Positions 1-64,000 of a stretch of DNA of 64,000 nucleotides are shown here, one piece after another. Location of the stretch: the IMG/VR virus record IMGVR_UViG_3300032268_000832, positions 242,464-306,463 of that record. One strand, given 5' to 3'. This DNA comes from a virus. The stretch's first letter is position 1, and each line of letters opens with the position of its first letter. A program made the translations under genes and the position numbers. Under the pieces are notes generated by a model. The model was not told the DNA's origin and ran no database searches. It saw nothing but the letters and a program-made list of their open reading frames with translations.

Positions 1-1
1 A

Positions 2-220
2 GGTCAAGATGAAAATACTAATGAAATAGAAAATGATTTAGTTCGTATTGTATTTGATAGAAGTAAAATTAAAACCAATGGGTCGATTTATACCTCTGTT
101 ATTCATAAGAAAGATAATAGTACTTTTAATGGTTATATGTTTATTAATGACATCCCATCTTATTTTAAAAACTACAAATTATTTGAAGAAATAAAAAAAA
201 TGAAAAATTTAATCAATTAA
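2..220 (+). CDS. C-terminal part of unknown protein (5' end outside window)
   Basis: An open frame enters from the left edge and ends at TAA 218-220, leaving the last 72 residues. The tail is charged, with an IVFDRSKIK stretch and a Lys-rich end (EEIKKMKNLIN). I do not recognise a family. It is followed at once by a new promoter, so it ends its transcription unit. Confidence 0.7.
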   Translation, partial: GQDENTNEIENDLVRIVFDRSKIKTNGSIYTSVIHKKDNSTFNGYMFINDIPSYFKNYKLFEEIKKMKNLIN

Positions 221-221
221 A

Positions 222-253
222 TTTGCAAGATTAAAAATTTACTCGTATATTTG
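222..253 (+). promoter_or_regulatory. Bacteroidota-type promoter
   Basis: TTTG at 222-225, 20 bp, TATATTTG at 246-253, followed by an A/T-rich leader to the start codon at 290. Matches the -33/-7 pattern of Bacteroidota sigma factors. Confidence 0.8.
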
Positions 254-289
254 CATCATAATTAATATAAAACTTAAAATAAAAACAAG

Positions 290-628
290 ATGAGTAAATT
301 TGAAAAAATGATTTCGGCTAGTAATTCAACAACATTAGCAAACAGAGCTAGCGATTTAGCTGAAGAAGTGTCTTTAGAGTTAAACTCTTTCATCAACAAT
401 TTGAAAAGAGAAAAATCTCAGTTGAAAAGTAAAATCAACAAGTTAACGGATTTAGCACCAGAGAACACTACATCTTTGAGACCTGGTCATCCAGAATTCA
501 ATGCTTCGAATTGGGTAGCTGAGTTACATCAATGTCGTATGGATTTAGCATTGAAAGATGTTGAATTAGCAGAAGCACAAGCTATCCACGATGAATACTT
601 TGGTGAAGAAGCTGAAAACGCTAAGTAA
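290..628 (+). CDS. small coiled-coil protein of unknown function
   Basis: 112 residues, first gene after the promoter at 222-253. Residues about 20-60 (EEVSLELNSFINNLKREKSQLKSKINKL) and the C-terminal third (DLALKDVELAEAQ) are predicted from heptad-like spacing to be helical coiled coil. It is soluble and has no signal peptide. It ends 2 bp before the next ATG, implying translational coupling. No family recognised. Confidence 0.8.
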   Translation: MSKFEKMISASNSTTLANRASDLAEEVSLELNSFINNLKREKSQLKSKINKLTDLAPENTTSLRPGHPEFNASNWVAELHQCRMDLALKDVELAEAQAIHDEYFGEEAENAK

Positions 629-630
629 TC

Positions 631-1116
631 ATGAGTACAAAACCGAAAGTGTATTTGGCGAAATCAAACAGAGCTAATCCAGAATTGGTTAGTAGAGTTC
701 GCCAAACTCTTTCCAAATATGATATAGAAATCGTTGAATTTAAGGGTGGTCAATTTAGTCACAAACCAATGTTAGAATGTGAACAATTAGTAGTTGTACC
801 AGACTTATCAGATGAAGAAAATATCGTAATTGGGAAAGGGTTGTATGAGCAAATTGAAAGATTTGGTTCCTCAAAAGGTTTTGAATATGTTTTAACTATC
901 ACTAGTGATAACATGTTGATTAAAGAACTTGATGATATTGATATAATTGATTATGATGATTACGTTGAATACGCTCTTCTACATTTTCAATCATCATGGG
1001 GTTCTGAACACTTGAAGGACGTTTTAGATGAAATTGGTTATAACCCAAAATCATCAAATACTTTAAAAACGTCTGGTAAATCAAATTATTATATGTTAAT
1101 TGGTAAAAAAGTTTAA
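631..1116 (+). CDS. possible nucleoside-2-deoxyribosyltransferase/TIR-like fold protein
   Basis: 161 residues. The start KVYLAKSNRANPELVSRVRQ followed by a strand-rich IEIVEFKGG, then LVVVPD and IGKGLYEQIERF, follows the order beta1-alpha1-beta2 and VVVPD...IGKGxxEQI seen in NDT/TIR-like nucleotide-sugar-binding folds, where an early FLAG/YLAS strand precedes the substrate loop. This is a fold guess from motif order only; the catalytic Glu cannot be assigned with certainty. Second gene of the 222-253 unit; the downstream promoter at 1124 separates it from the RNA cluster. Confidence 0.6.
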   Translation: MSTKPKVYLAKSNRANPELVSRVRQTLSKYDIEIVEFKGGQFSHKPMLECEQLVVVPDLSDEENIVIGKGLYEQIERFGSSKGFEYVLTITSDNMLIKELDDIDIIDYDDYVEYALLHFQSSWGSEHLKDVLDEIGYNPKSSNTLKTSGKSNYYMLIGKKV

Positions 1117-1123
1117 AAAAAAC

Positions 1124-1154
1124 TTGCAAGATTGAAAAACACTTAGTATATTTG
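1124..1154 (+). promoter_or_regulatory. Bacteroidota-type promoter for RNA cluster
   Basis: TTG at 1124-1126, 20 bp, TATATTTG at 1147-1154. No coding start follows closely; the first transcribed elements are the structured RNA at 1183 and tRNA-Phe. Confidence 0.75.
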
Positions 1155-1182
1155 CATTGTAATTTTAAATAAACATCGTAGA

Positions 1183-1268
1183 GTGTTTGAGAGTAGTAGC
1201 TATTAGGAAAGTTCCTCCTCTTTATCGAAAGATAAATGAAACTTTGTACTGGCGGTGGTATCAAACAC
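1183..1268 (+). ncRNA. structured RNA domain, unknown family
   Basis: Closed by a perfect 8-bp stem, GTGTTTGA 1183-1190 with TCAAACAC 1261-1268. Inside are a TTTATC-GAAA-GATAAA hairpin with a GNRA tetraloop and an AGGA/TCCT stem, plus an alternative AAAGTT/AACTTT pairing. No reading frame covers it. It lies directly upstream of tRNA-Phe. The inner TTAGGAAA...TCCT element recurs in the domain at 10266-10335. Confidence 0.6.
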
Positions 1269-1272
1269 AAAG

Positions 1273-1404
1273 ACGTAAGTATTGGGGTCTTACAACCCCA
1301 AGAATGGTACCGTAGCTCAGTTGGTAGAGCAATGGACTGAAAATCCATGTGTCACTGGTTCGATTCCAGTCGGTACCACTACAGTAAGACGGTTAGCCTT
1401 ACGT
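1273..1404 (+). repeat. inverted repeat bracketing tRNA-Phe
   Basis: ACGTAAG at 1273-1279 is the reverse complement of CTTACGT at 1398-1404, so transcript ends on both sides of tRNA-Phe can pair. Within it, TTGGGGT 1282-1288 pairs with the A/C-rich strand 1295-1301, a 7-bp hairpin just 5' of the tRNA. Confidence 0.55.
1306..1378 (+). tRNA. tRNA-Phe(GAA)
   Basis: Complete cloverleaf: 7-bp acceptor GGTACCG/CGGTACC, D arm GCTC...GAGC, anticodon loop CTGAAAA (anticodon GAA), T loop TTCGATT, discriminator A. CCA is not encoded, so CCA addition depends on an enzyme. Embedded between structured RNA elements. Confidence 0.95.
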
Positions 1405-1545
1405 AAAGAACTTTAAGACACCATGGAAGGTTTTAAAGGGAAATGACGCTAACAGCTGAGGAAGTGCTAGAACTTCTGGGTTTGCAGTTCGGACCCTCTC
1501 CCAAAGAAAACACTGCAATGGTACTATCATGGGAACGATAGTACC
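1405..1545 (+). ncRNA. structured noncoding segment between tRNA-Phe and tRNA-like gene
   Basis: No gene. Holds GAAGT/ACTTC hairpin near 1465, TTGCAGT 1481-1487 pairing with ACTGCAA 1512-1518, and a 9-bp perfect hairpin GGTACTATC 1520-1528 / GATAGTACC 1537-1545. Several independent perfect stems in 140 nt argue for a folded RNA; I cannot assign a family. Confidence 0.5.
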
Positions 1546-1551
1546 AAAACA

Positions 1552-1627
1552 CGGGGATAGCATAAGGGCGGCAGTTCCTTGCAGAACGTATACTAGTTGC
1601 CGAGGGGTTCGACTCCCTTCTCCCCGA
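1552..1627 (+). ncRNA. tRNA-like element, anticodon arm unresolved
   Basis: 76 nt. Acceptor CGGGGA pairs with TCCCCG (six of seven pairs), and the 3' part has a good T arm (AGGGG-TTCGACT-CCCTT) and discriminator A at 1627. The middle does not fold as a normal D and anticodon arm: CGGCAG 1569-1574 pairs with TTGCCG 1597-1602 and encloses GTTC/GAAC with loop CTTGCA, leaving no variable loop. It could be a tRNA-Ala(TGC) relative or one of the closed-anticodon tRNA-like RNAs of this phage. It lies 14 nt before the next start codon. Confidence 0.5.
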
Positions 1628-1641
1628 CTAAATTATTAACT

Positions 1642-1815
1642 ATGGCTACATTAGCACAAAAATCTAGACAAGCTAGAGCGTTAGCAATGCTTGAAACACA
1701 ACTTAAAAGTGGTGTTAAAACTCAGAAAGGAACTTCTGACGTTAAAATCGAATTGACAGATGCGGATAGAAAACGTATCAACAAAGAGATTAGTAACTTA
1801 AAAGCGAAAGCTTAA
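1642..1815 (+). CDS. small basic protein of unknown function
   Basis: 57 residues from ATG at 1642 (the in-frame upstream part overlaps the tRNA-like element and is not used). Composition is Lys/Arg-rich and helical (MATLAQKSRQARALAM, then KRINKEISNLKAKA), suggesting nucleic-acid or ribosome binding, but no family is recognised. Located between two groups of tRNA genes. Confidence 0.7.
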   Translation: MATLAQKSRQARALAMLETQLKSGVKTQKGTSDVKIELTDADRKRINKEISNLKAKA

Positions 1816-1820
1816 AAAAT

Positions 1821-1964
1821 AGGTAAAGAAAGATTATTTCAGCAATTTAAATCAACAGCCTCCTAAGCTCGTGGTCGCAGGTTCGAATCCTGTCTAGTTT
1901 TTCCTAGGAAAAGCAAGTAGCTCAGTTGGATAGAGCACGTATGAAAAAATTAATCTTGTTACCT
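1821..1964 (+). tRNA. circularly permuted tRNA-Arg(CCT), 3' half upstream of 5' half
   Basis: The 3' half is 1857-1901: AGC, anticodon loop CTCCTAA (anticodon CCT), GCTCG, TGGTC, T arm GCAGG-TTCGAAT-CCTGT, acceptor strand CTAGTTT, T. The 5' half is 1911-1939: acceptor AAGCAAG, TA, GCTC-AGTTGGATA-GAGC, A, CG. Joining G1939 to A1857 gives a perfect anticodon stem CGAGC/GCTCG and an acceptor with six of seven pairs (one A-A). The junction between the halves is a TTTTCCTAGGAAAA palindrome that caps the acceptor stem. The flanks pair: AGGTAA 1821-1826 with TTACCT 1959-1964, AAGATT 1830-1835 with AATCTT 1952-1957, and AATTT 1844-1848 with AAATT 1947-1951. A functional tRNA would need end-joining; how is unknown. 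Confidence 0.75.
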
Positions 1965-1968
1965 ACAT

Positions 1969-2044
1969 ATGAGGATAGCTCAGTTGGTAGAGCGCTCGGT
2001 GGTTCGCTGCCGAGAGGTTGCAGGTTCGAGTCCTGCTCCTTGTA
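1969..2044 (+). ncRNA. tRNA-like RNA with closed anticodon arm
   Basis: Acceptor ATGAGGA/TCCTTGT (with two wobble pairs), standard D arm (GCTC-AGTTGGTA-GAGC), AGGTT variable loop, T arm GCAGG-TTCGAGT-CCTGC, discriminator A. The anticodon arm is 20 nt instead of 17: CTCGG then a 10-nt segment then CCGAG, and the 10 nt can pair again to give 8 bp capped by TTCG. There is thus no normal 7-nt loop or assignable anticodon. Same plan as the element at 44220-44295. Confidence 0.7.
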
Positions 2045-2079
2045 CAAAAAAATTTTTAACTATTATTTAACAAAAAAAT

Positions 2080-2110
2080 TTTGTAGTTACAAAAATACTT
2101 AGTATATTTG
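2080..2110 (+). promoter_or_regulatory. Bacteroidota-type promoter
   Basis: TTTG 2080-2083, 19 bp, TATATTTG 2103-2110; drives the gene starting at 2137. Confidence 0.8.
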
Positions 2111-2136
2111 CATTGTAAAACATAAACAATAACAAA

Positions 2137-2856
2137 ATGAGTTTTTTTAAAAATCTAATCTTCGCTCAAGATGAAAATCCTAGTGAGGGTACTAGTACAC
2201 CAGCACCAGTGAAACAACAAACAACAAGTAAGTTTCCTGATTCTGGTCAAGCAACAACTGTTGCAACACCTGTTTTTTCGTTTCCAAATTCTGAAACGAC
2301 ACCAACACCTACAACCTTTGTTTCTCAAGCAAATGTTTCTCACGAACACTTAGAGAAAGCTATTGAGTTATATGAAAAGGGTTTTGATTCTTTAAACCAA
2401 AATGGTTTTGATTTCTACGAGTTTTTCCAATCAGTATCACAAGGTGGTATCGCAAACCCTCAAGTATATACTATGGCTTATGCTATGGGAACAGCAATGG
2501 ATAAAACTATTAACAAAGAGAAACTTACCTCACAAGCTGATTACTATATCGCTGAAATTACCAAAGTATACGATGAAAACGTTGCTAAAGGTCAAGGTAA
2601 AAAAGAAAGTTTATTGAGACAAAAAGAGTCTGAAAATCAAACATTAGCAAATGAGTTAACTATGTTCCAACAACAATTGGAAGCGTTGCAAATTCAAATT
2701 GTTGATAGACAAAATAAACTTCAAGCTATCAATGGTAAATACCAACCACAATTGGATGAAGTTGATAGTAAATTAAATGCCAACACAATTGCCAAGAGTA
2801 AAATTGTTGAGGCTATTGAAATTGTAAAATCAGGGATTAACACAAACATTAAATAA
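2137..2856 (+). CDS. coiled-coil protein with low-complexity N-terminus
   Basis: 239 residues. The first 70 are rich in Thr, Pro, Ser and Gln (a disordered linker), followed by a helical region and a strong coiled coil at about 150-225 (LLRQKESENQTLANEL, QQQLEALQIQIVDRQ). There is no signal peptide. It ends 1 bp before the next gene, which has two membrane helices plus a long coiled coil; the two probably work as a pair. No family recognised. Confidence 0.75.
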   Translation: MSFFKNLIFAQDENPSEGTSTPAPVKQQTTSKFPDSGQATTVATPVFSFPNSETTPTPTTFVSQANVSHEHLEKAIELYEKGFDSLNQNGFDFYEFFQSVSQGGIANPQVYTMAYAMGTAMDKTINKEKLTSQADYYIAEITKVYDENVAKGQGKKESLLRQKESENQTLANELTMFQQQLEALQIQIVDRQNKLQAINGKYQPQLDEVDSKLNANTIAKSKIVEAIEIVKSGINTNIK

Positions 2857-2857
2857 G

Positions 2858-3991
2858 ATGAGTTCACAAACACAATTTAAACAACCAACTACATTAAACG
2901 CAAATTTAATGGAGTTACCAATCCTTAAGCACTTTGACCAAAATCAAATTGCAACTAAGGTAGACACATTCCGTAAAGGTGAGAAAAATCTTTTCTGGTT
3001 CATGAAATTAGCCGCATTTGGTGCTATTGGTTACGGATTATGGAAGTATGTATTACCAACCGTATTCCAAGCCATAGGTCATATGTTAGCAGTTGCCGCT
3101 ACTGGGGTGATGATTGTAGGTCTTATAATCGCAGCACCAGTAATTCTTAAAGGGCTTAGAGCCTTGACTAGAAGTCTTCATAAGATGATTATCCGTCACG
3201 ACCCTTTTGCTCAGTTGGAAATTGAGCGTCATAAGATGATTTCTAACCAAACAACATTTAGAGTTGCTAAAGGAAACATTGCTCAGTTAAAAAATGATAT
3301 GGAATTAGAATCAAGCAGAGCGCAAACAGAAGCTGAGGAAGGGCAAAAGTCAATTCTTAGACTTCAAGCCAAAGCACAAAAAATCAAAACCAGAATGGAC
3401 GAAATGGTTCAAAAAGGTGGTGTAGAAGCTAGAGGTGAAGATGAATATGTAAACTTGGCGTCTGAATTTCAAAAAGTAAACGCTGAAGCATTGCGTGTTT
3501 CAAATAAATTAACGCAAGCTAAAGACTTCGTTCAAAAATACGGTACACGTGCCAACATCATGAAGAAAATGGGTCAAAAGCTTACAATGGTTGAGACTGC
3601 TATGGAGATTAAAATCTCTGACTTTGATGCTACTGTAGAAATGCTTAAGAAAGACTATGAATTTGGTCAAAAATCTAACGCTGCTACAACTGCCGCTAAA
3701 AATGCAATGGGCTTCACCAAAGGATGGGAATTCGATTATGCTCTTGACGTTGTAACATCAACGATTGCCGCTGATATCGCGATTACAGCTGGTAACTTGA
3801 AAGACATCGAAACGCTTACAACTAACTATACGTTAGATTCTGATGAGTTGTTCGCTAACTTGAATGCTGTGGCTGACAAAATCAAAGTTGGTGAAGATAT
3901 TATTCCAAGTTCAAAACAATACAACAACCCTGAGTACGTTTTGTCATCAACTGACAGACAAAAATCAGGTGGGTTTGGTGAGTTGTTCTAA
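2858..3991 (+). CDS. membrane-anchored coiled-coil protein
   Basis: 377 residues. Two hydrophobic segments at roughly 50-75 and 78-105 (including AVAATGVMIVGLIIAAPVIL) are followed by about 200 residues of alanine/glutamate-rich coiled coil, somewhat like PspA/phage-shock helices in character but without a motif that proves the family. The C-terminus is Gly/Ser-rich. It follows the 2137 gene directly and is separated from the OmpA-fusion gene by a structured RNA and a new promoter. Confidence 0.75.
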   Translation: MSSQTQFKQPTTLNANLMELPILKHFDQNQIATKVDTFRKGEKNLFWFMKLAAFGAIGYGLWKYVLPTVFQAIGHMLAVAATGVMIVGLIIAAPVILKGLRALTRSLHKMIIRHDPFAQLEIERHKMISNQTTFRVAKGNIAQLKNDMELESSRAQTEAEEGQKSILRLQAKAQKIKTRMDEMVQKGGVEARGEDEYVNLASEFQKVNAEALRVSNKLTQAKDFVQKYGTRANIMKKMGQKLTMVETAMEIKISDFDATVEMLKKDYEFGQKSNAATTAAKNAMGFTKGWEFDYALDVVTSTIAADIAITAGNLKDIETLTTNYTLDSDELFANLNAVADKIKVGEDIIPSSKQYNNPEYVLSSTDRQKSGGFGELF

Positions 3992-4009
3992 TCAAAGATA
4001 AAAAAGAAC

Positions 4010-4149
4010 TGTTCGAGTACCTTTTGTTGACCATACATCCAAAAGTGAAGTGGTGGACAAAGATACTATAGGATTGGTGAGCCTAGATGAGTAAGTAACA
4101 AGTCAGAAGAGTCTTAGACCGTATGGGTAGTTCCTCTAACTGGCGAACA
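4010..4149 (+). ncRNA. structured RNA domain, unknown family
   Basis: Intergenic 253 bp region. TGTTCG 4010-4015 pairs with CGAACA 4144-4149, closing a domain that holds a long imperfect hairpin (CTTT 4021-4024/AAAG 4059-4062, CCA 4031-4033/TGG 4051-4053), TAGG 4069-4072/CCTA 4082-4085 and AGTT 4129-4132/AACT 4138-4141. It may be a 3' UTR element of the upstream operon, since no promoter precedes it. Confidence 0.5.
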
Positions 4150-4178
4150 TTAAAAAAACGTTAAATAGAAAAAAAAGA

Positions 4179-4210
4179 TTTGGTACATTAAAAATATGTT
4201 TGTATATTTG
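4179..4210 (+). promoter_or_regulatory. Bacteroidota-type promoter
   Basis: TTTG 4179-4182, 20 bp, TATATTTG 4203-4210, upstream of the OmpA-fusion gene at 4245. Confidence 0.8.
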
Positions 4211-4244
4211 TACCATAAAACAATAACATTAAAATTTAAACAAA

Positions 4245-6059
4245 ATGGGAAGAATCCTTAAAATTCAAAAATTGACTACCTTTGCAGAAGGTGTAATTGT
4301 TGCTCTTGGAGCAGTATTGGTAATGGGTATCGTGTACTTCGTGTCACCAGGCCTACGTGTAGAAGTGTCTAAAACACTTGGTGGTTTAGAGCTTAATTCA
4401 GAAACCTTGAACAATGTAACAGCTGGTACTAAATTGCCGTTGCCATCTAGTACTCCATCAAGTGAAGTTGCTTCAAAAGGTCTTATTAGAATTGCAGAGT
4501 ATGCATGGAATGGTAACTCTGGTATGATTGTAGCTAACGGTGGACCACGCACAACTGAGGGGTCGCTTATGGAAGCCGCAGGTGTAAACTTAGAAATTGT
4601 TCGTCAAGACATGGTTGGTGGTTTACGTGATATGCAAGTAAAATTCGTTGAAGAATTTGATGGTGGTGCCGCTTATCCTAAATCTGATAAATCAGCTGTT
4701 GCTGTATCTATCATGGGTGATGGTGTTCCATTCTATATCACAACTACACAAAAATCGTTAGATGAAAAATTCGGTAAGGGTAAATACCACGTACAAGCGA
4801 TTGCACAATATGGTTTATCATACGGTGAAGATAAGCTTATCGGACCACAAATTTGGAAAGATAACCCTCAATCATTGAAAGGTGCTGTTATTTCTTCTGT
4901 AATCGGTGACGGTGACTGGGTTGTAGCTTGTAACTATGCGTTCGCTAACAAAATTCCAGTAAATCCAGACCCAAAAACTTACGACCCTAATGCGATTAAC
5001 TTCGTACCATCACCAAATGATGACTTTATTGAATCTGTAAAAGACTTGATTAAATCTCAAACAGCTGGTTATACGGTTCCATTAAAAGAGGTTAAAGATG
5101 GTAAATTAACTGGTAAGACGGTTAACCGTAAGATTGATGGTGCTACTACGTGGACTCCAGGTGATAAGATGGCTTTCGATGCGTTGACTGGTTTCACAGA
5201 TGTTGTTTCAACAAAAGAGTTTGTGAATCAAATGGCTACTACGCTTGTAATTGTTAAAGAGTGGGCTGTACAACACGATAAAGAAGTTATCAATTTATTG
5301 AAACAAACTTATGTTGCTTCTAATCAAATCAAACAATACGATGAATGGGCTCGTAAAGCGGCTGAGTGTGTAGCTAAAACATACAACGCAGAAACTGCTG
5401 AATACTGGTATAATATGTTCAAAGGACAAAAAGGTACCAAAGCTGGTTTAGGTTACGATGTTGGTGGTACAAGAGTATTCAACTATGCTGATGCAATGCA
5501 ATACAACGGTATCTCTGATGGTAACAACAGATACAAAGCAGTATATGACCAAGTTTCCGCTTATTTGACTGACTTGAACCCATGTGGTTTCAATGAAACT
5601 TGCCCTGAGGGTGTTATACCTTACGATGACGCGGTTAACTTATACTTCTTAAAATCAATTAACATTGGTGATGCAGGTAAAACTGAAAAAATATCATATG
5701 CTGAAAACAAAACTAAAGTTTTAGCTAGTGGTCAATGGAACATCAACTTTGCAACTGGTAGTTCAGCTATCCAAGGGTCTGAAAAAGACTTAGAAACGAT
5801 ATATAACTTGTTAGTGCAAGCTGAGGAAGCAAAACTTAAAGTTGTTGGTCACACTGATAACGTAGGTAACTCAAATTCTAATATGGACTTGTCAAAAGGA
5901 CGTGCTAACTCTGTAGTTGCATATTTAACAAGTAGAGGTATCTCTAAAGAACGTTTCCAATTGGTAGACGGAAAAGGTGATACACAACCTATCGGTGATA
6001 ACAACACTGTATCAGGTAAAGCTAAAAATAGACGTGTAGAAATTACTCTATTAAAATAG
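4245..6059 (+). CDS. periplasmic substrate-binding-like/OmpA C-terminal fusion protein
   Basis: 604 residues. An N-terminal membrane segment at about 13-33 (VIVALGAVLVMGIVYFV) anchors a large alpha/beta region resembling phosphate/anion-type periplasmic-binding proteins (about 80-420), and the last 120 residues are a clear OmpA-like peptidoglycan-binding domain: INFATGSSAI, VVGHTDNVG, LSKGRANSVVAYL, then GKAKNRRVEI. Such a protein would sit in the inner membrane and hold peptidoglycan. The next transcription unit encodes an ABC permease and ATPase, so it is plausibly their binding component. The substrate is unknown. Own promoter upstream and a terminator at 6082. Confidence 0.8.
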   Translation: MGRILKIQKLTTFAEGVIVALGAVLVMGIVYFVSPGLRVEVSKTLGGLELNSETLNNVTAGTKLPLPSSTPSSEVASKGLIRIAEYAWNGNSGMIVANGGPRTTEGSLMEAAGVNLEIVRQDMVGGLRDMQVKFVEEFDGGAAYPKSDKSAVAVSIMGDGVPFYITTTQKSLDEKFGKGKYHVQAIAQYGLSYGEDKLIGPQIWKDNPQSLKGAVISSVIGDGDWVVACNYAFANKIPVNPDPKTYDPNAINFVPSPNDDFIESVKDLIKSQTAGYTVPLKEVKDGKLTGKTVNRKIDGATTWTPGDKMAFDALTGFTDVVSTKEFVNQMATTLVIVKEWAVQHDKEVINLLKQTYVASNQIKQYDEWARKAAECVAKTYNAETAEYWYNMFKGQKGTKAGLGYDVGGTRVFNYADAMQYNGISDGNNRYKAVYDQVSAYLTDLNPCGFNETCPEGVIPYDDAVNLYFLKSINIGDAGKTEKISYAENKTKVLASGQWNINFATGSSAIQGSEKDLETIYNLLVQAEEAKLKVVGHTDNVGNSNSNMDLSKGRANSVVAYLTSRGISKERFQLVDGKGDTQPIGDNNTVSGKAKNRRVEITLLK

Positions 6060-6081
6060 TGTTCGTGTTTTAATTAAAAAG

Positions 6082-6111
6082 TCCCTGATTAACATCAGGG
6101 ATTTTTTTTTA
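6082..6111 (+). terminator. rho-independent terminator
   Basis: TCCCTGAT 6082-6089 / ATCAGGGA 6094-6101 with a 4-nt loop, followed by a T run. Ends the OmpA-fusion transcript. Confidence 0.9.
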
Positions 6112-6117
6112 TTATTA

Positions 6118-6149
6118 TTTGGTAGTTTGAAAAATAAATAGTATTTTTG
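6118..6149 (+). promoter_or_regulatory. Bacteroidota-type promoter
   Basis: TTTG 6118-6121, 20 bp, TATTTTTG 6142-6149; drives the ABC transporter genes. Confidence 0.8.
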
Positions 6150-6166
6150 TATAAAATTATAACACA

Positions 6167-6946
6167 ATGAAAAATATAATTAAAATGTTTGTCCCTTTTC
6201 AAACAATAAAAGGGTCTGAAAAAACAATAATGCTAACAATATGGTTAGTTTCTTTGTTTGCTATTTGGGGTGTTTGTGCTATGGGTACAACGCACTTGTT
6301 TCCAACACCGTCACAAGTGTTGAAAGGGTTTGGAACTATATGGACTGATGGTCTTATTGTTCATTTATTCAATTCTTTAGCGTTATGTGCTCAAGCTGTT
6401 TTAATTTCAGTTTTTATTTCTTTGTTTGTAACTTATTTAAGTACGTTACCATTCTTTAAGGGTTGGGCTGACTTTATTTCAAAGCTTAGATTCTTACCGC
6501 TAGCTGGTATTACATTTTACATCACTATTATCATTTCTAGTGCAAGAACTATACAAGTATGGGTACTTGTAATGTTTATGTCGACTTATTTGATTACATC
6601 GCTTGTACAGATGATTAAAGACATTTCACAAGAAGAATTTGACCATGCAAGAACGCTTGGTTGTAACAGATGGGAAATGCTTTGGGAAGTGGTGATTAAA
6701 GGACGTTTTGATTACGTATTTGAATTGGTTAGACAAAACCTTGCGATTGTATGGATGATGCTTGTAAGTATTGAGAGTATCCTTATCGCTGCTGGTGGTC
6801 TTGGTGTTCTTATTAAGAATGGTGATAAGGTTGGTGACAACGGACGTGTTATTGCGGTTCAAATTGTGATTATCCTTGTTGGTATCGTGCTTGACTTCTT
6901 GTTAACAAAATTAAGAAAATTAATATTCAGGTATTCTAACTTTTAA
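6167..6946 (+). CDS. ABC transporter permease (BPD/MetI-like fold)
   Basis: 259 residues with about six hydrophobic segments. The coupling-helix EAA motif is visible as EEFDHARTLGCNRWEMLWEVV (about 150-170), the hallmark of importer permeases of the NitT/TauT and phosphonate kind. A homodimer in the host inner membrane would pair with the ATPase at 7155. Phage-encoded complete importers are rare, so either transport or interference with a host transporter is possible. Substrate not inferable. Confidence 0.85.
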   Translation: MKNIIKMFVPFQTIKGSEKTIMLTIWLVSLFAIWGVCAMGTTHLFPTPSQVLKGFGTIWTDGLIVHLFNSLALCAQAVLISVFISLFVTYLSTLPFFKGWADFISKLRFLPLAGITFYITIIISSARTIQVWVLVMFMSTYLITSLVQMIKDISQEEFDHARTLGCNRWEMLWEVVIKGRFDYVFELVRQNLAIVWMMLVSIESILIAAGGLGVLIKNGDKVGDNGRVIAVQIVIILVGIVLDFLLTKLRKLIFRYSNF

Positions 6947-6957
6947 AATTAAAAATT

Positions 6958-7149
6958 ATGCTGTATGTTTTAATCATTATTATTTGTGGGTTAATTGGTG
7001 GTTTAATAGTTATAACTATTGATTATTTGTTTAATTTATTTTCTAATAAAAAAAGTAATATAGTTACTTATGAGAAAATAAAACAAACACCTGAACAATT
7101 AAAAATTAGTAAACGTTTAGATGAAATGTTAGAAGAGTTTAAAAAATAA
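6958..7149 (+). CDS. small single-pass membrane protein
   Basis: 63 residues: one hydrophobic helix at about 2-28 (YVLIIIICGLIGGLIVITI) and a charged cytoplasmic tail (LKISKRLDEMLEEFKK). It lies between the ABC permease and ATPase genes with 11- and 5-bp gaps, so is probably co-translated and may be an accessory subunit. No family recognised. Confidence 0.75.
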   Translation: MLYVLIIIICGLIGGLIVITIDYLFNLFSNKKSNIVTYEKIKQTPEQLKISKRLDEMLEEFKK

Positions 7150-7154
7150 AAATT

Positions 7155-7976
7155 ATGCCGTATACAACAAATGAAACGCTATTATACGTTGATAACGTAA
7201 GCGCAGGTTACGATGGGAAAGTCATTATTAAAGACATCAACATCATAGAAAGAAATGTAATAAGAAAAGACTTTGATTCAACTGGTCAAGTTATTGCAGT
7301 GTTGGGACGTTCAGGTAGAGGTAAGTCTACATTGTTTAAAGTTCTTACTGGTTTATTAAAACCAATGAGTGGTCAAATATTATTGGCTGATATGGATACT
7401 GACGATTCAAGCGATGCTAAACCTTTAGATGAAGGTGATGTTGGTTTTGTTGACCAAAAATACACGCTTTTCAGACATAAAACAGTTACTCAGATTTGTC
7501 AATACGCTATGCGTAAATCAACTTACCCTAAAGCAGAAAAAGATACTATCATAAACGATTATCTTACAGAATGGGGTCTTTTAGAACATAAAGACAAATA
7601 CCCATGTGAATTATCTGGTGGTCAAAGACAACGTACCGCAATCATTGAACAAATGCTTACCAACAAACACTTTATGATTCTAGATGAACCTTTCTCTGGA
7701 TTAGACGTTGGTAACATTGAAAAAGTTAAACAGTCTTTTGATAAAATTGGTTCGGCACATGAGTCTAACACAATTATGTTTTCAACACACGATATTAAAC
7801 TTGCAGTTGAATTAGCTGATAGTATTTATATTATCGGAAGACCTGAAGGTGTTGATGATTATAGCACTGTTTTAAAACACTATGACTTAAAACAAATGGA
7901 TTTAGCGTGGACACAATATAGTGATAAACATAGAGAATTGGTCAGTGAAATAAAAACTGTTTTATTGAATTCATAA
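7155..7976 (+). CDS. ABC transporter ATP-binding protein
   Basis: 273 residues. Walker A GRSGRGKST (about 51-59), Q loop (DQKYTLF), signature LSGGQRQR (about 153-160), Walker B HFMILDEPFSGLD, and the switch His in FSTHD. All catalytic motifs are intact. Partner of the permease at 6167. The N-terminal sequence (LYVDNVSAGYDGKVIIKDI) is a normal A-loop region. It closes the transporter unit. Confidence 0.93.
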   Translation: MPYTTNETLLYVDNVSAGYDGKVIIKDINIIERNVIRKDFDSTGQVIAVLGRSGRGKSTLFKVLTGLLKPMSGQILLADMDTDDSSDAKPLDEGDVGFVDQKYTLFRHKTVTQICQYAMRKSTYPKAEKDTIINDYLTEWGLLEHKDKYPCELSGGQRQRTAIIEQMLTNKHFMILDEPFSGLDVGNIEKVKQSFDKIGSAHESNTIMFSTHDIKLAVELADSIYIIGRPEGVDDYSTVLKHYDLKQMDLAWTQYSDKHRELVSEIKTVLLNS

Positions 7977-8051
7977 TGGGTGATTTAACAATATTAGTTA
8001 TATTATCAAAAACAAAGTATTTATAAATAAAACAAAAAAAAAATATTAAAA

Positions 8052-8453
8052 ATGAGTAAATTTGATGACTTGTTCAATGACTTCTTAAATGATAAGTCAA
8101 ACAACAATAAAGATGATAACACCAATATGATGGGTGATTTATTTAAGAATATATCCAACATGAAAAACTTCGATAAAGAAGGGTTGATGAAAGAATTAGA
8201 TAAAAATCTAGGTGAACCAGATGAAATTAAAAGCTATGAAGAAAATGGTGTGTTCTTTCAAAAACAAATTTGGCACACAAAACATGGTCAAGTAATTAAA
8301 ACTATAATTTCAGACGTACCCTTTAAAAAGAAAAAAACTAGGGTTCCATTAGAAAATCAACTTGAAATCGCTGTTGAAGAAGAAAATTATGAGTTAGCGG
8401 CGAAGCTTAGAGATAGAATAACAAAAAGAAACGAAAAGAAAAATAAAAAATAA
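8052..8453 (+). CDS. small protein with C-terminal UVR domain
   Basis: 133 residues. The last 35 (ENQLEIAVEEENYELAAKLRDRI) match the UvrB/UvrC (UVR) helical-hairpin motif, which mediates protein-protein contact in UvrB, UvrC and McsA/ClpC regulators. The N-terminus is Asn/Asp/Lys-rich and the middle contains ENGVFFQKQIWHTKHGQVI. No nuclease or helicase domain is present, so an adaptor role is more likely than direct repair. It sits alone after the ABC genes; the 75-bp gap before it holds no clear promoter. Confidence 0.8.
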   Translation: MSKFDDLFNDFLNDKSNNNKDDNTNMMGDLFKNISNMKNFDKEGLMKELDKNLGEPDEIKSYEENGVFFQKQIWHTKHGQVIKTIISDVPFKKKKTRVPLENQLEIAVEEENYELAAKLRDRITKRNEKKNKK

Positions 8454-8505
8454 AAAGCTGGTTTTCAGTTATTTATAAATTATTTTAAAAAAAGTTACAA
8501 AAAAA

Positions 8506-8537
8506 CTTGACTTGTATTATAATAGTTAGTATCTTTG
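8506..8537 (+). promoter_or_regulatory. Bacteroidota-type promoter for tRNA array
   Basis: CTTG 8506-8509, 20 bp, TATCTTTG 8530-8537, upstream of a 33-codon ORF, a terminator-like hairpin and the tRNA array. Confidence 0.75.
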
Positions 8538-8615
8538 CACTATAATTAAAAATAAACAAAAAAAGAATTTTTACAAAAAACAACATATTTATAAACAAAT
8601 AGAAAAAACAAAGTT

Positions 8616-8717
8616 ATGAAAACACAAACGACATATCAAACGCAATATCAACCTAAGGGCGGGAAACCGTTCAGGTCGACTGGGTGTGTCATGTTTTCAG
8701 ACTTGACAACAATATAG
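8616..8717 (+). CDS. candidate 33-residue leader peptide or small protein
   Basis: ATG 8616 to TAG 8715-8717: starts MKTQTTYQTQYQPKGGKPF and contains TGCVMFSDL. It follows a strong promoter by about 80 nt and is followed by a hairpin terminator before the first tRNA. It could be a real small protein, or the segment could be an attenuator-like leader whose translation affects readthrough into the tRNA array. Not recognised. Confidence 0.4.
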   Translation: MKTQTTYQTQYQPKGGKPFRSTGCVMFSDLTTI

Positions 8718-8741
8718 TAAGTACGTAAGTACAAATTATAG

Positions 8742-8777
8742 ACCCAGTTCAGAGTAAAATCTAAACTGGGTTTTTTT
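8742..8777 (+). terminator. rho-independent terminator/attenuator before tRNA array
   Basis: ACCCAGTT 8742-8749 pairs with AACTGGGT 8764-8771, followed by seven T. No promoter is visible between it and the first tRNA, so tRNA expression probably requires readthrough. Confidence 0.8.
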
Positions 8778-8790
8778 ATGCAATAAATTA

Positions 8791-8885
8791 CTGGTAATGC
8801 GCGAGATGGTTTAAGCGGTCGGACTTGGAATCCGATGAGGGCACAAAGGTAGTGTCTTCCACAGGTTCGAATCCTGTTTACCAGA
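8791..8885 (+). tRNA. class II tRNA, Ser-type; anticodon reads TGG or (shifted) GGA
   Basis: Acceptor CTGGTAA/TTACCAG, TG, D stem CGC/GCG with the GAG..GGTTTAA loop typical of serine tRNAs, long variable arm, T arm ACAGG-TTCGAAT-CCTGT, discriminator A. With the only good anticodon stem (TCGGA/TCCGA) the loop is CTTGGAA, which reads TGG (Pro). Opening the closing A-T pair puts GGA (Ser) after a T. The class II arm argues for Ser identity. Confidence 0.8.
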
Positions 8886-8981
8886 CAAGAAATACAAAAC
8901 ACAAAACAAAAAAATGAAAACAATAAAGAACATAAAGAATAAACGCTAACGCACTCAGCCAATTGGTTATGAGTGTAATAT

Positions 8982-9058
8982 ACCCTCGTAGCTCAGTTGG
9001 TTAGAGCACCTAACTTTTAATTAGGGAGTCAAGAGTTCGAGTCTCTTCGGGGGTACCA
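8982..9058 (+). tRNA. tRNA-Lys(TTT), CCA encoded
   Basis: Acceptor ACCCTCG/CGGGGGT, D arm GCTC-AGTTGGTTA-GAGC, anticodon stem CCTAA/TTAGG with loop CTTTTAA (TTT), T arm AAGAG-TTCGAGT-CTCTT, discriminator A, then CCA in the DNA. Confidence 0.95.
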
Positions 9059-9079
9059 AAAAACCAGAAATGGTTAAAT

Positions 9080-9152
9080 GCTTTCGAAGCTCATGTGGAC
9101 GGGCACTCCGCTTTTAACGGAGGGGTAAAGGGTTCGAGGCCCTTCGGGAGCA
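9080..9152 (+). tRNA. second tRNA-Lys(TTT)
   Basis: Acceptor GCTTTCG/CGGGAGC (wobbles), D stem GCTC/GGGC, anticodon stem CTCCG/CGGAG with loop CTTTTAA (TTT), T arm AAGGG-TTCGAGG-CCCTT, discriminator A; no CCA. The body differs strongly from the other tRNA-Lys, so it is not a recent duplicate. Confidence 0.9.
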
Positions 9153-9161
9153 CAAATATTA

Positions 9162-9237
9162 CGGGTAGTAGAGGAGTCAGGTTTATCTCGCTGGCCTTGG
9201 ACGCTAGAGCACGCTGGTTCGAATCCAGTCTACCCGA
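9162..9237 (+). tRNA. tRNA-Pro(TGG)
   Basis: Acceptor CGGGTAG/CTACCCG perfect, D stem GAG/CTC, anticodon stem CTGGC/GCTAG with loop CTTGGAC (TGG), T arm GCTGG-TTCGAAT-CCAGT, discriminator A. Confidence 0.93.
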
Positions 9238-9253
9238 CGAGACGAGACTGTTA

Positions 9254-9299
9254 CTAATTCATAGGGGCCCATTCATTTTAAGTGTCTGCGTAGAATTAG
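9254..9299 (+). repeat. inverted repeat in inter-tRNA spacer
   Basis: CTAATTC 9254-9260 is the perfect complement of GAATTAG 9293-9299 around a 32-nt loop. It lies between tRNA-Pro and tRNA-Gly and may be a processing element or the remains of a tRNA. Confidence 0.45.
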
Positions 9300-9305
9300 A
9301 AAATT

Positions 9306-9379
9306 GCGACTGTCGCCTAGTTGGTATGGCACCTGACTTCCAATCAGGAATAGGGCGGGTTCGAGACCCGTCAGTCGCT
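9306..9379 (+). tRNA. tRNA-Gly(TCC)
   Basis: Acceptor GCGACTG/CAGTCGC perfect, D stem GCC/GGC, anticodon stem CCTGA/TCAGG with loop CTTCCAA (TCC), T arm GCGGG-TTCGAGA-CCCGT, discriminator T. Confidence 0.93.
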
Positions 9380-9386
9380 CAAATAT

Positions 9387-9459
9387 TGGAAGATGATGTA
9401 ATTGGTTAACATACGACACTTTGACTGTCGTTTTTAGGGTTCGAGTCCCTATCTTCCAA
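9387..9459 (+). tRNA. tRNA-Gln(TTG)
   Basis: Acceptor TGGAAGA/TCTTCCA, D stem ATG/CAT, anticodon stem CGACA/TGTCG with loop CTTTGAC (TTG), T arm TAGGG-TTCGAGT-CCCTA, discriminator A. Confidence 0.92.
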
Positions 9460-9463
9460 CTAA

Positions 9464-9526
9464 AGGGTGGTTTCAGCAAGTTAACAAACATCAAATTTTT
9501 ACTTTGAATCGTAACATGCCATCCTG
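9464..9526 (+). ncRNA. tRNA-Lys-like element lacking a T arm
   Basis: AGGGTGG 9464-9470 pairs with CCATCCT 9519-9525 like an acceptor stem, and TCAAA/TTTGA encloses a 7-nt loop TTTTTAC that would read TTT. Only an 11-nt stretch stands where variable loop and T arm should be. It may be a decayed tRNA or a mini tRNA-like RNA. Confidence 0.4.
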
Positions 9527-9531
9527 AATTT

Positions 9532-9616
9532 GGGTCCATTGAGCAACTGGCTGGCTCGCCTGACTGTAAATCAGGTTCCTCTGGACGTGGGGGTTCGAAT
9601 CCCTCTGGGCCCACCA
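9532..9616 (+). tRNA. tRNA-Tyr(GTA), CCA encoded
   Basis: Class II. Acceptor GGGTCCA/TGGGCCC, D stem GAGC/GCTC, anticodon stem CCTGA/TCAGG with loop CTGTAAA (GTA), 13-nt variable region, T arm GGGGG-TTCGAAT-CCCTC, discriminator A, encoded CCA. Confidence 0.95.
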
Positions 9617-9622
9617 ATATAT

Positions 9623-9696
9623 GCCTCCGTAGCTCAGCAGGCCAGAGCAACTCCCTTGTAAGGAGAAGGTCGCAGGTTCGATTCCTGTCGGAGGCT
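9623..9696 (+). tRNA. tRNA-Thr(TGT)
   Basis: Acceptor GCCTCCG/CGGAGGC, D stem GCTC/GAGC, loop CTTGTAA (TGT) on a CTCC/GGAG stem, T arm GCAGG-TTCGATT-CCTGT, discriminator T. Confidence 0.94.
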
Positions 9697-9714
9697 CTAA
9701 ATCAATGTAATATT

Positions 9715-9939
9715 ATGGAAGGGTTAAAATTTAGTGGTCGTTTTATGACCAAAGAGGGAAAAAAAAGATTTCTAAGAGATTGGGAACTTAAAAAAGAAGA
9801 ATTAAATGGTATTGGCAACGGTCCAATAAAAATTGAGATACCTGAGTTGAATGTTATTTTTTATGCTAAAAACATTGAAGAAGCTAAAGAAAATATAAAT
9901 GAAGCTGGTTTAGTACAAAAAATAATTAACAAAAAATAG
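9715..9939 (+). CDS. small hypothetical protein
   Basis: 74 residues, mixed charge, with the sequence FMTKEGKKRFLRDWELKKEEL near the start and a C-terminal helix (NIEEAKENINEAGL). It begins 18 nt after tRNA-Thr, so it is probably transcribed with the tRNA array. No family recognised. Confidence 0.7.
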   Translation: MEGLKFSGRFMTKEGKKRFLRDWELKKEELNGIGNGPIKIEIPELNVIFYAKNIEEAKENINEAGLVQKIINKK

Positions 9940-9959
9940 TTATGTTCAAAAATAGTTAG

Positions 9960-9967
9960 TATATTTG
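9960..9967 (+). promoter_or_regulatory. -7 element upstream of 9986 gene
   Basis: TATATTTG at 9960-9967 followed by GCA, like the other promoters here; no good -33 TTTG is seen at the usual distance. Confidence 0.6.
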
Positions 9968-9985
9968 CAACATAAATATAAAACT

Positions 9986-10252
9986 ATGGATTGTACAACT
10001 CAAATTGTTAGCAGAATAAATGGTGAGTTAATTGATAAACCAAAAAAACCATTTGATACACTTGAGCAAGCTATCAAGCACGCTAAGGGTGTGAACGCAC
10101 TACCAGATAGAAAATTCAAAGTGGTGGCGTATAAATGTAAATCATGTCATAAGTTTCATGTTGGTAGAAATGGCAACACGATAAGTGACAAAGAAAAAGA
10201 AAAATGGAAACCACAAGGTTTCAAGATAGTTGGTAAAATCGACTTTAAATGA
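9986..10252 (+). CDS. small protein with CxxC/H putative zinc site
   Basis: 88 residues from ATG 9986 (chosen because it falls 18 nt after the -7 element; an earlier in-frame start would overlap the promoter). Contains KCKSCHKFHVGRNG, a CxxCxxxH pattern that may bind zinc, and a C-terminal KPQGFKIVGKIDF strand. Such short proteins occur in many phages. Function unknown. Confidence 0.7.
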   Translation: MDCTTQIVSRINGELIDKPKKPFDTLEQAIKHAKGVNALPDRKFKVVAYKCKSCHKFHVGRNGNTISDKEKEKWKPQGFKIVGKIDFK

Positions 10253-10265
10253 TATACTGGTTTTT

Positions 10266-10335
10266 GAGACCGATTTACCGTTAGGAAAATCCTTTTAAGG
10301 GCTGAGACTTTATGTCAAGCGTAGCAAACGGTCTT
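10266..10335 (+). ncRNA. structured RNA domain upstream of tRNA-Gly
   Basis: GAGACCG 10266-10272 pairs with CGGTCTT 10329-10335. Inside are CCTT/AAGG and GAC/GTC hairpins and the TTAGGAAA...TCCT string also present at 1203-1217. The remaining 56 nt to the tRNA show no gene. Confidence 0.5.
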
Positions 10336-10391
10336 AGGAGATTAACAGAATACAAATGGGGTGTGACGGATGCAGAGAGAGAGGCATAAAT

Positions 10392-10465
10392 GCAGTAGTA
10401 GCTCAATTGGTTAGAGTATTGGCTTGCCAAGTCAAGGGTTGCGAGTTCAAGTCTCGTCTACTGCA
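10392..10465 (+). tRNA. tRNA-Gly(GCC)
   Basis: Acceptor GCAGTAG/CTACTGC perfect, D stem GCTC/GAGT, anticodon stem TTGGC/GTCAA with loop TTGCCAA (GCC), T arm GCGAG-TTCAAGT-CTCGT, discriminator A. Confidence 0.94.
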
Positions 10466-10467
10466 CT

Positions 10468-10496
10468 AAACCCATCATTATGATGGGTTTTTTTAT
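10468..10496 (+). terminator. rho-independent terminator after tRNA-Gly
   Basis: AAACCCATCA 10468-10477 / TGATGGGTTT 10481-10490 with a 3-nt loop, then T run. Confidence 0.9.
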
Positions 10497-10530
10497 TTAT
10501 GTCAGATATTTATAGTAAAAATTAAATATT

Positions 10531-10638
10531 ATGGCAAGAGCAAAAAAAAGACCAGCAGCTAAACCTAACAGAGGTAACGTAGTTAAAAGAAAAAAATTAC
10601 TTAAACAAAACGAAGAAATTCTTAGTAAATTCAAATAA
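10531..10638 (+). CDS. 35-residue highly basic protein
   Basis: MARAKKRPAAKPNRGNVV then KRKKLLKQNEEILSKFK. About 40% Lys/Arg, consistent with RNA or DNA binding. Starts 30 nt after the tRNA-Gly terminator and ends at the shared bidirectional terminator, facing the minus-strand basic gene. Confidence 0.65.
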   Translation: MARAKKRPAAKPNRGNVVKRKKLLKQNEEILSKFK

Positions 10639-10671
10639 ATATGAAGTCACTAATAAAGGTGTTGTTAAAAT

Positions 10672-10702
10672 AAAAAAAGAGGGGATACCCCTCTTTTTTT
10701 TT
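10672..10702. terminator. bidirectional terminator between convergent genes
   Basis: A run, GAGGGG-ATA-CCCCTC, T run: a symmetric hairpin serving 10531-10638 on the plus strand and 10701-10853 on the minus strand. Confidence 0.85.
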
Positions 10703-10853
10703 AGCGTTTTCCTTGGCCTTTATATTTTTTCAAATAATTCTTAGACTTCTTCAATTTTGAAGATTTACATTTAGAATGAACTCTTGGTCTTTTCTTTTTA
10801 GGTTTTTCGATTCTCACAGAAACACTAGCTGATTTTGATTGTGGTTTTGCCAT
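10701..10853 (-). CDS. 50-residue highly basic protein, only minus-strand gene
   Basis: Starts MAKPQSKSASVSVRIEKPKK, then a Lys/Arg-rich RPRVHSKCKSSKLKK segment and a YLKKYKGQGKR end. I believe similar short basic proteins are frequent in phages of Bacteroidota, but no biochemical role is known to me. Too basic to be other than a nucleic-acid or ribosome-associated protein, by inference. All other genes in the window run the opposite way. Confidence 0.8.
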   Translation of the reverse strand: MAKPQSKSASVSVRIEKPKKKRPRVHSKCKSSKLKKSKNYLKKYKGQGKR

Positions 10854-10876
10854 AACATTAATTTTTAATATAAATA

Positions 10877-10907
10877 TTGTTATTTGATAAAATAATTCGT
10901 ATATTTG
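10877..10907 (+). promoter_or_regulatory. Bacteroidota-type promoter
   Basis: TTG 10877-10879, 20 bp, TATATTTG 10900-10907; start codon at 10922. Confidence 0.75.
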
Positions 10908-10921
10908 TAAAAAATTTGAGT

Positions 10922-11164
10922 ATGAAAACAGATATAAACATTAGCATTGATACAGAAAGCAAAACTCCAATATCAATAAACAAACCTGAGGGTGTCAACC
11001 CACCAACTACAGCTGAAGAAGCTAAAGAGGTGATTACCACAGATATAAAGTGTTTAACAGAAGCTTTGTGTTTTATGGTTGGTGTGGCTGAAGATAACGG
11101 TTATGTTAACGCTAATGAAACGTTAACACAAATAATAGTAAGATTAAATAAAGATTTAAAGTAA
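10922..11164 (+). CDS. small acidic protein of unknown function
   Basis: 80 residues from ATG 10922 (an earlier in-frame start would lie inside the promoter). N-terminal low-complexity MKTDINISIDTESKTPIS, then helices (TTAEEAKEVITTDIKCLTEA). Overlaps the thioesterase start by one base (TAATG), so it leads that operon. No family recognised. Confidence 0.7.
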   Translation: MKTDINISIDTESKTPISINKPEGVNPPTTAEEAKEVITTDIKCLTEALCFMVGVAEDNGYVNANETLTQIIVRLNKDLK

Positions 11165-11577
11165 TGGAAAAGTTTAAAGGAGATAAAATAAGTGCAATAC
11201 ACTCGTTTACGGTGTTCCCACAAGACTTAAACTATGCTGACACATTGTTTGGTGGTAAGGTAATGGCTGAAATGGACGTTGCTGGTGTTAAGGTTGTTCG
11301 TAGAGCAATATATGAAACTGATTGTGATGGTGCTGTGACAGCTAGTGTTGATAAGATTGATTTTAAAAAACCAGCTTTTCTAGGTGATTTGATTACAATG
11401 AAAGCCGATATAAAAGCATTGGGTAGGTCATCAATTCAAGTTAAAATTACAGTAACTAGAGAAAGTCAACGTGGTGATATTGAAGAAATATGTGCTGCTA
11501 ATTTTACTTTTGTTACTATGAAAGATAAAAAATCTCATCATCATGATTTGAGTTTTGAGAAATTGTTAAACAAATAA
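11164..11577 (+). CDS. acyl-CoA thioesterase, hotdog fold (YciA/BACH-like)
   Basis: 137 residues, the full length of a single hotdog domain. DLNYADTLFGGKVMAEMD (about 21-38) is the characteristic N-x-x-x-T-L-F-G-G helix start with its catalytic Asp region, followed by strands VTASVDKIDFKKPAFLGD and SSIQVKITVTRES. The family hydrolyses acyl-CoA to CoA and fatty acid in the cytosol, usually as a hexamer. In a phage it might change the acyl-CoA pool or membrane lipids; that is inference. Confidence 0.88.
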   Translation: MEKFKGDKISAIHSFTVFPQDLNYADTLFGGKVMAEMDVAGVKVVRRAIYETDCDGAVTASVDKIDFKKPAFLGDLITMKADIKALGRSSIQVKITVTRESQRGDIEEICAANFTFVTMKDKKSHHHDLSFEKLLNK

Positions 11578-11584
11578 GATTACA

Positions 11585-11785
11585 ATGGATGTATTAGATT
11601 TAATTAGAGCTATACATAAGTCTGATAAGATTATAAGTTCGTGTGAAACTTGTGACCACATAGAAAATGCTGAAAAATATTTAGAAAATTTTAAACAACA
11701 ATCAAATAATGAAGAATTTTATGTCAAATTGGTTAAAAAACTTAACATTAAAAGACAACAACTTAACTGCGATTTCAGAATTTAA
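11585..11785 (+). CDS. small hypothetical protein
   Basis: 66 residues with two cysteines (SSCETCDHIENAEKYL) in a CxxC arrangement followed by His. Its 3' end overlaps the bestrophin-like gene by about 65 nt in another frame, suggesting coupled translation. No family recognised. Confidence 0.6.
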   Translation: MDVLDLIRAIHKSDKIISSCETCDHIENAEKYLENFKQQSNNEEFYVKLVKKLNIKRQQLNCDFRI

Positions 11786-12614
11786 TTCCCAGTCTATAAA
11801 TAAAATAAAAGGTAATATTTTCTATCAATTATTTTCAAAACCAAATCTTTATTTAAAAGTTCTGTTGTTAAGAACTATCGGTATGGGTTTATTTACCTTT
11901 ATGATTTGGTTTTTAATCAAAATTTTTGAGTTTACATCTTTTACTATACCTTCAGCTATGCATAGCCTTATTGGTATCGTTATTGGTTTGTTATTGGTGT
12001 TCAGAACCAATACAGCTTATGACCGTTGGTGGGATGGTAGAAAAATAATCGCTAGTTTGTCTAGTGAAGTTTCTATTGTAACCGCAAAATTAAATACTTT
12101 AAATTATGGTTCGAAACCATATGAAGAGCATAAAGTTGTAACACTTAAAAAAGAAATGAAAGAATTTTTGTTGGTGCTTAGAAATTATCTAACAATTGGT
12201 GAGGATAATGAACATTCCGTTAGCTTTCATTTAAAACAAACAGAATCTTTAGAACTATTATTTAAAAGTGTTTCCAGACTAGATGAAGATGATAATCTTA
12301 AATCAATATTAAACAATTCCATCGTTAAGATGATGGAGTATTCTAATCAATTAGAACGTATTAAAAACACACCAATACCTTTATCTTATGTGTTTCACAT
12401 AAAAATTAGTGTGTTGATTTATTTATTAACTTTACCTTTTGGTATGTTTCATGATTTGGGTATTTGGTCTGTTCCTTTGGTTATGTTGATTTATTACATA
12501 ATTGCTGGTGTTGAAATTATCAGTAGTGAGATTGAAAATCCATTTGCTGGAGACCCTAACGACTTACCAACATACAAGTTATTTAAAACAATGTTGGAAA
12601 CATTAAAATCCTAA
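11721..12614 (+). CDS. bestrophin-family (YneE-like) membrane channel
   Basis: 298 residues from ATG 11721; an upstream ATG at 11709 is also possible. Signature VFRTNTAYDRWWDGRK (around 95-110) is diagnostic of the bestrophin/RFP-TM family, with a first hydrophobic pair before it and a final pair around 225-265 (LLTLPFGMFHDLGIWSVPLVMLIYY) and the E-N-PF-G-DPNDLP ending. Family members are pentameric anion or cation channels. Presence in a phage is unusual; it might alter host membrane potential or be a moron gene. Confidence 0.9.
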   Translation: MSNWLKNLTLKDNNLTAISEFNSQSINKIKGNIFYQLFSKPNLYLKVLLLRTIGMGLFTFMIWFLIKIFEFTSFTIPSAMHSLIGIVIGLLLVFRTNTAYDRWWDGRKIIASLSSEVSIVTAKLNTLNYGSKPYEEHKVVTLKKEMKEFLLVLRNYLTIGEDNEHSVSFHLKQTESLELLFKSVSRLDEDDNLKSILNNSIVKMMEYSNQLERIKNTPIPLSYVFHIKISVLIYLLTLPFGMFHDLGIWSVPLVMLIYYIIAGVEIISSEIENPFAGDPNDLPTYKLFKTMLETLKS

Positions 12615-12616
12615 AT

Positions 12617-12799
12617 ATGCAAGGTACATTTAGAAAAGAAATACATGGAAACGAGTTATACCTGTTCAATGCAAAAGGTGAACTTATTTTCAAGCGATGG
12701 CTTAATCAAGGCCGTTCAGTTGTGTTTGATGTGATGAGTTACGACAAACAAACATTAGTATCAATAACAGAAGAAACTTTAAAAAATAAAAAAAGATGA
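12617..12799 (+). CDS. small hypothetical protein
   Basis: 60 residues (ELYLFNAKGELIFKRWLNQGRS), beta-rich, resembling one RHS/YD-like or MORN-like strand repeat but too short to assign. Overlaps the DHFR start by 4 nt (ATGA), so it is coupled to it. Confidence 0.65.
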   Translation: MQGTFRKEIHGNELYLFNAKGELIFKRWLNQGRSVVFDVMSYDKQTLVSITEETLKNKKR

Positions 12800-13302
12800 T
12801 AAACATAATAGTAGCGATGTCGACTAATTTTGTCATAGGTAAAAACAATGATTTACCATGGCATTTACCTACTGACATGAAGTATTTTAAAGAAACTACC
12901 AACGGACATACGGTGGTAATGGGTCGTAAGTGTTGGGAAAGTATTCCAGAAAAGTATAGACCATTACCTAATCGTAATAACATTGTTATGTCTAGAGACC
13001 CAAACTATGTAGCTAATGGGGCGACTGTTTCTGATGATTTAGAACGTATTTTAGTATCACATGAAAACAGTGATAAACAAGTGTTTATTATTGGTGGTGC
13101 TGAATTATACAAAGAAGCTTTTAAATATGCGACAAAAGTTTATTTAACACAAATATATGCCAATATTGAAGGTGATATATATTTAGAAGGTTTAGAAACT
13201 GGAAAATGGTGTTTAAAAGAGGGTAGTGAAGTGTATGAAGAGAATGGTTTAAAGTTTAGATTTGAACTTTATGAAAAAAAAGAACAAAAAGATTGTTTTT
13301 AA
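12796..13302 (+). CDS. folA: dihydrofolate reductase
   Basis: 168 residues, standard length. IIVAMSTNFVIGKNNDLPWHLPTDMKYFKETT holds the substrate loop and acidic Asp of the active site; TVVMGRKCWESIP binds NADPH; VFIIGGAELYKEA is the conserved GGxxxY motif. Reduces dihydrofolate to tetrahydrofolate for thymidylate and purine synthesis. No thymidylate synthase is in the window. Phage DHFRs commonly boost nucleotide supply. Confidence 0.96.
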   Translation: MINIIVAMSTNFVIGKNNDLPWHLPTDMKYFKETTNGHTVVMGRKCWESIPEKYRPLPNRNNIVMSRDPNYVANGATVSDDLERILVSHENSDKQVFIIGGAELYKEAFKYATKVYLTQIYANIEGDIYLEGLETGKWCLKEGSEVYEENGLKFRFELYEKKEQKDCF

Positions 13303-13323
13303 AAATTTAATTTAGTATCTTTG
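13293..13323 (+). promoter_or_regulatory. Bacteroidota-type promoter at end of DHFR gene
   Basis: TTG 13293-13295, 20 bp, TATCTTTG 13316-13323; the next ATG (13330) is only 7 nt away, implying an almost leaderless mRNA. Confidence 0.75.
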
Positions 13324-13329
13324 TGATAT

Positions 13330-13617
13330 ATGGCAAAAGAAAGAAAAAAAGCAGTTGTAAAACCTGTAATTAAACCGATTGTCCCTAAAAAAAGAGAAAC
13401 TGCTGAAGAACCAGAAAAAAAACCAGTTGTTGAAGCGACAAACAAAGAAGAAAAGAAACGTAAGAATGATTTTAAAACCATCAGAATAGCATCCAACGCA
13501 GATATTGAAGAACGTAAACATATATCTGAAAGAGTGCAAAAAGGTGAATTAACACTAGCATATTATGCTGTTGATGGTGAAAACTCATATCATTATTATT
13601 TTATAAATAAAAATTAA
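13330..13617 (+). CDS. hypothetical protein with Lys/Pro-rich N-terminus
   Basis: 95 residues. The first 50 are a Lys/Glu/Pro/Val low-complexity tail (VIKPIVPKKRETAEEPEKKP); the last 40 form a compact end (HISERVQKGELTLAYYAVDG). No family recognised. The very short leader is noteworthy. Confidence 0.7.
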   Translation: MAKERKKAVVKPVIKPIVPKKRETAEEPEKKPVVEATNKEEKKRKNDFKTIRIASNADIEERKHISERVQKGELTLAYYAVDGENSYHYYFINKN

Positions 13618-13629
13618 AAATTAAAAAAT

Positions 13630-14025
13630 ATGACACTTAAAGAAAGAATAAACGCTGATTTTATCGAAGCGTTCAAAGCAAAAGATATGGCTAAAAAAAC
13701 ATTTTTGGGTATCTTAAAGGGTGAAATACAAAACGAAGAGGGTAGAGGTACTGTTTCAACAGATGAATCTGTATTGAATATTATCAAGAAAATGGAAAAA
13801 TCTCTTAAAACTACAAATACACCAGAATCGATGTCTGAGTTAGAGTTTATCAAACCTTATTTACCTATATTGATGGGTGAAGATAAAATCCGAGAGGTTT
13901 TGACAAACTATAAAAATAACGGAATGACTAATATGGGTCAAATGATGGGTGAGTTTAACAAATCATTCAAGGGTATGGCTGATAATAAATTAGTTTCTGA
14001 AATTGTTAAAGAAATTCTTGCGTAA
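13630..14025 (+). CDS. GatB/YqeY-domain protein
   Basis: 131 residues, near the usual length of stand-alone YqeY proteins (about 150). MTLKERINADFIEAFKAKDMAKKTFLGILKGEIQNEE, then FIKPYLPILM, then a tail helix (MGQMMGEFNKSFKGMADNKLVSEIVKEIL) are characteristic. The domain is shared with the tRNA-dependent amidotransferase GatB tail, which binds tRNA; YqeY itself has no proven activity. Given the tRNA-rich phage, tRNA binding is plausible. Abuts the next gene (TAATGG). Confidence 0.88.
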   Translation: MTLKERINADFIEAFKAKDMAKKTFLGILKGEIQNEEGRGTVSTDESVLNIIKKMEKSLKTTNTPESMSELEFIKPYLPILMGEDKIREVLTNYKNNGMTNMGQMMGEFNKSFKGMADNKLVSEIVKEILA

Positions 14026-14417
14026 TGGATATTGTTACTATTATTTTCGCTTACGTATTGTATTTCCTTTTAGTTCATTGGGTTGCTGATTTTGTTTTAC
14101 AAAGCGAAAAAATGGCGTTGAATAAAAGTACTAGTAACTATTGGTTGGGTATACATGTTAGTGTTTACACCTTAACGACAATTTTGTTGTGGTGTTTATT
14201 GTTTTCAATTATTGGTTTACATGCAACATTTTTACAATATATCTCAGCGGCTATGTCAATATTCGTAATGCATTTTATAACAGACTATATAACTAGTCGT
14301 ATAACTGGAAAGTATTACAGAGCCAATAAAAACCACGAATTTTTTGTTACTATTGGGTTCGACCAATGGTTACATTACTCACAAATATTTATCGTAATAA
14401 ACTATATAATTTTATAA
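14025..14417 (+). CDS. DUF3307-like membrane protein
   Basis: 130 residues with four hydrophobic segments. HWVADFVLQSEKMALNKS near the N-terminus, an internal MHFITDYITSR and a C-terminal IGFDQWLHYSQI are the conserved H-x-x-x-DF-x-Q, H-x-x-x-D and D-Q-x-x-H blocks of this family. Function unknown; in bacteria it often neighbours nucleotide-cyclase-like or SatD genes. Overlaps the YqeY-like stop by one base. Confidence 0.8.
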   Translation: MDIVTIIFAYVLYFLLVHWVADFVLQSEKMALNKSTSNYWLGIHVSVYTLTTILLWCLLFSIIGLHATFLQYISAAMSIFVMHFITDYITSRITGKYYRANKNHEFFVTIGFDQWLHYSQIFIVINYIIL

Positions 14418-14420
14418 AAA

Positions 14421-15023
14421 ATGAATAAACAAGAGATTTTTGCAAAGCTAGATGGGATGTTAGCTGATTCTAAAAAAAGGGGATTTTTAAACCATTTAGT
14501 ACGTTCATACGTACCGATTAGTAAGGTTGAAAAAGTTTTTGAAAAACCAACAGGTCCTTTCGTTTGTGTGTTAAGTAACACAAAACTATTCTCAATCCAA
14601 GATATTTTTGAGGGAATTCAAACAGAAGAATTTAAAAAAGAGTTTTTTGATAGTCTTAAATTTGCGTTGGATGATAAAGCTCCAAGTATCACACCGATTA
14701 AAAAATTAATTGGTGATAGAAAGTTAGGTTTGTCTGGTGATAAAACTACAACTTTTATGTCGTTGGATAGTTACCATGAATTCTTCGACTGGGTTATTAC
14801 CAAATCATTAAGCGGTGATAAACACATCAATTGGTTATTGGGGGATATCAGACGTGAAAGCTTTTTAGATAGAGCAAAACAAATTGGAGATGAAAAAATC
14901 CAAAACAAGGTAAAAAAATTAGAACCAAAAAAACATGGCGCAAGTTATTCATTGGGAGCAGCCAGTGATGCGCTTTTAAAATTAAAAGAACAATTAGAAA
15001 AAAATGAGATTAAAAATAGATAA
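14421..15023 (+). CDS. hypothetical protein
   Basis: 200 residues, soluble. A globular part (PFVCVLSNTKLFSIQDIFEGI) is followed by a Lys-rich helical C-terminus (KKLEPKKHGASYSLGAASDALLKL). The 3' end overlaps the phosphoesterase gene by 20 nt. Not recognised. Confidence 0.75.
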   Translation: MNKQEIFAKLDGMLADSKKRGFLNHLVRSYVPISKVEKVFEKPTGPFVCVLSNTKLFSIQDIFEGIQTEEFKKEFFDSLKFALDDKAPSITPIKKLIGDRKLGLSGDKTTTFMSLDSYHEFFDWVITKSLSGDKHINWLLGDIRRESFLDRAKQIGDEKIQNKVKKLEPKKHGASYSLGAASDALLKLKEQLEKNEIKNR

Positions 15024-15594
15024 CCAAAATGTTTGGTTTGCATCTGATTACCATTTTTGTCATTCTAATATTATCAAATATGATAATCGACCATTTGCCA
15101 ATGTGCAAGAAATGGACCATACTCTTATAGAGAATTGGAACGAATTGGTAGATGTAAACGATACGGTAATCTATATGGGTGATTTATGTTTTGACCGCTC
15201 AGGCGGTGCAGCTAAATCCATAGTTGACCAACTAAACGGTAAGATACACTTCGTATTAGGTAATCATGACAAAGAAAAAGATATCAGAAAATTAGGTAGA
15301 TTTGAAACGGTCAGCGACTATATCAATCTATCAATATTAGACGAAGAAAACCCTAGAAAACATCAAGGGATTATGATTATGCATTATCCTATATTATCAT
15401 GGGATAAGTCACATCACGGTGAATGGCATTTACATGGCCACTGTCACCAAAGTCTTGTACCAAACAACCCAGAGTATTACAAAAGAAAAGTCTTAGATAT
15501 GGGTTGCAATGGATGGGATTATAAACCTGTTAGTTATACTCAAATAAAAGAGATAATGAAAAATAGAGAAATTGAATCGGTAGACCACCATTAA
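15004..15594 (+). CDS. calcineurin-like metallophosphoesterase
   Basis: 196 residues. Metal ligands are visible in order: SDYHFCHSNI (D-x-H), YMGDLCFD (GD), LGNHD (GNHD), MIMHYP, and HLHGHCH (GHxH). Members of this small phosphoesterase group hydrolyse phosphomono- or diesters using two metals. Substrate unknown. One of several phosphoesterases in the window. Confidence 0.9.
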   Translation: MRLKIDNQNVWFASDYHFCHSNIIKYDNRPFANVQEMDHTLIENWNELVDVNDTVIYMGDLCFDRSGGAAKSIVDQLNGKIHFVLGNHDKEKDIRKLGRFETVSDYINLSILDEENPRKHQGIMIMHYPILSWDKSHHGEWHLHGHCHQSLVPNNPEYYKRKVLDMGCNGWDYKPVSYTQIKEIMKNREIESVDHH

Positions 15595-15604
15595 AATAAA
15601 AAAA

Positions 15605-16915
15605 ATGAGTAAAAATACAGTTAAAGAATTAATGCCAGAAGCATTTTTAGAAGCAATTAAAGGAACTAATAAAAAGAAAAAAATGGATGAACTTGAAATT
15701 AAATATGTAGACCCAGCGGAAACACAAGAAAACTTAGAAGATGAGTTTGATGATTACACCAGTAATGAATTTACTGAAGATGTATCATTTGTTGAATTTG
15801 CGATTATTAATTCCTATTTTCACGATTTATACGTGAAAAAAGAAACCAAAGACATTTCTGTTAGAATGTATGGTGACACTGACAATATCGGTAGAATCAC
15901 TATTGGTGGTTCTTTCAACAATATCGATTCATTTTGGTTTAACTGTACTTTTGCTGGTGACGATAACGATTGGTTTGTACAAACCAAAATGTTCACAGAT
16001 GGTAGAGGTGATTTAATTAACCAAGTACACATCACAAGCAAGAAAGGTCTTAAATACAAAGAATTTGAAGATACATTCAAGAAAATCAAATCTCTTGCGT
16101 TTAACAACTCAGAGTACAAAGGGAAATGTATCAAAATTTCGCTTATTGAAGGTCGTTTTAAAGGTATCTCTGTAATCGATATCAAAGAAGCTTCGAATGA
16201 ATTAATTATGACCGAAGTTCAACGTAGATACATTGAACACTTTATTTCTCGTGTGGCTAGAGGTGGTAGTGCTAGATATTTGTTGAATGGAGAGCCTGGT
16301 ACGGGAAAAACCGAAAGTATTCGTGAAATTTGTCGTCGTCTTATCCCAGATGTTACATTCGTAATTCCAGACTTTACAACAACTGGTGATTTGAATTCAA
16401 TCATGGAAGCTTGTGAGATTTTTGAAAGCGCGGTAATCATCATGGATGATATTGACTTATACTTAGGTTCACGTGATAACGGTTCCTATACAAGAATGCT
16501 TGGTCAATTCTTATCGTTCTTTGATGGTGTTAAGAAACGTAAAATTAGTTTATTGGCTTCGACAAACGACAAAGGACTTGTTGATAAAGCGGCTGAGAGA
16601 CCAGGTCGTTTCAATTTCACTTTAGATTACACCTTCTTAAACGAAGAACAAATCATCAAAGTTTGTGATATCCACTTACCAGAAAAATGGAGAATGAAAG
16701 AAGTATACGATGCTCTTACAGAAAACATCAATGGTAAAAAACCTAACATTACTGGTGCGTTTATCGCTAACTTAGCTGAAAACATTGTTGAAATGTCAGA
16801 AGAAGATGATAAATGGACGCTTGATGATACGATAAGTCTAATCAAAGAGTCTTATAAAGGGTTCTATATGAGCCAAGTAGATAAAGAAAAAACCAAAATG
16901 GGTTTTGTTAATTAA
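15605..16915 (+). CDS. AAA+ ATPase
   Basis: 436 residues. Acidic N-terminal region about 1-200 without recognised domain, then AAA core: Walker A LLNGEPGTGKTESIRE (about 231-240), Walker B SAVIIMDDIDL, sensor 1 SLLASTNDK and arginine finger AERPGRF. FtsH/Vps4-like in core order. No protease motif follows. A similar single-ring AAA protein is encoded at 33307. Its target is unknown; remodelling of a phage or host complex is likely. Confidence 0.88.
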   Translation: MSKNTVKELMPEAFLEAIKGTNKKKKMDELEIKYVDPAETQENLEDEFDDYTSNEFTEDVSFVEFAIINSYFHDLYVKKETKDISVRMYGDTDNIGRITIGGSFNNIDSFWFNCTFAGDDNDWFVQTKMFTDGRGDLINQVHITSKKGLKYKEFEDTFKKIKSLAFNNSEYKGKCIKISLIEGRFKGISVIDIKEASNELIMTEVQRRYIEHFISRVARGGSARYLLNGEPGTGKTESIREICRRLIPDVTFVIPDFTTTGDLNSIMEACEIFESAVIIMDDIDLYLGSRDNGSYTRMLGQFLSFFDGVKKRKISLLASTNDKGLVDKAAERPGRFNFTLDYTFLNEEQIIKVCDIHLPEKWRMKEVYDALTENINGKKPNITGAFIANLAENIVEMSEEDDKWTLDDTISLIKESYKGFYMSQVDKEKTKMGFVN

Positions 16916-16921
16916 AAAAAA

Positions 16922-16955
16922 AGTCCCAATAATTTTTTTATTGGGATTTTTTGTG
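16922..16955 (+). terminator. rho-independent terminator
   Basis: TCCCAATAA / TTATTGGGA, 9 bp around a T-rich loop, then T run; immediately after the AAA gene stop. Confidence 0.88.
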
Positions 16956-16963
16956 TATATTTG
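16956..16963 (+). promoter_or_regulatory. -7 element overlapping terminator tail
   Basis: TATATTTG 16956-16963 followed by GCA; the -33 zone overlaps the terminator stem (no clean TTTG). Drives the NAD block. Confidence 0.65.
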
Positions 16964-16983
16964 CAAAATAAAATTATAAAAAA

Positions 16984-17964
16984 ATGGAAGATTTAAAAAG
17001 AAATGAAATTGGTGTGATTATCGGAAGATTTCAATTACCAGCATTACATGAAGGGCATATTTCAGTATTAGATTATGTTACTGAACATCATTCAAATGTT
17101 GTTGTGTTTTTAGGTGTACCTAGAATTCAAAACACGAAAAGAAACCCATTAGACTTTTCAACTAGAAGAAAGTTAATCCAAGAATCATATCCTGATATTA
17201 TTGTAATGGCTTTACCTGATAACAGAAGCGATGAAAAATGGAGTGAAAATGTTGATAATACATTATCGACTATATTCCCAGAAACCAACGCTATTTTATA
17301 TGGTAGTAGAGATTCTTTTTTACCATATTATTCTGGTAAACATAAAACACAAGAAATTGAACAAGTAGGGTCACATAACGCTACTGAAATAAGAGAAGAA
17401 TGTTCAACAAACGTTTTAGACTCTGAAGATTTTAGAGCTGGTGTTATTTATGGGATTTACAAACAAAGACCAGTAACATATCCAACTGTCGATATTGTAG
17501 TTGTAAATAATGAAGGTCAAATCCTTTTAGCTAGAAAACCTGCTGAAGATAAATTTAGATTTGTTGGTGGGTTTGTTGATAGAACTGATGCTTCTTATGA
17601 AGTTGCGGCTAGAAGAGAATTATTTGAAGAAACTAAATTAAGTGGTTTAACACCAACTTATATTGCTAGTCAGCAAATTAAAGATTGGAGATATGGAAAA
17701 GAAGAGTCTGGGATTATGACTACTTTGTTTCTATTTTACGAATGGGACCAAATGGGTAAAGCTGAGGCTTCTGATGACATAGCAGAGGTTAAATGGTTTG
17801 ATTTAAGTGATTTATTTGAACATTCACAAGAACCAAGTCTTGGTGAGGGTCATATCACACCAATCAAATACACTTGGAAATTGAATGATAAAATAGTTCC
17901 AGAACACATTGAATTAATGCAAACGTTTTTAAAGAAAGTAGTAACTAATAAATTAATTAAATAA
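16984..17964 (+). CDS. bifunctional NMN adenylyltransferase-Nudix hydrolase (NadM-Nudix type)
   Basis: 326 residues. N-terminal nucleotidyltransferase: GRFQLPALHEGHISVL (about 14-29) carries the two catalytic His of the (H/T)xGH motif, and SHNATEIREEC (about 130-140) is the ISSTxxR-like ATP motif. The C-terminal Nudix domain has the box GGFVDRTDASYEVAARRELFEET (about 198-220) with all catalytic Glu. Domain order equals that of bacterial NMNAT/ADP-ribose pyrophosphatase fusions. It makes NAD from NMN and ATP and can clear ADP-ribose. With NadV (18635) and Prs (25943) it completes nicotinamide-to-NAD synthesis. Confidence 0.93.
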   Translation: MEDLKRNEIGVIIGRFQLPALHEGHISVLDYVTEHHSNVVVFLGVPRIQNTKRNPLDFSTRRKLIQESYPDIIVMALPDNRSDEKWSENVDNTLSTIFPETNAILYGSRDSFLPYYSGKHKTQEIEQVGSHNATEIREECSTNVLDSEDFRAGVIYGIYKQRPVTYPTVDIVVVNNEGQILLARKPAEDKFRFVGGFVDRTDASYEVAARRELFEETKLSGLTPTYIASQQIKDWRYGKEESGIMTTLFLFYEWDQMGKAEASDDIAEVKWFDLSDLFEHSQEPSLGEGHITPIKYTWKLNDKIVPEHIELMQTFLKKVVTNKLIK

Positions 17965-17965
17965 T

Positions 17966-18580
17966 ATGAAATTATTAGAAAAATTAAATATTGATTTAGA
18001 ATATAACCCATTAGTAGTCTTTGGGTCATTTTTTGGTAGTGGTAAGTCAACTATTTTGACTATATTGGCTTCTGAATGTTACAATAACGATAAAAAGATA
18101 TTGTATTTAACAGAAACTAAAGGGTTACATACTATAAAAAAGTTTAACAAAGCTTTAAATGAAAAAAACCTAAATTCTAAATTAACGGTTGTTTCTTTAG
18201 GGTTATTAGACACTGATTTAGAACTTTTCTTTAAGAAAGGTTATGATTTAATCGTAATTGATTATCCATATAATCATAGTGATATTGACAAAATATCTAG
18301 ATTTTCTAGCAACTACAAAACAACAGTTTTTTTAAGTGTACAATTATCTAGGTTTGAACCTCAGAACGGTGTTTTAGAAACTAACAGAAAACCACTACAT
18401 GCTTCTGATGTTTTTGTGATTGTAACTAGAAAAGAAACAAAAAAACAAAATATTTTAGCTAAACTTATGTTTTGGAAAAAACAAAAAAATGTTAATTTAC
18501 GTGTTTTTAAAAACAGATTTGGAAATGAATTTTCCTTAGATGTACATGTTGATTTTGAAAATGTAAAATTTAAATGTTAG
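17966..18580 (+). CDS. P-loop ATPase, RecA/DnaB-like fold
   Basis: 204 residues. Walker A VFGSFFGSGKSTILT (about 18-31) and Walker B YDLIVIDYP (about 95-103), with an early LYLTETKGL strand after the first helix typical of RecA-superfamily monomer cores. The rest is short, with a Lys-rich C-terminus. It begins 1 bp after the NMNAT stop. Function unknown. Confidence 0.75.
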   Translation: MKLLEKLNIDLEYNPLVVFGSFFGSGKSTILTILASECYNNDKKILYLTETKGLHTIKKFNKALNEKNLNSKLTVVSLGLLDTDLELFFKKGYDLIVIDYPYNHSDIDKISRFSSNYKTTVFLSVQLSRFEPQNGVLETNRKPLHASDVFVIVTRKETKKQNILAKLMFWKKQKNVNLRVFKNRFGNEFSLDVHVDFENVKFKC

Positions 18581-18586
18581 TATAAA

Positions 18587-18617
18587 TTGTAAAATATAAA
18601 AATAAATAGTATATTTG
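18587..18617 (+). promoter_or_regulatory. Bacteroidota-type promoter upstream of nadV
   Basis: TTG 18587-18589, 20 bp, TATATTTG 18610-18617; start codon 18635. Confidence 0.75.
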
Positions 18618-18634
18618 TATAAATTTTAATTATT

Positions 18635-20194
18635 ATGAGACTTAAAAGAAATATTATTCGAAAACTAGAACAAGCTATCGCTAACGATGATATGTCATCT
18701 ATTAAATCGATTGAAAAGGTTCTAAAAAAAGTATTGGAAAAACCAGAAAACTTGGTTTTATGTTCTGATGCTTACAAGTATTCACACCACAGATTCTATG
18801 GTAGTGAAATGACCAAAATGGTTTCTTATTTGGAATCAAGAGGTGGTAAATTCTCTGAAACCGTATTCTATGGCCTTCAAATTATCCTTAAACGTTTCTT
18901 AGAGGGTGTTGCTATCACAAAAGAAGAAGTTGATGAAGCTTACGAATTCTTAGGTACTAAATACGGTGTATTTGGTCGTGATGATGTGTTCGACAGAAGT
19001 AAATTTGATTACATTGTTGAAAAATACGATGGTCATTTACCAGTTAGTATCAAAGCGGTGCCTGAGGGAACTGTTGTAGGTACTCACAATGTACTTATGG
19101 TTATTGAAAGCCTTGACCCTGAGTGTGCATGGTTAACTAACTTCTTAGAAACAATCTTGTTACAAGTTTGGTATCCAATTACTGTTGCTACGTTATCAAG
19201 AGAAGTACGAAAAATTGTTGATGAAGCTTATAGAAATTGTACTTCATACGATGATGGTCTTAGAAGTTTCCTTGTAGATTTTGTACTTAATGATTTTGGA
19301 TTCCGAGGGGTATCATCAGTTGAATCAGCTGGTATTGGTGGTTCTGCACACCTTGTAAACTTTAGAGGTTCAGATACGCTTATGGGTTCAAAATTCATTG
19401 TAGAAAACTACAACACCGACACTATTTATGGTTTATCTATCCCTGCGACAGAACATTCTATTATGACTCTAAGAGGTGAAGAAGGTGAATTAGATTTAAT
19501 GAAACGTGTTTTAACACTTTTCCCAACTGGTATCGTTGCTTGTGTGTCTGATTCATTCAACATTTTTAGAGCGTGTAAAGACTATTGGGGTGGTGAATTG
19601 AAAGAATTAATCCTGTCAAGACCTACTGAGCCTGGTAATCAACTTGTTATCCGTCCTGACTCTGGTCACGTAATCAACTCACTAAGAGAGATTTTCCACA
19701 TTCTTTTCGAACAATTTGGTTATACCGTAAACGAAAAAGGTTACAAAGTTTTACCTCCACAAGTTCGTGTTATTCAAGGTGATGGTATCAATTTAGAGTC
19801 TATCAAAGAAATCTACGCATTGTTGGAAGAAGAAAAAATATCACCAGAAAACTTAGCGTTAGGTATGGGTGGTAAATTACTTCAAGCTGGTATTGACCGT
19901 GATACTCAAAACTTTGCAACAAAAGCTTGTTTTGCGGTACTTGATGGAAAAGAAGTTGATGTGGTAAAAGCACCAACTGAAATGGATGCTGATGGTAACA
20001 TTACCAAATCATTCAAGAAGTCTAAAAAAGGACGTTTGAAATTGGTTAAAAATGAAGATGGTACATACAGAACAGTTACATCTTCAGAGGTTGAATTTGA
20101 TACTGTAAAAGACGAGTTAGTTGAAGTGTTTAACATGGGTAAGCTAACACACGAATGGTCTTTTGAACAAGTAAGAGAAAAAGCGAAATTATAA
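18635..20194 (+). CDS. nadV: nicotinamide phosphoribosyltransferase
   Basis: 519 residues. An extra 40-residue N-terminus precedes the NAMPT start NLVLCSDAYKYSHHRFYGS. Active-site blocks are intact: FRGVSSVESAGIGGSAHLVNFRGSDT (substrate Asp), PATEHSIMT (catalytic His), VIRPDSGHVI (phosphate/ribose binding), LGMGGKLLQ. Converts nicotinamide and PRPP to NMN in the cytosol, bypassing host deamidation. Together with the NMNAT it forms the two-enzyme salvage route known from phages that rebuild NAD against NAD-depleting defences (NARP2 type). Confidence 0.96.
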   Translation: MRLKRNIIRKLEQAIANDDMSSIKSIEKVLKKVLEKPENLVLCSDAYKYSHHRFYGSEMTKMVSYLESRGGKFSETVFYGLQIILKRFLEGVAITKEEVDEAYEFLGTKYGVFGRDDVFDRSKFDYIVEKYDGHLPVSIKAVPEGTVVGTHNVLMVIESLDPECAWLTNFLETILLQVWYPITVATLSREVRKIVDEAYRNCTSYDDGLRSFLVDFVLNDFGFRGVSSVESAGIGGSAHLVNFRGSDTLMGSKFIVENYNTDTIYGLSIPATEHSIMTLRGEEGELDLMKRVLTLFPTGIVACVSDSFNIFRACKDYWGGELKELILSRPTEPGNQLVIRPDSGHVINSLREIFHILFEQFGYTVNEKGYKVLPPQVRVIQGDGINLESIKEIYALLEEEKISPENLALGMGGKLLQAGIDRDTQNFATKACFAVLDGKEVDVVKAPTEMDADGNITKSFKKSKKGRLKLVKNEDGTYRTVTSSEVEFDTVKDELVEVFNMGKLTHEWSFEQVREKAKL

Positions 20195-20195
20195 T

Positions 20196-20426
20196 ATGGT
20201 TAAGTATGTAACAAAAAAAACAAAACATAACACAGAATTTAATCTAAAATTGGATAATGACAAAGTTATGGTTAAGTTTGAACCAACTTTCACTCATGAT
20301 TACATTATGGTTACGGAATTTCTAGAAAAACATAGATTGACTAACCATGAAAAGATTGTTTTAATGAATGGGATTTATGATTTGGGTTTCATGTTATCGT
20401 ATAAACCAATTTTAAAAAAAAGATAA
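20196..20426 (+). CDS. small hypothetical protein
   Basis: 76 residues: N-terminal basic strands (VKYVTKKTKHNTEFNLKL) then a helix-rich end (VTEFLEKHRLTNHEKIVLM). It starts 1 bp after nadV and ends 3 bp before a membrane-protein gene, so belongs to this operon. No family recognised. Confidence 0.7.
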   Translation: MVKYVTKKTKHNTEFNLKLDNDKVMVKFEPTFTHDYIMVTEFLEKHRLTNHEKIVLMNGIYDLGFMLSYKPILKKR

Positions 20427-20429
20427 ATT

Positions 20430-21044
20430 ATGTTAGAATTTTTAGCAAATAGTTACGTTATACTTATAGTAGGTATCGTAGCAGCCATAGTGACGATGAT
20501 TTCACTAGAGGTAGAAGAAGAAGGGTGGGCAACAACCGCTGTAAGTATAGCGTTAGCTTTGTTGCTTTGGAACTACGGACATGACCTTTGGTCGTTCGTT
20601 AAAGAGGATTACGGAACAACTTTATTGTTTGTTTTGGGTTATCTTGTGGCAGGAGTGGTGTGGTCATTCTTGAAATGGAATGAATTTGTTAAGCGTAAAG
20701 TTAGCATCTACAAAAAAGTTAGAGCTGAGTTAATAGTTAAAAGACCAGATTTTGATGAAAACAGTGATAAAAGTGTGGAGATGTTATGTCAAAAACTTAG
20801 AGAGAATAGAATCTCTGTTTGGGGTTACGAAGTTAAAACAATGGCTGAGTTAAAACTTAAAATAATGCCAATAGGTAGTGAAAACAAAGCTAGTATTATT
20901 GCTTGGATTTCATACTGGCCATTATCTTTGTTGGCAACGTTGTTAAACAATCCATTCAGAAGACTTTTTGAGTATGTATACAGTCTTGTTGCTAATGCTT
21001 ATGATAAAATAAGTCAAAAACATTTTAAATCTTTAAATGACTAA
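20430..21044 (+). CDS. membrane protein of unknown function
   Basis: 204 residues with hydrophobic segments at about 5-25, 30-50 and 65-85 and another near 150-170 (IIAWISYWPLSLLATLL). Soluble charged region in between. Lies between nadV and the NADAR gene; no homologous family recognised. Confidence 0.75.
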   Translation: MLEFLANSYVILIVGIVAAIVTMISLEVEEEGWATTAVSIALALLLWNYGHDLWSFVKEDYGTTLLFVLGYLVAGVVWSFLKWNEFVKRKVSIYKKVRAELIVKRPDFDENSDKSVEMLCQKLRENRISVWGYEVKTMAELKLKIMPIGSENKASIIAWISYWPLSLLATLLNNPFRRLFEYVYSLVANAYDKISQKHFKSLND

Positions 21045-21046
21045 TC

Positions 21047-21535
21047 ATGAAAACAGATAAATTCATATTTTTCTGGGGTGGTACCTTTAGTCAATGGTGC
21101 CCCTCAAAGTTTGTTATCGATGGTGTTGAATATAACTGTTGTGAGCAATACATGATGGCTAAAAAAGCTTTGTTGTTTGAAGACGTTGATTCTTACAACA
21201 AAATCATGAACACCAAAGGACCTAAAGAACAAAAAGCCCTAGGGCGTAAAGTCAAAAATTTCAACAAAGACAAATGGGAAACTGTATGTCGTGAAGTTGT
21301 GTATGAGGCTAACTACGCTAAGTTTAGTCAAAACTCTTTGATGAAAAAAGAGTTGTTGCGAAGTGGTAAATTAGAAATAGTTGAAGCTAGTCCAGAAGAT
21401 AAAATCTGGGGTATTGGTATGCACGAATCACATCCAGACATTAACGACAAAACAAAATGGCAAGGAACCAACTGGCTTGGTGAAGCTATTATGAGAGTTA
21501 GAGATAAATTTGATGAAGAGGAAAAATGGCATTAA
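21047..21535 (+). CDS. NADAR-domain protein (YbiA-like, ADP-ribosyl glycosidase candidate)
   Basis: 162 residues, exactly a NADAR domain. Diagnostic blocks: FFWGGTFSQWCPSKFVIDG, YNCCEQYMMAKKALLF, KEQKALGRKVKNF, IWGIGMHE and WQGTNWLGEAIMRVR. The E of CCEQYMM and the loop GIGMHE form the active site in this family. Family members either cleave riboflavin precursors or remove ADP-ribose from guanine bases in DNA (DarT1 antagonists, including phage anti-DarT factors). The neighbouring macrodomain favours the ADP-ribose role. Confidence 0.93.
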   Translation: MKTDKFIFFWGGTFSQWCPSKFVIDGVEYNCCEQYMMAKKALLFEDVDSYNKIMNTKGPKEQKALGRKVKNFNKDKWETVCREVVYEANYAKFSQNSLMKKELLRSGKLEIVEASPEDKIWGIGMHESHPDINDKTKWQGTNWLGEAIMRVRDKFDEEEKWH

Positions 21536-22197
21536 AAGACAATTACCAAAAAAACGATTTCCTAATCAAAAAGACTGGTAAATACAAAACGTTAAGAAGC
21601 GGAATAGTAAAACACGTTCTTAAAATTGGAAACCATCGATTGAAAACAATCGATACGGTTTTAAACCCGATAATTATAAATGGTAGAAGAAGATACAGCG
21701 CTGAAACTGTGTTCTTATATCGAGATTTAACAAGACCTGTATTAAGTATGATAAAGTATATCGATGGCGATTTGGTCCGAGATGCCGACCAATATGACGT
21801 AATTGCGCATTGTTGCAATTGCTTCTGCACGATGGGTGCTGGTATAGCCCCACAAATTAAACATAAGTTCCCTGAGGCGTATGCTGCTGATTGTACAACA
21901 ACAGTTGGGGACCAGAATAAATTAGGTACCATAACCTATACTGAAAACACAACACCTATTGTTGTTAACTTGTATGGTCAGTATGACTACAAGGGTAGAC
22001 AGTTTGGTAAAATGGACTTAGACTATGCCGCTTTGCGTTCAGCACTAGCTGCTATGAAAGATAAGTTTACTGGTAAAACATTTGGTTTACCTATGATTGG
22101 CAGCGGTTTAGCTGGGGGGTCGTGGAATATCATTGAAAGGATAATCCAAGAGGAATTGAACGGTGAAGATGTAACTGTTGTAAAATATGTTCCATAA
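21526..22197 (+). CDS. macrodomain ADP-ribose-binding protein/hydrolase
   Basis: 223 residues; overlaps the NADAR gene by 10 nt. Residues about 75-223 are a macrodomain: YIDGDLVRDADQYDVIAHCCNCFCTMGAGIAPQIKHKFPEAY contains the Asn and GAGIA loop, and GLPMIGSGLAGGSW is the phosphate-binding loop, ending in a VVKY strand. The N-terminal 74 residues are basic and unassigned; a shorter form from the Met before IKYIDGD is possible. Related proteins include DarG (thymidine ADP-ribose removal) and Appr-1-phosphate phosphatases. Confidence 0.92.
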   Translation: MALKDNYQKNDFLIKKTGKYKTLRSGIVKHVLKIGNHRLKTIDTVLNPIIINGRRRYSAETVFLYRDLTRPVLSMIKYIDGDLVRDADQYDVIAHCCNCFCTMGAGIAPQIKHKFPEAYAADCTTTVGDQNKLGTITYTENTTPIVVNLYGQYDYKGRQFGKMDLDYAALRSALAAMKDKFTGKTFGLPMIGSGLAGGSWNIIERIIQEELNGEDVTVVKYVP

Positions 22198-22199
22198 TG

Positions 22200-22230
22200 T
22201 TTGATTTTTCAAAATAAATTCGTATCTTTG
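22200..22230 (+). promoter_or_regulatory. Bacteroidota-type promoter
   Basis: TTTG 22200-22203, 19 bp, TATCTTTG 22223-22230. Drives the HAD-to-Sir2 operon. Confidence 0.8.
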
Positions 22231-22249
22231 CGGTACGAATTTATTTTTT

Positions 22250-22735
22250 ATGAAAGCTATATTTTTAGACATAGATGGTGTGTTGAACGTAATGCACAGA
22301 GAACGAGATGAGTTTGGTGCGATTTTCCACCAAAATTTTGTTGACAACTTAGGAAAAGTTATCAATGAAACTGGTGCGAAAATAATCATAAGTTCATCAT
22401 GGCGTCATGGTGGTTTACAAAGGATGATTGATATGTGGGTGTTTAGAGAATTGCCAGGTGAGGTCATCGGTATAACACCAGATTTATGGAATGAAATTGA
22501 AGGTGAAGATTTCTATGAAAAGTTGCAAAGAGGTCATGAAATCCAATCAGTGTTGGATAGAAAACCTGAAATCACATCATACGTAATTTTTGATGACGAT
22601 GATGACATGTTACCGTCACAAAAAGGTAATTTTGTGATGTGTTCAAATAACATAAACCACCCTGATTGTATTGATATAGGTTATGGTTTAACAAAAGAAT
22701 GTGCTAACAAAGCAATTCGTATTCTTAACAGATAA
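22250..22735 (+). CDS. HAD-superfamily phosphatase (RNA-repair-associated SAK-like group)
   Basis: 161 residues. Motif I FLDIDGVLN (about 4-12), motif II IIISSSWRH (about 46-54), and acidic motif IV YVIFDDDDDML. No large cap domain, which is the layout of HAD modules first described in Swiss-army-knife RNA repair proteins, where they act as 3' end phosphatases. The next gene is a paralogue. Confidence 0.83.
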   Translation: MKAIFLDIDGVLNVMHRERDEFGAIFHQNFVDNLGKVINETGAKIIISSSWRHGGLQRMIDMWVFRELPGEVIGITPDLWNEIEGEDFYEKLQRGHEIQSVLDRKPEITSYVIFDDDDDMLPSQKGNFVMCSNNINHPDCIDIGYGLTKECANKAIRILNR

Positions 22736-22739
22736 ATTT

Positions 22740-23327
22740 ATGAAAGCATTATTTTTAGACCACGATGGGGTGATATGTCTAGGTAGCGAATTTGGTAGCA
22801 GATTCAAAAAACAAAAAAGAAGCGTTAGTCAAACAATAGCTAATGGTTCTATTCCAGTGATGGAACGATTTGATAATTTCAATGGTAAAGCAATTAAAGT
22901 ATTGAATGAAATACTTGAAAAGACTGGTGCTGAAATTGTTGTTTCCTCTGATTGGAAAAAATGGGCTAATGTTGAAGAATTAGGTGAGTTTTATGAATCA
23001 CAAGGTATAATTAAAAAACCCATAGCACTAACACCAAACCTTAAAGATTTTGATGAATATAGTGATGCTTTATTCCACTACAAAGGTTGGTATGAACGTG
23101 CTAGAATACTTGAAATTGAACATTGGCTTAAGAATAACCCAGTTGAATCATGGGTAGCGGTAGACGATATGCTGCTAGGTGAATATATCAACCAAGATGG
23201 TTCGATTAGATATGGGCTTAAAAATTTTGTTCATACACCAAGACTTTACGAGGGTATTAAACAATCTGGGGTTAAAGAAAAAATAATAAAATTTTTAAAC
23301 GATAAAAATGGCGGAACAATCGATTAA
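22740..23327 (+). CDS. HAD-superfamily phosphatase, paralogue of the 22250 gene
   Basis: 195 residues from ATG 22740 (an upstream in-frame start would overlap the previous gene and precedes the conserved motif by extra residues). FLDHDGVIC is motif I with His in place of the second-shell residue, IVVSSDWKKW is motif II, WVAVDDMLLG motif IV. Same short-cap architecture as 22250-22735, so probably a divergent duplicate. Confidence 0.83.
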   Translation: MKALFLDHDGVICLGSEFGSRFKKQKRSVSQTIANGSIPVMERFDNFNGKAIKVLNEILEKTGAEIVVSSDWKKWANVEELGEFYESQGIIKKPIALTPNLKDFDEYSDALFHYKGWYERARILEIEHWLKNNPVESWVAVDDMLLGEYINQDGSIRYGLKNFVHTPRLYEGIKQSGVKEKIIKFLNDKNGGTID

Positions 23328-23490
23328 ATTAGGTGTAGCCAACGAGGGTGAAACTGTTTTACCTATTAATGTTTTAGAAAAATGGGAACCTAAGAATGTA
23401 ACCCAAATAGGTGACACCGTATTCTTCAAACAAGAAGATACATATTATTCAATGAAAGTTGTAGATTTTAGACAATTATATAAATTATGA
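23308..23490 (+). CDS. small hypothetical protein
   Basis: 60 residues, beta-rich (VLEKWEPKNVTQIGDTVFFKQ). Overlaps the HAD gene by 20 nt and the next gene by 4. No family recognised. Confidence 0.65.
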   Translation: MAEQSIKLGVANEGETVLPINVLEKWEPKNVTQIGDTVFFKQEDTYYSMKVVDFRQLYKL

Positions 23491-23930
23491 GCATAACAAA
23501 AGCAATTCAAATCAATCATTTTGATTTAAAAGAAAAAAGAAATTGGGACCGTACTTTTTGGGCGTTTGATATACATGGTACTATCTTAAAACCAAATTAT
23601 CAATATGGTAATACACCAAATAAGTTTTACCCAATGGCTAAAGAAACATTACAATTTCTAAGCAAAATACCAGATATTGTTATGTTTTTATACACATGTT
23701 CTCATCCACATGAAATTGAAGAATACATAAAGTTGTTTGAAAGCAACGATATTCATTTCAAATATGTGAATGAAAACCCAGAAGTTCCAACTGACCCTAA
23801 GGGTTATGGAAATTATGATAAAAAACCTTACATGAACGTTTTGTTTGAAGACAAAGCTGGGTTTGACCCAGAAACAGAATGGTCTGAGGTTTATGAATTA
23901 ATGTCTAACCATTATGGCTCGAATATGTGA
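23487..23930 (+). CDS. HAD-like phosphatase
   Basis: 147 residues. FWAFDIHGTILKPN is a motif I with the nucleophile Asp and D-x-x-G-T spacing (D-I-H-G-T), MFLYTCSHP is motif II, and NVLFEDKAGFDP provides the acidic motif IV. Overlaps the next gene by 17 nt. Third HAD protein in this operon; substrate unknown. Confidence 0.78.
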   Translation: MSITKAIQINHFDLKEKRNWDRTFWAFDIHGTILKPNYQYGNTPNKFYPMAKETLQFLSKIPDIVMFLYTCSHPHEIEEYIKLFESNDIHFKYVNENPEVPTDPKGYGNYDKKPYMNVLFEDKAGFDPETEWSEVYELMSNHYGSNM

Positions 23931-24300
23931 TTTAGGTAGATACAATACTTTGAGGGTAAACGATACGTTTTCACCCTTTGAAGAAAAAACAATAAGTTTT
24001 GAGAATCATCAAGGTGAAACTATGCTTATTACCCCTATTGAATTAAAAGAAGAGTTAAATAAATTTATTGACCTTCAGTTTGCTTCCATGACTAGTGAAG
24101 ATTTAGAACGCAAAAAAGAATATATTAAACGAGAGTTAGATAGACAATTAAACAATTTTGAAGTTTCTTTAAGACAACATGTTGAAGATAAGATTAATAA
24201 GATAACTCAAAATGTAATAGAAAGTGTAACATCTAGAGTTTTTGAGGATAAAGTTAAACAAGAAGTAAAACAAAGATTAAAAAAATTATTAGAAGAATGA
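23914..24300 (+). CDS. coiled-coil protein
   Basis: 128 residues; from about residue 45 on it is one long charged helix (EDLERKKEYIKRELDRQL, then EDKVKQEVKQRLKKLLEE). Overlaps the following lipoprotein-like gene by 4 nt. No family recognised. Confidence 0.75.
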   Translation: MARICDLGRYNTLRVNDTFSPFEEKTISFENHQGETMLITPIELKEELNKFIDLQFASMTSEDLERKKEYIKRELDRQLNNFEVSLRQHVEDKINKITQNVIESVTSRVFEDKVKQEVKQRLKKLLEE

Positions 24301-24599
24301 AAAATAGAATATTTACAGTTTTGTTAATGTTGCTGGTGGCAATCTTAGCAATGGGCTGTGCAGATGTTTCGCAGGTAACTTTCACAAACCCAAATGAACA
24401 TGTTTATGGGTTCTGGGGTGGAACATGGCATGGGATGATTATGTTGCCAAGCTTTATTGGTAGCCTTATTTGGGATGATGTTGCTGTCTATGCAATAAAT
24501 AATAACGGTGCATGGTATGACTTTGGTTTCGTGGGTGGTTTTTTCATTATGTTAAGATTTATCGTTAACCTTGTTAAACCTTTATTTAGTAACAGATGA
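24297..24599 (+). CDS. lipoprotein-like membrane protein
   Basis: 100 residues. N-terminal signal sequence ending in a lipobox-like LAMGC (about 17-21), then hydrophobic segments near 47-62 and 78-95 (FVGGFFIMLRFIVNLV). Likely a small envelope protein. Overlaps Sir2 start by 4 nt. Confidence 0.75.
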   Translation: MKNRIFTVLLMLLVAILAMGCADVSQVTFTNPNEHVYGFWGGTWHGMIMLPSFIGSLIWDDVAVYAINNNGAWYDFGFVGGFFIMLRFIVNLVKPLFSNR

Positions 24600-25351
24600 A
24601 AAAAATAGTTATATTTACAGGTGCTGGTATCAGCAAAGAATCTGGAATCGAAACCTTTAGAGATTCCAAGGATGGTTTATGGGAAAACTTCAAGATTGAC
24701 GAAGTAGCTACACCTGAGGGTTGGCAAAGAGATAGAAGTAAAGTTTTAGACTTCTACAATGCTAGAAGAAGACAATTACCAACAGTGGAACCCAACGATG
24801 CGCATAGAGCGTTAGCCAGTTTAGAGTCTGAATATGCTGTAACAATTGTAACGCAAAATGTTGATGATTTGCATGAGAGAGGTGGTTCGACAAATATAAT
24901 TCATTTGCATGGTGAGTTGACCAAAGCTAGAACATGTTTTGGTATGAATAACCCAAACCTTGTCGCAACACAAACTGTTTATGATATTGGTTACAATGAC
25001 ATAAACATGGGTGACAAGGATGAAAAATATGGTGCTCAACTAAGGCCACATATAGTTTGGTTTGGTGAATATCCTTTTTTCTTTTATAACGCGTTAGAAG
25101 CTTTTATAGAAGCTGATATTATAATCATAATTGGTACAAGTATGAATATTGGTTATACTTATGAATTCTTTAAAAACTGTAAAAAAGACACGCCTATTTA
25201 TTTTGTAGACCCAGAACCAACAAAATCAATTGAGTTAGAATATCCAGACTTGAAAATTACATACATTGAAAAGGGTGCTGTTGAAGGGGTGAATGAATTA
25301 ATAAATAAACTAATGCTACAAGCCATTGGTGATGATAAAAACGACAAATAA
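24596..25351 (+). CDS. Sir2-family NAD-dependent deacylase (class III type)
   Basis: 251 residues. GAGISKESGIETFRDSKDGLW (NAD binding), TQNVDDLHERGG, catalytic His in HLHGEL, RPHIVWFGE, and GTSMN. YNARRRQ contains the Tyr and Arg that mark SIRT5/CobB-like desuccinylases. The usual four-cysteine zinc ribbon between HGE and RPH is absent (only one Cys). It uses NAD, so its place amid NAD-synthesis genes is striking; deacylation of host or phage proteins or an NAD-linked counter-defence role are alternatives. Confidence 0.92.
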   Translation: MKKIVIFTGAGISKESGIETFRDSKDGLWENFKIDEVATPEGWQRDRSKVLDFYNARRRQLPTVEPNDAHRALASLESEYAVTIVTQNVDDLHERGGSTNIIHLHGELTKARTCFGMNNPNLVATQTVYDIGYNDINMGDKDEKYGAQLRPHIVWFGEYPFFFYNALEAFIEADIIIIIGTSMNIGYTYEFFKNCKKDTPIYFVDPEPTKSIELEYPDLKITYIEKGAVEGVNELINKLMLQAIGDDKNDK

Positions 25352-25713
25352 TGAGTGTAATTAAATTTGAATTAAAAGAAGAACACGTAAAACTATTAAA
25401 AAATTTACGTTGGTCTGTTAACCAAGAGGGTCATATCGCAGGTATTGGTCACGATGGTGTGGAATATAACGAACCCTTTGGTGAAGATGATATGTATGAA
25501 GCCATAGACATTATATTAAATGGTAGACCAGCTGATTTCGACCCGTTTAATACTGAGGAAAAAGTTAAGTATACCGATGAACAAAAAGAAGCGTGGGATA
25601 ACTTATACCATGAATTACCAACAGCGTTGGATGTTGTCTTGTATAATGGAAACTACGAGTTGGGATTATATAAAACAAAATACCACGATAGAGTGTGGAA
25701 AAAAATAAATTAA
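25351..25713 (+). CDS. hypothetical protein
   Basis: 120 residues, acidic, with EEHVKLLKNLRWSVNQEG and GEDDMYEAIDIILNGR; likely alpha/beta and soluble. Starts in the TAATG overlap with Sir2. Not recognised. Confidence 0.72.
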   Translation: MSVIKFELKEEHVKLLKNLRWSVNQEGHIAGIGHDGVEYNEPFGEDDMYEAIDIILNGRPADFDPFNTEEKVKYTDEQKEAWDNLYHELPTALDVVLYNGNYELGLYKTKYHDRVWKKIN

Positions 25714-25717
25714 TATT

Positions 25718-25891
25718 ATGAAAACAAAACTTATTATCTATTTTCTAGTAGCATTGCTAATTATCATTTTGTTTAAAATGATGTTTATTGGTGTGATTAT
25801 CTTTATTCACCTTGTAAAATACATAGCCATAGCAGCCGCTATAGCCTATGGTGCCTACTGGATAAACAAAAAATTAAAAAAAGATGAATAA
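25718..25891 (+). CDS. 57-residue membrane protein
   Basis: ATG 25718 to TAA 25889-25891. Two hydrophobic helices: residues about 4-27 (LIIYFLVALLIIILFKMM) and 28-48 (KYIAIAAAIAYGAYWI), then a Lys-rich tail. Last gene of the Sir2 operon; its stop lies in the terminator. Confidence 0.7.
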   Translation: MKTKLIIYFLVALLIIILFKMMFIGVIIFIHLVKYIAIAAAIAYGAYWINKKLKKDE

Positions 25892-25914
25892 CCATTTGGT
25901 TATTCATTTTTTAT
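25887..25914 (+). terminator. rho-independent terminator overlapping next promoter
   Basis: GAATAACC / GGTTATTC around ATTT, then T run. The TTTG of the loop region is also the -33 box of the prs promoter. Confidence 0.85.
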
Positions 25915-25926
25915 TTTGTATCTTTG
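25895..25926 (+). promoter_or_regulatory. Bacteroidota-type promoter upstream of prs
   Basis: TTTG 25895-25898, 20 bp, TATCTTTG 25919-25926; embedded in the preceding terminator. Confidence 0.75.
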
Positions 25927-25942
25927 CTAAAAATTACAAAAT

Positions 25943-26926
25943 ATGTTAGAATCTGTCCTTATATCAATTGATGGTCGAGAAAAATTGGCCGAAGAAATTG
26001 TTAAAGCAATCCGAAAAAAATCGTCAGACCCGATAGTTGTTGATTATGCTAATTCACAAAAGTTTTCAGATGGGGAACTATGTGTTGATTTTTGCAATTC
26101 AATTAGAGGTAAACGTGTTTATCTATTGACTAGTCCAAACAACTCGGATGAAATCATCAAATTAAATTTAGCCATAGATGCCGCAAAGCGTGCAGCTGCT
26201 AAAGAAATTATTCCAATATTACCTTATTTTCCGTATGCTCGTCAAGACAAAAAAGACCAATCAAGAGGACCAATCGGTGCTAAGGTTATGGTTGAAATGA
26301 TTGAGCATAGAGGAGCAACTGGTGTTATTACTTTTGATTTACATGCTGACCAAATTCAAGGTTTTTTCAACATACCAGTAACCCATCTAGAAGGTAAAAA
26401 TATATTTGATAGCTATGTGGCTAGTATCTATAACGAAAACACAATCTTGTGTGGTCCTGATGCTGGTTCTGGTAAACGTGTAAAGCGTATGAAAGACCAA
26501 TTAGGTAAATACCATGACATTTCAATCAATTATGTTATGTTGGATAAAACTCGTAAACAAGCTAATGTAATCGATGAAATGGTTATTATTGGTGATGTGA
26601 CTGGTAAAGATGTCATCATATTGGATGATATGGTTGATACAGCTGGTACACTATGTAAAGCGGCTGAAGTAATTATGGAAGCTGGTGCCAATAGCGTAAG
26701 AGCAATCATCAGCCATGGTGTATTATCTGGACCTGCTTTGGGTCGTATTGAAAAATCAGTATTAAAAGAACTTATTATTAGCGATTCTTTGGATAAAGGT
26801 GAAGGCGATATAGGTTTCGGTGTTCAAAAGATAAAAGTCGTGTCAATGGCAAAACAAATAGCCTTAGCAATTATAGCAATTAATAGTCATTCAAGTTATG
26901 AAGGGCTTAAAAAAGAACGTTTCTAA
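25943..26926 (+). CDS. prs: ribose-phosphate pyrophosphokinase (PRPP synthetase)
   Basis: 327 residues, normal length. FPYARQDKKDQSRGPIGAK (ATP loop), FDLHADQIQGFF (metal/ATP), and the PRPP-binding loop VIILDDMVDTAGT are intact. Makes PRPP from ribose 5-phosphate and ATP. PRPP is a cosubstrate of NadV at 18635, so the window has three consecutive activities of the nicotinamide route. It also feeds nucleotide synthesis. Overlaps the next gene by one base. Confidence 0.95.
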   Translation: MLESVLISIDGREKLAEEIVKAIRKKSSDPIVVDYANSQKFSDGELCVDFCNSIRGKRVYLLTSPNNSDEIIKLNLAIDAAKRAAAKEIIPILPYFPYARQDKKDQSRGPIGAKVMVEMIEHRGATGVITFDLHADQIQGFFNIPVTHLEGKNIFDSYVASIYNENTILCGPDAGSGKRVKRMKDQLGKYHDISINYVMLDKTRKQANVIDEMVIIGDVTGKDVIILDDMVDTAGTLCKAAEVIMEAGANSVRAIISHGVLSGPALGRIEKSVLKELIISDSLDKGEGDIGFGVQKIKVVSMAKQIALAIIAINSHSSYEGLKKERF

Positions 26927-27849
26927 TGCAAACACAATTATTAGACTATATCAAGAAATTATCACTTGATGATAAAAAAACGCTTTCACAAAAAGCTCTT
27001 AAGGTTGCTGAGGAATCTGGTGAGTTAGCCAAAGTGGTATTGCCTTTTGACAATGCCGCTGGAACTATTCACAGATTCATCGAGAAAGGTAGAATCCTAG
27101 AAGAGTCAGTAGACGTGATTTTAACCGCTATTTCTATCGCATATGAGTTAGGATATTCCCACGAGGAAATCGAAGAAACAATGCGCTTAAAAGCAGAAAA
27201 ATGGCAAGGTATCCAATACAAGGAAACCCAAGTTGATGACATGATTCCTTTTGAGATACATGTTACTGTTCAATCGTTTATAGAGACAGATGAAATTTTT
27301 AGAGACCTTTGTGCAGAGATTGGGGTTAAACCAATCATATTAGAGTTGGAAAATAAAGGGCAAAATGTGATGCATGATGTAATGACATCATCACATTTTT
27401 TTGGAACCAACACGGGTGCTTACCATGAGTGTTTAAGAATTGAATCATTTTTATTAAAAAATGGGTTTAAGGTTGTTCGTAAAAAAATAGAAACAGTGCC
27501 ATGGCACCCAGCCGCACCAGTTGGTGAAGCACCTATGCCAAAGGATTGTTACTTTGAAGCTCATATTGGATGTATTATAAACGAAGAACAAAAACCTAGA
27601 TTACAAGAGTTGGCAGAGATTAACAATGCTCACTTGTCTAGGAATTTCTTTAAGAAATTGGATAACGGAATGTTCGTTAACATGCTGACACTTAGATGGT
27701 ACGATTGTAACTACGAGAAAGTTAAACATGATGTTCAGAGAACCAAGTTACACTTGACTAGAAACGGAATGGAATACGAAAAAGTAATAGTTGAGTTTTG
27801 CCTATACGACACAAAGGTGAGCCACGATTTTAAATGGTTAGAAAAATAA
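26926..27849 (+). CDS. MazG-like NTP pyrophosphohydrolase fused to unknown C-terminal domain
   Basis: 307 residues. N-terminal 95: KVAEESGELAKVV ... GRILEESVDVILTAISIAYELG shows the ExxE and ExxD metal ligands of the all-alpha NTP-PPase (MazG/HisE) family. Residues about 105-307 start PFEIHVTVQSF and repeat an ExHIG/HxT-type strand pattern, suggestive of a two-domain alpha/beta unit, not identified. MazG-type enzymes clear non-canonical nucleotides or (p)ppGpp precursors. Follows prs directly. Confidence 0.78.
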   Translation: MQTQLLDYIKKLSLDDKKTLSQKALKVAEESGELAKVVLPFDNAAGTIHRFIEKGRILEESVDVILTAISIAYELGYSHEEIEETMRLKAEKWQGIQYKETQVDDMIPFEIHVTVQSFIETDEIFRDLCAEIGVKPIILELENKGQNVMHDVMTSSHFFGTNTGAYHECLRIESFLLKNGFKVVRKKIETVPWHPAAPVGEAPMPKDCYFEAHIGCIINEEQKPRLQELAEINNAHLSRNFFKKLDNGMFVNMLTLRWYDCNYEKVKHDVQRTKLHLTRNGMEYEKVIVEFCLYDTKVSHDFKWLEK

Positions 27850-27867
27850 CAAATAATTTTATATATT

Positions 27868-28755
27868 ATGTCACATTTTGCAGTACTTGTTATCGGAGAT
27901 AACATTGAGGAACAATTAGAGAAATTTGATGAAAACTTGGATACACCAAGATATGTCAAATACACCAAAGAACAATTAATCGCTGAAAAGCGAAAAGAGA
28001 TTGAGGATTACAAAAACGGTACGTATGCTAAGTATTTAGCTGACCCTGAGGCGTATTCCGCTGATTGTAAAAATGAAAACCATATGGAATATTTAAAGAA
28101 TGAGTTCCCTAAAAAGTTAGAAATGACTGACGAGGAAACTTATGCTGAAGCAATCGAGTGGTACCAAAAACATGAAATTGGACCTGATGGGGAAGTTTAT
28201 TCAACTTACAACCCCAACTCAAAATGGGATTGGTACCAAATTGGTGGTCGATACGCTGGTCGTCTTATTCTTAAAGAAGGTGTTGAAAAAGAATTTGACC
28301 CAGAGTTTTCTTGGGGTTGGAATGAAAAAGCTAAAGAAGAAGTTCTTAACGAACCAAGAGTTGATACCGCGTTGGTTAAAGACGTTGATTGGTCTAAGAT
28401 GCATCATGTTCAATCTAAATATGATAAAGCTATTCGTTTCTGGGAAATGAAAGTTGAAGGTGCTGAGCCTCAAACCGATGAAGAAAAAGAAGAACTAAAA
28501 TACGATTGGTACAAAGAAAGTTTCTATACTGACCGTTACAAAAACAAAGAAACGTTCGCTAAGTCACGTTCTAGCTTCACTATGTGGGCTATCGTAAAAG
28601 ACGGTGAGTGGTTTGAAAAAGGTTCAATGGGGTTCTGGGCGATGTCAGATGAAACTGACGATGAAGCTTTGGATTGGGAATTGAATATGTTCGACAGATT
28701 CATCAAAGATTTGCCAGAGGACACAAGAATTACAGTGGTTGATTGCCACATCTAA
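27868..28755 (+). CDS. conserved phage protein of unknown function (MSHF...VLVIG family)
   Basis: 295 residues. The start SHFAVLVIGDNIEEQLEKF and the mid-protein block NSKWDWYQIGGRYAGRLILK with C-terminal TMWAIVKDGEW and DTRITVVDCH are the conserved blocks of a family I know from many unrelated large phages. Its role is not established. No catalytic motif is obvious; the WDWYxxGGR block may bind a nucleotide or sugar. Confidence 0.75.
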   Translation: MSHFAVLVIGDNIEEQLEKFDENLDTPRYVKYTKEQLIAEKRKEIEDYKNGTYAKYLADPEAYSADCKNENHMEYLKNEFPKKLEMTDEETYAEAIEWYQKHEIGPDGEVYSTYNPNSKWDWYQIGGRYAGRLILKEGVEKEFDPEFSWGWNEKAKEEVLNEPRVDTALVKDVDWSKMHHVQSKYDKAIRFWEMKVEGAEPQTDEEKEELKYDWYKESFYTDRYKNKETFAKSRSSFTMWAIVKDGEWFEKGSMGFWAMSDETDDEALDWELNMFDRFIKDLPEDTRITVVDCHI

Positions 28756-28766
28756 AAACAAAAACA

Positions 28767-29669
28767 ATGGTAAAAACAAACTTAAAACTGTGGGAAAAAC
28801 TATCTAACTTTAGTTTAGATAACCCAGAAGCGTCATTCTCGTTCACTGACAGACTTGCCAGAGAGAATGGATGGTCAATTGAGTTTTCAAAACGAGTGGT
28901 TGATGAATACAAGAAATTCATCTACATGTCAGTCGTATCTGGAAAGTCATTAACACCATCGGATGAAGTTGACCAAGCATGGCATTTGCACTTGGTTTAT
29001 TCCTACTCATATTGGGTAGAAATGTGTGAAAACACACTCGGTGGGTTCAGATTACATCATGGACCAACCAAAGGTGGTATGACTGAGAAAAAAAGATATG
29101 ATGACCAATATTCACAAACTCTAGAGTTTTATCGAAACGAATTTGGTTACGATGCACCTAGAGACGTTTGGCCAAGCCATGATGTTAGATTTGGTAAGAT
29201 TAACTTTAGACGTGTGAGTATGCACGACAACTATGTGTTAAACAAAGAAAAGGTTAAAAAACACATGTTTAGTATAGCTACTGTATTGTTTAGTTTGTTT
29301 GGTGCTGCTTTGTTTTTATCGGCAACACCATCAGAATCCGATACTGGTCTTTCGATACTTATTTGGTCTATTGTAATCTCAGTAGGTCTCTACTTTGTGA
29401 TTAGAGGTATTTACCGCTATTCAACTAGAAGTTCTAGAAGTAACAGATACACAAACACGTCTAGTAGATATAATAGCTCATCATCCAGCTCATCAAAGTC
29501 CTCGTCTAATTCGTCATCTAGTTCAGCTGACAGCGGATGTACAATAATCTCATCATTCTTTGGATGTGGTAGTGATAGTAGTTCATCATCAGGGTGTGGT
29601 TCATCAGGATGTGGCTCATCTGGTTGCGGTTCATCAGGATGTGGTGGTTGCGGAGGATGTGGAAGTTAA
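28767..29669 (+). CDS. membrane protein with glycine-rich-domain-protein (GRDP-like) head and Cys/Gly tail
   Basis: 300 residues from ATG 28767 (8 residues shorter than the longest frame, avoiding overlap with the previous gene). SDEVDQAWHLHLVYSYSYW (about 60-80) is the D-x-x-W-H-x-H-L hallmark of GRDP-like proteins, seen in TIGR04222-type proteins. Two membrane helices follow at about 175-215, then a Ser-rich stretch and a repetitive GCGSSGCGSSG tail at the end. The cysteine-rich tail is unusual for a cytosolic protein. Confidence 0.8.
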   Translation: MVKTNLKLWEKLSNFSLDNPEASFSFTDRLARENGWSIEFSKRVVDEYKKFIYMSVVSGKSLTPSDEVDQAWHLHLVYSYSYWVEMCENTLGGFRLHHGPTKGGMTEKKRYDDQYSQTLEFYRNEFGYDAPRDVWPSHDVRFGKINFRRVSMHDNYVLNKEKVKKHMFSIATVLFSLFGAALFLSATPSESDTGLSILIWSIVISVGLYFVIRGIYRYSTRSSRSNRYTNTSSRYNSSSSSSSKSSSNSSSSSADSGCTIISSFFGCGSDSSSSSGCGSSGCGSSGCGSSGCGGCGGCGS

Positions 29670-29682
29670 AAAATAAAATAAA

Positions 29683-30507
29683 ATGGGAAAAAACACAAGT
29701 TTTGGTGACCGTATGAAAGAATACGAGTCATGTTATAATTTTAAAATACCGAACAGGTCGTATGTAATCATACGACTTGACGGTAAGGGGTTTAGCAAAT
29801 ATACAACAATGTTTGACAAACCGTTTGACGACATACTATCCAATGTGATGGATGCCGCTACTATTGAACTATGTAAGTATTTGAATCCGCTATTTGCTTA
29901 TACACAATCAGACGAGATTAGCCTTTTGTTCTCCACTATTGAGAATATTGATGCTGACTTACCATTTGATGGTAAAGTACAGAAGTTATGTAGTATTTCA
30001 GCTTCAAAAGTTACAGCGGCGTTTAATAAGATAATGCTTAGATTGTTGGGTTCATTCAAATACAACCCAGAAGAATTGTTTGCTAAAATCACCAGTGGAG
30101 ATTTCGCTGAGATTGATGCGGTATTTGATTCAAGGGTATTTGTAATCCCAGACTTTAGAGAGGTATCTAACTATTTCCTTTGGCGCCAACAAGATTGTAC
30201 TAGAAATAGTATTAGTATGGCAGCACACGCTTTGTTAGGTCACTCAGCCACTATGAACAAGTCTAGTGATGAAAAACAAGAGATGCTTTTTAAAGAGAAG
30301 GGTGTCAATTGGAGTGATTACAAAGTTAAATACAAGCGAGGTGTTGTTGTAAAAAAACAAACCATTTGGGTTGATGGTCAAAATGGTGAACCAATTCAAA
30401 GAAGTAAATGGCTTCCAGATTACAATATTCCAATCTTTACACAAGAAAGAGAATATTTGTATAATTTAATCCCAGTAATTAAAATTACTGAAGATAATGT
30501 TGTATAA
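29683..30507 (+). CDS. Thg1-like tRNA 3'-5' nucleotidyltransferase
   Basis: 274 residues. FGDRMKEYESCYNF followed by YVIIRLDGKGFSKYTTMFDKPFDD contains the RxDGxxF motif with the first metal Asp, and YTQSDEISLLF contains the second metal Asp pair (SDE). HxINNLYNT-like region is represented by SMAAHALLGHSATMNKSS. Thg1 adds G-1 to tRNA-His; Thg1-like proteins repair or edit truncated tRNA 5' ends. No tRNA-His is seen here, so 5'-end repair of phage or host tRNAs is the more attractive role. Confidence 0.92.
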   Translation: MGKNTSFGDRMKEYESCYNFKIPNRSYVIIRLDGKGFSKYTTMFDKPFDDILSNVMDAATIELCKYLNPLFAYTQSDEISLLFSTIENIDADLPFDGKVQKLCSISASKVTAAFNKIMLRLLGSFKYNPEELFAKITSGDFAEIDAVFDSRVFVIPDFREVSNYFLWRQQDCTRNSISMAAHALLGHSATMNKSSDEKQEMLFKEKGVNWSDYKVKYKRGVVVKKQTIWVDGQNGEPIQRSKWLPDYNIPIFTQEREYLYNLIPVIKITEDNVV

Positions 30508-30530
30508 TTCAAATTTTTTGTGTATATTTG
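30500..30530 (+). promoter_or_regulatory. Bacteroidota-type promoter
   Basis: TTG 30500-30502, 20 bp, TATATTTG 30523-30530; start codon at 30562. Confidence 0.75.
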
Positions 30531-30561
30531 TTAAAATAACATTTTGATAATATAAAAATTA

Positions 30562-32151
30562 ATGAAATTTAAAGACCTTTCGGTAAAAGATAAACAACGC
30601 ATTTATGATGTTTATCATAAAAAAGATGATGGTCCGTGGGAAAAGAGAGCGGCTAAATTAGGTGAACATTTCGGTGTTTCCGAGCGTACTATTCGTAAAT
30701 GGTGTGCTGAAAAATTAGGTTTTAAAGAAAAAGTAGATTCTGAACCTGAACAATATGTTAAAGCAAAAGAAAAACAACATGATTCTGAAAAGAAAAGATT
30801 CATAGTTACTTGGGCTCAAAATAATACACCAGTTCACAAGAAACTGTTGAGAAACATTGAGGCTTATGCCAGTTTTATTGATGCAGATATTCTTGTGATT
30901 GCTGGTCGTTATAAAAATCCAACTAGTATTTGGACTAACAATAATAAAAACGAAGAACATTGGAAAAAAGAGGTAGAACCTTACTTGGATGCCAACAGAC
31001 ATGACATACACAAGTATGTTTCTATTTTGTCAGACATCAAAGTGCAACCAACAGCTGTAAATCCAATGACTGGGATGCAAGCCCTTAGCGGTGTTAACTC
31101 ATGTATCTTTGGTAGTCCAAAGGTACAACTAGAGATGATTCCTGTGTTGGAAGGAAACAAACCTAAAATCATGCTTACCACTGGTGCTGTTACAATGAAG
31201 AACTACACTGACGCTAAAGCTGGTAAAGTTGGTGAATTTCACCATACATTTGGTTTTGCTATTGTTGAAATAAAAGACGATGAAACTTTCTTCGTTAGAC
31301 AAGTAACTGCTGATGATAAATCAGGTAATTTTACCGATTTAATTTATTGTGTTGAAGATGGTAATGTAAGTCAAATAAACTCAATAGCTGCCGCTGTATT
31401 TGGTGATATCCACTACGGTCATCATGACCAAGAAGTGTTAGACACTACGCTATCGTTTTTGGATAAAATAAAACCAGAACACGTAGTGTTGCATGATGTG
31501 TTTGACGGAGATTCGATTAGTCATCACCAAATGAAAGACCCTTTCATTCAGTATGGTAAAGAAATTACTGGAACCAATGATTTGGAGAAAGAAGTCAATG
31601 CTATGTTATTAGGACTTGAATCCTTTAATAAATTTAACAACGTAGTTATTGTTAGAAGTAATCATGATGATTTCTTAGACCGATGGCTTAAGAATGAGGA
31701 TTGGAAAAAGCAACCAACGTTCAAGAATTCAAGACTTTACATGAAGTATTCTGATATATTGTTGGAACAATATGGTAAAGACCCTAATAATGTTAAGGGT
31801 GTTATTCCATACTTGATTAATGAGAAATTCCCTAGGTTTAAAACACTTGGAAGGTCAGCTTCTTATAGAGTTAATGGTTGGGAATTAGGTCAACATGGTG
31901 ATGTTGGTTCAAATGGTAGTAGAGGTTCATTGTTACAGTTTAGAAAATTGAACACTAAGATTGTTGTGGGACATTATCACTCACCAGGTCGTAAAGACGG
32001 TGCCATAGCTGTTGGTACATCGACAAAATTACGCGTTGGTTACAATCAAGGTCCTAGTTCTTGGTTACAATCACATGTGATTATCCATAATGATGGAAGA
32101 GCACAACATATTAATTTTGTAAATGGAGAGTTTACAACGTTTAAAATATAA
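30562..32151 (+). CDS. HTH plus metallophosphoesterase-like protein (T5 A1-like architecture)
   Basis: 529 residues. N-terminal helix-turn-helix (KLGEHFGVSERTIRKWCAEKLGF, about 33-55). The C-terminal half shows a calcineurin-like metal set: FGDIHYGHHD, HDVFDGDSISH, VRSNHDDF, HGDVGSNG, VVGHYHSP. The middle (about 75-250) has VTWAQNNTPVHKKLLRNIEAYASFIDADILVIAGRYKN. The order recalls the T5 A1 host-takeover protein group. It may be a DNA-binding nuclease or phosphoesterase; direct proof is lacking. A promoter precedes and a terminator follows. Confidence 0.75.
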   Translation: MKFKDLSVKDKQRIYDVYHKKDDGPWEKRAAKLGEHFGVSERTIRKWCAEKLGFKEKVDSEPEQYVKAKEKQHDSEKKRFIVTWAQNNTPVHKKLLRNIEAYASFIDADILVIAGRYKNPTSIWTNNNKNEEHWKKEVEPYLDANRHDIHKYVSILSDIKVQPTAVNPMTGMQALSGVNSCIFGSPKVQLEMIPVLEGNKPKIMLTTGAVTMKNYTDAKAGKVGEFHHTFGFAIVEIKDDETFFVRQVTADDKSGNFTDLIYCVEDGNVSQINSIAAAVFGDIHYGHHDQEVLDTTLSFLDKIKPEHVVLHDVFDGDSISHHQMKDPFIQYGKEITGTNDLEKEVNAMLLGLESFNKFNNVVIVRSNHDDFLDRWLKNEDWKKQPTFKNSRLYMKYSDILLEQYGKDPNNVKGVIPYLINEKFPRFKTLGRSASYRVNGWELGQHGDVGSNGSRGSLLQFRKLNTKIVVGHYHSPGRKDGAIAVGTSTKLRVGYNQGPSSWLQSHVIIHNDGRAQHINFVNGEFTTFKI

Positions 32152-32177
32152 AGTGGGATAAAAACCCACTTTTTTTT
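32151..32177 (+). terminator. rho-independent terminator
   Basis: AAGTGGG / CCCACTT with a 7-nt loop and T run right after the stop codon; the T run also overlaps the next -33 box. Confidence 0.9.
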
Positions 32178-32206
32178 GGAAGATAATAAATAATTTAGTA
32201 TATTTG
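32175..32206 (+). promoter_or_regulatory. Bacteroidota-type promoter
   Basis: TTTG 32175-32178, 20 bp, TATATTTG 32199-32206; ATG at 32211, so the mRNA is nearly leaderless. Confidence 0.8.
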
Positions 32207-32210
32207 CAAT

Positions 32211-32621
32211 ATGAAAGAAATACTCGTAGATTTTGATGGTACGGTAGTAACGCATGACTTTCCATTTATTGGAAAAGACATAGGTTCAGTTCCAGTATTA
32301 AAACAATTAGTTGAAAAAGGTCATAAACTTATATTGTTTACAATGCGTAGCCACAGACCTTACATTCACTCAGATGGTAAGTCAAGAGATTGTTTACAAG
32401 AAGCAATTGATTGGTTTGCTAAGAATGATATTCCGTTATACGGAATAAATACGAATCCAACTCAACACGAATGGACTGATAGTCCTAAGGCTTATGGACA
32501 ACTTATGATTGATGATATTGCATTTGGGGTTCCATTGGCTTTTGATAAAGAATTATCTCAAAGACCTTATGTTGATTGGTTTCATTTAGAAATGATGTTA
32601 AAAGCTAATTCTATAATATAA
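32211..32621 (+). CDS. HAD-like hydrolase
   Basis: 136 residues. Motif I ILVDFDGTVVTHDFP (about 4-18), motif II LILFTMRSHRPY, motif IV QLMIDDIAFGVPL. Capless HAD with D-x-D nucleophile intact. Overlaps the Nudix gene by one base. Substrate unknown; small phage HADs may be nucleotide or RNA-end phosphatases. Confidence 0.82.
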   Translation: MKEILVDFDGTVVTHDFPFIGKDIGSVPVLKQLVEKGHKLILFTMRSHRPYIHSDGKSRDCLQEAIDWFAKNDIPLYGINTNPTQHEWTDSPKAYGQLMIDDIAFGVPLAFDKELSQRPYVDWFHLEMMLKANSII

Positions 32622-33076
32622 TGGGTAAAACGATAGCATCTGGGTTATTTATTGTAAGAAAAGACAATAAATTATTGATTTGTCATCCAACAAATCACCC
32701 AAAAAATGTTTATAGCATACCTAAGGGTAAGGTAGAAGATGACGAAATCTTCTTAGAAGCTGCATTTAGGGAAACATATGAAGAAACTAACTTGGATTTA
32801 AACGGTTCTACTGATTTCACAATACATCCTTTGAGTTCTGTAAACTACAAACACAAAAAGAAAATACTTTATCCGTTTTTGGTTCATGAAAACAAGAAAT
32901 CTAAGTTTGATTGGGATAGTGTTGAGTTGAAATGTAATTCAAACGTACCAGAGGATAGAGGTGGATTTCCAGAAATGGATGGGTACAAATGGGTTACGTT
33001 GGATGAAGCGAAGAGTTTAATACATGACACGCAAGTTAAGTGTTTACCGAAAATAAAAGAAATTATTGAAGAATGA
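32621..33076 (+). CDS. Nudix hydrolase
   Basis: 151 residues. The Nudix box is GKVEDDEIFLEAAFRETYEET (about 38-58), with all catalytic Glu. Strand ASGLFIVRKDNKLLICHPTN precedes it as usual. Hydrolyses a nucleoside diphosphate linked to another group; RNA cap, ADP-ribose and dinucleoside polyphosphate are candidates. Overlaps the Smr gene by 4 nt. Confidence 0.92.
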   Translation: MGKTIASGLFIVRKDNKLLICHPTNHPKNVYSIPKGKVEDDEIFLEAAFRETYEETNLDLNGSTDFTIHPLSSVNYKHKKKILYPFLVHENKKSKFDWDSVELKCNSNVPEDRGGFPEMDGYKWVTLDEAKSLIHDTQVKCLPKIKEIIEE

Positions 33077-33297
33077 AACTAGATTTACACGGATTAAGAC
33101 ATAATGAAGTCCCAGAAGTTTTAGACTCATTTGTTTGGGATTGCATAAAATTTGGTGTTGACCAAGCAGAAATTATAACTGGAAATTCAACAGAAATGAA
33201 GACAATAGTTAAAAACGTACTCATGGATTACGGTTTAGAACCTTGTAACTTCTTCAATTTAGGTGGCAGTATGACTGTCGATTTTGTAACAATTTAA
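33073..33297 (+). CDS. stand-alone Smr domain protein
   Basis: 74 residues, exactly one Smr domain: LDLHGLRHNEVPEVLDSFV (LDxHG motif), then AEIITGNSTEMKTIVKNVL (xxITG block). Smr domains bind or cut nucleic acids, including stalled mRNA in ribosome rescue (SmrB). Alongside SmpB and RNase R this fits an mRNA or ribosome-rescue role. The canonical HGxG motif is altered to TGNS. Confidence 0.82.
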   Translation: MKLDLHGLRHNEVPEVLDSFVWDCIKFGVDQAEIITGNSTEMKTIVKNVLMDYGLEPCNFFNLGGSMTVDFVTI

Positions 33298-33306
33298 TAT
33301 TAAAAT

Positions 33307-34560
33307 ATGGCTGAAGTAAAAAAAGTCTGGAATGCTGATGGTAACGCATTGTATTTAGGTTATCCATCAGAAGAGTTTGAGAAACTCGAAAATGTAATTT
33401 ATAAAGTAGGTTTGGATATGTTTGAAAGACCGTTCTTATCTAAGGTTGCTGACAACTTTACATTTGATTATAAACTATATGGTTTAGAAAGTGAATTAAT
33501 TCGTCGTATTCTAAAAACGTATAACGCAACTGACCATGGAAACTTGGGTATCTTGTTAAATGGTCTTAAAGGGACTGGTAAAACTGTTACCTCAAAACAA
33601 ATCGCTAATCAGTTAAATCAACCGATTATCATTGTTGGTGAAAATAAACCACAATTTCCTCAGTTCTTAAATAGTATTCCTCAAAATATCACGATATTTA
33701 TTGATGAGTACGAGAAAACATTTGGTAATGCTTCAAACATGCTTACAATCATGGATGGTGCTTCAAACTCTGAGTACAGACGTGTGTTTTTGTTGACAAC
33801 CAACGAATTGAGAGTTGAATCTAATATGATTCAAAGACCAGGTCGTGTTCGTTATCTTAAAACATTCGACCACTTGAAACCAATTATTATCAAAGAAATC
33901 ATTGATGATATTTTGATTCATAAACAATTCACTGATGAGTGTATTAATTTCATTTCAAGTCTTGAAACAATCACTGTGGATATCGTTAAAGCGGTCTTGA
34001 ATGAAGTTAATATTCATGAGGAATCGCCAACAGTGTTCGAAGGTATCTTTAATGTTAAGAAACTTAAGGGTAAATACAACGTTTCTATTCGTGAAGAAGA
34101 TGGTACGCTTACTGAAATTGCATCAAATGTTGGTATATACCCTAGACCAATGTATAATGAAAGCAATGTTGGTTATAGTGTTGAAGTTGATAATATATCA
34201 ATAGGTGAAATCGTTAGAGTTATTAATTATAACACAGTTGAAATTGAACCATACGAATTTGAAGATGGTACACAAATTGGTTTCAAAGAAAATGTTATGA
34301 TTAAAATCGAGGATGCTGATTTAATCAACTATTCTTATGCTTACGATAGTTACGGAAGTACTCAAGTTTCCAGACCAAAAAAGAAATCTTCTGATTTTCT
34401 TAAAAATATAAATAAGGAATGGAGTGAATACGAAAATAATCGTAAAACCCAAAACAAAAAATTGCCAGTTGCTGGAAAAATTTCTAGGGGTGAAGAAATT
34501 ATGGATGATATTTCAAGTAGTTTTGAAACTTTAAGTTCAAATGGTATAATTGGTGGTTAA
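33307..34560 (+). CDS. AAA+ ATPase with C-terminal beta-rich extension
   Basis: 417 residues. Walker A LLNGLKGTGKTVTSKQI (about 78-93), Walker B NITIFIDEYEKTF, sensor VFLLTTNELR and arginine finger QRPGRVRYL. Unlike the 15605 protein, residues about 240-350 are beta-rich (VSIREEDGTLTEIASNVGIYP) and the end is Lys/Ser-rich. Unknown substrate. Confidence 0.88.
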   Translation: MAEVKKVWNADGNALYLGYPSEEFEKLENVIYKVGLDMFERPFLSKVADNFTFDYKLYGLESELIRRILKTYNATDHGNLGILLNGLKGTGKTVTSKQIANQLNQPIIIVGENKPQFPQFLNSIPQNITIFIDEYEKTFGNASNMLTIMDGASNSEYRRVFLLTTNELRVESNMIQRPGRVRYLKTFDHLKPIIIKEIIDDILIHKQFTDECINFISSLETITVDIVKAVLNEVNIHEESPTVFEGIFNVKKLKGKYNVSIREEDGTLTEIASNVGIYPRPMYNESNVGYSVEVDNISIGEIVRVINYNTVEIEPYEFEDGTQIGFKENVMIKIEDADLINYSYAYDSYGSTQVSRPKKKSSDFLKNINKEWSEYENNRKTQNKKLPVAGKISRGEEIMDDISSSFETLSSNGIIGG

Positions 34561-34589
34561 CATAACATTTTGATAACTATGAAAAAGAA

Positions 34590-34793
34590 ATGGTTAATAA
34601 AAAAACAATCGATTTAGGTGAATACATTGTAGTTATCACCTATGACAATGAAACAGGTTCAATATCTGTTGAAGTTTTAGATGAATTACATGAGATTATA
34701 GAATCGATTGACATCACTAATTCCGAAGATTCAAATAACGATGATGATGAGGATAATGATGCGGCCATTGACATAAATATCAGTTTAAATTAA
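34590..34793 (+). CDS. small acidic protein
   Basis: 67 residues with a beta-rich N-terminus (GEYIVVITYDNETGSISVEV) and a run of Asp/Asn/Glu (DSNNDDDEDNDAA). Acidic tails of this type often mimic nucleic acid, but there is no direct evidence. No family recognised. Confidence 0.7.
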   Translation: MVNKKTIDLGEYIVVITYDNETGSISVEVLDELHEIIESIDITNSEDSNNDDDEDNDAAIDINISLN

Positions 34794-34797
34794 TTTT

Positions 34798-35265
34798 ATG
34801 CAAAAAGCAATTGAGGTGCAAGCACCTAATACATTTACTATTAACCAAGAATATTTAAACGTATTCTTGGCTGGTAGTATCGAAATGGGTAAGGCGGTAG
34901 AATGGCAAAAAGACTTTATCGCCGCACTATCGGATAAACCTATCCAATTTCTTAACCCAAGAAGAGATGATTGGGATTCATCATGGGGACAAACAATGAA
35001 TGACTCTAACTTTGTAGAACAAGTTCAATGGGAATTAGACTCAATGGAAAAATCTCACATGATAGTCATGGTATTTGACCCTAACACGTTATCACCAATT
35101 TCAATGCTAGAATTGGGGTTACACGCCAAAGAACAAAAACTTATGGTAGTATGTCCAGATGGATTCTGGAAAAAAGGTAATATTGATGTTACGTGTGAGT
35201 TCTATGGGATTAATCAATTTAATACCATGGATGAATTAATTGAATTTATGAGAAAACACATATAA
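34798..35265 (+). CDS. nucleoside 2-deoxyribosyltransferase-like protein
   Basis: 155 residues. LNVFLAGSIEMGKAVEWQKDF matches the FLAGxI start of the NDT-like family, FLNPRRDDWDSS its nucleoside-contact loop, QVQWELDSMEKSHMIVMVFDPN the core strand, and MLELGLHAKEQKLMVVCPDGFW the Glu-containing helix. The family swaps or cleaves N-glycosidic bonds in deoxynucleosides. It may act in nucleotide salvage or, given TIR kinship, on an NAD-derived compound. Abuts infC-like gene. Confidence 0.85.
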   Translation: MQKAIEVQAPNTFTINQEYLNVFLAGSIEMGKAVEWQKDFIAALSDKPIQFLNPRRDDWDSSWGQTMNDSNFVEQVQWELDSMEKSHMIVMVFDPNTLSPISMLELGLHAKEQKLMVVCPDGFWKKGNIDVTCEFYGINQFNTMDELIEFMRKHI

Positions 35266-35772
35266 ATGATTAAGAAAAACAAACAAAAAGAAAGACAACA
35301 CAAATTAAATTTTGAAATTAAACACCCAATGGTGCGTGTTGGTGAACATGGTGTGATTACAGTAAAAGAAGCTCAAAAAATGGCTGATGAACAAGAACTT
35401 GATTTGGTTCTTATCAATGAAAACGCTCAACCACCAGTTTGCAAAATAATGAATTATGAAAAATTCATTTATCAACAAAATAAAGCGGTTAAAAATAAAT
35501 CGCTGGATGTTAAAGAGATAAAACTCGGACCAAATACTTCTGAAAACGACTTATCTTATAGAACAAAACACATATGCGAGTTCTTAGATAAGGGTCATAA
35601 AGTTAAATTGACAATGCAGTTTAGAGGTCGTGAAATGGCGTTTGTTGACAAAGGACAAGAAGTGATGTTAAAATTAATTGTTAGTGTTGAAGACCATGGT
35701 TCTGCTGAGTCTGTACCAAAACTTGAAGGTAAAAAGTTACAATGCACACTTAAACCAAAACCAAAGAAATAA
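35266..35772 (+). CDS. infC: translation initiation factor IF-3
   Basis: 168 residues, normal IF-3 size. VRVGEHGVITVKEAQKMADEQELDLVLINENAQPPVCKIMNYEKF is the N-domain signature (L-V-x-x-N-x-x-A-x-P-P-V-C-K-I-M-N-Y), and VKEIKLGPNTSENDLSYRTKHICEFLDKGHKVKLTMQFRGREMAF the C-domain. Binds the 30S subunit and controls start-codon choice. A phage copy starts with ATG rather than the host's autoregulated ATT-type codon. It would bias initiation toward phage mRNAs. Confidence 0.95.
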   Translation: MIKKNKQKERQHKLNFEIKHPMVRVGEHGVITVKEAQKMADEQELDLVLINENAQPPVCKIMNYEKFIYQQNKAVKNKSLDVKEIKLGPNTSENDLSYRTKHICEFLDKGHKVKLTMQFRGREMAFVDKGQEVMLKLIVSVEDHGSAESVPKLEGKKLQCTLKPKPKK

Positions 35773-35809
35773 GGTTTACATTTTAGTTTTCCGTTAGTAT
35801 TATTGGACT

Positions 35810-36376
35810 ATGAAAAAATACATAGTCAAATACTTAACGGAAAATTATTTTTTAGACAAAAGTCAAATTGGGAACGCTGGAATATATTCCTTTGATGATA
35901 CTAGAGAGTGGAAGACTCCAGTCAACGCTAAGGAGTTAATTGAAGAAATTGTAACATTATTTGGTTATTCTTTCACTAGAACCAAATGGTTTATTCATGC
36001 ATGGGCTAAGAACCAAAAACCAGATTATTGCTTAAAATTTTATTGGACTAGTCATAAGATTGATGGTGATATATTCTTGCCTATTGCTAGGCGAGTTATG
36101 GCATCAACAATTGCTCAAGACTTAGTTAGGGTTGAACCCATGAGTGGTCCAACAGGAACTATTATGTATTTAGACCACTCGACACCAGATTATTTAATAG
36201 GTGGTGTTGACCCAGTGGTTGACAACCCACACATCAATATAGCAAAAGTTAGAAATCCAGATAGGGATGCGATAATAAGAAAATGGGAAGCCAGTGGTTT
36301 ATTAGAGGGTATTGATAATTCAAAACAAAGTATTGCTGCGCTGTATGAAGCCCAAGCAAAGCAATTTTTGAAATAA
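35810..36376 (+). CDS. protein with T4-type major-capsid-like motif
   Basis: 188 residues. ARRVMASTIAQDLVRVEPMSGPTGTIMYLDHS (about 95-125) closely resembles the block V-R-R-x-x-P-x-L-I-A-x-D-I-V-x-V-Q-P-M-x-G-P-T-G of T4 gp23-like major capsid proteins. The rest is shorter than any capsid protein, and the N-terminus (EIVTLFGYSFTRTKWFIH) is not gp23. It could be a capsid-related accessory protein or a remnant/duplicate of the capsid core. It may be translated independently; the promoter upstream is unclear. Confidence 0.65.
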   Translation: MKKYIVKYLTENYFLDKSQIGNAGIYSFDDTREWKTPVNAKELIEEIVTLFGYSFTRTKWFIHAWAKNQKPDYCLKFYWTSHKIDGDIFLPIARRVMASTIAQDLVRVEPMSGPTGTIMYLDHSTPDYLIGGVDPVVDNPHINIAKVRNPDRDAIIRKWEASGLLEGIDNSKQSIAALYEAQAKQFLK

Positions 36377-36397
36377 TAGAAATATTTATTAAAAGAG

Positions 36398-36428
36398 TTG
36401 TATAACTTAAAAATAAGATGTATTTTTG
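36398..36428 (+). promoter_or_regulatory. Bacteroidota-type promoter
   Basis: TTG 36398-36400, 20 bp, TATTTTTG 36421-36428; start codon 36443. Confidence 0.75.
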
Positions 36429-36442
36429 CACCAAATGAATGA

Positions 36443-36790
36443 ATGAAGTTTAATATTATAAAAACTAGAAATGGAAAATTAAGGAACAAATTATCTAACA
36501 ATTTTCTAAACAATAAATTAACCGAAGAGGATATTGATTTGTTAATGTCCATGATTGATGATTATGAGAAAGCTAATTTATTAGTTATTGAAAAATTAAG
36601 AAAAGAAAAAAAGATTGAAGCAAAAAGAATAAGTGGTGCACTTAAACAAACAATACATGCACATGGTGCAATAACCAAAGTTTTTATAGGAAGCGCTACA
36701 AAACGCATAATGGGCGCCCTATTAACCAACGAAAAAAAAGAAAGTTTTATCAACAAATTAAAAAAGTTTTTTATTAAATGGATAAGTTAA
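36443..36790 (+). CDS. small basic helical protein
   Basis: 115 residues, Lys-rich and helical (LRNKLSNNFLNNKLTEEDIDLLMSMI; KLRKEKKIEAKRISGALK). Overlaps the next (membrane) gene by 13 nt, implying coupling. No family recognised. Confidence 0.72.
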   Translation: MKFNIIKTRNGKLRNKLSNNFLNNKLTEEDIDLLMSMIDDYEKANLLVIEKLRKEKKIEAKRISGALKQTIHAHGAITKVFIGSATKRIMGALLTNEKKESFINKLKKFFIKWIS

Positions 36791-37620
36791 AAATAATTTT
36801 TAAAAATAATTGGAAATCGATAATGTTATCATATACGCTATTTTCAATAAATTCTATTTTAATGTTAATGTATCCAAAAATATTGGGTAATACAATTGAC
36901 CATTTAATTGCTAAAGATTATACGTATATTTGGTATATGATAGGGACATTTATTTTATTAATGTTTTTTGGTTATATCAGTAAAATATACGATATAAAAG
37001 TCTTTTCAGGTATATTTAGAAAATTTGCTTCTGATGAAACTAAAAAACAATTTGAAAACGGTGTTGAAACAACAAAAATAAATGGTAGATTAACACTGAT
37101 GCATTCTGTTATTAGATTTTTTGAATTTGATATGATTGTGGTTCTTAACACAATCTTTGGTGTTTTAGGTTCATTATATTTTTTATCTTTAGTTAGTTGG
37201 CCAATTGTTGGGTTTTTATTAATAAGTGGTTTAGCTATTTTAGCTGCTAGTTATTATTATTCACCAAAATTAGCAGCAATGACTAGATTAAATAATGATA
37301 TATCTGAAGAACAAACTGATATAATATCTGATAGAAAAATAAAGGGTGTTAACAATTTATTAAGAAGAGGTCAAAAAATAGCTATTAAAAAATCATACAT
37401 AGATTCAAATTTTGGTCTTTGGATACAAACAATAGTTTATGGTAGCGTAACAGCTTTATTAACATACTATGTTATGTATAATAAAGTTACGGTAGGTAGT
37501 GTATTTTCAACTTATCGTTATATGTTTGATTTCTGTAATGCTTTATTAGGGTTACCTACAATATTGACATCTTATCTTAATATTAAAGATGTTGTAAAAC
37601 GATTAGAAACAGAAGAATAA
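36778..37620 (+). CDS. ABC-transporter six-transmembrane domain without ATPase domain
   Basis: 280 residues. Six hydrophobic segments with the exporter-type order; KILGNTIDHLIAKDY after the first helix and the tail VFSTYRYMFDFCNALLGLPTILTSYLNIKDVVKRLE match the membrane domain of ABC exporters. No Walker motifs follow; the gene ends at the usual domain boundary. The ABC ATPase at 7155 is of importer type and unlikely to pair with it. It may interfere with a host exporter or form a channel. Confidence 0.8.
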   Translation: MDKLKIIFKNNWKSIMLSYTLFSINSILMLMYPKILGNTIDHLIAKDYTYIWYMIGTFILLMFFGYISKIYDIKVFSGIFRKFASDETKKQFENGVETTKINGRLTLMHSVIRFFEFDMIVVLNTIFGVLGSLYFLSLVSWPIVGFLLISGLAILAASYYYSPKLAAMTRLNNDISEEQTDIISDRKIKGVNNLLRRGQKIAIKKSYIDSNFGLWIQTIVYGSVTALLTYYVMYNKVTVGSVFSTYRYMFDFCNALLGLPTILTSYLNIKDVVKRLETEE

Positions 37621-37621
37621 A

Positions 37622-38143
37622 ATGAAAAAATTTACAAAATTATCGGTATTTGACTTTGATGGGACGCTTATAGATACACCGCTTCCAGAAGAAGGAAAAA
37701 AAATATATAAAGAAAAAACTGGCAAGGATTGGCCACATGCTGGATGGTGGGGCCAACCTATGAGTCTTGATATGCAAGTCTTTGAGATGCCAACAATAAG
37801 CAATGTAATTAATGATTATAAGAAAGAAACCAAAAACCCTGATACTATGATTGTTATGGTTACTGGTAGAATGGTTAAATTAACTGATTTGGTTAAAGAC
37901 ATACTTAACAGACACGGTCTTAAATTTCATGAATACCATTTCAACAGAGGTGGTAGCACAGAATCAGCTAAAAAGAAAACATTTGACCAAATCCTATCAC
38001 AACACCCTTCAATAAAAGAAGTTGAGTTATGGGATGACAGAGAGGAACATATACCCATTTTTCAAGCATGGGGTGATGAACATGTTGCATCTGGTCGATT
38101 AGATAAATTTAATATAAATGTAGTGCCTTCTGTAAGGCATTGA
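37622..38143 (+). CDS. HAD phosphatase of the SAK (Swiss-army-knife) type
   Basis: 173 residues. VFDFDGTLIDTPLPEEGKKIY, then WPHAGWWGQPMSLD (W-x-x-x-x-W-W-x-x-P block), MIVMVTGRMVKLTDLV, and VELWDDREEHIPIF (metal Asp pair). The WW-x-x-P block is the mark of HAD_SAK_1 proteins. First described in proteins fused to RNA ligases and polynucleotide kinases, hence a likely RNA 3' phosphatase. A TGCCTT/AAGGCA hairpin overlaps the stop. Confidence 0.87.
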   Translation: MKKFTKLSVFDFDGTLIDTPLPEEGKKIYKEKTGKDWPHAGWWGQPMSLDMQVFEMPTISNVINDYKKETKNPDTMIVMVTGRMVKLTDLVKDILNRHGLKFHEYHFNRGGSTESAKKKTFDQILSQHPSIKEVELWDDREEHIPIFQAWGDEHVASGRLDKFNINVVPSVRH

Positions 38144-38150
38144 TAAACAG

Positions 38151-38176
38151 CCCGCTATAAAATAGTGGGTTTTTTT
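38151..38176 (+). terminator. rho-independent terminator
   Basis: CCCGCTAT / ATAGTGGG (one G-T), 3-nt loop, T run; just after the HAD gene. Confidence 0.88.
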
Positions 38177-38177
38177 A

Positions 38178-38208
38178 TTGTTAAAAAGAAAAAAAATAAG
38201 TATTTTTG
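38178..38208 (+). promoter_or_regulatory. Bacteroidota-type promoter upstream of rnr
   Basis: TTG 38178-38180, 20 bp, TATTTTTG 38201-38208; ATG at 38213. Confidence 0.75.
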
Positions 38209-38212
38209 TAAT

Positions 38213-40168
38213 ATGAATAAAGAAAATAAAATAAAAATAGGTGATGTTTTAGAAGGTAGAATAAGTGTTAACGCTAGTGGTTCAGCATATTTGACGGACC
38301 CAAATCTACCAAAAGACATTTACATACACAAATCCAACACCAACAAGGCGTTGCATTTGGATAAAGTAAAAATCCGCACCAAAGAAGGTGTTGGTAGAGC
38401 AATGGAAGGTGAAGTAATTGAAATCGTTGAACGATTCAGAACGGAATTTGTAGGTACGCTTCAAATAAGTCCTAAATTTGCATTTTTTATCCCAGACAGT
38501 AACAAATTACCAATAGACTTTTTTATACCGTTAAACTCGCTTAATAAAGCTCAAAATGGTCAAAAAGTTGTTGTTAGACTTACTGAATGGAAAGATGATG
38601 CAAAGAACCCTAATGGTGAAGTTATTCGCGTGTTGGGTGATGCTGGTGAGCACGAAACTGAGATACACAGTATACTTGAAGAATATGGATTACCATACGA
38701 TTTTGAGGAAGATGTGTTAGCAGAAGCTAGAGCGATTCCAATTGAGATAACACAAGCTGAAATTGATAAACGTAGAGATATGCGTAACGTACTTACGTTC
38801 ACCATTGACCCAGCGGATGCCAAAGATTTTGATGATGCGTTGAGCGTTGAATGGGTTGACGGTGAGCTGTTTGTTGGTATTCACATTGCTGACGTATCAC
38901 ACTACTTACGTCCAGACACAGAGTTAGACAAAGAAGCGTTTGCCAGAGGTACCAGTGTGTATTTAGTTGACAGATGCGTTCCAATGCTTCCTGAGAACTT
39001 ATCTAACGGATTGTGTAGTCTTAGACCTAACGAGGACAAATTGTGTTTCTCAGCGGTGTTTAAGTTGGACCAAAACGGTCATGTGTTGGAAGAATGGTTC
39101 GGTAGAACTGTGATAAACTCTAACCGTAGATTTACTTACGAAGAAGCACAGATGCTTATTGAAGCCAAAAAGTTACCAGAAGAATATGAAGAATATTTCC
39201 AAACAGAGGAAGGTCATGCGTTATGGAAATCTATTCTAACACTTAATAGAATAGCACAGAAAATGCGCAAAGGTCGTTCAAAGAAAGGTTCTATTTCGTT
39301 TGACAAACAAGAGGTTAAGTTCAAGTTGGATGAAAACAACAAACCAGTTGGTATTCATTTCAAGGTTGCAAAGGATTCAAATAAACTTATTGAAGAATTT
39401 ATGTTGTTGGCAAACAGACATGTTGCTCAATACATAAACAAACGAGAATTACCTAATGTAAACAGAGCGCATGATAAACCTAACGATGATAAATTAAATA
39501 ACTTAAAAGAATTTATTTCACAGTTTGGATATGAAATCCGTATTGATACACCAGAAGAAACTACAAGAACGCTTAACCAGTTGTTGTTGGACGTTAGAGG
39601 TACTGCTGAGGAAGATATGATTAACAACTTGGTTGTGAGAACAATGCAGAAAGCAAACTATACAACCAAAAACATTGGTCACTATGGACTTGGGTTCAAA
39701 GACTACAGCCACTTCACCAGTCCGATTAGACGTTATCCTGACGTTATAACACACAGACTGTTAGGGTTGTACTTGGAGAACAAACCAACGCTACCTAAGA
39801 TTGAAAAACTAGAAGCTAGATGTCAACACTTATCTGAAAGAGAAAAGAAAGCACAGAAAGCCGAAAGAGATTCAATTAAATTTATGCAGTGTGTGTATAT
39901 GAGTGAAAACGTAGGTAAAGTGTTCAAAGGAATAGTTAGTTCTGTAACGGAATACGGTATCTTTGTTGAAATTTTAGAGAACAAGTGTGAAGGACTTATC
40001 AAATTATCTGAAATACAAGGTGACACATATCAAGCTGATACTTTAAATCATTGTGTTAAGGGTTATAACACTGGTCACAAGATTAGACTTGGTGATATGG
40101 TTCATGTAATAGTTTCAAGTGTAGATATAGAAAAAAAGAACATAAATTTATCTTTGATTAACCTTTAA
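38213..40168 (+). CDS. rnr: ribonuclease R (RNB family 3'-5' exoribonuclease)
   Basis: 651 residues from ATG 38213, just after the promoter (a longer frame begins inside the terminator). Cold-shock-like N-terminal domains, RNB catalytic domain with FTIDPADAKDFDDALSVEW (catalytic Asp cluster, about 193-211) and DYSHFTSPIRRYPDVITHRLL, and a C-terminal S1 domain (GKVFKGIVSSVTEYGIFVEI). Shorter than host RNase R at the N-terminus. Degrades structured RNA and trims; also linked to trans-translation in bacteria, so relevant to SmpB. Confidence 0.95.
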   Translation: MNKENKIKIGDVLEGRISVNASGSAYLTDPNLPKDIYIHKSNTNKALHLDKVKIRTKEGVGRAMEGEVIEIVERFRTEFVGTLQISPKFAFFIPDSNKLPIDFFIPLNSLNKAQNGQKVVVRLTEWKDDAKNPNGEVIRVLGDAGEHETEIHSILEEYGLPYDFEEDVLAEARAIPIEITQAEIDKRRDMRNVLTFTIDPADAKDFDDALSVEWVDGELFVGIHIADVSHYLRPDTELDKEAFARGTSVYLVDRCVPMLPENLSNGLCSLRPNEDKLCFSAVFKLDQNGHVLEEWFGRTVINSNRRFTYEEAQMLIEAKKLPEEYEEYFQTEEGHALWKSILTLNRIAQKMRKGRSKKGSISFDKQEVKFKLDENNKPVGIHFKVAKDSNKLIEEFMLLANRHVAQYINKRELPNVNRAHDKPNDDKLNNLKEFISQFGYEIRIDTPEETTRTLNQLLLDVRGTAEEDMINNLVVRTMQKANYTTKNIGHYGLGFKDYSHFTSPIRRYPDVITHRLLGLYLENKPTLPKIEKLEARCQHLSEREKKAQKAERDSIKFMQCVYMSENVGKVFKGIVSSVTEYGIFVEILENKCEGLIKLSEIQGDTYQADTLNHCVKGYNTGHKIRLGDMVHVIVSSVDIEKKNINLSLINL

Positions 40169-40215
40169 TATTTATTTTTACATACAAAATGCTTATATTG
40201 TGTAAAATTAAAGTT

Positions 40216-40989
40216 ATGACAGATAAAAAAATTATTCTTAATTTCATTGAAAGAAACTATACTGTTCAATTATCAGAAAGTTTTAAAGTCTATGATAAAG
40301 TTGAAAATAACACTCTTACAGTTGAAGGGTTTTACGAAGAGGTAAAAATCATATTGGGTGATTTTGGCAAAGAAGAAAACAATGTTATCAACATTGTTAG
40401 AAACTGGCTTTCAGATAAAAAAGCGCAATTGGTTAAAGACTTAGATTCTTTTGTTAGAAAAATGGATTTGACTAAGGGTTTTGAACATATTTCAAAACTA
40501 ATGCTTAAAAAATTCTCGGATGATTATAAATACAACAAAGCGTTTATGTTGGAATATGCTTCCGAACATTACAATGAAAAAGTCCTTGTTCCAAAATTAC
40601 AAATTCATATTGAGTATCTTAAGAATATAGAAAAAAACAGACTTAGTTATGATAAAACAATATCAGATTTTGAATCAGAAATGAAATTTGAAGGTTTTAA
40701 ACAACAAGAGTTTGTTAGAGAATATTTGTTAAAATGGTATAAAGATACTGTAATTGATGAGAAAATAGATGATTTGCTAAGCCAATTGGTTATTACGTTG
40801 GGTCCTAGAAGTTGGAAAGTAACATGGATAGGACATGGTGAGTTGAATAGACCTAAAATTGAATCAGTGTTTGGGAATCAATCACCGTCAATTTATGAAT
40901 ACATCATGAAAAAATACGACCAATGGTATGAAACAGCTGTTGAATTTGCTGCTGAAAGATTAATAAGTAAAAATTTTGGAGGGTTTTAA
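40216..40989 (+). CDS. hypothetical helical protein
   Basis: 257 residues from ATG 40216; 27 nt upstream another ATG (40189) gives a longer form overlapping a weak TATATTG element. Mostly helical, Lys-rich (GFEHISKLMLKKFSDDYKYNKAFML), with ITLGPRSWKVTWIGHGE in the middle. A 44-residue gene follows 1 bp later. No family recognised. Confidence 0.72.
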   Translation: MTDKKIILNFIERNYTVQLSESFKVYDKVENNTLTVEGFYEEVKIILGDFGKEENNVINIVRNWLSDKKAQLVKDLDSFVRKMDLTKGFEHISKLMLKKFSDDYKYNKAFMLEYASEHYNEKVLVPKLQIHIEYLKNIEKNRLSYDKTISDFESEMKFEGFKQQEFVREYLLKWYKDTVIDEKIDDLLSQLVITLGPRSWKVTWIGHGELNRPKIESVFGNQSPSIYEYIMKKYDQWYETAVEFAAERLISKNFGGF

Positions 40990-40990
40990 A

Positions 40991-41125
40991 ATGGAAAATA
41001 CAACAGGAACAACACAAAACCAAAACGTAAGAGTTTTTGGTGCTTCTACTCGTTTTAAGGGTAGTAAAACAATATATATGCAATTAGAAGAAGAAAAAAA
41101 GAGAAAAGAAGAAAATAAAGAGTAG
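40991..41125 (+). CDS. 44-residue protein
   Basis: ATG 40991 to TAG. Starts MENTTGTTQNQNVRVFGAS and ends in a Glu/Lys-rich helix (QLEEEKKRKEENKE). It lies 1 bp after the previous stop, consistent with translational coupling. No family recognised. Confidence 0.65.
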   Translation: MENTTGTTQNQNVRVFGASTRFKGSKTIYMQLEEEKKRKEENKE

Positions 41126-41130
41126 TTTTA

Positions 41131-41162
41131 TTTGTATTGTTTGATTTTTATTTGTATATTTG
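41131..41162 (+). promoter_or_regulatory. Bacteroidota-type promoter
   Basis: TTTG 41131-41134, 20 bp, TATATTTG 41155-41162; ATG 41187. Confidence 0.8.
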
Positions 41163-41186
41163 CAAAGAATTTAAAACAAAAACATA

Positions 41187-42407
41187 ATGAGTATCTTTAA
41201 TTTTTTTAAAAAACTTTTCTTTAAAGAAAAAAACACAGCGTATGTAAATCACCCAGAAGCGGTTATCATCGCTTGTTATTTTAATCCTGAAAAAAACCCT
41301 TACAGGTTGATTGCATTTAACAAGTTTTACGAATCAATCAAACATTTAAACCACAGAATTGTGGAATGTGTTATTGGTGACGCTAAACCAGAACTAAACC
41401 ATAACAACTTAAACTTTAGTTTGGTACACACCAAAACAACTCTTTGGCACAAAGAAACTTTGTTGAATGGTTTGATTAAAAAATTACCATATTCTTTTAA
41501 GTATGTTATGTGGGTTGATGCTGATGTATTGTTCACAAATAAAAATTGGTTAGTAGATGCTGTTAACAAATTGCAAAAAAATAGAATCGTTCAATTGTTT
41601 GAATATTGTGTTCACTTAGAACAAGACCAATATGAACCAGATTTTAATTTACATGAGGCTAAAGACTTAATGAGTTGTGAACCATTAGTTAGACACCCTA
41701 GAATGTGGAGAAGCTTTGCAGCTAATTTTGTAACAACAAACTACTCTGACGACCACAACTATGACAAACATGGGCATGTTGGTTTTGCGTGGGGTGCTCA
41801 AAGAAGTCTTTTGAGAGAAATGCCTTTGTACGATAAAGCATTGGTTGGTGGTGCTGACCACATCATGGCACATGCAGCTGCTGGTCACATTGGTCACAAC
41901 TGTATTACAAAATCATTTACAGAAGACATTGAAGCTGTTAACAAATGGTCTAAAAAATTCTTTAAAAAGACTAAGGGTAAATTGGGCTTTGTTGAAGGTG
42001 ACTTATATCATATTTGGCATGGTAGCCTTGAAAATCGCCAATATTTAAAACGCATTAAAGAATTTACACCAATTGCTAAGAAAATTAGCAAAAAAGACAA
42101 GAACGGTTTGTATATAACTGAGGATGATACTTATGTTAAAAACTATTTTAAACATAGAGAAAACACTGGTCAAACTAAAACTACAAACGTTAGTGTTGAT
42201 AACGATAATTCTTTTGTTGAATCAGCTGTCATTGGTTACATGACTGATTCAACGGCCATTGGAACTATTGTTGGTGGTAATATGGTTGGTGCGATGGTTG
42301 GTGATGCATTGAATAATAACGAAGGTTTTGCAGATGGTTTTGGTGGTGGAGATTTCTCTGGTGCTGGTGCTGGTGCATCCTTTGATGATAATGAAAATTT
42401 TTCATAA
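41187..42407 (+). CDS. glycosyltransferase (GT-A fold)
   Basis: 406 residues. YVMWVDADVLFTN (about 108-120) holds a D-x-D metal motif after a hydrophobic strand, as in GT-A enzymes; the preceding AVIIACYFNPEKNPYR and TLWHKETLLNGLI are the sugar-nucleotide half, and GFAWGAQRSLLREMPLYDKALVGGADH the acceptor-side block. The C-terminal 90 residues are Gly/Ala/Asn-rich with GTIVGGNMVGAMVGDALNNN, like a glycine-zipper. Could modify phage DNA or host envelope sugars; donor unknown. Confidence 0.82.
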   Translation: MSIFNFFKKLFFKEKNTAYVNHPEAVIIACYFNPEKNPYRLIAFNKFYESIKHLNHRIVECVIGDAKPELNHNNLNFSLVHTKTTLWHKETLLNGLIKKLPYSFKYVMWVDADVLFTNKNWLVDAVNKLQKNRIVQLFEYCVHLEQDQYEPDFNLHEAKDLMSCEPLVRHPRMWRSFAANFVTTNYSDDHNYDKHGHVGFAWGAQRSLLREMPLYDKALVGGADHIMAHAAAGHIGHNCITKSFTEDIEAVNKWSKKFFKKTKGKLGFVEGDLYHIWHGSLENRQYLKRIKEFTPIAKKISKKDKNGLYITEDDTYVKNYFKHRENTGQTKTTNVSVDNDNSFVESAVIGYMTDSTAIGTIVGGNMVGAMVGDALNNNEGFADGFGGGDFSGAGAGASFDDNENFS

Positions 42408-43057
42408 TGAAGATAACTTGCATAAGTGATACACATAATCAACATTTACATATCCCACCTGATTGGTTAGAAGGTGGGGATGTGTTGGTGCATGCTGGTG
42501 ATGTATCTGGAAGAGGAACTTTGAAAGAAATCGAAGCTTTTTTAGAATGGTTCAATGAGCAACCATACACACATAAAATTTTTATAGCTGGAAATCATGA
42601 TTTCTGGTTTGAAAAAACAACTGGTTTTGTTGTTAACGAAATGTTGCAAGAAAAGTATCCTAATGTTAAATACCTAAACGATAGTGGTGTTGAAATTGAT
42701 GGTGTAAAGTTCTGGGGTTCACCTGTTCAACCATGGTTCTATGATTGGGCATTCAACAGAGTTGGTACTGATATATGTGAGCATTGGGATATGATACCGC
42801 TTGATACCGATGTGCTTATAACACACGGTCCTATGAAAGGTATTTTGGATATGACTCTTAGAGGTGTATCAACTGGCTGTCCTTATTTGTTGGAGAAGTC
42901 AGCTGAAATGACTAACCTAAAACTATTCGTGTGTGGTCACATACATGAGGCTTATGGTAAGTTTGAGTTCCCAGATGGTGGTGTGTTTGTAAATGCATCA
43001 ACACTTAATTTCAACTATAACGTACAAAATAAACCAATTGTGGTAGAAATAAAATGA
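42407..43057 (+). CDS. metallophosphoesterase
   Basis: 216 residues. ISDTHNQH (D-x-H), LVHAGDVSG (GD), IAGNHDFWF (GNHD), ITHGPMKG and VCGHIHEAYG (GHxH) are in order. This group includes small cyclic-nucleotide or phosphodiester hydrolases (YfcE/MPPED-like). Overlaps the GT stop by one base. Confidence 0.92.
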   Translation: MKITCISDTHNQHLHIPPDWLEGGDVLVHAGDVSGRGTLKEIEAFLEWFNEQPYTHKIFIAGNHDFWFEKTTGFVVNEMLQEKYPNVKYLNDSGVEIDGVKFWGSPVQPWFYDWAFNRVGTDICEHWDMIPLDTDVLITHGPMKGILDMTLRGVSTGCPYLLEKSAEMTNLKLFVCGHIHEAYGKFEFPDGGVFVNASTLNFNYNVQNKPIVVEIK

Positions 43058-43338
43058 GTGAAAAGTATAAACCAATAGCAAAAGAAACAGAACAATACCA
43101 TTATTTTAGTACTGCTGAAATGATTGGTTTTATCACAACCAATTCAGGTATGGATTGGAATAAGTGTTGTGACTATGTAATCAAAGTAGGTATTTGCAAT
43201 GATGATGGTCGAAACTTATGGGATAAAGATGTTCTTAAAAACCCAAAAGATTATAACGAAGACGTTGTTAAATGGGTTGGAGCATTCTTTGAAGCTCATC
43301 CATGGGTAGAAAGATTTTATTTAATTTTTGATGATTAA
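43054..43338 (+). CDS. hypothetical protein
   Basis: 94 residues; aromatic-rich C-terminus (VVKWVGAFFEAHPWVERFYL) and two Cys (DWNKCCDYVIKVGIC). Overlaps the phosphoesterase by 4 nt. Not recognised. Confidence 0.7.
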   Translation: MSEKYKPIAKETEQYHYFSTAEMIGFITTNSGMDWNKCCDYVIKVGICNDDGRNLWDKDVLKNPKDYNEDVVKWVGAFFEAHPWVERFYLIFDD

Positions 43339-43357
43339 AAAAATAATCATAAAAAAA

Positions 43358-43389
43358 TTTGACTTGAATTAAAAAAGTTAGTATATTTG
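43358..43389 (+). promoter_or_regulatory. Bacteroidota-type promoter for second RNA cluster
   Basis: TTTG 43358-43361, 20 bp, TATATTTG 43382-43389; no ORF follows for 900 bp, only RNA elements. Confidence 0.8.
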
Positions 43390-43401
43390 CATTATAAAAT
43401 A

Positions 43402-43485
43402 GGTCAAGAGTCGCAAAAGGCGATGGAAACACATGTGGTTTCCGAGAACATAAGTCTCTTTTAGGTGAAGACCCTAATGTTGACC
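43402..43485 (+). ncRNA. cloverleaf-like structured RNA
   Basis: GGTCAA 43402-43407 pairs with TTGACC 43480-43485. Inside are three perfect hairpins in tandem: TCGC/GCGA, GGAAAC/GTTTCC and GAGA/TCTC. The order resembles a four-way junction of 84 nt but there is no T loop. Lies about 12 nt after the promoter, so is the transcript 5' end. Confidence 0.6.
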
Positions 43486-43493
43486 GCAAGAAA

Positions 43494-43570
43494 CCCAACA
43501 GTTAAGTCCCTAGTAATAGGAAATTGACAAAAGTGGTCTGGAACACTTTACTGCTATGGTTGACACTGGG
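43494..43570 (+). ncRNA. structured RNA, second domain
   Basis: CAGT 43499-43502 pairs with ACTG 43565-43568 plus CC/GG next to it; inside are CCTA/TAGG (43509-43520) and AAGTG/CACTT (43531-43548) hairpins. Leads directly to the tRNA-like gene at 43586. Confidence 0.5.
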
Positions 43571-43585
43571 AATAGACTAGAAAAC

Positions 43586-43684
43586 GCGAGAGTGGCGAAG
43601 TTGGTAAACGCTAAGGTTTTTAGCCAGAAGTACTATGGAACAACTAAGAACTTGGTGTCGGTGGTTCGAGCCCACCCTCTCGCA
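43586..43684 (+). ncRNA. tRNA-Leu-like RNA with long closed anticodon arm
   Basis: 99 nt. Acceptor GCGAGAG/CTCTCGC perfect, D arm GCG-AAGTTGGTAAA-CGC, T arm GGTGG-TTCGAGC-CCACC, discriminator A. Between them: TAAG 43612-43615 with CTTG 43651-43654, a bulged G, then TTTTTAG 43617-43623 with CTAAGAA 43644-43650 (one wobble), ending in a CCA/TGG mini-hairpin. The anticodon position is inside a helix. D loop and acceptor look like a leucine tRNA; a nearby reading gives no credible anticodon. Confidence 0.7.
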
Positions 43685-43701
43685 CAATTAAAATAGAAAA
43701 C

Positions 43702-43890
43702 TTTCTACAGAAGACATATTAGCGATGTTGAAAGGAACCTTGGCTTCATGGGATTAGCTACCCAACCGAAGTTCGAATGCCCCAAGGTACTCTGTGATGG
43801 ACCCTGCTCTGATGTGCACGATTAACAGGTGAGAAGTAAAATATTCTCAGTAAAATCCACAACTGCGGTGAGCGTAGAGAAGGTTTTTTT
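43702..43890 (+). ncRNA. structured RNA with T-rich 3' end
   Basis: TTTCTAC 43702-43708 pairs with GTAGAGA 43874-43880 (one G-T). Inside is a long hairpin ACCTTGG 43737-43743 / CCAAGGT 43792-43798 with CTTC/GAAG and TGGG/CCCA continuing it, and GAGAA/TTCTC downstream. A T run at 43884-43890 follows, so it may be a terminator-like end. The ACTGCGGTGAGCG string at 43862 recurs in the next tRNA-like gene. Confidence 0.55.
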
Positions 43891-43901
43891 ATTTTAGTTA
43901 T

Positions 43902-44019
43902 GGTTAGGTGGCGGAATAGTAGACGCTCGGAGGTCAAAAGATTTTGTACATAACTGCGGTAAGTGAGGATATTGACTGTTGAACACTTACAATTACAGGT
44001 TCAAGTCCTGTCCTAACCA
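43902..44019 (+). ncRNA. tRNA-Leu-like RNA with inserted hairpins
   Basis: 118 nt. Acceptor GGTTAGG/CCTAACC perfect, D arm GCG...CGC with AGTAGA loop, T arm ACAGG-TTCAAGT-CCTGT, discriminator A. The variable arm is a 7-bp stem GTAAGTG 43959-43965 / CACTTAC 43984-43990. The anticodon region, with CGGAG paired imperfectly to CTGCG, encloses CAAAAGATTTTG, which folds back on itself, so a leucine CAA anticodon would be base-paired. Confidence 0.65.
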
Positions 44020-44031
44020 CAAGTCGCTTTA

Positions 44032-44214
44032 GGGGGTCGACCACAGACAACAGTTTGGTATAGTCACGTAAACTGGGAAAATAGAGTGGAGGGTTTTAAA
44101 TGTTTACCATAAGAACGTAAGGCTTATTATCGATGAAACGAAGTTCCTAGCGTAAAACAGAACTAAAAACTAAAAAGTAAGGACACATATGGGTGAGACT
44201 TCAAACCTAGTCCT
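44032..44214 (+). ncRNA. structured noncoding spacer
   Basis: No ORF. Perfect hairpins CAGTTT 44051-44056 / AAACTG 44070-44075, AGTTC 44142-44146 / GAACT 44160-44164 and AGGAC 44180-44184 / GTCCT 44210-44214, the last ending 5 nt before the next tRNA-like gene. Confidence 0.45.
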
Positions 44215-44219
44215 GAAAT

Positions 44220-44295
44220 ATCCGTATAGCTCAATTGGTAGAGTATTCGGTCCGAGGGGGCCGAAAGGTTGTAGGTTCGAGTCCTACTGCGGATA
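44220..44295 (+). ncRNA. tRNA-like RNA with closed anticodon arm
   Basis: Acceptor ATCCGTA/TGCGGAT, D arm GCTC-AATTGGTA-GAGT, variable AGGTT, T arm GTAGG-TTCGAGT-CCTAC, discriminator A. The anticodon arm is TTCGG, 10 nt (TCCGAGGGGG), CCGAA; the loop can close to TTCGGTCC/GGGCCGAA with tetraloop GAGG. This 20-nt arm has the same plan as that at 1969-2044. Confidence 0.75.
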
Positions 44296-44313
44296 CAACT
44301 AAAAGTATTGAAT

Positions 44314-45027
44314 ATGAAAATAATAGCCTTAGGTGACACGCATGGTCGTGACACATGGAAGAGTATCGTTAAAACGGAATTAGAAAGTAGCGATAAAATT
44401 ATCTTTATTGGTGATTATTTCGATAGCAGAGATGATATTGACGCTTCAGCACAAATTGAAAACTTCAAACAAATATTAGACTTAAAAAAAACGAACCCAG
44501 ATAAAATTGTGTTACTAATTGGTAATCACGATTTTCATTATTTAAAAGGGTGTGGTGAAACTTATTCAGGGTATCAGCAATATGCTGCCATGGATATTAA
44601 TGAGGTCTTACAACCAGCTTTATCTTCTGGACATATACAAATATGTTATGTTCATGATGGGTATATTTTTTCACATGCTGGTTTAACTCAAACATGGTGT
44701 GGTGAGAATGAAATTGATTTATATAACATTGAAGAATCTGTTAACATTAGGTTTATGAAAAACATGGAATCGTTCAGATTTGAATATGGTGAAAACATGG
44801 ATAGAAGTGGTGATGATGTAACTCAATCACCACTATGGGTTAGAATACCATCATTGTTAAAAGATATGGTTAAGGGGTTTACATACATTATAGGTCATAC
44901 AACTGTTAAAGAAATGTATATGGCTAATAACATTATAGCTATTGATTGTTTAGGTACAAGTGGTGAGTATTTAGTAATTCAAAATGAAACAGCTTTAGCT
45001 AGAAAAATAGTTATAGAAAAAGAATAA
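44314..45027 (+). CDS. metallophosphoesterase (serine/threonine-phosphatase-like)
   Basis: 237 residues from ATG 44314. ALGDTHGRD (D-x-H), FIGDYFDSRDD (GDYxDxRxD), LLIGNHDFHYL (GNHD), FSHAGLT and IGHTTV (H ligands) match PP1/Ap4A-phosphatase-like phage enzymes such as lambda phosphatase. It starts 19 nt after the tRNA-like gene, so the transcript may carry both. Acts on phosphoproteins or dinucleotides. Confidence 0.93.
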   Translation: MKIIALGDTHGRDTWKSIVKTELESSDKIIFIGDYFDSRDDIDASAQIENFKQILDLKKTNPDKIVLLIGNHDFHYLKGCGETYSGYQQYAAMDINEVLQPALSSGHIQICYVHDGYIFSHAGLTQTWCGENEIDLYNIEESVNIRFMKNMESFRFEYGENMDRSGDDVTQSPLWVRIPSLLKDMVKGFTYIIGHTTVKEMYMANNIIAIDCLGTSGEYLVIQNETALARKIVIEKE

Positions 45028-45032
45028 TAAAA

Positions 45033-45491
45033 ATGAAAAATTTAATAACAAACCGTAAGGCTTATTATGAATATCATATTTCAGAAACTCTGTCATGTGG
45101 TATTCAATTAAATGGTTCTGAAATAAGACCAATAAAAGAATCAAAGACATCTATAAACGAAGCTTACTGTTACATATCAGAAGGTGAACTTTTCATCAAA
45201 GGGATGTATGTTGCACCACATAATGGTAACATTAAGAACTATACACATGATACCAATAGAGATAGAAAATTATTGGTTAAAAAAATTGAAATTGAAAGAC
45301 TTCAACAAAAGGTTGGTGAGAAAGGGATGACGATTGTTCCAGTTTCTATCGTATTAAATGATAAAGGTTTAATAAAAATAATCATTGGTTTGGCTAAGGG
45401 TAAAAACGTGAGGGACAAATCTGTAGCTATTAAACTTAAAGATTTAGATAGAGATATGAAAAAAAATATTAAAAATAATTTTGGAGAATAA
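45033..45491 (+). CDS. smpB: SsrA-binding protein SmpB
   Basis: 152 residues, full length. NRKAYYEYHISETLSCGIQLNGSEIRPIKESKTSINEAYCYISEGELFIKGMYVAPH, then DRKLLVKKIEIERLQQKV and KGLIKIIIGLAKGKNVRDKS are the SmpB core blocks. It carries tmRNA to stalled ribosomes and sits in the mRNA path with a basic tail. No recognised tmRNA lies in the window, so it may use the host's, or one of the phage tRNA-like RNAs. Directly upstream of the sigma gene, separated by a promoter. Confidence 0.95.
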   Translation: MKNLITNRKAYYEYHISETLSCGIQLNGSEIRPIKESKTSINEAYCYISEGELFIKGMYVAPHNGNIKNYTHDTNRDRKLLVKKIEIERLQQKVGEKGMTIVPVSIVLNDKGLIKIIIGLAKGKNVRDKSVAIKLKDLDRDMKKNIKNNFGE

Positions 45492-45510
45492 AAAATAAGT
45501 ATTATATTTG
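45480..45510 (+). promoter_or_regulatory. Bacteroidota-type promoter upstream of sigma gene
   Basis: TTTG 45480-45483, 19 bp, TATATTTG 45503-45510; -33 lies in the 3' end of smpB. Confidence 0.8.
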
Positions 45511-45535
45511 CCACATAAATTTAAAATTACAAAAA

Positions 45536-46408
45536 ATGAGAGCATTAAAAATCAACAAAAAAATTACTAGTAGAGAAAATTCGTCTTTCATTCAATATAT
45601 GAGAGAGGTTAACGAGATTCCTTTACTTACACCTGCACAAGAAACTGAATTGGCTGAAAAAGCGGTAAATGGTGATAAATTAGCAGCTGAAGAATTAGTT
45701 GTTAAAAATTTACGTTTCGTTATTTCAGTAGCTAAACAATACGCAACTGACAAAATTTCCTTGGAAGATTTGGTAAATGAAGGTAACATTGGTCTTATCA
45801 AAGCTGTTGAAAAGTTTGATATCACTAAGGGTTATAAATTTATTTCATTCGCTGTATGGTGGGTTAGAAAATTAATGATGGAATATGTTTCTAATTATGG
45901 GAAAACTGTTCGTATCCCAGCCAATCGAATCAATGAAATGTCAAAATTAAATAAATACATTTCAGCTGTAGAACAAAAAAATTGTCATAAAGTTGATATT
46001 GAAGAAATTATTTCTGAATTTCCAACTGAATTTGCTTCAGATGATTTTGTTTTATTGGATAGTTTAAGTAATTTTAAAGTGGATTCTTTAGACCGTGAGA
46101 TTCATTCAGATGAAGGGAATAGTACGTCAGTGTCTGATTTAATGTTTGACGAAAATGCTGATGATACTGATTATTTATTAGGTAAGTCTGATATTAAATC
46201 AGAAATCAACGCTGCTTTATCTACTCTTAAACCAAGAAACAAACAAATAATGGAAATGTTGTTTGGTCTTAATGGTTATCCAGCAATGACACTTCAAGAA
46301 GTTGGTGATGAAATCGGTTTAACTAGAGAGATGATAAGACAAGTAAAGGAAAAATCACTTAAACTAATGAGTAAAAATAAAAGGATTCAATTAGTGGCTC
46401 AAAGTTAG
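45536..46408 (+). CDS. RNA polymerase sigma factor, sigma-70 family (Bacteroidota RpoD-like)
   Basis: 290 residues, about the host primary-sigma size. Start MRALKINKKITSRENSSFIQYMREVNEIPLLT mirrors the short Bacteroidota RpoD N-terminus. Region 2 LVVKNLRFVISVAKQY...EDLVNEGNIGLIKAVEKFD, then FISFAVWWVRKLMME; region 4 TLKPRNKQIMEMLFGLNG...TLQEVGDEIGLTREMIRQVKEK. It likely redirects host polymerase to the phage promoters; since those match host consensus, the difference it makes is unclear. Preceded by its own promoter. Confidence 0.93.
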   Translation: MRALKINKKITSRENSSFIQYMREVNEIPLLTPAQETELAEKAVNGDKLAAEELVVKNLRFVISVAKQYATDKISLEDLVNEGNIGLIKAVEKFDITKGYKFISFAVWWVRKLMMEYVSNYGKTVRIPANRINEMSKLNKYISAVEQKNCHKVDIEEIISEFPTEFASDDFVLLDSLSNFKVDSLDREIHSDEGNSTSVSDLMFDENADDTDYLLGKSDIKSEINAALSTLKPRNKQIMEMLFGLNGYPAMTLQEVGDEIGLTREMIRQVKEKSLKLMSKNKRIQLVAQS

Positions 46409-46452
46409 TATTTTTATTGTTATTGTGATATTTATATATAAATGTAAAGAAC

Positions 46453-46908
46453 ATGAGCAAAAAATTTATACAACAATTAGTTAGAGAAGACTTGCTGTCT
46501 AGAATACGTGAAGCTGGTAAAAATAGTGGTGAAAAATCAGAACCATCAGGCAAAAAAGACTCTGAAAATGAATACCCAAAAGACACGTCTAAAGTAGATA
46601 AACCTGCTGAAGATAAAGATTTTGAGGATTTGAATGCTGGTGAAAAGAAAAAAGTTAGAACACTTACATCTAAGATTAAAAATTCAACGCAAGGTTCAAA
46701 TAGAATTCTAAAGTTATCACAAGTAATGGATGCTTCTGGTGCCATGTGTGGTGACCATAAGTGTAACGCTGATAGCGCTTCTGATAGGTCTATTACCGCT
46801 AAAGAAATATCTGGTAAACCAGATGCTGATGGTAAAGTCAGACACCCTAAGTTAAGTAAAGTAACAGCGATGGGTAAAGTAGTTGATAACCCACAAGCAT
46901 ATAACTAA
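46453..46908 (+). CDS. hypothetical charged protein
   Basis: 151 residues. First 70 residues are disordered, charged (GEKSEPSGKKDSENEYPKD), then SKIKNSTQGSNRILKLSQVMDASGAMCGDHKCNADSASDRS. No domain recognised. Transcribed from the sigma unit and closed by a terminator. Confidence 0.7.
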   Translation: MSKKFIQQLVREDLLSRIREAGKNSGEKSEPSGKKDSENEYPKDTSKVDKPAEDKDFEDLNAGEKKKVRTLTSKIKNSTQGSNRILKLSQVMDASGAMCGDHKCNADSASDRSITAKEISGKPDADGKVRHPKLSKVTAMGKVVDNPQAYN

Positions 46909-46913
46909 AAATT

Positions 46914-46938
46914 AAACCCCGAATTATCGGGGTTTTTT
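46914..46938 (+). terminator. rho-independent terminator
   Basis: ACCCCGA 46916-46922 / TCGGGGT 46927-46933, tetraloop ATTA, then T run. Confidence 0.92.
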
Positions 46939-46966
46939 ATTTTTATTAAAAAAAAGTTTAAAAATA

Positions 46967-46997
46967 TTTGGTAGTTTAAAAATAAGTAGTATCTTTG
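46967..46997 (+). promoter_or_regulatory. Bacteroidota-type promoter
   Basis: TTTG 46967-46970, 19 bp, TATCTTTG 46990-46997; ATG 47023. Confidence 0.8.
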
Positions 46998-47022
46998 TCT
47001 CAATAATTTAAAATTATTAATA

Positions 47023-47658
47023 ATGACTTACACATTTGAAAAAGTAGCTGATTTAGAATACGATGAATTAACATCGTTATATCTTATTGAAACTGACGAA
47101 TTGTTAAATGAACTATTCGTTGAAAAAATAAAAACACCTTTTAATCTTTTATATAAATTTATTAAAGATGGTGATGAATTGTTAAGTACTGAAACAAAAG
47201 ATTATATCTTTGAACTTTTTGACAAAATCATTTCTACTCGTTCAAATTTAGCTGAAAGATATCAACATCTTCAAACAACAGATTATGTTAACCAAAAATT
47301 AATAAATAAAGGTGTAATTGAAAACCTAGAAGCAACACCAGTTGTAATACCAGTTGTTGAAAAAGAACCAACAAACGTGGCGGTTAAACCTAAAAAAGAA
47401 AAAGAACTACCTAGACGATACGGTAAGGATAAAATACAAAAAGACATCAAAGAACAAGGTACACCAGCAACACCGCTGCAACGTGCTATGATTGATTTGA
47501 ATGACGTAAGAAACTTATACGTTAAATTGTCTGATAGAGGTATCAAAGATTTGTTAGGTGGTGGACAAAACTTCACAGAAGAAGATTGTCGTAAAATCAC
47601 TTCAATCGTAAAAACATTCAAACAACAAGCGGAAGCTATAATCAATAAAAAGAAATAA
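47023..47658 (+). CDS. hypothetical protein
   Basis: 211 residues; helical N-terminal half (YDELTSLYLIETDELLNELF), a linker rich in Val/Pro/Lys (VVIPVVEKEPTNVAVKPKKEK) and a helical tail (DCRKITSIVKTFKQQAEAII). The linker suggests two domains. No family recognised. Two tiny genes follow. Confidence 0.75.
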   Translation: MTYTFEKVADLEYDELTSLYLIETDELLNELFVEKIKTPFNLLYKFIKDGDELLSTETKDYIFELFDKIISTRSNLAERYQHLQTTDYVNQKLINKGVIENLEATPVVIPVVEKEPTNVAVKPKKEKELPRRYGKDKIQKDIKEQGTPATPLQRAMIDLNDVRNLYVKLSDRGIKDLLGGGQNFTEEDCRKITSIVKTFKQQAEAIINKKK

Positions 47659-47660
47659 TT

Positions 47661-47813
47661 ATGAAATTTCAAAAATTCAGAAATTTTTGCTGGGGTATCG
47701 TTTTCGGTACATGCCTATCAGGAATCGTTCATCACAGAGAACACGTTATCATACCAACAATTGTTATGGTATTGGTCGGTGTAATGTTTATTATTAACTT
47801 AAAAGAAGAATAA
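47661..47813 (+). CDS. 50-residue membrane protein
   Basis: ATG 47661 to TAA. Hydrophobic helices at about 8-22 (FCWGIVFGTCLSGIV) and 28-46 (IIPTIVMVLVGVMFIINL). Starts 2 bp after the previous stop. No family recognised. Confidence 0.65.
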   Translation: MKFQKFRNFCWGIVFGTCLSGIVHHREHVIIPTIVMVLVGVMFIINLKEE

Positions 47814-47815
47814 CA

Positions 47816-47950
47816 ATGGAATTACTTTATGCGTTAATCGGAATGGCTTTGTGTTTATTTGCGGTTGGATTCATGTTACATGGATTCCCAAATATAACAA
47901 TCAATAAACATTATCACGAGTCAGAGAAAAAAAGAAAAAATAATCAATAA
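47816..47950 (+). CDS. 44-residue membrane protein
   Basis: One hydrophobic helix (LLYALIGMALCLFAVGFML) then a short hydrophilic tail. Starts 2 bp after the preceding stop and ends just before the next promoter. No family recognised. Confidence 0.65.
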   Translation: MELLYALIGMALCLFAVGFMLHGFPNITINKHYHESEKKRKNNQ

Positions 47951-47954
47951 AAAA

Positions 47955-47986
47955 TTTGTATGCTAATATTATTATGCGTATATTTG
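47955..47986 (+). promoter_or_regulatory. Bacteroidota-type promoter
   Basis: TTTG 47955-47958, 20 bp, TATATTTG 47979-47986; ATG 48021. Confidence 0.8.
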
Positions 47987-48020
47987 CTATCTAAATTAAA
48001 AACATTAAAATTTACAAAAC

Positions 48021-48590
48021 ATGGAAAACAATTTCAGTAACACTACATTAATCAAATTCGGTCTAATCGGTTTAGCCGTAATCATGTTCTTCGTATTTAT
48101 TGGGAACTTTATTTCGTTTTCGAATAACGAAATCGATTTGCGAAATACCTTTGAACAAAAAATGGATGAAAGAACTTCATTCTATGATAAAATGTTCAAA
48201 GTAATTTCACAGAAAACACAAATTGCTGTGAAGAACGATGAATCATTTCGTAAGAACATTAACATCATCATGGAAGGTCGTAAAGACTCTGAGGGTGTGT
48301 TTATGAAATGGATAACAGAATCTAACCCAAATGCAAATTATTCGGAAGTGAGTGTTTTGTATAAAGATTTATCAAGAGCAGTTGACGCGCAACGTGAAGG
48401 GTTTTTTAATGAAGAAAAAGTTTTACAAGATGTTGTTAGACAACACAAGAACTTGATTCAGAAGTTTCCAAACTCGTTCTACAATATGTTCTATGGACGT
48501 ACTAAATTGGAATACACCCCAATCAAATCTTCTTTAACCGAAGAAGTTATGCGAACTGGAAAAGATGATAACGTAAAACTTGACCTGTAA
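48021..48590 (+). CDS. LemA-family membrane protein
   Basis: 189 residues. N-terminal membrane helix (FGLIGLAVIMFFVFIGNFI, about 13-31) followed by ISFSNNEIDLRNTFEQKMDERTSFYDKMFKVISQKTQIA, the LemA-type helical start. LemA proteins are of unknown function and widespread in jumbo phages. Overlaps the next gene by one base, whose product is a large membrane protein with which it likely pairs. Confidence 0.85.
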   Translation: MENNFSNTTLIKFGLIGLAVIMFFVFIGNFISFSNNEIDLRNTFEQKMDERTSFYDKMFKVISQKTQIAVKNDESFRKNINIIMEGRKDSEGVFMKWITESNPNANYSEVSVLYKDLSRAVDAQREGFFNEEKVLQDVVRQHKNLIQKFPNSFYNMFYGRTKLEYTPIKSSLTEEVMRTGKDDNVKLDL

Positions 48591-49750
48591 TGATTTGGTA
48601 CGCATTAATTATACCCATTCTAGCCGCTGTGATAGGATGGGTATTGTTTAAAAACAAAATAGTTTGGTGGGAAATTCTTATCCCAGTTGCTGGTAGTGCA
48701 TTGTTTATATTAATATCTTATTATACAATGAAATCAGTAACTTTAGATGATGTTGAATACAACAGTTATATAGTGACTGAAGCCAAGCATTATGAAGCTT
48801 GGGAAACGTGGAAGAAAAAAACGTGTAGTAGAACTTATAGTACTGGTAGCGGTAAACATAGAAGAAGTCATACTGTTTACTATGATTGTTCTCATTGTGA
48901 TTACAATTCAGAGTATTATGTTATGGTTGATTCTGATGGCAACGAAATTAGAATTAGTCGAGAAAAATACTTGTCATTAATTAAATTATGGAAAGCCAAC
49001 CCTAAGTTTGTTGAATTGAATCGTGACATTAATTACCGTGGCAGTTGTGGTAAAGATGGTGACATGTATCGAATAGTTTGGAATCGTGATATAAACACTT
49101 CTATAACAACAACACACACTAAACATTTTACAAACATATTAAAGTGTAATCACTCAGCGTTTAACTATCCAACTATTGAACAAGATAAAGCTAGAACCAC
49201 TGGTTTATATGAATATCCAGATATTGTGAGTTACGACTATCAAACAAGTGTTTTAGGTATTAATGAACTTAATTCAAATCACAAAAAAAAGATAGTTAAG
49301 ACTCTAGATTATATAAACGGTGCTTATGGACATAAGCATAAAATAAAAATATTTACCTTATTTTATAAAAACCGAGATATTGATATTGCTTTTCAACAAG
49401 AAGCATATTGGGATGGTGGGAATCAAAATGAAATGATTGTTTGTATAGGTTTGGATAATCTAGGAAACATCGAATGGGTTAAACCATTCTCATGGTGTGA
49501 TAATAAACGTGTTCTAGTCGACATTCGTGAGGATTTGATGGAAGCACCAGTAAAAGACGAAAAAGCCTTTTATAACGCTTATATGAACGCCGTTAAAACA
49601 CATTGGCATTACAAATCATTCAAAGATTTTAATTATTTATCTTTCGAACCAACATCTGGACAATTATGGTTTGTTTATATACTAACAATCATAATTTCAA
49701 TAGGTTGTGTTTGGTGGGCAGTTGTTAATGAAGAAAATCCTGAGAACTAA
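48590..49750 (+). CDS. membrane protein paired with LemA
   Basis: 386 residues. N-terminal helices at 2-18 and 25-45, then a large extra-membrane domain with Cys pairs (KTCSRT, YDCSHCDYNSEYYVMVDSDGNEI, GSCGKDGD), and a C-terminal helix (LWFVYILTIIISIGCVWWAVV). Cys pairs suggest zinc or disulfides. This LemA plus Cys-rich membrane protein pair is, to my knowledge, common in large phages. Function unknown. Confidence 0.78.
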   Translation: MIWYALIIPILAAVIGWVLFKNKIVWWEILIPVAGSALFILISYYTMKSVTLDDVEYNSYIVTEAKHYEAWETWKKKTCSRTYSTGSGKHRRSHTVYYDCSHCDYNSEYYVMVDSDGNEIRISREKYLSLIKLWKANPKFVELNRDINYRGSCGKDGDMYRIVWNRDINTSITTTHTKHFTNILKCNHSAFNYPTIEQDKARTTGLYEYPDIVSYDYQTSVLGINELNSNHKKKIVKTLDYINGAYGHKHKIKIFTLFYKNRDIDIAFQQEAYWDGGNQNEMIVCIGLDNLGNIEWVKPFSWCDNKRVLVDIREDLMEAPVKDEKAFYNAYMNAVKTHWHYKSFKDFNYLSFEPTSGQLWFVYILTIIISIGCVWWAVVNEENPEN

Positions 49751-49772
49751 TTAAAATTAGTTCTCAATTTTT
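49742..49772 (+). terminator. rho-independent terminator
   Basis: GAGAACTAA / TTAGTTCTC, 6-nt loop, T run; begins within the stop region of the preceding gene. Confidence 0.9.
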
Positions 49773-49783
49773 TTATAAAAAAA

Positions 49784-49814
49784 TTTGGTAGATTAAAAAT
49801 AAGTTGTATATTTG
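49784..49814 (+). promoter_or_regulatory. Bacteroidota-type promoter
   Basis: TTTG 49784-49787, 19 bp, TATATTTG 49807-49814; start codon at 49833. Confidence 0.8.
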
Positions 49815-49832
49815 CATCAAAATAATGATATT

Positions 49833-50138
49833 ATGAACGGTATAAACACAAAAATATTCACAATTGATGAATTAAAAGGTAAAAAATATGCTGACTTAGT
49901 TAATAGTTTAGCTGATATGATTGAATTAGTTGATGATATTGAAAATGAAATTGACACTATTCAAATTTTAGAAGAAGAAGATGGTTATTTAGAACCAGAA
50001 TTAGAGTATGAATTAAACATCATTACAACTCAATTAGATTATATGTTGAAAAACATTTCAACAATAAAAAAAGTGTTAAACATGATTGAAATGAAATCAT
50101 TTTTCGTGGTTAATAATTTCAACATTTGCTTAAATTAA
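49833..50138 (+). CDS. small acidic helical protein
   Basis: 101 residues from ATG 49833, the first ATG of the frame after the promoter. Acidic, coiled-coil-like (SLADMIELVDDIENEIDTIQ, then LEYELNIITTQLDYMLKNI). No family recognised. Next gene starts 4 bp after it. Confidence 0.7.
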   Translation: MNGINTKIFTIDELKGKKYADLVNSLADMIELVDDIENEIDTIQILEEEDGYLEPELEYELNIITTQLDYMLKNISTIKKVLNMIEMKSFFVVNNFNICLN

Positions 50139-50142
50139 AAAC

Positions 50143-50469
50143 ATGAAAGATAGTATTAAAAAATTAGAAGAGGAAAAACAAAAATTGGTTGAAAACCAAA
50201 CGCAAATTTGGCGAGCTTTAGGAAGTTTAGAACGATTTTACGATAAGAAAGAAACTCCAACATGCGCCCAAGAAACCATAGATTTGTTACGTTATCAATA
50301 TGAGGATGTTACTAACCAAATTAAAGGATTCACCAAAGCCATAGAAGGTTTTCAAGGTGTTTGTACACACAAAAACGATGATGGTTCTAAAGCGATGATT
50401 TATGATAGTCATGATAGTCATAAAACATATTACAAGTGTACCATTTGTGGTTACAAAAACGATTATTAA
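50143..50469 (+). CDS. coiled-coil protein with C-terminal zinc-site
   Basis: 108 residues. Coiled coil at 3-30 (KKLEEEKQKLVENQTQIWRAL) and a C-terminal CTHKNDD...YYKCTICGYKNDY with C-x-H and C-x-x-C pairs, a likely zinc ribbon. Followed 2 bp later by another small coiled-coil gene. Function unknown. Confidence 0.72.
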   Translation: MKDSIKKLEEEKQKLVENQTQIWRALGSLERFYDKKETPTCAQETIDLLRYQYEDVTNQIKGFTKAIEGFQGVCTHKNDDGSKAMIYDSHDSHKTYYKCTICGYKNDY

Positions 50470-50471
50470 AA

Positions 50472-50729
50472 ATGGATTTAGAAGATAAAATACAAGATTT
50501 AGAAGGTGATATCGTTGATTTAAAATTTGATTTAAAACAATCTAAGGATAAAGAAATTATATACAAAGACATCTTGTTTAATATCGAAACATCATTAAAT
50601 GATTTGATTAAACGTGACCAAGAAAATGAAAGATTTAATTTAGGTGAAACAATTGATTATAAAGAATCAATAATTAACTTAAAAAAATCCTTAGATGAAT
50701 ACAAACGAGTTTATAAATTAAGATTTTAA
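50472..50729 (+). CDS. small coiled-coil protein
   Basis: 85 residues from ATG 50472 (chosen because an earlier frame start overlaps the zinc-site gene). MDLEDKIQDLEGDIVDLKFD is a clear heptad run. No family recognised. Confidence 0.7.
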   Translation: MDLEDKIQDLEGDIVDLKFDLKQSKDKEIIYKDILFNIETSLNDLIKRDQENERFNLGETIDYKESIINLKKSLDEYKRVYKLRF

Positions 50730-50734
50730 AAAAA

Positions 50735-51205
50735 ATGAATATATTTGTACTAGACACTGATACAAAAAAGTGTGCTTTATATCACAATGATAAGCATGTA
50801 ATCAAAATGATTCTTGAAACAGCACAATTATTATGTGGTGTTCACCATATGACAGAATCAACACATACGGTTCCATATAAATTATCACATAAGAATCACC
50901 CTAGTGCAATATGGGCTAGACAATGTCTAGAGAACTATATTTGGCTTTGTGATTTGGGTCTGGAGTTATGTAAAGAATACACTTTTAGATATGGTAAAAC
51001 TCATAAGAGTCAAGCTGTAATAGAATGGTGTTTAACACATAAACCTAAATTAATAGTTAATGACGATTTAACACCATTTGCTTTGGCTATGCCAGACGAA
51101 TGTAAAGTTGATGACGCTATACAAAGCTATCGTAATTATTACATGACAGAGAAGCGCAGAATGGCAAATTGGAAAAATAGAGAAATACCTGAATGGTTTA
51201 AATAA
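50735..51205 (+). CDS. conserved phage protein of unknown function
   Basis: 156 residues. Blocks YHNDKHVIKMILETAQLLCG, KLSHKNHPSAIWARQC, YGKTHKSQAVIEW, LTPFALAMPDECKVDD and SYRNYYMTEKRRMANWKNR recur in a family found in many phage genomes (as I remember). The pattern of His and Asp suggests metal binding, perhaps nuclease-like, but there is no proof. Confidence 0.75.
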   Translation: MNIFVLDTDTKKCALYHNDKHVIKMILETAQLLCGVHHMTESTHTVPYKLSHKNHPSAIWARQCLENYIWLCDLGLELCKEYTFRYGKTHKSQAVIEWCLTHKPKLIVNDDLTPFALAMPDECKVDDAIQSYRNYYMTEKRRMANWKNREIPEWFK

Positions 51206-51212
51206 AATAGAT

Positions 51213-51422
51213 ATGACAATAACTGAATTATTAATAGGTATCCTATGGGTTATCATAGGGTTTTGGGTGGCTTACAAACGTAAATGGTATATAAAACAAA
51301 AAAATGACCCAGATTTGCCGCAAGAATTGGCTATATTTTTAGCGGTTGTTTTGGCACCATTATTTTTGATTGGTGCGTTTGTTAGAGAAATGTTAATAGA
51401 CGATTGGAATAATAATAAATAA
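51213..51422 (+). CDS. small membrane protein
   Basis: 69 residues: helices at about 3-22 (ITELLIGILWVIIGFWVAY) and 43-63 (LAIFLAVVLAPLFLIGAFV). Between genes of the same operon. No family recognised. Confidence 0.7.
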   Translation: MTITELLIGILWVIIGFWVAYKRKWYIKQKNDPDLPQELAIFLAVVLAPLFLIGAFVREMLIDDWNNNK

Positions 51423-51427
51423 ATAAT

Positions 51428-52645
51428 ATGAACGAAATTTTTAGTAACACCATATTAAAGGGTGGGTTAGTTTTATCAATAGTTGCTGGGTTAGGCATGT
51501 GGTTTAAGAGTTTATTACCAGTTCTTTGGAATATAATTTTGCGTAATATCAGTTATAATATTACTGTTGAAAGTAAAACAATGCTTTACTTTGTATTGAA
51601 CGATTGGTTATCAGAAAACCATAAAGACAAATTTAAAAATGTTTTAGGTAAATCAGTATATAAAACTGATTCCAAATTAGAATTCCAACAAAGCAATTTC
51701 AACACATTGTTTTGGATTTGGTATGATAACCGACCAGTTTTAATAACAACCTCCAGAGAAAAGTTTGAAGCAAATTATGGTGGTGGTGAAGGTTCACATA
51801 TTGATAGTTATAATTTAAGAATTTTCTTTTCAAAAGGCAAATTGAAAAAATTGTTTGATGAATTAGTGACTGAATATAATTCTAAATTAGATAACAATGT
51901 TTCATTGTATACATATAAATTAAACCATGAAAATTGGATTAAGGTTGAGGAATTAAAATCTAAGTCTTACGATAAAATATATAATGACGAGAAAATAGAA
52001 TTATATGATGATTTAAATTATTTTTTTAATAATAAAACCTTTTATGAAGAAAGAGGTATCCCTTATAAAAGAGGTTATATGTTGTATGGCGCGCCAGGTA
52101 ATGGAAAAACATCTACAATATTAGCGTTGGCAAAAAAACTTAAAAGAAACGTTTATAATTTAAATATATCTTCATTTATGGCAGATGACCAATTAATAAC
52201 AGCTTTCAGAAAATTACCAAGCAATTCATTCTTATTAATAGAAGATGTTGATGCTTCAACAGAAGGTAGAGATATTGCAAATAAATTAAGTTTTAACACT
52301 TTTTTGAATATATTAGATGGTGTATTGTCAAAAGAAAATATCTGTGTGTTCTTTACAACAAATCACATAGAAAAATTAGATGAAGCTTTTTTAAGGTGTG
52401 GTAGAATAGATAAAAAAATAAAATTTGAACATCCAACATATGAAAATGTTGTAGGTTTGTTAAAATTATTTTATTCAACCGAGGAAATTCCAGAGTTTAA
52501 CTATGAAAGAAAATTCTCAGCATCTGATTTACAAGAAATTTTCATCTCAACCGAAAAATTAGAAAACGCAATAAATAAAATTAAACATGGAAAAAATAAA
52601 GGGTCAGTACATTTTCGACAAAGCTTCTTGGAAAGTACGTTATAA
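51428..52645 (+). CDS. BCS1-like AAA ATPase
   Basis: 405 residues. N-terminal membrane helix (about 11-30), BCS1-type spacer, then AAA: YMLYGAPGNGKTSTILALAKK Walker A, SFLLIEDVDAS Walker B, NILDGVLSKENICVFFTTNH sensor 1, DEAFLRCGRIDKKI arginine finger. BCS1 proteins translocate folded proteins across membranes in mitochondria; bacterial and phage homologues are of unknown role. Overlaps the next gene by 58 nt. Confidence 0.87.
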   Translation: MNEIFSNTILKGGLVLSIVAGLGMWFKSLLPVLWNIILRNISYNITVESKTMLYFVLNDWLSENHKDKFKNVLGKSVYKTDSKLEFQQSNFNTLFWIWYDNRPVLITTSREKFEANYGGGEGSHIDSYNLRIFFSKGKLKKLFDELVTEYNSKLDNNVSLYTYKLNHENWIKVEELKSKSYDKIYNDEKIELYDDLNYFFNNKTFYEERGIPYKRGYMLYGAPGNGKTSTILALAKKLKRNVYNLNISSFMADDQLITAFRKLPSNSFLLIEDVDASTEGRDIANKLSFNTFLNILDGVLSKENICVFFTTNHIEKLDEAFLRCGRIDKKIKFEHPTYENVVGLLKLFYSTEEIPEFNYERKFSASDLQEIFISTEKLENAINKIKHGKNKGSVHFRQSFLESTL

Positions 52646-53126
52646 AATAGAAGATGGTGATGAGCAACACTATGAACAAGTGATGTTACATCCAAACAAT
52701 GTTCAACACGCTAAAGAAAACAAAACTGATTGGTTCGTTATCAGGGACTCACCTAACTTATATAACGGTGGTTCATGGGAGCCAATGGCAATTGTTGTGC
52801 CTAGCGACAAGATTGAAGATGTGGCTGAACAAATTAAAGGAAAAGAATTATTCAAGAGACTTAATGAACATGCTATGTCAGTTCTAACAGAAGTTGATGG
52901 TATTCCAGAACCTAAGCCAAAGGATGATGTCGTTTCATCTTTCAATAAATGGCAAAGAAAAGATATAAAACGATTAAAAAAATTAAATATGAATGAAAAT
53001 AAAACATTTTGGAATTGGAGTAAAATCATCGATATAATTTTACTTTTTGGTATTATATTTCTAGCAGCTTTAGATAAAGAGGGTTGGGGTTGGTTATTGT
53101 TTGCGTATATTGTTAAAAACTTTTAA
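52587..53126 (+). CDS. hypothetical protein with C-terminal membrane helix
   Basis: 179 residues. YIFDKASWKVRYKIEDGDEQHYEQVMLHP is beta-rich; then a soluble region, Lys-rich RKDIKRLKKLN and a C-terminal hydrophobic helix (IDIILLFGIIFLAALD...WGWLLFAYIV). Its 5' end lies inside the BCS1-like gene in another frame, an uncommonly long overlap. No family recognised. Confidence 0.7.
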   Translation: MEKIKGQYIFDKASWKVRYKIEDGDEQHYEQVMLHPNNVQHAKENKTDWFVIRDSPNLYNGGSWEPMAIVVPSDKIEDVAEQIKGKELFKRLNEHAMSVLTEVDGIPEPKPKDDVVSSFNKWQRKDIKRLKKLNMNENKTFWNWSKIIDIILLFGIIFLAALDKEGWGWLLFAYIVKNF

Positions 53127-53129
53127 AAT

Positions 53130-53216
53130 ATGAAAAATTTAGAACTTAGACTTGTTTTGATTCATGATGTTATTCTTGGGTCTTCTTACGAACTACGTTA
53201 CGTAGAAATCGACTAA
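53130..53216 (+). CDS. 28-residue small protein candidate
   Basis: ATG 53130 to TAA 53214-53216: MKNLELRLVLIHDVILGS then SYELRYVEID. It fits tightly between two genes in the operon (3 and 2 bp), which is the best support. No family recognised. Confidence 0.5.
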   Translation: MKNLELRLVLIHDVILGSSYELRYVEID

Positions 53217-53218
53217 TT

Positions 53219-53602
53219 ATGAAAAAAACATTTTACAGAGTGTGTCATAAAGACACCTTGCAAGGACTTTGGTACGATTACACAGGAAACTTTACTGGAC
53301 TTATCCATGAGGATTTCAATTTCTGTGCCAACAATGAATTACGTATGGATTTCGACCCAGAGATTGTGGGTTGGTTATCCGCAACTGAAACACTTGAAGA
53401 CTTATGGCGTTGGTTTACGCAAGAGGACATTCAAAAACTACAAGACCACGGATGGTTTATCCATGAGTTTGAAGCAGTCGACTATAGATTGTATGAGCGT
53501 TTTCAACACATTGTTATCAAACAAGATACATCTGTTGTCACAAAACTAATAACACTTAACGATATGAATAGTGTTAATTTTAAATTAGAAATGACAAAAT
53601 AA
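53219..53602 (+). CDS. hypothetical protein
   Basis: 127 residues, aromatic-rich (YRVCHKDTLQGLWYDYTGNFTGLIHEDFNFC). TETLEDLWRWFTQEDIQKLQDHGWFIHEFEA forms a second half. Looks like a small phage family in which a W/Y-rich 3-stranded core binds a ligand; not recognised by name. Confidence 0.72.
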   Translation: MKKTFYRVCHKDTLQGLWYDYTGNFTGLIHEDFNFCANNELRMDFDPEIVGWLSATETLEDLWRWFTQEDIQKLQDHGWFIHEFEAVDYRLYERFQHIVIKQDTSVVTKLITLNDMNSVNFKLEMTK

Positions 53603-53605
53603 AAT

Positions 53606-53899
53606 ATGGACTTAAAAGAAAAATTTGCACAGAAAATGCTAGATGAGAAATTAGATTTCTTACCTCTAGAAGAATCATTACAGCTTATTGAAGCTGGTGT
53701 TCAACTGAAAACTAAATTTAGTTGGGTTTGTAGTATTGAAGAAATCGGTGAGGATTTTGACACAAGAAGACAGTTCGCTGAAGCCGCTTTGGATTTTTAT
53801 GGTGAATATGGTATCGAAGTAGGTAATGGGTATGACCACCATGAAGAATTTACCTACAACATTTGCCCAGCACCAACGTATATTGACCTAATAAAATAA
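53606..53899 (+). CDS. hypothetical protein
   Basis: 97 residues, acidic; DLKEKFAQKMLDEKLDFLPLEESL and HHEEFTYNICPAPTYIDL. 3-bp gap before and 4-bp after. Not recognised. Confidence 0.7.
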   Translation: MDLKEKFAQKMLDEKLDFLPLEESLQLIEAGVQLKTKFSWVCSIEEIGEDFDTRRQFAEAALDFYGEYGIEVGNGYDHHEEFTYNICPAPTYIDLIK

Positions 53900-53903
53900 A
53901 ACA

Positions 53904-54119
53904 ATGAGCAAAATTTTAGAAATCAGAGAAAAAGTACCTCAAACGGCAAAGTTGCCAGATGGTTCCTATTTTGGGACATGGGGTGGTTATGTAATTGAAT
54001 TACAGTACAATGGTAAAACTTACGAACTAACAACCCAAGAAGGTGTTAGAGGTATTGGTTTTAAAGTAGTTGTAACTATCAAAGATGGTGTGGCAACATT
54101 TAACGAACTTAAAAACTAA
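53904..54119 (+). CDS. hypothetical beta-rich protein
   Basis: 71 residues, short strands (GSYFGTWGGYVIELQYNGKTYEL; GFKVVVTIKDGVATF). Not recognised. Confidence 0.7.
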   Translation: MSKILEIREKVPQTAKLPDGSYFGTWGGYVIELQYNGKTYELTTQEGVRGIGFKVVVTIKDGVATFNELKN

Positions 54120-54124
54120 AACAT

Positions 54125-54331
54125 ATGTCAACAAGAGTAGTTTGGACACAAGAAAAGAAAGATAAAGCAATTGAAAAACTCACTGAGTATTTCCAAAAAT
54201 ATGGTATTGGTGAAATGATTCATCAAAACGATGATGCTCTTATCGAAGCACCAGAATATCTGGGCGACATAGCAGACGATATATTAATTTACCGTGAAGG
54301 TATAATCTTTGAAGACGATGACGACATTTAA
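54125..54331 (+). CDS. small acidic protein
   Basis: 68 residues with an Asp/Glu-rich end (EDDDDI). Its stop region overlaps the next gene's start by 14 nt. Not recognised. Confidence 0.68.
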   Translation: MSTRVVWTQEKKDKAIEKLTEYFQKYGIGEMIHQNDDALIEAPEYLGDIADDILIYREGIIFEDDDDI

Positions 54332-54746
54332 TGATGTGTTAGACCGATTAAAAAAAGAAAATTTTAGATTTTCTTTTGATGGTGATTCAACAATTGAAGT
54401 GTTTTTAGGGTTGTTATCAGTATCAGCATTTTTTGAATTTGATGATGAAAATATTGATAGACCAATAGCTGTTCAATTTTCTTTAGTTGTTGGTGATAAT
54501 CACTACGAAACGTTAGAAAATGAATTTTATGATGAGTATGATTCTGAAACCAAACAGTTTAATGATTTGAACTTAGATACAATTATAAGCAAATTAACAG
54601 AAATGATAGAAAATTCAATACCAGTTAATAAGGCTTTGATAAGAATTTCAAAACACGTTGATGATATAGTATCAGAAATTGAAGAACATGAAATCCCAGA
54701 AAATGTGGTTGTTGAAATGATAACAAAAAAAATAGATTTTTATTAA
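54318..54746 (+). CDS. hypothetical acidic protein
   Basis: 142 residues from ATG 54318. Acidic (FEFDDENIDRP, NEFYDEYDSETKQFNDLN) with an amphipathic C-terminal helix (DDIVSEIEEHEIPENV). Not recognised. Confidence 0.7.
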   Translation: MTTFNDVLDRLKKENFRFSFDGDSTIEVFLGLLSVSAFFEFDDENIDRPIAVQFSLVVGDNHYETLENEFYDEYDSETKQFNDLNLDTIISKLTEMIENSIPVNKALIRISKHVDDIVSEIEEHEIPENVVVEMITKKIDFY

Positions 54747-54748
54747 AC

Positions 54749-54964
54749 ATGGAAGATAAATTAATTAGAATATTTACAAGTTTATTTTTTCTAGCTTGTA
54801 TTATATTTAGCGTTTGTTTACTAATTGAAATATATGTGTTTGTTACTCAAGGTATTGCTTGGGTACCCTTATATTATTTCTTATTTATTGTACCAACACC
54901 ACTTATAGGTTATGTTATGATGTTAATAGGTGAATATTTCGATAATAAAAAATACAAAAAATGA
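54749..54964 (+). CDS. small membrane protein
   Basis: 71 residues; helices at about 9-32 (TSLFFLACIIFSVCLLIEIYV) and 40-62 (LYYFLFIVPTPLIGYVMML). Overlaps the next gene by 4 nt. Not recognised. Confidence 0.7.
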   Translation: MEDKLIRIFTSLFFLACIIFSVCLLIEIYVFVTQGIAWVPLYYFLFIVPTPLIGYVMMLIGEYFDNKKYKK

Positions 54965-55518
54965 GAACAGAAGTTTATAATAAAGGTGTTGAATCAACTG
55001 AGAGTTGTTTAACCTTAATTGACCCGTTTAAACAACACAATTTTAAACGCAAGAATAAATTTAACATCAATATTAATCACGACCAATATGTTGTTAGAGT
55101 ATTCCACGATGATAAATCAGATAAAACGTATTCAATCGTAACTGATGGGCGTGAAACAAAGGTAATGGAAACTAACCTTTACAATTTTCGAAATACCATA
55201 AAAGAAATTCAAGCTGTTGCTAGTAAAGTATATACTCACGATTACGGCGAAGTCTGGCTTAACCCATGGGAAATGAAAATCTGGGTTAGTGGTGGTGATG
55301 GTGGTATCGTTAGATGGGATGAATCACCAGCAAAGTTAGCTAGAATTATTGAAGAAGAAGGTTTTGACTTCGATGATGAGTTAGGTTTCGCTAACATTGA
55401 AGGTGTAAAAGAAGAAATAATTGAAGCTGAATGTTCACCAACTTCGGGTGATGAAGATGATGCTAATGATTATTTATTGGTTGCCTTGTGCAAGGACATA
55501 ACAAATTATATGGATTAA
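54961..55518 (+). CDS. hypothetical protein
   Basis: 185 residues, mixed alpha/beta; MEIKIWVSGGDGGIVRWDESPAKLARII-like region (about 125-150) and an acidic C-terminus (GDEDDANDYLLV). Last gene before the promoter at 55522. Not recognised. Confidence 0.7.
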   Translation: MRTEVYNKGVESTESCLTLIDPFKQHNFKRKNKFNININHDQYVVRVFHDDKSDKTYSIVTDGRETKVMETNLYNFRNTIKEIQAVASKVYTHDYGEVWLNPWEMKIWVSGGDGGIVRWDESPAKLARIIEEEGFDFDDELGFANIEGVKEEIIEAECSPTSGDEDDANDYLLVALCKDITNYMD

Positions 55519-55521
55519 TAA

Positions 55522-55553
55522 TTTGGATGTTAAATAAATTGTTAGTATATTTG
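55522..55553 (+). promoter_or_regulatory. Bacteroidota-type promoter
   Basis: TTTG 55522-55525, 20 bp, TATATTTG 55546-55553; ATG 55578. Confidence 0.8.
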
Positions 55554-55577
55554 TATAAATTTTAAAAAATAATAATT

Positions 55578-55886
55578 ATGAGCGAAAAACGCAATAAGGA
55601 AAAACGTCACCGTAAGGGTGACAGTAGTGGTAAAAAAAGACAAAAACCAACAGAACAAGAATTAAGAGATAAGCTTACCAAAGATATCAATAAACTTGTC
55701 GATGAAAACGAAAAATTGTCAGAACAAAAAGACAATTTAATCCAACTTATGGATTTTAATCATAACGCAACTCAATTTCATTTGAGCAAAGTTAAAGAAA
55801 TGACTGGGTCAATTGAAGAAGAAGATATTAACTACTGTCTGACTTTGTCTAAAAGAATCATAGACCATTATCTTAATAACCATTAA
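55578..55886 (+). CDS. small charged coiled-coil protein
   Basis: 102 residues with a basic N-terminus (SEKRNKEKRHRKGDSSGKKR) then a coiled coil (LVDENEKLSEQKDNLIQLM). Such a basic leader plus coil could bind nucleic acid. Not recognised. Confidence 0.72.
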   Translation: MSEKRNKEKRHRKGDSSGKKRQKPTEQELRDKLTKDINKLVDENEKLSEQKDNLIQLMDFNHNATQFHLSKVKEMTGSIEEEDINYCLTLSKRIIDHYLNNH

Positions 55887-55889
55887 GTT

Positions 55890-56174
55890 ATGCAAGAACT
55901 AGATGATACAGAACACTTAATGTCATCAGACAAAAACAAAGAACGCTTGCTCGATTCAATCGAGCAAGCTAACTCTGTTTCAGATGAAGAATTGTTAGGT
56001 TATTTCATGCAAGGTTTTGAAGATGAACTATATGGTCTAGATGAAAAAACTTATGATACGCCGCTTAAACAACGTGCATATAATTTAGGTAGGCTTGATG
56101 CGATTGCTGGTGATGATATGCCATCGCTTGATTACAAATCCAATCAAGATATTATTAACCAAATTAGAAAATAA
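55890..56174 (+). CDS. hypothetical acidic protein
   Basis: 94 residues, acidic helical (SDEELLGYFMQGFEDELYGL). YNLGRLDAIAGDDMPSLDYKS near the end. Not recognised. The next gene starts one base after the stop. Confidence 0.7.
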   Translation: MQELDDTEHLMSSDKNKERLLDSIEQANSVSDEELLGYFMQGFEDELYGLDEKTYDTPLKQRAYNLGRLDAIAGDDMPSLDYKSNQDIINQIRK

Positions 56175-56684
56175 ATGAAAATTTTGTGTTACATATATTT
56201 AATGATTTCATTAACAACTAAGAATCCACAACATATTTTAATAGGTGATTCTCAGACTTATTTGTTAAAAAAACATTCCTCATTTGTAATACAAAAATCA
56301 AAATTGTGCCAATCTGGTATAGGTGTACAGCAGTTGATTTCTAAAGTTAGAAGGTTTCCAATACAATCAAATATCAAATCAGTAACAATATGTATTGGTG
56401 TTAATGATAGTTACATAGATAAAGGTATTAATCAGTTAATGTTACGAGTAAAGAAAACATTCCCTAACGCTTTTATCTACGTTATTAAGGGTTCATGGGG
56501 TTGGGGAAACGTTAGAAGATTAAATATCGATAAATTTAATAACTATTATAAAAAGTTTGAAGATTTAGGTGCATGTATCATCCAAACACCAATAGGTCAT
56601 GGTGACCCACACAAAAACAAAAAAGTATATAAAACAATAATGTCAGAATTAGAATGGAAAATTACTCAGGAACGACAAGAATAA
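56175..56684 (+). CDS. SGNH/GDSL-like hydrolase
   Basis: 169 residues. HILIGDSQTYLLKKH carries the G-D-S nucleophile block, SVTICIGVNDSYID the G-x-N-D oxyanion block, and PIGHGDPHKNK a D-x-x-H-like end; a Gly/His arrangement typical of SGNH esterases. Family members remove acyl or acetyl groups from polysaccharides or lipids. Active in cytosol unless exported; no clear signal peptide beyond a hydrophobic N-terminus. Confidence 0.75.
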   Translation: MKILCYIYLMISLTTKNPQHILIGDSQTYLLKKHSSFVIQKSKLCQSGIGVQQLISKVRRFPIQSNIKSVTICIGVNDSYIDKGINQLMLRVKKTFPNAFIYVIKGSWGWGNVRRLNIDKFNNYYKKFEDLGACIIQTPIGHGDPHKNKKVYKTIMSELEWKITQERQE

Positions 56685-56869
56685 GTAATCCTAAAACACT
56701 ACAAAGATGGATTGATTTGGGTTGGTTCGATGAAAACATTAAAGAAGGTTACACCTTTAATGTAGGTTGCGGCAGATTCAAATTAGAAGAAAAATGCACA
56801 TGTTCTCAATGTAGAACCAAAACAAGACCAGAACTGGTTGAAGTATTAACAATAAACAATCGATTATAA
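56654..56869 (+). CDS. small protein with CxCxxC cluster
   Basis: 71 residues; TFNVGCGRFKLEEKCTCSQCRTKTRPEL has four Cys (C, C-x-C-x-x-C), suggesting zinc binding. Overlaps the SGNH gene by 31 nt and the next by one base. Not recognised. Confidence 0.7.
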   Translation: MENYSGTTRISNPKTLQRWIDLGWFDENIKEGYTFNVGCGRFKLEEKCTCSQCRTKTRPELVEVLTINNRL

Positions 56870-57426
56870 TGAAACAAATTGAAATCCTAGATAAAACATA
56901 TCTATATGAGGTTATACATCGCGAAAGTGATTACGCTAGCTGGTCAGGTACTTATTTCTACAAACCAACACCAATAATCAAAACAAGAAAAAAATACATA
57001 TTTTGGGGTCCAGAAGTAAGTCACTTAGAATATGAGGGTTTATTTAGTATGACCATTGATATTGAATCAGAGCGTTATACTAAAAAAGACATCACTCAAA
57101 GGATTCTTAACGAAATTGCTTTGTTAAATCGAAAAGAAGAAATTAAACGAGGTGAAATTATCGCAACACAAGAAGATGCAAAGATTTTTATTGAAAACAT
57201 AACAAATCCACCAGCACCCAATGATAAATTAAAAGAAGCTGGTGCAACCCATATTAAACAATATACAGATAAAGATATGACAAATTTTGTATCGTTCGTA
57301 GGTAAAAACTACATTAAAGCCAAAGGTTTTTACTACATGAAAGGTGACTTTGAAAAGAAACACAAACTATCCATTCATCAAATACTTGCAGAATTTAAGG
57401 AAAAAAATTTGGAAGTTAAAAAATAA
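56869..57426 (+). CDS. hypothetical protein
   Basis: 185 residues. N-terminal half beta-rich (YLYEVIHRESDYASWSGTYFYKP), C-terminal half helical with TNPPAPNDKLKEAGATHIKQY. The stop lies after the -33 box of the next promoter. Not recognised. Confidence 0.7.
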   Translation: MKQIEILDKTYLYEVIHRESDYASWSGTYFYKPTPIIKTRKKYIFWGPEVSHLEYEGLFSMTIDIESERYTKKDITQRILNEIALLNRKEEIKRGEIIATQEDAKIFIENITNPPAPNDKLKEAGATHIKQYTDKDMTNFVSFVGKNYIKAKGFYYMKGDFEKKHKLSIHQILAEFKEKNLEVKK

Positions 57427-57438
57427 ATAGTATCTTTG
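57408..57438 (+). promoter_or_regulatory. Bacteroidota-type promoter
   Basis: TTTG 57408-57411, 19 bp, TATCTTTG 57431-57438; overlaps the end of the preceding gene and drives the large gene at 57462. Confidence 0.75.
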
Positions 57439-57461
57439 TACAAAATAAAAATATAAACATC

Positions 57462-59405
57462 ATGAGTAAATATAGATTTAAAACTGAAGAAGAGTTTAAA
57501 AGAGATGGTAGTTGGAATGGCCATGGCTATGGCCATCCTAATATGTGGGCTTCAAGTGGAAATATGAATAAATATCTTGGACAAGATATTCCTGATAGTT
57601 ATAATACAATCTGTGATAAGTACGAAGGATTTATATATGAAACTTGGAGTTTTCTTCCTTCTGAGTATGTATTAAAAGAAACAGCTTTTGTTCTTCCTTC
57701 TAAATGGTGTGTTAAAGTTGATAGAAATTGTCAACCTGAAGAAGTGTATAAATGGAGAAAAATGAGTTGGGTTGATGCTGGGTACATAAATAATTCTACA
57801 ACTTGGACTGATGTAGTTCTACATAATTACACAGAAATTACTCTAGAACAATTCAAACAACATGTGTTAAAAGAATCTCCTGTTGTAGAATCTCCTAAAG
57901 CAATAGACATGAAAGAAATACAAGAAGAAGCTAAAAAAAGATTTCCTATTGGTTGTAAGTTTATTCCTGTAGATTGGGATGAAACTTACACATTATACAC
58001 ATTAATAGAAGATAACTGTACTTATAAAATTTTAGGTACCCAAATTTGGGCACAAAGTATGTGTGGAAGTCTTTATAATAATGGTAAATGGGCAACATTA
58101 GTTTCTCTTCCTGAAATAAAGAAAGAAATGTTCCATCAAGGAGATTACATTGTTACATTAGATGTTGAAGATGGGTACAATTGTGCTAAAAGAAACTATT
58201 GCTTTAAACAAAGAGTGAATAATAAAGGAATATACCCAGCAGTAGATTTAAGAGGGAGTACAGGTAATGGTCATGGTGCTATGTCTTTTGATAAAAAAGA
58301 ATATTTAAAAGACTGGAGATATGCTACACCTGAAGAAGCAGCTGAATATGAAAGAATACGTAAGCCTTATGATGTAACAACATTACAAAAGAAAGAAGAA
58401 TCTATTCCAGAGTATGTAGAATGTATTGAAGTGCCTACAGGTTGGAGTATAACTAAAAAAGGAGTTATTTATAAAATTGATTCTTTTGATTCGGCTAATG
58501 GTTATTTTATATTAAAATTTGATAAAGGAGGTCAGCGAGTTACATCAGAAAAACATTGCTTTAAACCTTCTACAAAAGAAGCTTATGAAGCTCAAAATAC
58601 ACCTAAGAAGTTGACAAAAGAAGACCTTGTTGAAGGAGAGATTTATTTTTATGATAATAAACATATTGTTATTTACCCAGAAGGACCTGTTCTTTATCAT
58701 GGAAAAGATTATGAATTTAATGTAAATTGGATGTGGATGCTATCTATTGCACATGCAACAGAAGAACAAAAAGCTTTGTTAAGAAGTTATATGAAAAAAG
58801 ATGAAAAACAAGAATGGTCAGAAGGAACTTATGTTGTAGGTATAAAAGGTGGGTTTGGAGTATTTTCAGAGGAGAGAGAACCTGTTGGTTTAGGAAAAAT
58901 ATACACTATTGAAAATGATAGACATTCTAGTGTTGGAATTAAAGAATCTAAATTTTGGATATATAAAGAAAATCTTAAATGGTTTGCAACTCATGAAGAA
59001 GCTTTAGCTTTTTCTAACCAATTAAAAGCCAGTCCTGTACCAAAAAAGTCAGATACATCTGAATTAACACCTTTAGAAATCTGTAAACAGAAATACAGAA
59101 AAGGAATGAGAGTAATGAGTGCCGATAATTCTGGTATGTTTACAGGAGAGTTTATTATTGAAGTAGACCCTGATAAGTTTACAAAAACAGGTTCTGGTGT
59201 AGATTACCAAAATTCTAAAGGTTGGTTGTATGCGGTGGGTAAATATGCTGAAATATTAGAAGATAATGTTTGTGAAATATCTTCACATGAACCATTCATC
59301 AAAGAGGTTGTTAAAACACAACCTAACGAAGAATTAATTAAACCGATTTATTCGGTTAATATTGACTTGGTAGTTAAGAATAAAAAAAATAAAATTATTT
59401 TTTAA
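57462..59405 (+). CDS. large multi-repeat protein of unknown function
   Basis: 647 residues made of several related modules of roughly 70-100 residues: each has a G-x-Y-x-V strand, an aromatic/Cys block (RNYCFKQRVNNKGIYPAVD; EKHCFKP; FWIYKENLKWFA) and a tail W-x-x-AT-x-EE (RYATPEEAAEYERI, IAHATEEQKALL, WFATHEEALAF). Codon use differs from neighbours: Pro is mostly CCT and Gly often GGA, where flanking genes use CCA and GGT. That suggests transfer from another genome. Repeat architecture resembles ligand-binding surfaces; no function inferable. Confidence 0.75.
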   Translation: MSKYRFKTEEEFKRDGSWNGHGYGHPNMWASSGNMNKYLGQDIPDSYNTICDKYEGFIYETWSFLPSEYVLKETAFVLPSKWCVKVDRNCQPEEVYKWRKMSWVDAGYINNSTTWTDVVLHNYTEITLEQFKQHVLKESPVVESPKAIDMKEIQEEAKKRFPIGCKFIPVDWDETYTLYTLIEDNCTYKILGTQIWAQSMCGSLYNNGKWATLVSLPEIKKEMFHQGDYIVTLDVEDGYNCAKRNYCFKQRVNNKGIYPAVDLRGSTGNGHGAMSFDKKEYLKDWRYATPEEAAEYERIRKPYDVTTLQKKEESIPEYVECIEVPTGWSITKKGVIYKIDSFDSANGYFILKFDKGGQRVTSEKHCFKPSTKEAYEAQNTPKKLTKEDLVEGEIYFYDNKHIVIYPEGPVLYHGKDYEFNVNWMWMLSIAHATEEQKALLRSYMKKDEKQEWSEGTYVVGIKGGFGVFSEEREPVGLGKIYTIENDRHSSVGIKESKFWIYKENLKWFATHEEALAFSNQLKASPVPKKSDTSELTPLEICKQKYRKGMRVMSADNSGMFTGEFIIEVDPDKFTKTGSGVDYQNSKGWLYAVGKYAEILEDNVCEISSHEPFIKEVVKTQPNEELIKPIYSVNIDLVVKNKKNKIIF

Positions 59406-59410
59406 TTTTA

Positions 59411-59442
59411 TTTGGTAGATTAAAAATAAACTTGTATATTTG
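59411..59442 (+). promoter_or_regulatory. Bacteroidota-type promoter
   Basis: TTTG 59411-59414, 20 bp, TATATTTG 59435-59442; ATG 59469. Confidence 0.8.
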
Positions 59443-59468
59443 CAAAGTAAAACAATAAACATTTAAAA

Positions 59469-59813
59469 ATGAACAAAATGAAAAACATCGTAAAAACAGT
59501 AGTAGCAATCATCAAAGGTGATGACGCAGAAGTGTTAGGTTTAAGAATTATCAGACAAGCTGAATCAGCTTTAAAGTCTCAAATTGCATCACTTAATGGT
59601 GATATTATCACATTAGAAGATAATGTTTCTGATGCTAAAGAGAATTTAAACTTAGCGTTAGCCAATTATGGTAAAAACATAGCTGATAGAAATGTCTATG
59701 TAAGAAACTTATTAGACGCTGAAAACAAAATAACATTAGCTGAGGACGCTTTAGAATTACATAAAGCTAAAATTGTTGTGTTAGAAAAACACTTAGCTAA
59801 CTTAGATAAGTAA
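59469..59813 (+). CDS. coiled-coil protein
   Basis: 114 residues, nearly all helix with heptads (SQIASLNGDIITLEDNVSDA, then LDAENKITLAEDALELHKA). N-terminal amphipathic MKNIVKTVVAIIKG. Reminiscent of small PspA-like helical proteins but too short. The structured RNA region begins just after the stop, perhaps on the same transcript. Confidence 0.72.
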   Translation: MNKMKNIVKTVVAIIKGDDAEVLGLRIIRQAESALKSQIASLNGDIITLEDNVSDAKENLNLALANYGKNIADRNVYVRNLLDAENKITLAEDALELHKAKIVVLEKHLANLDK

Positions 59814-59821
59814 TCAAAAAA

Positions 59822-60271
59822 ACTGGTTGGTGTTAACCAACTACAAGGCTAAACATTGAATACCTTTGTAAATTAGTAAAACGCAAACCCTCAACTATCT
59901 ATTGCAATAGATTAGGGGCACTGGTTGAAACTGGATGACTTAATTTACATAAAGATGCTATCAGTAATGGTAGATGTGTTGGGGTAAATGAGAAAACCCT
60001 GAACGGTCATAACAGTTATTATATTCTTAAAGAAGTTAAGAAGGTAAAGAAGATATAATATAGGCTGATGGCGGTTTACTTACAACACAAATGAGTTCTC
60101 AGCAAGTAGTTAACTGATGTAAATGCTCTGTACTTGAAATGTAACTATAAAGTATAATTCATTAAAGATTCTTAATCAAATGGTAGTACATTATCTATGA
60201 TTAACTACGTGACCCTACTCTTATATAAGCTTACGCAGAAATGTTGTAGTAATATAAGACAAGAGGGTGCT
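59822..60271 (+). ncRNA. large structured noncoding RNA, 5' part
   Basis: No ORF for about 900 bp. Perfect stems: GTTGGT/ACCAAC hairpin 59826-59841, TGTAAATTA 59867-59875 with TAATTTACA 59941-59949 enclosing CCCT/AGGG and ATCTATT-GC-AATAGAT (59897-59912), a TATTATAT/ATATAATA arm near 60020-60060 and CAAGTA/TACTTG and CTTATAT/ATATAAG arms further on. Length, density of long-range stems and position next to a tRNA-like gene in a large phage resemble ornate RNAs of the ROOL/GOLLD kind, but membership is not shown. Confidence 0.6.
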
Positions 60272-60277
60272 AAAATA

Positions 60278-60525
60278 AATCACTTGACTTGAAGATAAAC
60301 AATAATATCAATACCTATAAACATAAAGTAGGCTTATACCTTTAGGAGTATTATAAACTGTACTAGCAGTTGTGTTTATTGTAAAGATTAACGAAGAATA
60401 ATAGAGTAACTACTTAGGCGTAATGTATAAAGTGTTGAATGGGCTGTTTGAAGTAGTGAGGGTATCCTCGTAACTGGGGTGTAGTATGAAGTTATTCCAC
60501 TAGAATTTGGTCAAGTGATTTTTTT
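60278..60525 (+). ncRNA. large structured noncoding RNA, 3' domain with terminator-like end
   Basis: An 11-bp perfect stem, AATCACTTGAC 60278-60288 with GTCAAGTGATT 60510-60520, closes a 243-nt domain and is followed by a T run. The interior is AT-rich with several short hairpins and the AACTGGGGTG string near 60472. Confidence 0.6.
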
Positions 60526-60529
60526 ATAT

Positions 60530-60698
60530 AGTCAGGTGGCGGAAAGCTTATAGTGTGAGAAATCCTGCTATAACGAGGTAGACGCTGATTGGCATGTGGA
60601 TTCGATAGGTGAAAGACCTATAGGGAAGTAAGGTTCAAAAGTAATCCGATACACGACATGCAGTTCCTTACGTACAGGTTCGAATCCTGTCCTGACTA
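60530..60698 (+). ncRNA. tRNA-Leu-like RNA with D-loop and anticodon-arm insertions
   Basis: 169 nt. Acceptor AGTCAGG/CCTGACT, D stem GCG/CGC, T arm ACAGG-TTCGAAT-CCTGT and discriminator A are normal. The D loop holds an inserted hairpin TTATAG 60548-60553 / CTATAA 60568-60573. The anticodon arm is GCATGT 60592-60597 / ACATGC 60656-60661 enclosing GGATT/AATCC and ATAGGT-GAAAG-ACCTAT, and a TTCAAAAG string with a possible CAA anticodon. No 7-nt anticodon loop is left. Confidence 0.65.
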
Positions 60699-60720
60699 CA
60701 AAAAATAAATGTTAAAATAT

Positions 60721-60752
60721 TTTGGTATATAAAAATTAAAGTTTTACATTTG
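60721..60752 (+). promoter_or_regulatory. Bacteroidota-type promoter
   Basis: TTTG 60721-60724, 20 bp, TACATTTG 60745-60752; ATG 60779. Confidence 0.78.
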
Positions 60753-60778
60753 CGTTATAAATTATAAAAAAACAAATT

Positions 60779-61576
60779 ATGAAGATTATCTTTACTGATT
60801 TCAACGAAATCTATTTTGAGACCGACACAGAAGAAATGGTTGGTTGTACTGCTGAACAATTAGTTAGATACCTTAAGGGTGTTCATACTATTTATGAAAG
60901 ATTTATGAACCGTTTCATCAACGTTAAGAAAAATATTTTCTTAAATGGATACCCTAAGGGTAGTATGCCAGACTTAGATTTTGATATCCCAAGTTTGTTA
61001 GAATCTTGTGGCCAAGAAGAATACGACAAAACTGTTAAGTTTTTTGATAGCTTAACGGAAATATATGACAACGTAGAACCATTCACGTTTAAAGAATCGT
61101 TTGAATTAGAAAACAGAAGTTTTCAAGCGCTAGTGTTCTCGTCAATCGATATCCCACAAATGATTAATGAATTGGGTGCTGAAAGACTTAAAACTGATGG
61201 TATCGAAGTTAACCACAGAAAATATGATGAAAATGGTAATTTCACTGGCACTGAAGCCTACCATAACGTTTATGAAACCTATGAAATCCAAGGTGAGAAA
61301 TTAGGGTTGGAAGAATCATTATACGCTGTAAAATGCTGGTGCACATCAACCAATAAAGAACATTGGTTATGGATTAATGATGAGTTTAAAGACGACCCTC
61401 TTAATGCAATTGCATCAACATTTGTTGTTCACAAAAACATTATCCCACATATCAAAGCAATCAAACGCCAAGGTGATTTATTGTTAACTGAAATGGATGA
61501 AGACATCAAACCAGAAGGTGAATTGGTTTCGTTAACTAAAGAACAATACTTTGGTTTGTTAGTGGCGCAATCATAA
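60779..61576 (+). CDS. hypothetical protein
   Basis: 265 residues, soluble, acidic; MIIFTDFNEIYFETDTEE-like start (KIIFTDFNEIYFET), a helical middle and EHWLWINDEFKDDPLNAIAST near the end. No catalytic motif or family recognised. Heads the operon that ends with the MORN-like genes. Confidence 0.75.
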   Translation: MKIIFTDFNEIYFETDTEEMVGCTAEQLVRYLKGVHTIYERFMNRFINVKKNIFLNGYPKGSMPDLDFDIPSLLESCGQEEYDKTVKFFDSLTEIYDNVEPFTFKESFELENRSFQALVFSSIDIPQMINELGAERLKTDGIEVNHRKYDENGNFTGTEAYHNVYETYEIQGEKLGLEESLYAVKCWCTSTNKEHWLWINDEFKDDPLNAIASTFVVHKNIIPHIKAIKRQGDLLLTEMDEDIKPEGELVSLTKEQYFGLLVAQS

Positions 61577-61584
61577 ATTAGTTT

Positions 61585-61764
61585 ATGGAAGAACTTAAAC
61601 CAGTAAATGGGTTAGGCCAAAGACATGGTAAATGGTATATAATACCTAAATCATTTGATTATACTGGTTATTCCGCATATTTTGTTAATGATGAAATATT
61701 TGGGTTTTCTGAAGATTTGAATGTAGAATCAATTGTTTATCAAAGTGAATATTATGCAAAATAA
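61585..61764 (+). CDS. small MORN-like protein, family member 1
   Basis: 59 residues from ATG 61585. Contains LGQRHGKWYIIPKSFDYTGY and AYFVNDEIFGF with the ending SEYYAK. The G-x-W-Y...YFVN-x-x-x-G-F pattern resembles MORN-type (YwqK-like) strands. Overlaps the next gene by 11 nt at the shared TATTATGCAAAATAA junction. Confidence 0.65.
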   Translation: MEELKPVNGLGQRHGKWYIIPKSFDYTGYSAYFVNDEIFGFSEDLNVESIVYQSEYYAK

Positions 61765-61897
61765 ATTAAACGGTATTAAAGAGTTTGATTTTTCTAGTAT
61801 TGGTTATACTATGAAATATTATGTTTTAAATGGTAAAATTTTTGGTCCTACAGAAGTAACAAGTCATGGGATAAAAAATAAAAGTTATTATTGTTGA
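61754..61897 (+). CDS. small MORN-like protein, family member 2
   Basis: 47 residues, MQNKLNGIKEFDFSSIGYTM then VLNGKIFGPTEV. It starts inside the stop junction of the preceding gene. Truncated relative to the other members (no YFVN-G-x-W part at the end), so it may be decaying. Confidence 0.55.
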   Translation: MQNKLNGIKEFDFSSIGYTMKYYVLNGKIFGPTEVTSHGIKNKSYYC

Positions 61898-61904
61898 ATT
61901 TAAC

Positions 61905-61935
61905 TTGTTTTATTAAAAATTAATTAGTATATTTG
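61905..61935 (+). promoter_or_regulatory. Bacteroidota-type promoter
   Basis: TTG 61905-61907, 20 bp, TATATTTG 61928-61935; ATG 61971. Confidence 0.75.
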
Positions 61936-61970
61936 TACTATAATAAAAATAACATTAAAAAAAGAAAATT

Positions 61971-62204
61971 ATGGTTGGAAACAAAACTATTGTACTAGAA
62001 CCTAGTACTAACACACACACAATGACTAACGTTGTTGACGTTGAGAAAATCGATGAAAACATCCTTAAAATCAAAACTAGCAAGAATAGTCAAGTGTTAC
62101 ACGGCGAACATGGAACCATCGGTATTGAAGCTCCTCATGTAATCAAGTACGTTCAACAAGAGTTGAACCCAGTTACTAAGAAGTTACAAAATGCGTGGGA
62201 CTAA
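61971..62204 (+). CDS. small hypothetical protein
   Basis: 77 residues, beta-rich (TIVLEPSTNTHTMTNVVDVEKID; VLHGEHGTIGIEAPHVIKY). No family recognised. Single-gene unit with its own promoter and terminator, which suggests strong expression. Confidence 0.75.
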   Translation: MVGNKTIVLEPSTNTHTMTNVVDVEKIDENILKIKTSKNSQVLHGEHGTIGIEAPHVIKYVQQELNPVTKKLQNAWD

Positions 62205-62230
62205 GAATTTAAGTTAAAAAAAAAAATAAA

Positions 62231-62262
62231 AATAACTCTAACATATGTTAGGGTTATTTTTT
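62231..62262 (+). terminator. rho-independent terminator
   Basis: AATAACTCTAAC pairs with GTTAGGGTTATT (12 bp, one G-T) around ATAT, then T run. Confidence 0.9.
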
Positions 62263-62273
62263 TGTTAATAATA

Positions 62274-62305
62274 TTTGGTTATTTAAAATAAATTAAGTAT
62301 ATTTG
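62274..62305 (+). promoter_or_regulatory. Bacteroidota-type promoter
   Basis: TTTG 62274-62277, 20 bp, TATATTTG 62298-62305; ATG ATG at 62326. Confidence 0.8.
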
Positions 62306-62325
62306 TATAAAATAATTAACAACTG

Positions 62326-62463
62326 ATGATGGAATATAAAACTGAACATTTTGAACTACTTGGAACCAATGGTGTTATTATGGCTAAGGGCGTTTTTGTT
62401 AATTTTATTGATTACGGATTCTGGATTGAAAGAAAAACTGAAAAAATATATTATGCAAGATAA
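62326..62463 (+). CDS. small MORN-like protein, family member 3
   Basis: 45 residues; GVFVNFIDYGFWIERKTEKIYYAR is the MORN-like half. Ends TATTATGCAAGATAA, where the next gene starts in another frame. Two adjacent ATG codons at the start. Confidence 0.65.
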   Translation: MMEYKTEHFELLGTNGVIMAKGVFVNFIDYGFWIERKTEKIYYAR

Positions 62464-62614
62464 AATTTCATATAATAATAAACAATTACATGGTATATGG
62501 GAAGTATACTCTACTTTAACTGGAGAAATTAATTCCAAGGGATTTTTTGTTAACGATGTTGATTATGGTTTTTGGATTGAAGGAAGAATAAATTTTATAT
62601 ATTATGCAAGATAA
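62453..62614 (+). CDS. small MORN-like protein, family member 4
   Basis: 53 residues from ATG 62453, inside the junction: MQDKISYNNKQLHGIWEVYS, then SKGFFVNDVDYGFWIEG and end IYYAR. A longer frame reading through the previous gene is not used. Nearly the same tail as member 3, so a recent duplication. Confidence 0.7.
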   Translation: MQDKISYNNKQLHGIWEVYSTLTGEINSKGFFVNDVDYGFWIEGRINFIYYAR

Positions 62615-63230
62615 AATGAAAGAAATATTAATTAAATTAGGTTTATATTATAAAATTAAATTTTTTATTAAAAGATTTGATTTTATTAAAACATACAACT
62701 CACCATTTAAACCTATTATACCAAAAATATACATAGGTAAAATAGCGGTGGGTGTCCCTTATTTCTTCCCTAGAAAATTAGTAAGGTTAACAGAACAAGA
62801 AGCGATAGACGCTACTTTAAATGAACTAAAGAATAACCCTAATGCTGAAAAAATAGGGTTCGAAAAACTATACTATGATTATAGTAGAAGAGGTAAATTT
62901 ATTGATAAAAAAATAGGTTTTGATTTTGTGGGTCTTGGTTGGAAAACAAAATGGAAAGATACAGATTATAGACATGAATGGAATCCAGTGTGGAGCTTCG
63001 TATTGATTAAATGGCAAGTAGCTATCAAGTTCACACCAATAGAAGATTCACATTATTGGGAATGTTGGTTGTATTATACGAGAAACACCGATAAGACAAA
63101 ATCAACAAAAGAAAGACTTATACAAGCAAGAAAAGAATTTCCTTGTGTTTGGATAAGATATAATAACGGTGAAGAAGAAAGAATATGTTTCTGGGACGCA
63201 ATTTTAAAACATAAATGGTATGACAAATAA
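62604..63230 (+). CDS. hypothetical protein with MQDK start
   Basis: 208 residues starting in the same kind of junction (TATTATGCAAGATAA). After the borrowed MQDK start the sequence is unrelated: EQEAIDATLNELKNNPNAEK, FDFVGLGWKTKWKDTDYRHEWNP. Shows aromatic blocks but no recognised family. Its start position reuses the family junction. Confidence 0.72.
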   Translation: MQDKMKEILIKLGLYYKIKFFIKRFDFIKTYNSPFKPIIPKIYIGKIAVGVPYFFPRKLVRLTEQEAIDATLNELKNNPNAEKIGFEKLYYDYSRRGKFIDKKIGFDFVGLGWKTKWKDTDYRHEWNPVWSFVLIKWQVAIKFTPIEDSHYWECWLYYTRNTDKTKSTKERLIQARKEFPCVWIRYNNGEEERICFWDAILKHKWYDK

Positions 63231-63501
63231 TTTTTTAGAACAAACATTTAAAGAGTTAATTTATATGTTTGGTGAAATTAATTGGAATATAATTAAGAAC
63301 GAATCATGGGATAAGTATATCAACAAAGATGAACCTTTCAATGAAAAGCAGTTTGATGAATTAAGACATATAGCTTATGATATAGCCGACGATTACGCTG
63401 TTGAGTTTGCAGAGTGGTTAAAAGACAAACCAAGAAGTCAATTCAACCGAGAATCACTAGAACAATTTAAAAAAGAAAAAGGTTATGAAAGCAACATTTG
63501 A
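63220..63501 (+). CDS. hypothetical protein
   Basis: 93 residues, acidic, helical (EKQFDELRHIAYDIADDYAVEFAEWLKDK). Overlaps neighbours by 11 and 17 nt. Not recognised. Confidence 0.7.
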   Translation: MTNNFLEQTFKELIYMFGEINWNIIKNESWDKYINKDEPFNEKQFDELRHIAYDIADDYAVEFAEWLKDKPRSQFNRESLEQFKKEKGYESNI

Positions 63502-63670
63502 AGACTATCTAGCAGCTGTAAAAGTGCTTAGAGATGAAAATCAGTATAGTTATACTGATAAAGACCTTGAGAAATATCAAGACTATATTCATGATTGTTT
63601 TAAAACAAATTTAAGCGTTTATAAATGCTTAGAATTTATGTATTTTGAAGTTTTAAAAGATAATATCTGA
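63485..63670 (+). CDS. hypothetical protein
   Basis: 61 residues, helical (ATFEDYLAAVKVLRDENQYSYTDKDLEKYQDYI). Not recognised. Confidence 0.68.
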   Translation: MKATFEDYLAAVKVLRDENQYSYTDKDLEKYQDYIHDCFKTNLSVYKCLEFMYFEVLKDNI

Positions 63671-63674
63671 TACC

Positions 63675-63860
63675 ATGCAAGATAAAAGAGACTATAATAA
63701 TAAATCAAACCCTCATGGGTTCTGGATAACACATTATGATGAAAAGCATTTAGGTCGCTTATCATGGAAAGCATATTTTGTTGATGGAAAGACTTTAGGT
63801 TTATTTCAAGCTAACCATTATGATGGTGAAGTGGCAAAAAAAAGTTATTATGCAAAATAA
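63675..63860 (+). CDS. small MORN-like protein, family member 5
   Basis: 61 residues: MQDKRDYNNKSNPHGFWITH, RLSWKAYFVDGKTLGLF, end KKSYYAK. Start and end match the family; the junction ATGCAAAATAA at its stop opens a 7-codon frame (63849) that then ends, a possible relic of a lost next member. Confidence 0.7.
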   Translation: MQDKRDYNNKSNPHGFWITHYDEKHLGRLSWKAYFVDGKTLGLFQANHYDGEVAKKSYYAK

Positions 63861-63861
63861 T

Positions 63862-63892
63862 TTTGTATATTAAAAAATAAGTATTATCTTTG
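63862..63892 (+). promoter_or_regulatory. Bacteroidota-type promoter
   Basis: TTTG 63862-63865, 19 bp, TATCTTTG 63885-63892; ATG 63909. Confidence 0.78.
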
Positions 63893-63908
63893 CAAAAAAA
63901 TAATAACA

Positions 63909-64000
63909 ATGAGCACAGTTAAAAAATTGAAATTAGGACCTCTAAGATTAAAATGGGTATTAAGACATATCTGGGAAGAAGATAGAGATATTACAAACTA
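63909..64000 (+). CDS. partial gene running off the right edge
   Basis: ATG at 63909 then MSTVKKLKLGPLRLKWVLRH; 30 codons visible without a stop. It follows a promoter with a short leader. Function cannot be judged. Confidence 0.65.
   Translation, partial: MSTVKKLKLGPLRLKWVLRHIWEEDRDITN

What the first reader, a model, noticed from the sequence alone, without database searches (positions are those of the whole stretch)
59822..60525. About 0.7-kb structured noncoding RNA next to a tRNA-like gene
No ORF, many perfect long-range stems, an 11-bp closing stem and T-run end. Such size and tRNA proximity match the large ornate phage RNAs (ROOL, GOLLD), which can assemble into multimeric cages; I cannot tell whether this is one of them or a new class.
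Basis: partly seen in the sequence, partly recalled or inferred. Interest (0 to 1): 0.8.

Follow-up and report, generated by a model that had tools for sequence, protein, structure and literature searches.

The report
Two new phage structured RNAs, side by side
The stretch holds not one RNA but two unrelated, apparently undescribed structured RNA genes followed by an odd tRNA-like element in a giant phage; both RNAs recur in scores of other phages, often beside the phages' own ribosome-rescue RNA (tmRNA), which hints at an unknown role in translation during infection.

Summary
The noncoding RNA is real, but it is two RNAs. RNA-A (59845-60273) and RNA-B (60277-60521) are separate conserved families, followed by a Leu-type tRNA-like element (60530-60697). 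Neither matches Rfam 15 in relaxed searches. ROOL and GOLLD models find nothing in this 306-kb phage record; the ROOL model works in a positive control. RNA-A: 81 non-redundant viral homologues; three core helices covary almost perfectly (0/500 shuffles), and a model built without the window finds it at 86 bits. RNA-B: about 40 non-redundant homologues, a covarying closing stem and a probable loop-loop pairing; a model built without the window finds it at 106 bits. RNA-A is usually single-copy, has exchangeable variable arms, and its core motif was not found as an RNA in bacterial genomes. Cultured carriers: Cellulophaga phages phi14:2 (both RNAs), phi4:1 and phi17:2 (RNA-B). The two RNAs usually lie within 1-2 kb of each other, in changing order. 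About half of RNA-A loci have a tmRNA, a Leu-like tRNA-like element or a tRNA nearby. Best reading: two new trans-acting structural RNA classes with a translation-linked role. No transcription data exist; function is inferred.

The parts
59845..60273 (+). RNA-A, whole conserved RNA (H1 hairpin to GGGUGCUAA), 429 nt
   Evidence: 81 non-redundant homologues; covariation; model without the window scores 86.4 bits, E 1e-16
59846..59866 (+). H1 hairpin, AGG/CCU stem with invariant loop UAAACAUUGA (59850-59859)
   Evidence: stem varies with compensation: AGC/GCU, ACTCA/TGAGT, AGTCGT/ACGACT, CAGC/GCTG
59867..59949 (+). H2 (UGUAAAUUA 59867-59875 with UAAUUUACA 59941-59949) enclosing variable arm V1
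   Evidence: sequence and homologues; not counted separately
59958..59973 (+). H3 hairpin CUAUC-AGUAAU-GGUAG
   Evidence: 100% paired, 5 of 5 pairs with two-sided changes in 33 homologues
59975..60089 (+). H4 (UGUGUUG 59975-59981 with CAACACA 60083-60089) enclosing H5 and variable arm V2
   Evidence: 99.1% paired, 7 of 7 pairs with two-sided changes; own-partner control
59982..59999 (+). H5 hairpin GGGU...ACCC, loop with UGAGAA (59989-59994), complementary to junction UUCUCA (60096-60101)
   Evidence: H5 92.4% paired, 3 of 4 pairs compensated; loop pairing nearly invariant, one compensatory case in L121
60090..60105 (+). invariant junction AAUGAGUUCUCAGCAA, most conserved stretch
   Evidence: alignment A1; partly by construction, since homologues were gathered with it
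60106..60208 (+). H7 (GUAGUUA with UAACUAC) enclosing variable arm V3; an optional arm
   Evidence: some compensated variants but mostly invariant, not above shuffles; deleted as a unit in about a dozen phages
60212..60273 (+). H8 (ACCCUACUCUUAU with AUAAGA-AGAGGGU) with variable arm V4, then GCUAA pairing AGC
   Evidence: homologues with changed but complementary arms, e.g. L026, L040, L068
60277..60521 (+). RNA-B, whole conserved RNA, 245 nt, closed by 12-bp P1 and followed by a T-run (60519-60525)
   Evidence: 70 viral stretches with core motif; covariation; model without the window scores 106 bits, E 2.4e-17 at 60276-60524
60277..60288 (+). RNA-B P1, 5' arm (3' arm 60510-60521)
   Evidence: 95% paired, 9 of 9 modelled pairs with two-sided changes; many distinct arm pairs
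60354..60386 (+). RNA-B core AAACUGUACUAGCAGUUGUGUUUAUUGUAAAGA: hairpin with CUAG loop and 3' arm of the AUAAACA/UGUUUAU helix; CUAG can pair with CUAG at 60500-60503
   Evidence: loop CUAG goes with CUAG and UCAG with CUGA across homologues
60530..60697 (+). Leu-type tRNA-like element: acceptor AGUCAGG/CCUGACU, D arm with 32-nt insert, T arm, no clear anticodon arm
   Evidence: script search; missed by ARAGORN, Rfam tRNA only 18.7 bits. An intron-bearing tRNA is not excluded

Best explanation
The region encodes two unrelated, compact RNAs that act in trans during phage infection. Shown: both are conserved structured RNA families, one copy each in this phage; RNA-A has a fixed core into which variable arms are plugged; both recur in a neighbourhood of Leu-type tRNA-like elements, tRNAs and phage tmRNA. 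Inferred: they are cut from a shared transcript (few copies of RNA-A have a recognisable Bacteroidetes-type promoter of their own, and RNA-B ends in a U-run), fold on their own, and serve as structural RNAs that bind the translation system (ribosome, tRNA or tmRNA pool, or a synthetase) while the phage takes over the cell. I put about 0.97 on two genuine conserved RNAs, 0.9 on both being new classes, 0.4 on a translation-linked role; the confidence below is for the whole statement.
For: Homologues and covariation: RNA-A; RNA-B. Independent recovery of the window by models built without it. One copy per record. Separate families: RNA-B occurs apart from RNA-A and in either order. Neighbourhood: 20 of 123 RNA-A loci have a tmRNA, nearly all within 1 kb downstream on the same strand, 27 a Leu-type tRNA-like element, 31 a tRNA; 13 of 32 RNA-A records, and this phage, encode tmRNA above the Rfam cut-off. 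No RNA family match.
Against: No transcription evidence. Half of RNA-A loci have no tmRNA or tRNA nearby in the DNA held. Neighbourhood may reflect a tolerant RNA-gene island rather than shared function. In 33 of 104 loci an ORF starts within 60 nt of the RNA-A end, as in a leader.
Confidence: 0.42

Rival explanations
1. RNA-A and/or RNA-B assemble into homo-oligomeric RNA-only particles, as ROOL and GOLLD do, perhaps around tRNAs or ribosomes.
For: Same size range, phage setting, tRNA neighbourhood, elaborate junctions and loop-loop complementarities that could form between molecules; ROOL and GOLLD form cages (PMC12286853).
Against: No sequence or structure relationship to ROOL or GOLLD; the loop pairings can equally be within one molecule; compact core smaller than ROOL.
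Confidence: 0.22
2. RNA-A is a mobile or catalytic RNA (intron-like), spread by HNH homing endonucleases.
For: HNH_3/NUMOD4 genes interrupt RNA-A in L108, L110, L122, L130, L155, L162, with a second copy of the H3-H5 block after the ORF. HNH domain matches by Pfam were shown for the L108 and L110 proteins; the others are read from sequence.
Against: The great majority of copies have no ORF; insertion sites differ; RNA-A does not split a gene here; no group I or II intron match. Homing genes invade conserved sites, which explains the facts.
Confidence: 0.1
3. RNA-A is a 5' leader that regulates the next gene in cis.
For: In 33 of 104 loci an ORF begins within 60 nt of GCUAA.
Against: The following proteins are unrelated by reading, and in the other loci the next gene is far away or is tmRNA, a tRNA-like element or RNA-B.
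Confidence: 0.07
4. It is ROOL or GOLLD.
For: Size, phage origin, tRNA-like neighbour.
Against: No match of either model in the record at E<=10 nor in homologues scanned, with a working ROOL positive control; two separable elements with their own consensus structures.
Confidence: 0.02
5. No functional RNA: AT-rich intergenic DNA with chance stems.
For: Folding energy not exceptional.
Against: Covariation in scores of divergent viruses.
Confidence: 0.01

Closest known systems
ROOL RNA (Rfam RF03087)
   Same: Phage or prophage-borne large structured RNA, often near tRNA genes, function unknown (PMC12286853)
   Different: No model match; different consensus structure; RNA-A and RNA-B in viruses related to Cellulophaga phages rather than Firmicutes phages and plasmids
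GOLLD RNA (Rfam RF02032)
   Same: Large, phage-borne, near tRNAs; tRNAs sometimes inside its linker (PMC12286853)
   Different: No model match; RNA-A and RNA-B are each half its size or less
tmRNA (Rfam RF00023)
   Same: Frequent downstream neighbour of RNA-A; pseudoknotted RNA of similar length
   Different: RNA-A and RNA-B have no tRNA-like ends and no tag ORF; this phage's tmRNA lies elsewhere in the record
tRNA-Leu
   Same: The 60530-60697 element has Leu-type acceptor, D and T arms and A at the discriminator position
   Different: No recognisable anticodon arm; hypervariable insert; missed by ARAGORN

Membership tests
ROOL (RF03087) | Scores with the ROOL covariance model | tested here: not met
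   No match in the 306-kb record at E<=10; positive control pMP118 130.4 bits
ROOL (RF03087) | Forms an octameric or other homo-oligomeric cage | not testable with these tools
   Needs cryo-EM or mass photometry
GOLLD (RF02032) | Conserved 3' region scored by the covariance model | tested here: not met
   No match at E<=10; no true positive control was run for GOLLD
Any Rfam 15 family (RNA-A, RNA-B) | Reaches a curated score | tested here: not met
   Window and homologues scanned with relaxed thresholds; only tRNA and tmRNA neighbours reach curated or near-curated scores
Group I or II intron | Rfam intron model match and interrupted exons | tested here: not met
   No match for RNA-A in the window or for the HNH-bearing L110; no interrupted gene here. 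Splicing itself was not testable
RNA-A (new, this report) | R1 match and covarying H3, H4, H5 | tested here: met
   Window 86.4 bits with window left out of the model; helices
RNA-B (new, this report) | R2 match and covarying P1 | tested here: met
   Window 106 bits with window left out; P1
tRNA-Leu (60530-60697) | Anticodon arm with readable anticodon | tested here: inconclusive
   Not called by ARAGORN; acceptor, D and T arms present; an intron in the anticodon arm is not excluded

The most novel reading that the evidence does not exclude
RNA-A, RNA-B, the hypervariable Leu-type tRNA-like elements and the phage tmRNA are parts of one phage-made RNA apparatus that remodels or protects translation (for example a multi-RNA particle on ribosomes, or decoys against tRNA-targeting defences), with plug-in arms evolving under conflict.
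Probability: 0.15. Interest if true: 0.93.

Novelty: categorically new. Interest (0 to 1): 0.78.

Why it matters
Large ornate phage RNAs are few (ROOL, GOLLD) and their functions are open. This adds two apparently undescribed classes with strong covariation, scores of members and, importantly, cultured carriers (Cellulophaga baltica phages phi14:2, phi4:1, phi17:2), so transcription, structure and deletion phenotypes can be tested. Their association with phage tmRNA and odd tRNA-like elements is a concrete functional lead. The exchangeable arms show complex RNAs diversifying by swapping whole domains.

Tried and rejected
(1) Single-sequence folding of the window RNA: not significant. (2) Lak-B1 megaphage blast hit (E 0.2) and a second R1 hit at window 41569 (E 0.16): protein-coding by reading, chance. 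(3) The one bacterial genome hit, Labilibaculum MAG L134, and viral L032, L036, L054, L076: coding sequence without the other motifs, chance. (4) The ACCTTTGTAAAT of H1/H2 as a promoter: rejected, it forms stems with partners; TAnnTTTG upstream of RNA-A is found in only 10 of 109. (5) The H1 loop motif, also seen in this phage's tmRNA: absent from most other tmRNAs, chance. (6) The first count of the RNA-A pseudoknot was off by one column and was repeated correctly. (7) A family number tried for GOLLD was wrong (a group II intron model); repeated with RF02032. (8) Literature searches found no published description; most subscription papers and bioRxiv are not held.

Full report
WHAT WAS CLAIMED. 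The window is the end of a 306,463-base virus record.

CHECK. No ORF of 50 aa lies between 59813 and 60779. Folding alone is unimpressive: z -1.4 for the whole stretch, -1.75 and -1.48 for its two parts. The long closing stem is real (12 bp, 60277-60288 with 60510-60521) but encloses only the last 245 nt. A relaxed cmscan of the region gives no credible RNA family except a weak tRNA match to the downstream element.

FINDING HOMOLOGUES. A distant blastn found conserved islands in Cellulophaga phage phi14:2, in a region where the record lists only withdrawn ORFs and where ARAGORN finds a tmRNA downstream. The shared island AATGAGTTCTCAGCAAGTA gave 103 stretches in IMG/VR, of which 81 non-redundant ones were aligned (a coding false hit, L036, was still among them). 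In 84,980 bacterial and archaeal species genomes the motif occurs once, inside a protein gene. As far as this motif can show, RNA-A is a virus RNA.

RNA-A (59845-60273). Reading 5' to 3': hairpin H1 with conserved loop UAAACAUUGA; H2 enclosing a variable arm; AAAGAUA; hairpin H3 with CAGUAAUG; H4 enclosing hairpin H5 (loop UUGAGAAA in most) and a second variable arm; junction AAUGAGUUCUCAGCAAG; H7 and H8 with further variable arms; end GGGUGCUAA. On 33 homologues without the window, H3 is 100% paired with 5/5 pairs compensated, H4 99.1% with 7/7, H5 92.4% with 3/4; covariation score 0.390 against 0.094 in shuffles, 0/500, and all slid versions fall far below (that call also counted a mis-set pseudoknot, so the whole-structure figures are conservative). 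A fairer control for H4, matching each 5' region with other sequences' 3' arms, gives 17% perfect pairing against 22 of 28 for the variant arms' own partners. The model finds the window at 86.4 bits, E 1e-16. The H5 loop UGAGAA is complementary to UUCUCA in the junction; both are nearly invariant, with one compensatory case in L121, so this pseudoknot is probable, not proven. H7 is too invariant to test statistically, but in about a dozen phages it is absent as a unit and CAGC joins UGACCC nearly directly, which supports a core closed by AGC/GCU with H7 as an optional arm. The same variable hairpins recur in otherwise unlike RNAs: the arms look like exchangeable cassettes. RNA-A is single-copy in this record and in 26 of 32 others; in several of the rest the extra match is the duplicated block beside an insertion.

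RNA-B (60277-60521). The motif AGCAGTTGTGTTTATTGTA from the 3' part gave 70 viral stretches. In other phages this part lies upstream of RNA-A, or in stretches where RNA-A was not found, so it is a second RNA. P1 covaries widely (AAUCACUUG/CAAGUGAUU, AACUCUUUG/CAAAGAGUU, AGUUCUUUG/CAAAGAACU and more): 95% paired, 9/9 pairs with two-sided changes; AUAAACA/UGUUUAU has a compensatory variant; loop CUAG goes with a downstream CUAG and loop UCAG with CUGA. The last may reflect few evolutionary events, so it is suggestive. A few of the 46 sequences gathered by motif are coding false hits (such as L205 and L230) and were not aligned. The model finds the window at 106 bits, phi4:1 at 81 bits and phi14:2 at 58.5 bits; phi17:2 matches by blastn. 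It is present in 10 of 32 RNA-A records, mostly within 1-2 kb of RNA-A and in either order.

NEIGHBOURHOOD. Of 123 RNA-A loci, 20 have a tmRNA within 2.5 kb (nearly all less than 1 kb downstream, same strand), 27 a Leu-type tRNA-like element missed by ARAGORN, 31 a tRNA, 60 any of these. Thirteen of 32 RNA-A records carry a tmRNA above the Rfam cut-off, as does this phage, where by my reading a ClpP-like ORF precedes it. The window also encodes an RNase R homologue. Bacterial RNase R and ClpP act with tmRNA (established knowledge), so the phage may carry a partial trans-translation kit. These are associations, not proof.

HOW IT MOST LIKELY WORKS. Shown: two conserved RNA folds, virus-borne, physically associated with translation RNAs. 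Inferred: excision from a common transcript, autonomous folding, action in trans on the translation system. The rivals are homo-oligomeric particles like ROOL/GOLLD, a mobile or catalytic RNA, and a cis leader. HNH endonuclease genes interrupt RNA-A in at least six loci; since most copies lack them and insertion sites differ, I read them as invaders of a conserved site.

KNOWN OR NEW. Neither RNA matches Rfam 15; ROOL and GOLLD were tested directly on the record with a ROOL positive control. Paper searches found no description, but the library is partial. I therefore call them new classes by sequence and structure, while their life-style (large phage RNAs near tRNA genes) resembles ROOL and GOLLD (PMC12286853).

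LIMITS. No expression data; the shuffles do not model phylogeny; homologues were gathered by exact motifs, which makes those motifs look more invariant than they are; several arms in my scripts were chosen by best pairing; IMG/VR gave no taxonomy, so a Bacteroidota host is inferred from the Cellulophaga relatives and from Bacteroidetes-type promoter motifs seen by eye.

Noticed in passing
60530-60697; also 43902-44019 and 43586-43684; L007, L047, L057, L062, L065, L084, L096, L106, L119, L121: Leu-type tRNA-like elements (AGTCAGGTGGCGGAATTGGTAGACGC ... ACAGGTTCGAATCCTGTCCTGACTAC) with a hypervariable insert of about 20-150 nt or more where the anticodon arm should be; possibly a further RNA class.
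   Followed up: partly
L108, L110, L122, L130, L155, L162: HNH homing endonuclease genes inserted in the RNA-A gene at the junction AATGAG^TTCTC or after H3, followed by a variant copy of the H3-H5 block.
   Followed up: partly
L007, L014, L061, L069, L083, L089, L091, L098, L107, L140: A further recurring hairpin, GATAAGTG-CCCTC-ACAT-GAGGG with changing but complementary stems, between RNA-A and tmRNA or the next gene.
   Followed up: no
record position 194292-194645 (L248 about 1501-1850); window 38147-40165: This phage encodes its own tmRNA, a ClpP-like ORF just before it (by reading) and an RNase R homologue, a possible phage trans-translation kit.
   Followed up: partly
window 18623-20191 and 25931-26923: Nicotinamide phosphoribosyltransferase and ribose-phosphate pyrophosphokinase genes, the pair expected for NAD salvage, possibly counter-defence.
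   Followed up: no
window 1969-2045 and 44220-44296: tRNAs that ARAGORN reports with four-base anticodons (ttcg, gagg), possible frameshift-type tRNAs or odd loops.
   Followed up: no
NC_021806 (phi14:2), L002 3854-4323: A tmRNA (tag GSSVQKLAMVA) in a cultured Crassvirales phage, in a stretch where the RefSeq record shows only withdrawn ORFs.
   Followed up: partly
L030/L048/L065, L066/L079/L097/L098 and others: Identical or near-identical variable hairpins occur in otherwise unlike RNA-A copies, as if arms were swapped by recombination.
   Followed up: no
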